Origin: Chloroflexota bacterium
GTDB taxonomy: Bacteria; Chloroflexota; Anaerolineae; UBA3071
DNA: 17,783 nt
Reading direction: 5' to 3'
NCBI GenBank assembly: GCA_014383605.1
Contig: JACNHM010000476.1
Location: 2,466-20,248 of the forward strand
The translations under genes and the position numbers were made by a program. Of the stretch, positions 1 through 17,783 are shown one piece after another (the first letter of the stretch is position 1; each line of letters opens with the position of its first letter). Under the pieces are notes generated by a model. It did not search any database. It had not been told where the DNA came from and worked only from the letters and a program-made list of their open reading frames with translations.

Positions 1-20
1 TTGTAGTTCGAATGGCCCGA

Positions 21-431
21 TCAGGCCACATCCACAAAAAACCACAGCGCGCTGGAGATGAACGTGCCCAGAATCAGCAGGCCGGCGATCGTTCCCAGAG
101 CTGTGTTGTAGCGCAGGTAGCGCCGGAAGCGGCGCGTGATGATCACTTTTGGCAACAGAACCAGCGCGGCCAGGCCGCCCATCACGGCGTGAGCCCAGGA
201 ACGTGCTGAGTAAGGCTCGTACAGCGGGCTGAGCATCGTCAAGGCCAGAGCCAGGGTCAGAACCAGGGCGGCGATGCCGCCCCAGCGATGTCCCTCCCGC
301 AAGCGCCGCCTGTTCTCGGGCAACAGCTTCACTTTCACCCAACCCCGCACCATCGCCATGCTCAGGGCCTGCGCAATGGCCACCAGCAGCAGGACGGTGG
401 TCAAAACCGACTTCACCATCTGCAGAGACAT
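21..431 (-). CDS. Small four-helix membrane protein (DUF6529-like, possible b-haem binder)
   Basis: This 136-residue protein has four hydrophobic segments at about residues 5-28, 50-69, 79-98 and 112-133, so it should sit in the cytoplasmic membrane. His48 (in GHRWGG) and His81 (in AHAVMGG) lie at the starts of helices 2 and 3. The two similar contexts suggest paired axial haem ligands as in small cytochrome-b-like four-helix proteins, and the ending SALWFF resembles DUF6529-type proteins; both points are inference from memory. The start is well supported: GGGAGGTGA lies just ahead of the ATG. It begins 30 bases after the oxidoreductase beta-subunit stop, so it is probably the last visible gene of that operon and could pass electrons between the ferredoxin pool and the membrane. 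No function is proven. No signal peptide distinct from helix 1 is seen. Confidence 0.8.
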   Translation of the reverse strand: MSLQMVKSVLTTVLLLVAIAQALSMAMVRGWVKVKLLPENRRRLREGHRWGGIAALVLTLALALTMLSPLYEPYSARSWAHAVMGGLAALVLLPKVIITRRFRRYLRYNTALGTIAGLLILGTFISSALWFFVDVA

Positions 432-461
432 GGGGTCACCTCCCTGAAACTCTTCTGGCGC

Positions 462-1331
462 TCAGATGAGCTCTGTGCGCAGCGCGTGTACCTGTTCCGG
501 TCGCAGTTTCTGCAGCGGCTGCTGCACCAGCGGTCCCGCCTTCAGCGTCGGCACCTGCGCCTCGTAGGTGGGCACGCCCTGCAGGCGGTAGAAAATGCCG
601 ATGGGGATGCGCTCGCCCCATTCGTAGGCCTTCTCCCAGGCAGCGGTCTTGTCGGTCACGTCGTGGCCGCTCTCTTGCAGCTTGTACACGCGAGGGTTGT
701 AGAAGTCGTAAGCGCTGGCCCGGTTGAAGGTCACGCAGGGCTGGAGCACGTCCACCAGCGCATAGCCGTCGTGCTGCAAGGCCTGGCCGATGAGCCAGAC
801 CAGGTGGGGGAACTCGCCGGGGTAGCCGCGGGCGACGAAGGTGGCGCCGGCGGCGATGGCCAGTCCCAGCGGCGGCACGGCCCGGTCAATGGCCCCTTCG
901 GGCGAGGTGGGGGTGCGCATGCCGACGTCGCTGGTGGGGGAGTACTGACCCTTGGTCAGCCCGTAAACGCGGTTGTTCTGCACGATGTCCACGAAGCCGA
1001 TGTTGCGGCGCACGGCGTGCATCATGTGGCCCAACCCCATGCCGTAGCCGTCGCCGTCGCCGTGCACGGTCATGATCTTGATGCCGTGATTGGCCAGTCT
1101 GGCCCCGGTGGCCACCGCCAGGGAGCGCCCGTGGAGGGTGTGGAAACCGTTCACCTTCATGTAGTGGGGCAGCTTGCTGCCGCAGCCGATGCCGGTGAAG
1201 ATGACGATGTCATGGGGCGCGATCTTCTGTTCGGTCAAGGCCATCTTGATGGCGTTCAGGATACCGTGATTGCCGCAGCCCGTGCACCAGGTGGGCGGGG
1301 TGGGGCTGTCGAAGTCTCTGCGGGCTACCAT
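462..1331 (-). CDS. 2-oxoacid:ferredoxin oxidoreductase, beta subunit (KorB/OFOR type)
   Basis: This 289-residue protein is the thiamine-diphosphate and 4Fe-4S subunit of an enzyme that oxidatively decarboxylates a 2-oxoacid to an acyl-CoA while reducing ferredoxin in the cytoplasm. Four cysteines match the cluster ligands of two-subunit OFORs: Cys16 and Cys19 (WCTGCGNHG), Cys50 (GIGCGS) and Cys199 (LQPCVTFN). The ThDP/Mg motif is GDGDGYGMG at about residues 91-99, followed by NNRVYGLTKGQ with the usual SPTS stretch. I start at the ATG at 1331 rather than a more upstream Met because GGAGGTG lies just ahead of it and only one base separates it from the alpha-subunit stop, which fits translational coupling. 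The family includes 2-oxoglutarate- and broad 2-oxoacid-acting enzymes; the substrate cannot be read from the sequence. Confidence 0.95.
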   Translation of the reverse strand: MVARRDFDSPTPPTWCTGCGNHGILNAIKMALTEQKIAPHDIVIFTGIGCGSKLPHYMKVNGFHTLHGRSLAVATGARLANHGIKIMTVHGDGDGYGMGLGHMMHAVRRNIGFVDIVQNNRVYGLTKGQYSPTSDVGMRTPTSPEGAIDRAVPPLGLAIAAGATFVARGYPGEFPHLVWLIGQALQHDGYALVDVLQPCVTFNRASAYDFYNPRVYKLQESGHDVTDKTAAWEKAYEWGERIPIGIFYRLQGVPTYEAQVPTLKAGPLVQQPLQKLRPEQVHALRTELI

Positions 1332-1332
1332 C

Positions 1333-3078
1333 TTACACCTCCTCTGCAGCGTGGGCCACGATGTATTCAGGGGTAAAGGATCGTCCATCGTACTTCAAGA
1401 TCAGGCCATCCATCTGGCGTCCGGTCTGGCTGCGGATGAGCGTGGCTAGCTGTGCGGTGGCGTTCACCTCCACAGCGACGAGCCGGCGGGCTGACTCGAA
1501 GGCGGCCAGCGTTGCCGCGGTGGGGAAGGGCCACAGGTCAACGAAGTGCAGGAAGTTGGCCTTCCCTGGTTTCTCGGCGTTCAGGCGATCCACTGCCTCC
1601 CGCAGTGGCCCGTAGGTGGAGCCCCAACTGACGAAAGTCACCTCCGCCTCCTCGGGGCCGTAGCGTTGCGGGCCGGACATCTCCTCGGCCATGCCGATCA
1701 GCTTGCGCTGCCGCTTCTCCACCTGCGCGATGCGCACCTCCGGCTCCTCGCTGATGGCCCCCGACTCCTCGTGCTCGTTGCCGGTGGCCACGTAGATGGC
1801 CTGGGGATGCCCGGGCACGGCTCGCGGCGAGACGCCCGATTCCGTGACCCGGTAACGCAGATACTCCTCCTCCAGGGCGTCCAAATCCGCTTCGCTCAGC
1901 AACTGGCCGCGGTCAATCTCCACGGCGTCAAAATCGAAGGCGTTGACGTTCAGCGTGCGCACGGCCACGGCCAGGACGTGGTCGCTGAGCACCAGGGCCG
2001 GAGTCTGGTACTTCTCCGCCAGGTTGAACGAGCGCCAGCCGGCCACGAACAACTCCTCGTGCGTGCCCGGCGCCAGCAGGAAGCGGGGAAACTCCCCCTG
2101 CGAGGCGTAAAGCATGAAGAGCAGGTCGGCCTGCTCCTGGCGGGTGGGCAGCCCGGTGGACGGTCCCGGCCGCTGGGCGTTGTAGATGACCAGCGGCGTC
2201 TCGGTGATGCCGGCCAACCCCAAGGCTTCCACCATCAGGGCGAAGCCGCCGCCGGAGGTGGGCACCAGCGCTCGTGCGCCCATGTGCGCCGCGCCGATGG
2301 CCATGCAGATGGCGGCGATCTCATCTTCGGTGTGCTTGATCACCGCGCCGTATTGGGTGGCATGGGCGGCCATCCAGTGCAGCACCGGCGAGCCTGGTGT
2401 CATGGGGTAGGCAGAGGTAAAGCGGCAGCCGCCGGCCAGCGCGCCCAGCGAGAAGGCCTGGGTGCCGTTGACCACCATGCGCGGCGGCGCGCTGGGGTTT
2501 CGGCGCAGCTTGAAGGGGAAGCCGCCAGCGTGCTTCTGCCCCTCCTTGAAGCCCGCTTCGATGGCCGCCAGATTGGCAGCCACCACCTTCGGACCCTTGC
2601 GGGCGAAGTTCTGGCGGATGACGCTTTCCAGGGGCGAGAGGTCGAGGCCGGTCAGCCCGGCGGCGACACCCATGGCCACGGTGTTGCGGGCCAGCTCGAT
2701 GCCGGCCTTCTCCTTGGCGATATCGCTCAAGGGAACGGGCAGGAGCTGAACCCCCGGTACGGGTGGGGGCTGGTCCTGTATCTGCGTGGAGTCGTAGATG
2801 ATGCCCCCGCCCTCCACGATCTTGTCCCGATGGCGGGGGATCGTCTCCTCGGTCAGCGCCAGCAGCAGGTGCACCGGCTCCTCGTGGGAGTAGAGCGGCT
2901 GGTCGCTCACGCGGATGGAAAACCAGTTGTGGCCGCCGCGCACGCGGGAGTAGTAGTCGGGCAGGCCGAAGACGTGCAGCCCGCCCCGGCCCAGGGCCTG
3001 GCAGAAACCGGCGCCGCTCGATTCCACGCCGTCGCCGGCGGCCCCACCAATGCGGATGGTCATGTTGTTGATGGTCAT
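1333..3078 (-). CDS. 2-oxoacid:ferredoxin oxidoreductase, fused gamma-alpha subunit (KorA/OFOR type)
   Basis: This 581-residue subunit pairs with the beta subunit encoded immediately downstream. Residues 1 to about 190 are the gamma domain, with GGAAGDGVESSG and the YYSRVRGGHN segment. From about residue 210 comes the pyrimidine-binding alpha domain, with YPMTPGSPVLHW in place of the common YPITPS motif, then HTEDEIAA and the SGGGFALMVEALG stretch; a C-terminal swivel domain follows. The gamma-alpha fusion is standard for two-subunit OFORs. The frame stays open upstream to 3222, but the ATG at 3078 is preceded by GAGGAGCGAG and begins the recognisable domain; an ATG at 3063 is an alternative. 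The 222-base upstream gap holds a palindromic repeat. Likely role: supplying reduced ferredoxin, possibly to the disulfide reductase and aldehyde oxidoreductase nearby (inference). Confidence 0.95.
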   Translation of the reverse strand: MTINNMTIRIGGAAGDGVESSGAGFCQALGRGGLHVFGLPDYYSRVRGGHNWFSIRVSDQPLYSHEEPVHLLLALTEETIPRHRDKIVEGGGIIYDSTQIQDQPPPVPGVQLLPVPLSDIAKEKAGIELARNTVAMGVAAGLTGLDLSPLESVIRQNFARKGPKVVAANLAAIEAGFKEGQKHAGGFPFKLRRNPSAPPRMVVNGTQAFSLGALAGGCRFTSAYPMTPGSPVLHWMAAHATQYGAVIKHTEDEIAAICMAIGAAHMGARALVPTSGGGFALMVEALGLAGITETPLVIYNAQRPGPSTGLPTRQEQADLLFMLYASQGEFPRFLLAPGTHEELFVAGWRSFNLAEKYQTPALVLSDHVLAVAVRTLNVNAFDFDAVEIDRGQLLSEADLDALEEEYLRYRVTESGVSPRAVPGHPQAIYVATGNEHEESGAISEEPEVRIAQVEKRQRKLIGMAEEMSGPQRYGPEEAEVTFVSWGSTYGPLREAVDRLNAEKPGKANFLHFVDLWPFPTAATLAAFESARRLVAVEVNATAQLATLIRSQTGRQMDGLILKYDGRSFTPEYIVAHAAEEV

Positions 3079-3197
3079 ATCTCGCTCCTCATTGATGATC
3101 CGGCTTGCGCAGCCCTTGGTCCACGGCACGGAGAGAAAAACAAGCTGAATCGCTTGCGCCGCCAGAAGCTGATCATATCCTGACCAAAAGGGGTAAA

Positions 3198-3266
3198 CCA
3201 CGAAGGACACAAAGGCCACCAAGTTTTGTTCTTATGTGTCCTTGGTGCTCTTTGTGGTTCATTCTC
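3198..3266. repeat. Imperfect inverted repeat of the 'accacgaaggacac' kind
   Basis: The left arm aaccacgaaggacacaaag and the right arm (reading tgtgtccttggtgctctttg and then tggttc) are imperfect reverse complements, so the gap between the ferritin-like gene and the oxidoreductase can fold into a long hairpin. Similar low-information palindromes occur at 3841-3897 and 5077-5101. I think they belong to a dispersed intergenic repeat class common in Chloroflexota-like genomes, from memory. No protein is encoded here. Confidence 0.6.
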
Positions 3267-3300
3267 CTGCCCAATGTGCAAGGATTGGACACGAAAGGTG

Positions 3301-3780
3301 CTACCGCGGATAGGCGAAGCGCGCCTCGTAGCGGGCCATCAGCGTGTTGAAGTGCTGTTGCTCGGCGGAGGCCAGACTCTGGAACAGCTTGCGCGCGTCG
3401 GGGTTGTCCACCTCCTTGGCGCTCTGCGAGTACAGCTCGAAGCTCTTCACCTCGGCGCCGAGGGCAAACAGCAGGGCGTCCTCGTCCGAGGGCCTGTCGG
3501 GCAGGATCTCGCAGGCCGTCACACCGGGGGGAAAGATGGGCGCTCGCGCGTCCACAGCTTCCACGTCTTCCAGCTCGGGGATGGGTACCCAGGTCTCGCC
3601 CGCGGCCAGCGCGTCGTATTGACGCCCGATGAAGTTGTAGTGATCCACCTCATCGGTGGCCAGATCGCGGAACAGTTGGGCCGTCTCGGCATCATCGCTG
3701 CACTCGGCAGCCCCCAGGTAGAATTCCAGCCCTTCCCTCTCCAGTTTCATGCCTTTCTTCAATACTTCCAAAGCGTCCAT
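3301..3780 (-). CDS. Rubrerythrin-type ferritin-like diiron protein, single domain
   Basis: This 159-residue, highly helical protein carries the four-helix ferritin-like diiron signature twice over: a glutamate in KLEREGLEFY and an ExxH in DEVDHYNF, then a glutamate in EVKSFELY and an ExxH in AEQQHFN. Such domains reduce peroxide or bind iron in the cytoplasm of anaerobes. It has no C-terminal rubredoxin domain, so electrons would have to come from a separate rubredoxin; candidates are encoded at 6282-6464 and 6555-7049. The frame is open upstream to 3936, but the ATG at 3780 has AAGGAG at a good distance and starts the family-like sequence MDALEVLKKGMKLE. It is a single-domain relative of the tandem protein at 5160-6215. 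Substrate (peroxide or iron storage) is not determinable. Confidence 0.9.
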   Translation of the reverse strand: MDALEVLKKGMKLEREGLEFYLGAAECSDDAETAQLFRDLATDEVDHYNFIGRQYDALAAGETWVPIPELEDVEAVDARAPIFPPGVTACEILPDRPSDEDALLFALGAEVKSFELYSQSAKEVDNPDARKLFQSLASAEQQHFNTLMARYEARFAYPR

Positions 3781-3840
3781 TGATTTGCTCCTTGAAAGAG
3801 TGATGGATAGTCTGCCTCTTTCGTGTTGATGGTCTTTCTT

Positions 3841-3897
3841 CACCGCAGAGCACGCGGAGCACGCAGAGATCCCTTGGTTTTCTCGGCGTGCTCGGTG
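3841..3897. repeat. Inverted repeat of the 'caccgcagagcacgc' kind
   Basis: The left arm caccgcagagcacgcggagc (continuing acgcagaga) and the right arm tctcggcgtgctcggtg are imperfect reverse complements upstream of the ferritin-like gene. The left arm is itself built from short near-repeats of gagcacgc. It resembles the related stretch at 5077-5101 and is most likely a dispersed intergenic palindrome. Any regulatory role is unproven. Confidence 0.6.
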
Positions 3898-3966
3898 ATC
3901 TTGCGGCAAAAGTGCAGTCGTGACCGGCGTCAACACAGTTGGGGGAGACTACCCGAGTGATGTGTC

Positions 3967-5031
3967 TCAGCGGCTGTAGCGTTCCTCTTTCCAGGGATCG
4001 CCGTCGTTGTGATAGCCGCGTACTTCCCAGAAACCCGGCCTGTCGTGGGCCATGAATTCCAGCCCCCGCACCCATTTGGCGCTCTTCCAGAAGTAGCGCT
4101 GGGGCACGACCAGGCGCAGCGGGTGGCCGTACCTGGGGGGCAGGGGTTCGTCGTCGTAGCGGTAGGCCAGCAGCACGTCGTCGTCCAGCAGGGCCGCCAG
4201 CGGCAGGTTGGTGGTGTAGCCGTAGTCGCAGTGCACCAGCACGTATTGGGCCTCAGGCCGCGGCTGAACGTGGTTCAGCAGCTCGCCAAAGGGCACGCCC
4301 TCCCACACGGTGTCCAGCATGGACCAGCCGGTGACGCAGTGGATGTCAGTCACAATACGCACAGTCGGCAGGGCGAGGACTTCGTCGTAGGTGAAGACGA
4401 CCTCCTCTTCCACCAGCCCGAAAAGCCGCAGATCCCACGTTGCCGGATCGAAGCGGGGGATGGGGCCGTAGTGCAGCACCGGCAGGCGGCTGACCAGTCG
4501 TTGTCCTGGCGGAACGCGGTTGTCAGGATTCAGCTGGGCGTGCAATGCGTACACGTCCATGACCTTGCCGCCCGGCCGCACGGTTTCTTTTTCCAGTCGC
4601 ATCCCCACCTTGGCCGCCACGCGTGCTGATGCAGCATTCTCGGGGTCAATGAGCGAGATGAGCCGGTTCAGGCCTCGCTGCTGGAAGGCATGATCTCGGA
4701 TGGCCGACGCGATCTCGGTGGCGTATCCCTTTCCCCAGACGTGCCGGGCAAAGACGTAGACCAACTCGATCTCTTGCTGGCCGTCCACTTCTTTTTCCAG
4801 GAGACCACAATCCCCGATGACGTCGCCTGTGGACTTCTCGACCACCGGCCACAGGTCGAAGTCCTCTTGACCAGCCCTCGCATCCTCCTCAAGGCTCTGG
4901 CGGATCTCTTCTTGATGGCGCGGGCCGCCCATGTAGCGGGTCACATCGGGGTCTGACCATATCCTGGCCAGGGCTTGGGCATCGGAGCTCTGCAATGATC
5001 TCAGGTGCAATCGCTTGGTTTCGATGTGCAT
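3967..5031 (-). CDS. GNAT acetyltransferase fused to sulfite-oxidase-type molybdopterin domain
   Basis: This 354-residue protein joins two domains that are normally separate. Residues 1 to about 165 are a RimJ/RimL-like GNAT acetyltransferase: [15 protein letters not shown] at the start, the acetyl-CoA loop RHVWGKGYA at 96-104, and [13 protein letters not shown] at 132-144. Residues about 170-354 are a compact sulfite-oxidase-like molybdopterin domain: [12 protein letters not shown], the Mo-ligand cysteine Cys232 in [22 protein letters not shown], and the tail [15 protein letters not shown]. No signal peptide is seen, so it should be cytoplasmic. I chose the ATG at 5031 because the GNAT fold begins there; no good ribosome site precedes it. 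An internal ATG at 4560, after ggcaagg, could give a separate molybdo-domain protein. Substrates of both halves are unknown. Its neighbours are ferritin-like genes. Confidence 0.85.
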
Positions 5032-5076
5032 GCTCTGTGGGTTCTCGTGGGCCGCAAAACGATGAGCGAATCTGAC

Positions 5077-5101
5077 CACAGAGAGCACCGAGTACGCAGG
5101 G
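5077..5101. repeat. Short dispersed repeat fragment between genes
   Basis: The sequence around ccacagagagcaccgagtac is a shorter relative of the palindromic repeat at 3841-3897. It lies in the 128-base gap between the tandem ferritin-like gene and the GNAT fusion gene. I see no gene or convincing promoter in the rest of that gap. Confidence 0.4.
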
Positions 5102-5159
5102 GCCTGGGAAGTGTCCTCCGCGCGCTCTCCGCTCTCGGCGGTCGTTAGACCATCATCGG

Positions 5160-6215
5160 TTACCCCTCGAAGAAGGGCATCTCCTCGCTGTCCCACCAGG
5201 TCTGATTGTTCAGCAGGTAGTCGCGGGAACTCTGCAGCAGCACGTAGTGCTTGTTCTCCTCGCCAGCTAGCATCTCGTAGGCTTCCCTGGCGGCCGGGTC
5301 ACTCTGCTCTGCGGCGGACGTCTTGTAGAGATCGTAGGACATCTGCTCGGTCTCCAGGGCGAATTCCAGCGCTGCCAGGTCGTTGTCCAGCGAGGGGACA
5401 CGGGAGGGCGTGAAGATGGGCATCGGCTCGGGGTACTCCTCGCCGGGCAGGTCCGGGTTGGCGGGGTCGAAATCCATTTCCTGGTCGAGCGCCTGGGCGG
5501 GGTCAATCCAGCCTTGCCCCGATTCCAGGGCCTTGTACTCGACCAACAGCAGATGCAAGTGCTTCCCTTCGTCGGCTGCCAGGCCGCGGAACACCTCTTT
5601 GCCTCTCTCACCGACGGCCCGTTCGGCCGCGTCGGTGTAGAACCTGTAGCCGTTGCGCTCGATCTGCATGGCGCGGCGAAGAACGCCCAGGGGGCTGCTC
5701 CAATCCATCGCTTCCATCGCTTCCATCGCTTCTTCTGCCTCCAGTGATTTGAGTGTGTCGGCCAGTTGCCGCAGGTGCGATTTCTCTTCGTTAACGATGC
5801 GCATCAAGGTCGCTTTGTCGGCTTCGGACACCATGTCGCGCAGATCGTAGAAGAACAACAGGGTTTCCTTCTCGAAGCCCATGGCCATGCGCAGGGCCTC
5901 TTTTTCGTCGGCGACCTGCTCGGCCAGGGCCAGCGCTTTGTCCTGGCCCTCGAAGAAGACGCTCTGGATGGTGGCCTGCAGGTACATCAGATACTGAGTC
6001 CATTCGTCCGGGAGCATCAGCGGCTTATCCCAGGCGGTCTTGGATAGCTTCTGAAAGGCCGTGTAGTGTTGCACCTCGGCGTCGGCCAAATCCTCGAAGA
6101 GAGCCCGGATCTGGTCTGTTTGAGCCTTCTTGGCCACGGCGCGGTAGAAGGCCTCGCCGCTCTTCTCCAGTTCCAGGGCCATCTCCACGACATCGGCTGC
6201 CTGAAAGATGGGCAT
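5160..6215 (-). CDS. Tandem ferritin-like (rubrerythrin-type) diiron protein
   Basis: This 351-residue protein contains two ferritin-like domains in tandem. Domain 1 (about 1-157) has Glu17, Glu47-x-x-His50, Glu115 and Glu144-x-x-His147. Domain 2 (about 175-335) has Glu186, Glu216-x-x-His219, Glu288/Glu290 and Glu320-x-x-His323. Each domain therefore has a full set of diiron ligands. The linker contains EAM repeated three times (162-170), encoded by three copies of a 9-base unit. A longer loop at about 236-272 in domain 2 resembles the loop in the single-domain protein at 3301-3780. The ATG at 6215 has AAGGAGG at ideal spacing. With a rubredoxin-like gene just upstream and no rubredoxin domain of its own, it probably works as a peroxidase or iron-handling protein fed by separate rubredoxins. 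Both points are inference. Confidence 0.92.
5705..5731. repeat. 9-bp in-frame tandem repeat, three copies
   Basis: The unit ccatcgctt occurs three times without interruption and encodes the Glu-Ala-Met repeat in the linker between the two ferritin-like domains. The unit length is a multiple of three, so copy-number change would keep the frame and only alter linker length. Confidence 0.85.
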
Positions 6216-6228
6216 GTTTGCCTCCTTG

Positions 6229-6252
6229 TGACTTTGTGACTTTGTGACTTTT
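6229..6252. repeat. 8-bp tandem repeat upstream of tandem ferritin gene
   Basis: The unit tgactttg is present three times, the last copy ending in tt, just upstream of the ribosome-binding site of the tandem ferritin-like gene and inside the 66-base gap to the rubredoxin gene. Similar short strings occur as dispersed intergenic repeats. No function can be assigned. Confidence 0.7.
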
Positions 6253-6281
6253 CGAACTGTATGGGGTGTGCGGGCGGCGCC

Positions 6282-6464
6282 TTACCGAGAGCCTACGCGG
6301 GGGTCGGGGTTGCCCGATTCCGGCCCGCCGCATTCCGGCGTGTAGCAGGTGGCGTCTATGAAGACGCACTTCTCCTTGCAACTGGGGCACGTCTCCGGTG
6401 GCGTCTCCGCCTGGAACGTGTACCCACACTCCGAACACTTCCACCACGGGTTGACTTCTTTCAT
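6282..6464 (-). CDS. Small rubredoxin-like protein
   Basis: This 60-residue protein has a rubredoxin-like metal site: [10 protein letters not shown] at about 8-17 and [10 protein letters not shown] after residue 25, giving two CxxC knuckles for one iron (or zinc). It ends in a conserved-looking [20 protein letters not shown] segment with two more cysteines, a tail I associate with small stand-alone rubredoxin/rubrerythrin-type proteins. I start at the ATG at 6464, which has AGGAGAG ahead of it, rather than further upstream. Its place between the disulfide-reductase gene and the tandem ferritin gene suggests it is the electron donor to the diiron proteins, which lack rubredoxin domains themselves. 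That partnership is inference from gene order. Confidence 0.88.
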
Positions 6465-6509
6465 CGTGTACTCTCCTGTTGCACCTGGTAAATCGGTAGC
6501 TTGGGAAAC

Positions 6510-6552
6510 TGGTAGATTGGTGCGTGGACAGGCTTTCTGTCCCAATCTACCA
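6510..6552 (-). repeat. Stem-loop between disulfide-reductase and rubredoxin genes
   Basis: The arms tggtagattgg (6510-6520) and ccaatctacca (6542-6552) are perfect reverse complements. The stem can continue inward through gacag/ctgtc (6527-6531 with 6537-6541) after a bulge. The hairpin begins directly after the stop of the upstream gene. There is no T run after it on the minus strand, so it is more likely a processing or mRNA-stability hairpin or a dispersed repeat than an intrinsic terminator. Confidence 0.6.
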
Positions 6553-6554
6553 AC

Positions 6555-7049
6555 TCACCAGAATCGCTCGAAACGGTCGCGGTCGGCTTTACAGATGGGA
6601 CACTTGAGCGGCGGCTGGGGCCGGGCGCACAGGTAGCCGCAGACCCTGCAACGCCAGACGGGGATGCCGCCCGGTGTGAAGCCTACGAGTTCTTCTTCGT
6701 GCTCACCGGCTGTTGGCTGGGGTTCGCTGCCGCGCCGTTCCGGCACGGGCTGCGCCTGCTTCTCGCCGCGGGCGATCTCCTCGGAGACGTAGAGGGCGCA
6801 GTAGCAGGCCCCGTACTCGCCCAGGTCGGCGTCGCGGTAGTCACAGGGGCAGATGATGTCCAGGTCCTTCTCTCTGATCCCTTCGGCCAGCCGGCAGGGG
6901 CAGGCCTGGTAACCGTAGCGCGCCTCGTTGGCCAGGAGCCCTTCCATCAGATCGAGGACGAACTCGACGTCGGGATTGAGGTAGTAGCCCGCCGCTTCCC
7001 CTTCACTCTTCAGCCGCTCGTACAGATCCAGCGCTGCCTGATCCCTCAT
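6555..7049 (-). CDS. Ferredoxin:disulfide reductase: FTR catalytic domain fused to rubredoxin
   Basis: This 164-residue fusion has an N-terminal ferredoxin-thioredoxin-reductase catalytic domain (about 1-95) with the cysteine set CPC (50, 52), CPC (67, 69) and CYC (82, 84). These provide the 4Fe-4S ligands and the redox disulfide that pass electrons from ferredoxin to a disulfide. A linker of about 35 residues follows, then a rubredoxin-like domain with Cys134/Cys137 and Cys150/Cys153 ([22 protein letters not shown]). The plant-type CHC is CYC here. The same two-domain arrangement is known, from memory, in the ferredoxin:disulfide reductase of methanogens, which reduces an NrdH-type redoxin. 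Its start codon overlaps the stop of the NrdH/glutaredoxin-like gene by four bases (ATGA), so the two are translationally coupled and very likely partners. Confidence 0.92.
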
Positions 7050-7297
7050 AGTCCCAATACCTCTTGCAGTTGGTCTTCGCGATAGCCAATGACGGCTATG
7101 CTGTTGTCAACCACCACTGTTGGGAAGGAAGCACGCGGATTCCAGCGCATCACTTCCTCTATGACCTGCTGTCGCTCGGCGCCTGTCAGGTGGTCCACGT
7201 AGATCAGCTCGTAGTCCACGCCGTGGGCGTCGAGGAATCGTTTAGTCCTTTTGCACCACCCACAGGTGCTCAGGCCATAGAATGTAACCTTGTGCAT
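7046..7297 (-). CDS. NrdH/glutaredoxin-like redoxin
   Basis: This 83-residue thioredoxin-fold protein has the dithiol motif CGWC (Cys12, Cys15) after a short first strand ([10 protein letters not shown]), a cis-proline segment ASFPTVVV at about 56-63, and a C-terminal helix after VIGYREDQL. Length and motif fit NrdH or mini-glutaredoxin proteins, which receive electrons from a reductase rather than from glutathione. The ATG is preceded by GAGGAG. The gene overlaps the downstream ferredoxin:disulfide reductase by four bases and follows the Rrf2 regulator by 16 bases. It is therefore the probable disulfide substrate of that reductase, passing electrons to a target such as a ribonucleotide reductase or peroxidase not seen here. 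Confidence 0.92.
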
Positions 7298-7313
7298 CAG
7301 ATCTCCTCAATAA

Positions 7314-7754
7314 TCAATCAGCAACCTTCTGAAGCGCGGCCAATGCTTCGCCGCGTCGGGCCAGATTGTCCAATGTTTCCTGGCGCAGTCGCCGCACCAG
7401 GGCCTCTTGCGTCCTCACCCAGGCCTCGTGCGTGGGGCACTCGGCTGTCAGTGCGCATCCCTCAGGATCGGTGACGCAAACGTTGAGGGAGAGGGGGCCC
7501 TGCATGGCCTCCAGCACGTCCAGCAGGCTGATCTCCGAAGCAGGCAGCGCCATCTGGACGCCCCCTCCTCTGCCCCGTTTGGTGTTCAGCAGGCCGGCTT
7601 TGGCCAACTGGCTGATGATGTGGCGGATCAGGCGCTCCGGGACGAGCTGTTGCCCGGCGATTACCTGGGCCGTCGTCCAGCTTCCGGGCGGCAGCATGGC
7701 CAGATGCAGCAAGACCCGAGTAGCGTAATCGGTCTTCCGGGTGATGAGCGTCAC
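7314..7754 (-). CDS. Rrf2-family transcriptional regulator, probable Fe-S sensor
   Basis: This 146-residue regulator opens with the Rrf2 winged helix: TRKTDYATRVLLHLAM, then LVPERLIRHIISQLAKAGLLNTKRGRGGGVQMA, a typical recognition helix and wing. Three cysteines at 93, 100 and 106 (NVCVTDPEGCALTAEC) lie where IscR/NsrR-type members bind an Fe-S cluster, so it is likely to sense iron-sulfur status, oxidants or nitric oxide. The start is GTG at 7754 with AAGGGG upstream; no in-frame ATG lies near. It is the first gene after a perfect-consensus promoter and precedes the redoxin/ferritin genes, so it probably regulates its own operon. The exact cluster type and signal cannot be told from sequence. 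Confidence 0.93.
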   Translation of the reverse strand: MTLITRKTDYATRVLLHLAMLPPGSWTTAQVIAGQQLVPERLIRHIISQLAKAGLLNTKRGRGGGVQMALPASEISLLDVLEAMQGPLSLNVCVTDPEGCALTAECPTHEAWVRTQEALVRRLRQETLDNLARRGEALAALQKVAD

Positions 7755-7803
7755 GAGATTCCCCTTTCACTCAGGCACAGGTAAATGATATGGCAACAGT
7801 AAT

Positions 7804-7832
7804 ATTATACCGCGGTTCTGGCTTCCTGTCAA
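7804..7832 (-). promoter_or_regulatory. Consensus sigma-70 promoter for the Rrf2 operon
   Basis: On the minus strand there is a perfect -35 box TTGACA and a perfect -10 box TATAAT separated by 17 bases, the ideal layout for housekeeping sigma. The -10 box is about 50 bases upstream of the GTG start of the Rrf2-family gene. A promoter this strong next to an Rrf2 gene suggests that expression is set mainly by repression. Confidence 0.85.
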
Positions 7833-7853
7833 ATCGGCTGGGCCATAAGCACA

Positions 7854-7881
7854 GCGGGGCCGATTCCGGGACCGGCCCCGC
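7854..7881 (-). terminator. G+C-rich hairpin after the FAD/Fe-S oxidoreductase gene
   Basis: The arms gcggggccg and cggccccgc form a perfect 9-bp stem with a 10-base loop, about 60 bases beyond the stop of the large oxidoreductase gene and just ahead of the Rrf2 promoter. No strong T run follows, so terminator activity is likely by position but not certain. Confidence 0.55.
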
Positions 7882-7941
7882 AGGTGTTATCTTCACGTCT
7901 GCCCAACGGCGGCAGGGAGTTGCTTCTGCTTTGCCAACCTG

Positions 7942-10900
7942 TCAGCCTTGTCCCTTCAGGTAGGCCTCCATCCTGGGCATGAAGTAGGGGATCACCAGGG
8001 GCAGCATCTTGGGCAGCAGGTTCTCCATGGCTGCGGGCATCAGGTCGGGCATCTGCTCCTCCATTTGCTGGGGCATGGGGACGCGCTCACCTACCGCGGC
8101 CAGCATGTCAGGCATTACCTTGGGCATCATGCCCGGCATGAGGAGGGGGAAGAGCGTGGGCATCAGCGGCCTCATGATCGCAATCATGCCGTTGCGCACC
8201 GGCCCTGGCGCTGCCTTGACCATCTTCATCATGCCCTTGAATGGTTGCGGCATAGCCTCGATCATCTGGGGCAACAGCCCGGCCATGAAATCGGCCATGG
8301 GCTCTGGCTTGAGCAGGTTGATCATGGCCTCGAAGACGCCCCACATCTCCAGAGCATACGGCGTGGGGTTGGGATGCTCGACCCCTGCGGCGTCGCAGGC
8401 CAGGTGGGCCAGATCGATGATGGGCAGGTCGCGGCCGGTCTTCTGCGCTGTCACGCGGAACTGCACCTCGCAGCAGGGGCAGGAGGTGGCCATCGCCTGG
8501 GCGCCGGTGGCTTCGGCTTCCTGCAAGCGCAAATCGCCAATGCGTTTCGCTGCTGGCGGGTCGGCCACCAGGCTCAGCACCGAGCCGCAGCAGTGGGCCT
8601 CCTGGCGGTTATGCTCCATCTCCACGAACTCGAGGCCGGGTATCGCCTGGAGCACCTGGCGGGGCGCCTCGTAGATCGCCCCGGCTCGCCCCATGTGGCA
8701 AGAGTCGTGCCAGGTGACCTTCATGTCCACGGTGTGGTTGAAGGCCATCTTGCCAGAGGTAATCTGCTCGGCGATCACCTCACTCCAGTGCCTGGCCTCG
8801 AAGGGGTAGTCCAGGCCCAGTTTTTCTGCCCACTGGGGGTAATAAGTCTTCCATACCAGCCAGCAGGCGGGGCAAGAGGTGACCACGGTCTTGACGCCGC
8901 GGGCCTTCATGGCCGCGATGTTGTGGCGCATGATCTCCTCCCAAGTGTCCCACAGACCGGACACCAACATGGGGATGCCGCAGCAGGCTTCGTCCGCGCC
9001 CAGGTAAGTGAACTCAATGCCTGCCTTGATCAGCAGACAGGCGGTGGCCTGGGCGATGTCGTGTTCGACGTACGAGGCGGTGCAGCCGGGGAAGTAGGCG
9101 ACCTCCGCCTGCTCGGGCAACATGCCCAGCTTGTCTTCAGGCATCCAGCGGGGGCGGTCGACGCGGTAGGCGGCCCAGATGTTGTGCTCCTTGTGCAACG
9201 ACTGGCGCATGATCTCGAAGGGCGGGAAGGTGAGGCGGTCCTGCTCGTGGATCAGCAAACCGCGCAGCTTGAGCCAACTCGGTTCGATGGGCAGGTCCTC
9301 GCTGCAGCGCACGTTGCATAGCTCGCAGGTGGTACAGGCCATGATGGAGTCCACCATCTTCTGGTTCCATTCCACCTTGCCCTCCATGTACTGTCGCAGG
9401 AAATACCACTTAGCGTGGGGCGTCTGCGATTCCCAGCCACGGCCATAGTATTGGTCGCATTCGTCCACGCAGTAGCCGCATTGGGAGCAGGCGTAGGCGT
9501 ACCAGGCTACGTCGTCGGGGATGCCACGACGGCCCTGGCCCTCGATCCGCTCGCCGATGGGTGATTTAGCCGCGTTGCCGAAGGCCCGCACCACCGGCTC
9601 GAAGGTCTCGGCCAGGCCCATGAAGGCCGAAAGCAGCGGCCTGCCGTCCAGCACCTTGCCGGGGTTGAGCAACCCCTGGGGATCCACCTGCTCTTTGAAC
9701 TGCCGCAAGCGGCGCACCCGCTCGGCCCCCAGCACGTTTTCCGCCTCTTTGGCGAAATAGAGCCCGGTAGCATAGGCCCGTCCGCCGTTCTCCTTGGCGG
9801 TCCTCAGCACGGTCAGCGCCAGGCCGAAGGCGAAGTTGAAGGTGAACTTGCGTTCGTCGTGCAGGATGAAGCCCAGCAGCGCGACTTCGCCGTTGCCGGC
9901 CACCAGCCCTTCCAGCACCATGGGCAGTCCGATGCGGGTTTCGATCCCCCGGAGCGCGCTATCCAGGTTGTCCAGCGGCACCAGGACCTCGGCGGGAGCG
10001 ATGCTTGGCCCCAACCGCTTGACGTGCATCAGGTTGAAGCGCTCCTGCCATTCGTGCTGCGTGACCTCGCCGTCCAGGAGCTCTCCGCCGCCGACGCTGA
10101 GCAAGGCGGGGAGTTGCGCTTCGATTTCGTCGCCGCGCGATGCAGGGGCTACGAAGATAGCCACGTACCCATCGGGGATGGTGGGCCTATGCTCCTCTAC
10201 GGCGTGACCGTGCTCGATATGTGGCGGCAACTGGTTCTTGAGTTCGGCCATCTTGGGATTGATGAAGTTGACCGACCAGAGGGGCAGTTCAGTCTTTGGC
10301 AGCGCTTTCAGCGTGCGCACCAAGCCCTCGGCCGTGCTGAAGCAGGCGCCCCACAGCGCCTCCTCCTCGGCAGTGCGCACCCGAATGGTGACGGCGGTGA
10401 TGAAACCGGTGATCCCCTCGGCCTCGCTGACCAAGTCCAACTCAGTCCCTTGGAGTTCTCTGAGTTCCCCATTGGGCAGAACCACCCGACAGGAAACGAC
10501 GTTCTCCCGGAACGGCCCATACTCGTAGGCTCCATAGCCCATGCCGCCTTGGGCCAGCCAGCCGGCCACCGTGGACGAGGGGGCGCTGGAAGGGTAGGTG
10601 CGCAGGGCCAGGCCGTGCTTGGCCAGTTCCTTCCCCAGCTTCTCCCAGACCATGCCCGGTTGTACAGTGACGGTCATGGCCTCCGCATCCAGGCTGATGA
10701 TCTCATTCATCCAGGCGAAGTCCACGACCAGCCCGCCTTTGATCGGCATAGCACCACCGTAGCCAGAGGTGGCGTGGCCGCGCGGCACCAGCGGAACGTC
10801 GTGGGCTTGTGCGAACTCTACCAGCTCTAGCACTTGCTCTTCGCTGAGCGGTTGGACCACGCCGGCCGGCAGGGTGTTGCCCACCAGCGGCTTGATCAGA

Positions 10901-11016
10901 CCAGGCAGAGAGCCCACGTCGTGGCTGTAGAAGAGCCGCTCCAGCTTGTCGAAGGCCACCCGCGGGCCGAACTTCTCCCGCAGAGCCTCTTGCAGTCCTG
11001 GGGTTAATTCTCGCAT
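7942..11016 (-). CDS. FAD-linked oxidase / 4Fe-4S / CCG-domain oxidoreductase with Met-rich tail
   Basis: This 1024-residue protein combines several redox modules. Residues about 50-215 are a GlcD-type FAD-binding domain (VPLVPRGHATSGYGG, TVTVQPGMVW, GGMGYGAYEYG). Residues about 220-460 are the FAD-oxidase C-terminal domain, ending QVDPQGLLNPGKVL. Two 4Fe-4S motifs follow: Cys510/513/516/520 and Cys561/564/567/571. Two CCG domains like those of HdrD/GlpC/GlcF follow, with CCG at 678-680 and 809-811 and partner motifs CPAC (715-718) and CPCC (846-849). Residues about 905-1024 form an unusual Met/Pro-rich tail with 23 methionines. It probably oxidises a 2-hydroxyacid such as lactate or glycolate and passes electrons to ferredoxin or membrane carriers. 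The ATG at 11016 has GGAGAG ahead of it. It lies 20 bases after a ferredoxin gene, its likely partner. Substrate is unknown. Confidence 0.92.
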   Translation of the reverse strand: MRELTPGLQEALREKFGPRVAFDKLERLFYSHDVGSLPGLIKPLVGNTLPAGVVQPLSEEQVLELVEFAQAHDVPLVPRGHATSGYGGAMPIKGGLVVDFAWMNEIISLDAEAMTVTVQPGMVWEKLGKELAKHGLALRTYPSSAPSSTVAGWLAQGGMGYGAYEYGPFRENVVSCRVVLPNGELRELQGTELDLVSEAEGITGFITAVTIRVRTAEEEALWGACFSTAEGLVRTLKALPKTELPLWSVNFINPKMAELKNQLPPHIEHGHAVEEHRPTIPDGYVAIFVAPASRGDEIEAQLPALLSVGGGELLDGEVTQHEWQERFNLMHVKRLGPSIAPAEVLVPLDNLDSALRGIETRIGLPMVLEGLVAGNGEVALLGFILHDERKFTFNFAFGLALTVLRTAKENGGRAYATGLYFAKEAENVLGAERVRRLRQFKEQVDPQGLLNPGKVLDGRPLLSAFMGLAETFEPVVRAFGNAAKSPIGERIEGQGRRGIPDDVAWYAYACSQCGYCVDECDQYYGRGWESQTPHAKWYFLRQYMEGKVEWNQKMVDSIMACTTCELCNVRCSEDLPIEPSWLKLRGLLIHEQDRLTFPPFEIMRQSLHKEHNIWAAYRVDRPRWMPEDKLGMLPEQAEVAYFPGCTASYVEHDIAQATACLLIKAGIEFTYLGADEACCGIPMLVSGLWDTWEEIMRHNIAAMKARGVKTVVTSCPACWLVWKTYYPQWAEKLGLDYPFEARHWSEVIAEQITSGKMAFNHTVDMKVTWHDSCHMGRAGAIYEAPRQVLQAIPGLEFVEMEHNRQEAHCCGSVLSLVADPPAAKRIGDLRLQEAEATGAQAMATSCPCCEVQFRVTAQKTGRDLPIIDLAHLACDAAGVEHPNPTPYALEMWGVFEAMINLLKPEPMADFMAGLLPQMIEAMPQPFKGMMKMVKAAPGPVRNGMIAIMRPLMPTLFPLLMPGMMPKVMPDMLAAVGERVPMPQQMEEQMPDLMPAAMENLLPKMLPLVIPYFMPRMEAYLKGQG

Positions 11017-11036
11017 GTTCTTCTCTCCGATCTCTA

Positions 11037-11261
11037 TCAGTTGTCGTTCTTGCCGTCGAGCACCACGGCCTCGTACGGGCAGGCGGGGATGCACGCGTAG
11101 CAACCGTCGCAGCTCGCGGCATCAATGAATGGCGCTTCATCCCGCTCGAAACGCAGCACCGCCCGGCCGCGGCAGGCGGGGATCACCGGGCAGCGGCGGC
11201 AGGCCTGGCACAGCGCCTCGTCAATGGAGGGGATGGGTTTGCCAGCAGGGGAAGCGGGCAC
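11037..11261 (-). CDS. Two-cluster [4Fe-4S] ferredoxin
   Basis: This 74-residue protein has two cysteine groups suited to 4Fe-4S clusters: CQACRRCPVIPAC, with a longer last spacing than the classical motif, and CDGCYACIPACPYEAV, which is classical. It would carry electrons in the cytoplasm, most simply to or from the FAD/Fe-S oxidoreductase encoded 20 bases downstream. The start is GTG at 11261, only three bases after the ArsR stop codon, with GGAGG about 11 bases upstream inside the end of the ArsR gene. No other in-frame Met precedes the first cysteine, so coupled translation with the regulator is likely. The extra residues in the first motif may tune that cluster. Confidence 0.88.
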   Translation of the reverse strand: MPASPAGKPIPSIDEALCQACRRCPVIPACRGRAVLRFERDEAPFIDAASCDGCYACIPACPYEAVVLDGKNDN

Positions 11262-11264
11262 GGT

Positions 11265-11615
11265 TCAGGCTGCCTCCACTGTCATGGCCTGGGCCAGCGC
11301 GGCGCGATGGGTCAGGATGTCCGCCATGACCTCCCGCAGCAGTTCCAGTGCTTCGATGATACGCTCGTCCGCCAAGCTGTAGATCACGTGGGCGCCATCT
11401 CGCTGTGTGGTGGCCATGTGCCGGTCGCGCAACACCTTGAGGTGCCGGGAGACGGTAGACTGGGGGGCATCCAGCGTGCTGACCAGTTCGCCCACGGCCT
11501 TGGGTCCCTCGGCCAGTTCGTAAAGGATGGCGATGCGGCGGGTGTCGGCCAGCGCGCCGCAGATTTCGGCGTGGAAGGCGTTGAGTTCCTCTTGGAGGGG
11601 TTTCCGCAATGGCAT
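11265..11615 (-). CDS. ArsR/SmtB-family winged-helix regulator
   Basis: This 116-residue regulator has the ArsR fold: EICGALADTRRIAILYELAEGPKAVGELVSTLDAPQSTVSRHLKVLRDRHMATTQRDGAHVIYSLAD, with recognition helix around QSTVSRHLKVL and wing around RDGAHVIYSL. It has only one cysteine (CGAL) and lacks the classical ELCVC arsenic site, so the effector may be a non-arsenic metal, a redox signal or a metabolite. The ATG at 11615 is preceded by GGAGAT. It leads a three-gene unit with the ferredoxin and the FAD/Fe-S oxidoreductase, whose expression it presumably controls together with its own. Two copies of a 10-base repeat flank its probable -10 box. Confidence 0.93.
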   Translation of the reverse strand: MPLRKPLQEELNAFHAEICGALADTRRIAILYELAEGPKAVGELVSTLDAPQSTVSRHLKVLRDRHMATTQRDGAHVIYSLADERIIEALELLREVMADILTHRAALAQAMTVEAA

Positions 11616-11659
11616 GATGATAGATCTCCGTTTTCACCATTCCCTATATTCGGATAAGC

Positions 11660-11721
11660 GGATGTATGAATGATAAAAATTATACCCCATTCCTGACCGG
11701 GGATGTATGACGCGCATCATA
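11660..11721 (-). promoter_or_regulatory. Promoter and operator-like repeats upstream of ArsR-type gene
   Basis: A perfect -10 box TATAAT lies on the minus strand at 11679-11684; the sequence at the -35 position is a poor match. GGATGTATGA (plus strand) occurs at 11660-11669 and again at 11701-11710, exactly 41 bases apart and on either side of the -10 box. The upstream copy overlaps a near-palindrome tatgacgcgcatcata (11706-11721). The arrangement fits binding sites for the ArsR-type regulator, but no binding site is proven. Confidence 0.55.
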
Positions 11722-11828
11722 AATCAGACCACTTCGGCACCGGCAGTACAGCCGTGGGGAACCTCGATCTCCTTTCCCTGTGCTCTTCCTCCATTCTCCA
11801 CCAAGCTCGATCGGCAGGATCAAATCCA

Positions 11829-11857
11829 GCGCAAGCGCAGCTACCACGCGCTTGCGC
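11829..11857 (-). terminator. Strong hairpin after the second MoaD-like gene
   Basis: The arms gcgcaagcgc (11829-11838) and gcgcttgcgc (11848-11857) form a perfect 10-bp stem with a 9-base loop, starting three bases beyond the MoaD-like stop codon. The following minus-strand sequence has only a short T stretch, so it is a likely but incomplete intrinsic terminator for the aldehyde-oxidoreductase unit. The rest of the gap up to 11655, apart from the ArsR promoter region, shows no gene. Confidence 0.6.
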
Positions 11858-11860
11858 CGT

Positions 11861-12103
11861 TCACCCCCCGGCCACTGGCGGGAAGAAGGCCACCCGGTCG
11901 CCGTCACGAAGCCGGTAGTCGTCGTCCTGATGCCGGTTGTTGACGAAAGATGTCTTCACCTCGCTTTTCGGTACGCCCAGCCGGACCAGCAAGTCGGCCA
12001 GCCGGGAACCTTCGGGCATTTGCAAGACCACCGGTTCGCCAACACCCGTTTCGGGGCTGTATTTGCGCAACGTGGCATACAGCCGCACCTCAGCCGTGAT
12101 CAT
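11861..12103 (-). CDS. MoaD/ThiS-like ubiquitin-fold protein with C-terminal Gly-Gly
   Basis: This protein of about 80 residues has the beta-grasp pattern of MoaD/ThiS: EVRLYATLRKYSP at the start, LADLLVRLGVP in the middle and RDGDRVAFFPPVAGG at the end. The C-terminal Gly-Gly is the site activated and thiocarboxylated in sulfur carriers used for the molybdopterin dithiolene, so it can be a real sulfur carrier for the tungsten or molybdenum pterin cofactor. It sits downstream of the aldehyde oxidoreductase and overlaps the other MoaD-like gene. The start is uncertain: ATG at 12103 is favoured because an AGGTGA-like site lies at a workable distance, while an in-frame GTG at 12115 is possible. 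I assign no gene symbol, since it may be dedicated to this enzyme. Confidence 0.88.
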   Translation of the reverse strand: MITAEVRLYATLRKYSPETGVGEPVVLQMPEGSRLADLLVRLGVPKSEVKTSFVNNRHQDDDYRLRDGDRVAFFPPVAGG

Positions 12104-12386
12104 CCTCTTCTTCACCTACCTTCACGAAATACCACTTGTAGAGCAACTGCATGTCGTCCGGGAAGACCGCCAGGCGGTCGCCGTCCTCGACCCTTCTCGT
12201 CAGAGCGGAGTATTGCCAGTTTAGGAAGACGTTGCTCCCCACCTCCTCCATCGGCACGCCCAACCCCTCCAACACTTCCTGGATAGTATCGCCCTCTTGC
12301 ACCGGCACGTAGATGACGGAATCGCTGGCGGGGTCCTGCTCATTGGCGAAGCGGCGCAGCTTGCCGTACAGGTGGATCTCGATCAT
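12090..12386 (-). CDS. MoaD-like ubiquitin-fold protein lacking the Gly-Gly tail
   Basis: This 98-residue protein shares the beta-grasp pattern of its neighbour: IEIHLYGKLRRFAN, the middle stretch IQEVLEGLGVPMEEVGSNVF, and VEDGDRLAVFPDDMQLLY near the end. Instead of stopping after a Gly-Gly it runs on into KWYFVKVGEEEDDHG, an acidic tail with no di-glycine. It therefore cannot act by the usual thiocarboxylate chemistry and may be a structural or cofactor-insertion partner for the aldehyde oxidoreductase (inference). The ATG at 12386 has GAGGGAG ahead of it; an in-frame ATG at 12398 has no such site. Its 3' end overlaps the start of the Gly-Gly MoaD-like gene by about 14 bases, so the two are probably made together. 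Confidence 0.85.
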   Translation of the reverse strand: MIEIHLYGKLRRFANEQDPASDSVIYVPVQEGDTIQEVLEGLGVPMEEVGSNVFLNWQYSALTRRVEDGDRLAVFPDDMQLLYKWYFVKVGEEEDDHG

Positions 12387-12398
12387 GTTCTCCCTCAT

Positions 12399-12420
12399 AC
12401 TTCGACAAGCTCAGCACAAG
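12399..12420. repeat. Dispersed repeat 'cttcgacaagctcagcacaag'
   Basis: The sequence acttcgacaagctcagcaca directly upstream of the first MoaD-like gene matches a string I recognise, from memory, as a common dispersed intergenic repeat in environmental Chloroflexota-like and other genomes. It ends only a few bases before the ribosome-binding site. A genome-wide count would confirm it. Confidence 0.4.
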
Positions 12421-12431
12421 GCAAAGCAAGT

Positions 12432-12462
12432 GGGGATTGGAGCAAGGCAAGCCCCAATCCCC
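12432..12462 (-). repeat. Stem-loop between aldehyde oxidoreductase and MoaD-like genes
   Basis: The arms ggggattgg (12432-12440) and ccaatcccc (12454-12462) form a perfect 9-bp stem with a 13-base loop. No T run follows on the minus strand, so read-through into the MoaD-like genes is plausible; the stem may stabilise or process the transcript. Confidence 0.55.
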
Positions 12463-12482
12463 GCTGCAAGACCGTGCGTCGT

Positions 12483-12583
12483 GCTAGAACCAATGTACCG
12501 TTTGGTTAAGCAACGTAGAGGCGGCTCCCAGCCGCCGGCCTGGGGCCGGCTCTTCGTTAACTAAACCGTATTGGGGCTAGAAC
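12483..12583. mobile_element. 85-bp palindromic MITE-like element with 8-bp flanking duplication
   Basis: An 85-base palindromic element (12491-12575) is flanked by direct copies of gctagaac at 12483-12490 and 12576-12583. Its ends, caatgtaccgtttggttaag and the reverse complement of ttaactaaaccgtattgg, form an imperfect terminal inverted repeat. The core holds two perfect stems, ggcggct/agccgcc and gccggcc/ggccggc. The right-hand copy of the flanking repeat includes the stop codon of the aldehyde oxidoreductase. It codes for nothing and looks like a non-autonomous insertion exactly at the 3' end of that gene. The responsible transposase is not in the window. Confidence 0.6.
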
Positions 12584-14322
12584 TCCCAGACGCTGTCCAG
12601 TGCCTCATCGGGCACGTCCCAGACGTGGTTGTGGGGAGGCAGCTTCTCGTACTTCATGAACTCTGGCACCCGGTCGTGAATCCTGGTGAAGCCGGCCGCC
12701 TCGTTGAAGGCACGCTCCTTCTTGAGGATCTCCTTGCCGATGCGGGTCACGTCATCTGCCGTCCAGTTGGTCCCCAGTAACCCGGCACAACTCTCTATCA
12801 TCCCTTCAAACCCCTCGGCGATGTCCAGGATGGCGAAAGCGATGAACAGGCAGTAGCCCGTGGCGTCAATGAAGGCAGTGGCGATCTGGTAGTTCCGCGA
12901 CCACTCCGCCTTTCCCTCAGGGGTCAACGGATCGGCCTTGCCGCCCACGGAGAGGATCTCCGGACAGATGGTGTAGCCAGAGGTGTGGTCGGCGCCCATG
13001 GTGGAGGTGGCGTAGGTGACGCCGATGCCCTTGATTGACCGCGGGGAATAGGCGGGCATGTTCTGGCCCTTGACCCCCGGCACGCGGACGACCCCAAAGG
13101 CCCGGCCGGTGAAGGCGGCCCCGTTTCCCAGGATGCGGCCCAGCGGCGTGCCCTTGCCGATCTCGTGCATCAGCTCGAGGGCCTTCTGCCCGTCGCCGAA
13201 CTCGGCCAGGCCGCCTTCCATGGCCACGGCGATGGTGCCGCCAGACTCGATGGTGTCCAGGCCGTAGTTGTTGCACAGCCAAATCAGATCGCCGGTCACG
13301 TCCAGGTCATCAATGCCGCAGTTGGCCCCGAAGGCCCAGATGGACTCGTACTCCTGGCAGGAGACGTGCTCGGTGCCGTCGGGCTTGTGCCAGACGTTGG
13401 AGCACTGGATGATGCAACCGGGGCTGCAGGGGTGGTTGTAGAGCTCCTTGCCCAGGCGCTCCTTGTTGCCCTCGAAAATCGCCTCGCCGGCGATCTTGGC
13501 CGCACCCTCGAAGTAGCCGCTGGAGAAGTTACGAGTGGGCAACCCCCCGGCCTCGTTCATGATGTTGATCAACACCGCCGTGCCGTAGGTGTTAAGGGCT
13601 CCCTTGGGCTTGGTGATGGCGTGGCTGCGCAGGGCCTCGGTCAACTTTTTGCAGCCGGCGTTGAAGAGCTCCTTGTCGGCGATGTCCACACCAGGGCCGC
13701 CCGCAGCGTCGGCGACGATAAATTTCAGGCCCTTGCTGCCCAGCACCGCCCCCATGCCCCCGCGGCCCGAGTAACGGCTGGGACGACCGTCAATGTCGTT
13801 GTAGCACACTCCCGCCATGGCCATCTGGTATTCGCCAGCGACGCCGATGCCCATGATGTCCGCCTTCTTGCCGAAGCGATCGAAGAGCTGGGGGTAGACC
13901 TCGTAGAGGCCCTTGCCCACGTACTCGTCGGCGGGGAGAAGCTTGGCCTCATCCTTGGTGAGGTGCAGGAGCCAGAACTTGCCCTTCTCCTGCGGCTGGC
14001 CTTCGACGATGATGGCCTTGAGGCCCAGGCGGGCCGCGCTTTGGGACCAACCAGTCCCGGCGTTGGTCTCCTTGATGGTGCCGGTGAGCGGCGATTTGCC
14101 GCCTAAGGAGACGCGGGCGCTGGTGGGGGCGTTGGTGCCGCTGACGATACCTGGAGCCAGAACGACCTTGTTGTTGGGCCCCAGGGGGTGGCAGGTGGGC
14201 TCCACCTCATCGGCCACGATGGACGAGGTGAGCCAGCGCCCACCCATCAGCTTGTACTTCTCCGGCACGTCTTCGTACGCGGCCGTCAGATCAGTCATAT
14301 TGACTCGTAGGATCTTGCTCAT
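12577..14322 (-). CDS. aor: Aldehyde:ferredoxin oxidoreductase (tungsten/molybdenum bis-pterin enzyme)
   Basis: This 581-residue protein is a full-length member of the AOR family (about 600 residues), which oxidises aldehydes to carboxylic acids, or the reverse, with ferredoxin, using a tungsten (sometimes molybdenum) bis-pyranopterin and one 4Fe-4S cluster. Recognisable parts are GGRW (27-30), the N-terminal pterin-domain stretch around 56-95, YSGRGGMGAVLGSKGLK (184-200), the cluster cysteines Cys299, Cys303, Cys307 and Cys491 (HPCSPGCIIQC and GYC), and GADHTSGYTICPE. The first three cysteines are spaced CX3CX3C rather than the CX2CX3C of the archaeal enzyme. The ATG at 14322 has GGAGGTG upstream. 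A Moco-family riboswitch with a terminator lies in its leader, and two MoaD-like genes follow. Aldehyde specificity is unknown; the neighbouring 2-oxoacid oxidoreductase uses the same carrier. Confidence 0.95.
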   Translation of the reverse strand: MSKILRVNMTDLTAAYEDVPEKYKLMGGRWLTSSIVADEVEPTCHPLGPNNKVVLAPGIVSGTNAPTSARVSLGGKSPLTGTIKETNAGTGWSQSAARLGLKAIIVEGQPQEKGKFWLLHLTKDEAKLLPADEYVGKGLYEVYPQLFDRFGKKADIMGIGVAGEYQMAMAGVCYNDIDGRPSRYSGRGGMGAVLGSKGLKFIVADAAGGPGVDIADKELFNAGCKKLTEALRSHAITKPKGALNTYGTAVLINIMNEAGGLPTRNFSSGYFEGAAKIAGEAIFEGNKERLGKELYNHPCSPGCIIQCSNVWHKPDGTEHVSCQEYESIWAFGANCGIDDLDVTGDLIWLCNNYGLDTIESGGTIAVAMEGGLAEFGDGQKALELMHEIGKGTPLGRILGNGAAFTGRAFGVVRVPGVKGQNMPAYSPRSIKGIGVTYATSTMGADHTSGYTICPEILSVGGKADPLTPEGKAEWSRNYQIATAFIDATGYCLFIAFAILDIAEGFEGMIESCAGLLGTNWTADDVTRIGKEILKKERAFNEAAGFTRIHDRVPEFMKYEKLPPHNHVWDVPDEALDSVWEF

Positions 14323-14420
14323 CTTTGAACACCTCCATAAGCATTAAGATTTTTATAGAGACATTTGCGACTTGCCAACGATTATCACGACTCCACATCA
14401 CCTCCTCTCCGTCCTCAACC

Positions 14421-14469
14421 AAAAAGGAGAGCCATGATCTGGCCTTGTACCAGATGAGGGATCTCCTTT
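14421..14469 (-). terminator. Intrinsic terminator of the riboswitch expression platform
   Basis: On the minus strand AAAGGAGA pairs with TCTCCTTT, with further pairs inward (CC/GG and ATCTGG/CCAGAT) and a 7-base loop, ending in a run of five T. The left arm includes the GGAGA that also forms the riboswitch P1 stem (14462-14466). Aptamer and terminator are therefore mutually exclusive, as expected for a transcription-attenuating riboswitch. The remaining leader down to 14323 shows only the ribosome-binding site. Confidence 0.75.
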
Positions 14470-14560
14470 CCACGCTGGGAGGCACAGCCGTTTCCCGCTG
14501 TACCCTATCGGCTATGGCGCATAGGTCTTCCCGTAGCAGCCATAGCTCGGAGACAGAACC
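14462..14560 (-). ncRNA. Moco-family (molybdenum/tungsten cofactor) riboswitch
   Basis: Read on the minus strand, this leader shows the conserved blocks of the Moco RNA motif in order: TCTCCGAGC, GGGAAGACC, GGGTACA, GGGAAAC, TGTGCCTCCC and GAAAGGAGA. P1 is TCTCC (14549-14553) with GGAGA (14462-14466). Another helix is a perfect GCTATGGC/GCCATAGC (14539-14546 with 14511-14518), and a third is ACAGC/GCTGT closed by a GAAA-type loop. The published class (Regulski and colleagues, 2008, from memory) precedes genes for molybdenum- and tungsten-cofactor synthesis or use. Here it precedes an aldehyde oxidoreductase needing that cofactor. Which form, Mo or W, it prefers cannot be told by eye. Confidence 0.88.
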
Positions 14561-14612
14561 TTATGATGGTGTCACAGAACAGCTTGCGGACAAAAGGAGT
14601 TGCCGTAAGCAA

Positions 14613-14641
14613 ATTATACATCCATCCCCGCTAATATGCAA
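14613..14641 (-). promoter_or_regulatory. Promoter for the riboswitch-aldehyde oxidoreductase transcript
   Basis: On the minus strand TTGCAT, 17 bases, then a perfect TATAAT. The start point would fall about 50 bases ahead of the riboswitch P1 strand, giving a leader of roughly 285 bases before the oxidoreductase ATG. It lies just downstream of the palindromic element at 14653-14813. Confidence 0.7.
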
Positions 14642-14652
14642 GCCAGCTACGT

Positions 14653-14813
14653 AGGGCTATTCAGTTCTCCACCTGCAAGCGAGCGAACGCTGGTTGAGTA
14701 GTCGAAGACGTATCGAAACCAAGTGAGCGGGATTGTCCACGTGCTGCGCTTGGCCTCGATACGTCGCTTCCCTCCTACTCGGCCGGCGCTTTTCCGGAAA
14801 ACTGAATAGCCCT
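14653..14813. mobile_element. 161-bp palindromic MITE-like element
   Basis: The ends agggctattcagttctcc and (reverse complement) agggctattcagttttcc are an 18-bp terminal inverted repeat with one mismatch. The interior is also a loose palindrome: gagtag...gacgtatcga on the left is mirrored by tcgatacgtc...ctactc on the right. No protein is encoded and no target duplication is visible. It overlaps the 3' end of the frameshifted gene at 14775-15037. Confidence 0.6.
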
Positions 14814-15037
14814 GTCTTTCTGAGAGGTACAGAAGGCCGCATACTCCCGCAGCAACGCCGACTCGTATTGCTCCTCCATGAAGGGGCCACGTAGTTGCGC
14901 ATCTTCACCATGGACAGCAGTTCCTCGGCAACCTCGCCCTCTGGTTTGCGTCCCATAACGTAGAGTTGCTCGAAGATCTGCTTCAAGCCCACGATGCCGA
15001 CGGAGATGCCCCTCTCGTCAAGAGGCACTGAGGTCAC
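14775..15037 (-). pseudogene. Frameshifted small gene related to the N-terminus of the adjacent ferredoxin-like protein
   Basis: From a GTG at 15037, with GGAG eight bases upstream, the frame reads VTSVPLDERGISVGIVGLKQ and continues through IFEQLYVMGRKPEGEVAEELLSMVKMRNYVAP. It then breaks at about 14877-14886, in an AAGGGG/CCCCTT run. The next frame continues MEEQYESALLREYAAFC to a TAG at 14775. The two pieces together match the first 75 residues of the protein at 15079-15606 (GLDELFDELYEQGRRPDEAD, NYIPQ, ALLREY), so this is a diverged relative with one frameshift, or a sequencing error. The last codons lie inside the palindromic element at 14653-14813. No function is known for the domain. 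If intact it would be about 85 residues. Confidence 0.7.
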
Positions 15038-15078
15038 TTCGGCATCTCCACTGCAGCAACTGCCTATCCTCGTCCTCA

Positions 15079-15606
15079 TCATCGGCTTCCTCTACTTGGC
15101 CGGAAGGCGCTCAGGATAGTGCGCGGCGGGAAAGTGATGGCCTTGGGCTTGCAGATGGTAGCACATGAACTGCACCCCACCACGCACTTGAACGGTTCCA
15201 CCACCTCGACCTTACCATCGGTGGTGGGGACTAGAACGCCGCACTTGCATAACTGGAGACACACGCCGCACCCGTCGCACAGTTCCGCCGCTATCATGGG
15301 GTACCAGGGAATGTGCTCACGCGGGTGGCCGCGCCATGTGCCGTAGTTGACCGGCGACGGCTTGCCGCCACCCGCCCGCTGGTCAGCGTATTTGCGGTAC
15401 TCGCGCAGCAATGCCTGGGCAAAGTCCTCAATCGCCGCTTGTGGAATGTAGTTATGTGCCTGGGCGCGCTTGACCAACTCCGGCCCCAGGTCCGCTTCGT
15501 CCGGTCTGCGTCCCTGCTCGTACAACTCGTCGAACAACTCGTCCAGCCCGTGCATCCCGGCCGGCAACCGTCTCACCAGGATCTGACGGTAGCTCAGTTT
15601 CGCCAT
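15079..15606 (-). CDS. Dicluster ferredoxin-like protein with unassigned N-terminal helical domain
   Basis: This 175-residue protein has two parts. Residues 1 to about 80 are a helical domain I do not recognise (MHGLDELFDELYEQGRRPDE, then NYIPQAAIEDFAQALLREYRKY); a related copy is encoded by the broken gene just downstream. Residues about 85-175 are ferredoxin-like with two cysteine groups, CDGCGVCLQLCKCG and CVVGCSSCATICKPKAI, suited to two 4Fe-4S clusters. The start at ATG 15606 is supported by GAGGCAGGT upstream; an upstream in-frame ATG at 15648 has no such site. The neighbours are a small unknown protein, a broken Fe-S gene and an arsenite exporter, so it may belong to an arsenic- or sulfur-linked redox unit; this is inference from position. 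Confidence 0.82.
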   Translation of the reverse strand: MAKLSYRQILVRRLPAGMHGLDELFDELYEQGRRPDEADLGPELVKRAQAHNYIPQAAIEDFAQALLREYRKYADQRAGGGKPSPVNYGTWRGHPREHIPWYPMIAAELCDGCGVCLQLCKCGVLVPTTDGKVEVVEPFKCVVGCSSCATICKPKAITFPPRTILSAFRPSRGSR

Positions 15607-15658
15607 ACCTGCCTCATTTGCGTGATCTTCCCACCGGGAAGATGGCATCCTCCGCTCA

Positions 15659-15922
15659 TCAGTCGCCTTCGAAGTAGTACAGCGAGGGGATTTGTTCCAA
15701 CGCGAACCGCAACGCCGGTTTGACCCGCTCGTAGGCCCAGACGACCTCCGCGTCCCTCAATGACGGGTTGCCCAGCAGGTGTTTGACCAGCCGGAAGGCA
15801 TTGACGCCGCCTCCCACGTCCTCGCCCCGGCGCAACAACGCGCCGATGGTCTCCTCGACAAAGGCCGGGGTCAACTGGCGTTGAAGCGCCTCAACCTGCT
15901 GTCTCAACTCTTCATATGCCAC
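15659..15922 (-). CDS. Small helical protein of unknown function
   Basis: This protein of 87 residues begins with a helical, coiled-coil-like stretch (YEELRQQVEALQRQL), followed by TPAFVEETIGALLRRGEDVGG and a C-terminal part ending SLYYFEGD. It has no cysteines, membrane segment or motif I recognise. GTG at 15922 is the preferred start, because AGGAGG lies eight bases upstream; an in-frame GTG at 15931 sits too close to that site. It ends about 50 bases before the ferredoxin-like gene and probably shares its transcript. Codon use and the good ribosome site make a real gene likely. No function is proposed. Confidence 0.75.
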   Translation of the reverse strand: MAYEELRQQVEALQRQLTPAFVEETIGALLRRGEDVGGGVNAFRLVKHLLGNPSLRDAEVVWAYERVKPALRFALEQIPSLYYFEGD

Positions 15923-15950
15923 AGCGCTCACCTCCTTGCACCGTCAGAGA

Positions 15951-16067
15951 TTTCTCGGAAAGTCATGCGGGAGCGTTTTTGAGGGGTAGTAGGCCAATCG
16001 TATTGGCCGTCTTGGGCCGAAAAACGCCCAACATGGTTGGGCTTCTACCCTTTTCCGAGAAAGTTGC
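15951..16067. repeat. Palindrome-rich repeat unit, copy 1
   Basis: This unit of about 117 bp starts tttctcggaaa and ends near tttccgagaaagttgc, giving an 11-bp inverted repeat at its edges. Inside are two perfect 7-bp, 3-base-loop hairpins, ggccaat/attggcc and gcccaac/gttgggc, within an outer gggtag/ctaccc pairing. A second copy lies at 16319-16424. No protein is encoded. It resembles REP/MITE-type elements. Confidence 0.8.
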
Positions 16068-16069
16068 TT

Positions 16070-16318
16070 CTCGATAAGGGCATGGTTCAGAATCCCGGGA
16101 AGTTAGATTAACACTTTGTTTTACGGTGCAGAAGTTGAAACCCAATATCTCTCAGGAATTCAAGGGGCAAGTGCTTCATTTGGCGCAAAACGAGCTCAAA
16201 AAGGCGTTGAGAGCCCTCTCAATGACCGTTTTCAAGCCATCTGGCCCAGAGAAAATCCGAGTCGTTGGATAGCCCGCGAGAAAAGTGTTAATCTAACTTG
16301 AGCCATGCCCTCGATAAG
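16070..16318. mobile_element. 231-bp MITE-like insertion with 9-bp target duplication
   Basis: An element at 16079-16309 is flanked by direct copies of ctcgataag (16070-16078 and 16310-16318). Its ends are ggcatggttca and tgagccatgcc, inverted with one mismatch. Further in is a perfect 18-bp inverted repeat, aagttagattaacacttt (16100-16117) with aaagtgttaatctaactt (16282-16299); the left arm carries ten extra bases. The interior has no transposase-length frame. The layout is that of a non-autonomous transposon. The stretch from 15932 to 16401 holds this element and the two repeat copies and no gene. Confidence 0.78.
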
Positions 16319-16424
16319 TGATGCGGGCCCCTTTTTTGAGGGGTAGTAGGCCAATCGTATTGGCCGTCTGGGGCCGAAAAACGCCCCACTCGGTTGGGCT
16401 TCTACCCTTTTCCGAGAAAGTTGC
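16319..16424. repeat. Palindrome-rich repeat unit, copy 2
   Basis: This is the second copy of the unit at 15951-16067, sharing atgcggg at its left and the run from gaggggtagtaggcc through ttttccgagaaagttgc, with a few substitutions. Its first bases (ttctcgataag) lie at 16068-16078 on the far side of the inserted element, so the two copies were originally head to tail. Its right edge overlaps the last codons of the broken Fe-S gene. Confidence 0.78.
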
Positions 16425-16831
16425 GCCACTCCCGCCGGCCGATGGCGGGCATGTCCGCCGGAAGCAGTTCGGCCAGCCGCGCCCAGTGCCCTGCGTACTG
16501 GGGCTCGCGCAGCTCCGGGCAATCCTCCAGCGCCACCTGCCCCATCACCAGTTTGCAGGCGAAGGTGTAGCAGGTTGGCTGCTCGCAGGCCCGGCAGTTG
16601 GTCTGCGGCAGCAGTTTGTAGACCTCTAGCGGCCCCGGTCTCCGGTGCATCTCGTAGTCCGGCTCAATCTCCTCTCACCGCGCCCAGGTTCGATTCACCA
16701 GGTTCACCAACTCCCGTGCCACCTTCTGCGCTTGCGCCCGGTCCTCAAGATAGCCGCAAGGCAGGACTGTGGCTCAGGACGCCGATGCTCGTCTCCAACG
16801 TGGCCAGAAGTTTGCCCTTTTCTCGATCACA
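16402..16831 (-). pseudogene. Broken Fe-S domain protein gene (PF04060-like C-terminus)
   Basis: The 3' part from the ATG at 16650 reads RPGPLEVYKLLPQTNCRACE, continuing into PTCYTFACKLVMGQVALEDC, a four-cysteine Fe-S domain like that in corrinoid/Fe-S proteins. The same frame continues upstream through an in-frame TGA (16675-16677), with EEIEPDYE after it and YLEDRAQAQKVARELVNLVN and then RTWAR before it. Further upstream the reading shifts frame near 16760-16775 (GKLLATLETSIGVLSHSPALR). The pieces look like one gene of about 140 residues broken by at least one nonsense and one frameshift change. I recall WARREEIEPDYE-like joins in intact relatives, which I cannot verify here. The last codons lie in repeat copy 2. 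A short 82-residue product from 16650 remains possible, though no ribosome site is apparent. Confidence 0.65.
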
Positions 16832-16872
16832 CTATCCACTCGGGGCCATTGTTTGAGCCCCTCTCGTTTTGT

Positions 16873-17783
16873 TCAGTCACTTCTCACCTCTGTCTCTGCT
16901 CTCACGGACCGCCGAATCGGCAAGCCCTTCCCATCCCAGAAGCCCCTTTTGCTCAATGCCTTTCCTAAGAAAACCAGGCCTAGCATGACCGGCACTTCCC
17001 AAAACAGGCCCATCGTGGTCCCCAACGCTGCATACGAACCCACGCCATACATGGCTACCGCAGTCGCAATGGCGATTTCAAAATGGCTCGACGATCCGAT
17101 GATGACCGTGGTAACGGCTTCTCTGTACTCTAATCCAAAGGTTTTGGTGATCAGGAGATTGAATCCGACCACAATGACAAAACCGAGCAATAGAGGGACC
17201 GAGACCAACAACAACTGATCAAAGTGATCAATCAAAACCTGTCCGTTTAGCGAGAAGAGCACAATGAGCGTCATCAGAAGAGCCCCAATGGCGATCTTTC
17301 CGACTATGGGGCGATACGTATTCTCGAACCAGGTTTCTCCTCTGGCGCTAATCAGGATCCTCTTACTGATGATTCCGAGAAACAATGGAATCCCGATAAA
17401 GACAAAGGTGGAAACAGCCATAAGCACCCGGTCTATGGGGATGTTCTGAATACCTGTCAGTAGCGAAACAATCGGAACGTAAAGCACCATGATGGTGACA
17501 GTGTTCAGGCTCGTGTTGATCACGTTTTGCTCCTGGTTTCCTTCGGCTAGCTTGCCCCAGACGAGGACCATCGCGGTACATGGACTCGAGCCCAGCAAGA
17601 TCACGGCCACAATAAGCTGCTCGTTACCCCTCAAGAACAGATACGCTAGCCCTGCCGCTACTAAGGGCGCGACCACCCAGTTTGAAAACAGGCTCAGTAT
17701 GATCGGCTTGGGATTGTTCTTCAGCTTCTTCAGTTCGGATACTTGCAGATTCAGCATGGCCGGATACATCATCAGAAACAAAC
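16873..17783 (-). CDS. acr3: ACR3-family arsenite exporter, partial (N-terminus outside window)
   Basis: About 303 residues of a polytopic membrane protein are visible; the frame is open at the window end, so roughly the first 45-50 residues are missing, judged against the usual length of about 350. Family marks are GLAYLFLRGNEQ, SSPCTAMVLVW with the conserved cysteine of the translocation path, SSSHFEIAIATAVAMYG, and WEVPVMLGLV with the conserved glutamate. Several hydrophobic helices are evident. ACR3 proteins pump arsenite (some also antimonite) out of the cell using the proton gradient. Base composition is visibly lower in G+C than the genes to the left, and codons are more A/T-ended, suggesting transfer. 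It ends about 40 bases before the broken Fe-S gene, so the pair may once have been one operon. Confidence 0.92.
   Translation of the reverse strand, partial: LFLMMYPAMLNLQVSELKKLKNNPKPIILSLFSNWVVAPLVAAGLAYLFLRGNEQLIVAVILLGSSPCTAMVLVWGKLAEGNQEQNVINTSLNTVTIMVLYVPIVSLLTGIQNIPIDRVLMAVSTFVFIGIPLFLGIISKRILISARGETWFENTYRPIVGKIAIGALLMTLIVLFSLNGQVLIDHFDQLLLVSVPLLLGFVIVVGFNLLITKTFGLEYREAVTTVIIGSSSHFEIAIATAVAMYGVGSYAALGTTMGLFWEVPVMLGLVFLGKALSKRGFWDGKGLPIRRSVRAETEVRSD

Follow-up and report, generated by a model that had tools for sequence, protein, structure and literature searches.

A P3-less Moco-family RNA sharing its P1 strand with a terminator is a predicted ON switch of an aldehyde:ferredoxin oxidoreductase operon in Anaerolineae

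The window, by which we mean the whole 17,783-nucleotide stretch of a Chloroflexota contig (JACNHM010000476.1) analysed here, carries on its minus strand a gene for an aldehyde:ferredoxin oxidoreductase (AOR) family protein and genes for small MoaD/Ub-Mut7C-like and ThiS/MoaD-like proteins (Table 1). Enzymes of the AOR family usually use tungsten. Ahead of the AOR gene, on the same strand, cmscan finds the only RF01055 match of the whole window (72.7 bits, E 3.5e-16; the family gathering score is 36 bits), which aligns to the full model from position 1 to 135. The original prediction, made from the sequence, had described the conserved Moco-RNA blocks in order at 14421–14560 and had proposed an Infernal search with RF01055 as a check; the significant match bears the blocks out, and the coordinates are correct to within a few bases. 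In the RF01055 alignment, the RNA has P1, P2, P4 and P5 with the conserved junctions, the P3 positions are deleted, and P4 is kept with its closing GAAA. The GAAA loop and the CUA...UAUG motif match the consensus of the GNRA loop and its P2 receptor, the putative partners of a tertiary contact. The P2–P4 linker measures 4 nt, and linkers of the parsed RNAs are either 1–7 or at least 18 nt long.

Table 1. Features of the AOR operon and its leader in the window
Feature	Positions	Strand	Basis
Promoter-like boxes: TTGCAT (14641–14636), 17-nt gap, TATAAT (14618–14613), with TG before the second	14613..14641	-	sequence
Moco/W-cofactor aptamer, P3-less, type A core	14447..14564	-	RF01055 match
P1 5' strand UCUCC	14549..14553	-	sequence, RF01055 alignment, folding
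P1 3' strand GGAGA, also terminator 5' arm (putative switching strand)	14462..14466	-	sequence, alignment, folding
Intrinsic terminator hairpin	14423..14469	-	folding, -21.8 kcal/mol
Terminator U-tract, five T	14421..14425	-	sequence
AGGAGGUGAU, Shine-Dalgarno-like, 3' of the terminator and distant from both the AOR start and any long ORF	14397..14406	-	sequence
GGAGG, AOR ribosome-binding site	14332..14336	-	sequence
AOR family protein, 581 aa, predicted controlled gene	12577..14322	-	Pfam AFOR_N + AFOR_C
Small MoaD/Ub-Mut7C-like protein, next gene behind AOR	12090..12398	-	domain scan
ThiS/MoaD-like small protein	11861..12115	-	domain scan

Promoter-like boxes scoring at least 9/12 occur in 44/55 AOR leaders as against 112/1100 shuffles. 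Those of the window scored 9/12 by the script, with the register one base off, and were not picked up by a promoter scan requiring 4/6 in each box. Elsewhere in the window, a perfect sigma-70 consensus (TTGACA-17-TATAAT, 7832–7804) lies 50 nt before a gene of an Rrf2-family regulator (7754–7314).

The 3' strand of P1 is used twice in the leader. The outer stem of the terminator is formed by AAAGGAGA (14469–14462), which contains GGAGA, and UCUCCUUU (14430–14423), and its inner stem comprises 7 bp (14455–14449/14443–14437), the only part listed by a terminator scan of the window; the hairpin ends approximately 100 nt ahead of the AOR gene. The predicted double use of GGAGA, in P1 and in a terminator stem ending in five T, is thus confirmed by sequence and folding. 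The 150-nt leader folds better than its dinucleotide shuffles (z -4.55; 1/200 shuffles as good), and its free fold contains the terminator and lacks P1. When the leader is folded at increasing lengths, the P1-forced fold equals the free fold or lies within 1 kcal/mol of it at eight lengths from 104 to 139 nt, and falls behind it by 7.3 kcal/mol at 144 nt and by 8.5 kcal/mol at 149 nt, where the terminator 3' arm is out. P1 and the terminator exclude each other, and a ligand that holds P1 should favour read-through, as an ON switch would. The length series is the anatomy expected of a transcriptional ON switch, in which the ligand would have to hold P1 briefly. By itself, the window locus is modest evidence for such a switch, because 62/1000 shuffles of its downstream DNA are also called ON, 32/1000 of them equally strongly.

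Relatives were reached via AOR loci, of which a profile scan of genome contigs gave 80. The genomes of the first 40 contain an RF01055 match in 29/40 cases, over the cut-off in 26/40. A tree of the AORs with 78 rows (three short frames were left out) comprises 49 rows with no RNA nearby, nine with too little upstream DNA, 15 with an RNA that we call type B, one whose type B RNA lies at a distance of about 1.9 kb, and four, the window included, with an RNA of the common family core, type A. The original prediction had suggested comparing the leaders of other aor genes: the three further type A loci (L001, L002 and L004) share the shared-strand terminator architecture of the window, and the reading as a Moco-family RNA with a predicted ON direction holds, but the aptamer of the window is of an unusual type for AOR leaders of Anaerolineae. 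Where these leaders carry a Moco-family RNA, it is mostly type B, partly below the RF01055 cut-off.

Type B RNAs are compact. An alignment of sixteen sequences has a mean column identity of 86%, and the covariance model built from them, R1, gives matches of 92–95 nt. Their fold consists of P1, P2, P4 and P5, with changes on both sides in 13/29 pairs in at least one row. As compared with type A, P2 is short and without the receptor pattern, the loop is GCAA in 15/16 aligned sequences, and the outer P5 pair is G–C rather than C–G (GCAAAGG versus GGAAAGG). RF01055 scores 31.0–51.3 bits on 15 type B examples, 4/15 of them under 36, and three type B RNAs found with R1 (genomes G003, G007 and G032) are absent from the RF01055 listing. 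R1 matches occur in 84/298 genomes of the class of genome G009. A working line of at least 71 bits with R1 defines type B and leaves six compact matches of 53–68 bits outside. The window RNA, with 44.1 bits and GGAAAGG instead of GCAAAGG at the P5/P1 junction, is not type B. Type B RNAs lie before AOR and oxidoreductase genes (L018, L009, L010, L020 and 53 further loci).

Several leaders depart from this arrangement. In L003, the type B RNA (84-176) is some 1.9 kb distant from the AOR gene, and window-like platform remnants stand immediately ahead of the gene, just before position 2080. Another (L431:101-194) lies nearly 8 kb from the AOR gene and is followed by unrelated ORFs, and L113, L114 and L118 are like it, with no enzyme gene within the stretch at hand. 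Very weak R1 matches directly precede the AOR genes of L049 (2144-2228, 24.7 bits) and L031 (5824-5914, 15.6 bits), one of them in a Spirochaetes MAG, and possibly represent further divergence of type B. Four other AOR leaders (L036, L045, L063 and L078), with no RF01055 match over the cut-off, have hairpins of a similar kind (GCGTTATGC...GCATAACGC-like) with T's behind them, maybe another leader element.

We then surveyed the wiring of RNA to terminator in a first set of 190 RNAs (133 type A, 57 type B) taken from top-scoring places and AOR loci. They are nearly all from Anaerolineae, with a few type A RNAs from other genomes, and type A stands here for the best-scoring among the matches listed; the duplicate L126 was dropped and tandem RNAs were counted singly. 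An RNA was called ON if at least 4/5 shared P1 nucleotides pair with the base of a stem beside a U-tract within 160 nt, with a fold below -12 kcal/mol. This caller (type B 51/57, type A 30/133 ON) replaced a looser one (53/57 and 50/133) and was kept unchanged for other phyla. With shuffled downstream DNA, it calls ON in 105/1330 type A and 68/570 type B cases (8–12%). Genes of all 312 RNAs of the study were labelled by direct BLAST to Pfam-scanned representatives; single-linkage BLAST clusters, which had given 79/88 versus 15/137 ON, were abandoned after Pfam showed a 'WtpA' cluster chained to Oxidored_molyb and Peripla_BP_2.

In the first set, ON calls are found before AOR genes (43/46) and genes of oxidoreductase FeS subunits (8/8), molybdopterin oxidoreductases (3/3) and NrfD (1/1). 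Counts for cofactor making and metal import are 0/19 for MoaA, 0/11 for MoeA, 0/5 for MoaB/Mog, 0/11 for TupB-like, 2/7 for TupA and 1/4 for WtpA. Other labels gave 2/11 (WtpA-like, best match a fused protein), 0/3 (NTPase_1), 2/13 (PF09819 permease), 2/7 (Oxidored_molyb types), 0/2 (XDH), 1/3 (Peripla_BP_2), 0/2 (DUF362), 4/6 (other Fer4) and 12/28 (unlabelled); in five Fer4 cases, once labelled AOR and left out of the enzyme-class total below, the first gene is followed by an AOR-like frame. R1 was built from leaders mainly at AOR genes, which biases the sequence features of type B and not the genes found genome-wide. In the least biased part, the first-set type A RNAs without the four AOR loci, the enzyme class is ON in 10/10 cases versus 3/57 for makers. 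Under the old gene labels, maker genes have a candidate antiterminator-type OFF terminator in 34/134 cases, versus 13/670 mononucleotide shuffles, and a start codon right after P1 in 8/134; for most of them no platform type was assigned.

The flipped P5 pair is present in 54/58 enzyme-class RNAs of the first set, the exceptions being the window, L001, L002 and L004, all of them ON, and in 0/56 maker RNAs (the mis-anchored L267 set aside); five mis-anchored RNAs were dropped from this count alone. The P5 core of these four RNAs otherwise precedes maker genes and other mostly non-ON genes in the Anaerolineae set. In the window, an aptamer of the maker type is therefore joined to a predicted ON platform. 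Genomes G001, G002 and G004 have no type B RNA among 150 candidates per genome scored with R1 (best 40.2 bits; the RNA of L001 itself was not among the candidates). In a quick tree of the 78 AORs, the type A rows stand near each other beside type B rows, close together and not as one clade, so a single type A clade was rejected. This placement suggests an exchange of type A and type B at the AOR locus, in either direction.

A second set, 106 RNAs from the phyla of a deltaproteobacterial MAG (G021) and of Hakubella (G023), gives a similar picture for compact RNAs. Type-B-like RNAs are ON in 12/12 cases, before AOR (3), molybdopterin oxidoreductase (7) and Fer4 (2) genes, where the compact set is 12 of 13 matches of 84–94 nt with at least 44 bits. 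Type A RNAs of this set are ON before TupA in 3/33, MoaA in 0/6, MoeA in 1/6, WtpA in 1/2, AOR in 0/1, Oxidored_molyb types in 3/13, aldehyde dehydrogenase in 0/3 and porin genes in 0/5 cases; the AOR locus of another phylum that has a family RNA and is not ON is L295. Predictions set beforehand were then applied to ten compact RNAs of the G023 phylum, which have GCAAAGG in 10/10 cases (a weak point, as the model favours GCAAAGG) and are ON in 8/10; all labelled genes (8/8) encode AOR (3) or molybdopterin oxidoreductase (5). Of the two remaining loci, one has a Fer4 protein as its first ORF and one is without an ORF of 90 aa. Among Spirochaetota, six of eight matches were covered, and on these the second part of the prediction failed. 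Three C-type RNAs lie before MoaA genes and are not ON, the start codon being 9 nt past the P1 3' strand; a fourth C-type RNA, ahead of an Fe-S-like ORF with a weak match, is not ON either; and of two G-type RNAs before molybdopterin oxidoreductases, one is ON. The GCAAAGG flip as a universal mark of ON wiring or of cofactor users was thus rejected; it holds in Anaerolineae and the G021 phylum, fails in Spirochaetota, and appears to be only a lineage-limited marker. Non-ON Moco-family RNAs also precede aldehyde dehydrogenase genes (L290, PF00171; L301 and L361 by BLAST), perhaps cofactor-free backup enzymes, and Porin O_P genes follow Moco-family RNAs at L282, L294 and, by BLAST, three more loci.

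Over all 312 RNAs, 73/79 before AOR, molybdopterin oxidoreductase, FeS-subunit and NrfD genes are ON, as against 8/107 before MoaA, MoeA, MoaB/Mog, TupA, TupB-like and WtpA genes, approximately the shuffle rate. Thirteen WtpA-like genes whose best match is the fused protein L224 stand outside the 107 (10/120 with them), as do NTPase_1, PF09819 and porin genes, which could be counted there. When RNAs more than 85% alike are collapsed, 45/50 of the enzyme class are ON versus 8/87 for makers and transport. Fisher's test gives p values of 3e-25 (first set) and 6e-7 (second set), which are overstated, as loci are taken as independent. Three-way covariation is seen at nucleotide 5 of the shared strand across the 81 ON RNAs: a shared G faces C in P1 and either C or T in the terminator in 39 RNAs, a shared A faces T on both sides in 24, and a shared G faces T in P1 and C in the terminator in 6; one of the two pairs is missing from the remaining 12. 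The ON call demands pairing with the terminator arm, and therefore only the P1 side of this covariation is free of selection. Within the G021-phylum set, the shared strand is GGAAG in 9/12 RNAs, facing CUUCC (7) or UUUCC (2) in P1, and 7 of the 9 repeat CUUCC directly before the U-tract. The predicted ON direction is thereby supported, with P1 expected to persist until the terminator 3' arm emerges and the same architecture recurring across several phyla.

These counts suggest that ON wiring is usual for two cofactor-using enzyme families and rare for cofactor making or metal import. The original prediction had argued that an ON switch suits a cofactor-using rather than a cofactor-making gene; this logic agrees with the counts for AOR and molybdopterin oxidoreductases, but not for sulphite-oxidase-type enzymes (Oxidored_molyb with or without a fused Peripla_BP_2) and XDH, which are ON in 5/23 cases, so that the claim that all users are ON was dropped; all other genes are ON in 25/103. 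Each metal is held by two pterins in AOR and the molybdopterin oxidoreductases and by a single one in XDH and sulphite oxidase. That the split follows the number of pterins is suggestive only, and the contrast weakened when genes were relabelled by direct BLAST. The sulphite-oxidase-type loci behind Moco-family RNAs (L369, L371, L373, L378, L379 and others) are mostly not ON, and the P1 3' strand is a candidate ribosome-binding site in 5/11 of the cluster found first. Some proteins behind such RNAs (L197, L254, L255 and L224) are fusions of Oxidored_molyb with Peripla_BP_2 or a solute-binding domain. First ORFs of molybdopterin oxidoreductases stop at TGA after 185–223 codons, with the frame open beyond, at L334, L336, L339, L343, L351, L352, L354, L390, L391, L392, L394, L428 and L422, and by their sequence are probably selenocysteine formate-dehydrogenase-type genes.

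Taken together, we consider that the P3-less RF01055 RNA is an ON switch acting by transcription termination on the AOR operon, most likely in response to the tungsten form of the cofactor, with a probability of about 0.8. From the features seen in the DNA (the aptamer, the shared strand, the terminator, the gene and the architecture of the relatives), we infer how switching would proceed. The aptamer would be the first element made by RNA polymerase. Cofactor binding would keep P1 (UCUCC/GGAGA) closed, GGAGA would be unable to start the terminator, and the operon would be read; with no cofactor, the UCUCCUUU arm would capture AAAGGAGA and transcription would end at the U-tract. The enzyme would thus be made solely when its cofactor exists.

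The tungsten form is the least certain step. It is favoured as the most likely ligand because the RNA has no P3 and precedes an AOR gene. P3, unparsed in 27/190 RNAs of the first set, is absent from all parsed leaders of AOR (44/44) and TupA (7/7), consistent with the tungsten-cofactor sensing proposed for P3-less RNAs in 2008, as given in the accessible text of PMC2408646, and is present in 7/9 MoeA and 4/4 MoaB/Mog leaders. The simple metal rule is contradicted by TupB-like (tungstate-type permease) leaders, which have P3 in 8/11 cases, and by parsed MoaA leaders of Anaerolineae, which lack it in 8/11; FeS-subunit leaders lack it in 5/8. These latter counts are what one would expect if the ligand of the same RNA were the molybdenum cofactor, or the cofactor with either metal, and the loss of P3 reflected lineage rather than metal, a reading that we regard as possible but unlikely in view of the uniform AOR and TupA leaders. 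A more doubtful proposal is that the compact class (type B and its C-type kin) is an ON sensor for two-pterin enzymes, perhaps for another form of the cofactor, and that the window is a natural swap with a maker-type aptamer on the AOR ON platform; the difference in ligand between compact and maker-type aptamers is here purely inferential. Thirteen Moco-family RNAs, P3-less in 10/10 parsed cases, precede PF09819-type ('ABC_cobalt' ECF) permease genes (L157, labelled by Pfam; L155, L142 and ten others by BLAST), which might serve to take up an oxyanion or a pterin.

A different mode of control would leave the terminator incidental, with the aptamer acting OFF or on translation through a ribosome-binding site or another fold. 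The E. coli member, which is OFF and has its ribosome-binding site in P1 (PMC2408646, in the part accessible), sets a precedent, and the window has the Shine-Dalgarno-like AGGAGGUGAU 3' of its terminator. The AOR ribosome-binding site, however, lies about 126 nt from P1, and a P1-sharing terminator is present at 73/79 enzyme-class loci while before maker genes it occurs at the shuffle rate, which makes this mode very improbable. Elements like AGGAGGUGAU occur in 11/52 ON AOR leaders and could shield the transcript or begin a tiny peptide. Least probable of all is a relic, in which the terminator is constitutive and the aptamer senses nothing any more: the neighbour L003, without an aptamer directly before AOR and with platform-like remnants kept, speaks for it, but the aptamer of the window covers the whole family model, its junctions conserved, and is kept in L001, L002 and L004.

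If the termination-controlled ON switch is real, the same genomes would use one RNA family with differing signs, ON ahead of enzymes that require the cofactor and seldom ON ahead of genes for its making or for metal import, which would give a testable cell-level logic for the tungsten and molybdenum economy. AOR leaders would be natural reporters for whether P3-less RNAs sense the tungsten cofactor, and type A/type B leader pairs of one gene could be used to probe the effects of aptamer differences.

Comparison with the Moco RNA of E. coli moaA (RF01055), the member tested by genetics and repressed (PMC2408646), reveals that both share P1, P2, the P4 GAAA loop, P5, the junction and the position before a cofactor gene. 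The moaA RNA has P3, acts by repression and holds the ribosome-binding site in P1, whereas the window RNA has no P3, a terminator and a predicted ON direction. The accessible part of that paper reports no direct binding, the cofactor being unstable, notes terminators after some members, and lists in its abstract groups without Chloroflexota; termination at E. coli moaA is reported in PMC12121620. Moco riboswitches are noted before moaA in Dehalogenimonas (PMC13390414), and one in Caldithrix (PMC5317091). The P3-less 'Tuco/Wco' variant (PMC2408646; Wco riboswitches are listed in PMC9481103) resembles the window RNA in the missing P3 and the tungsten-type gene, but for this variant the accessible text of these papers describes neither an ON direction nor a shared-strand terminator, both of which are predicted in the window. 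The window RNA is of a known kind, and the ON platform is undescribed in the literature searched, which left subscription papers mostly outside; within the same scope, the compact type B aptamer variant is apparently undescribed as well. In the transcriptional ON type of the adenine riboswitch, the ligand holds P1 and in this way prevents the formation of a terminator built on the P1 3' strand. The predicted switch of the window would work in the same way, by analogy only, as aptamer and ligand are unrelated. A likeness in wiring among the RNAs surveyed here is offered by type B of Anaerolineae, which shares with the window the gene family, the position and the shared-strand terminator, whereas the aptamers differ: type B is compact with a short P2, no receptor pattern and a flipped P5, and the window RNA has the type A core.
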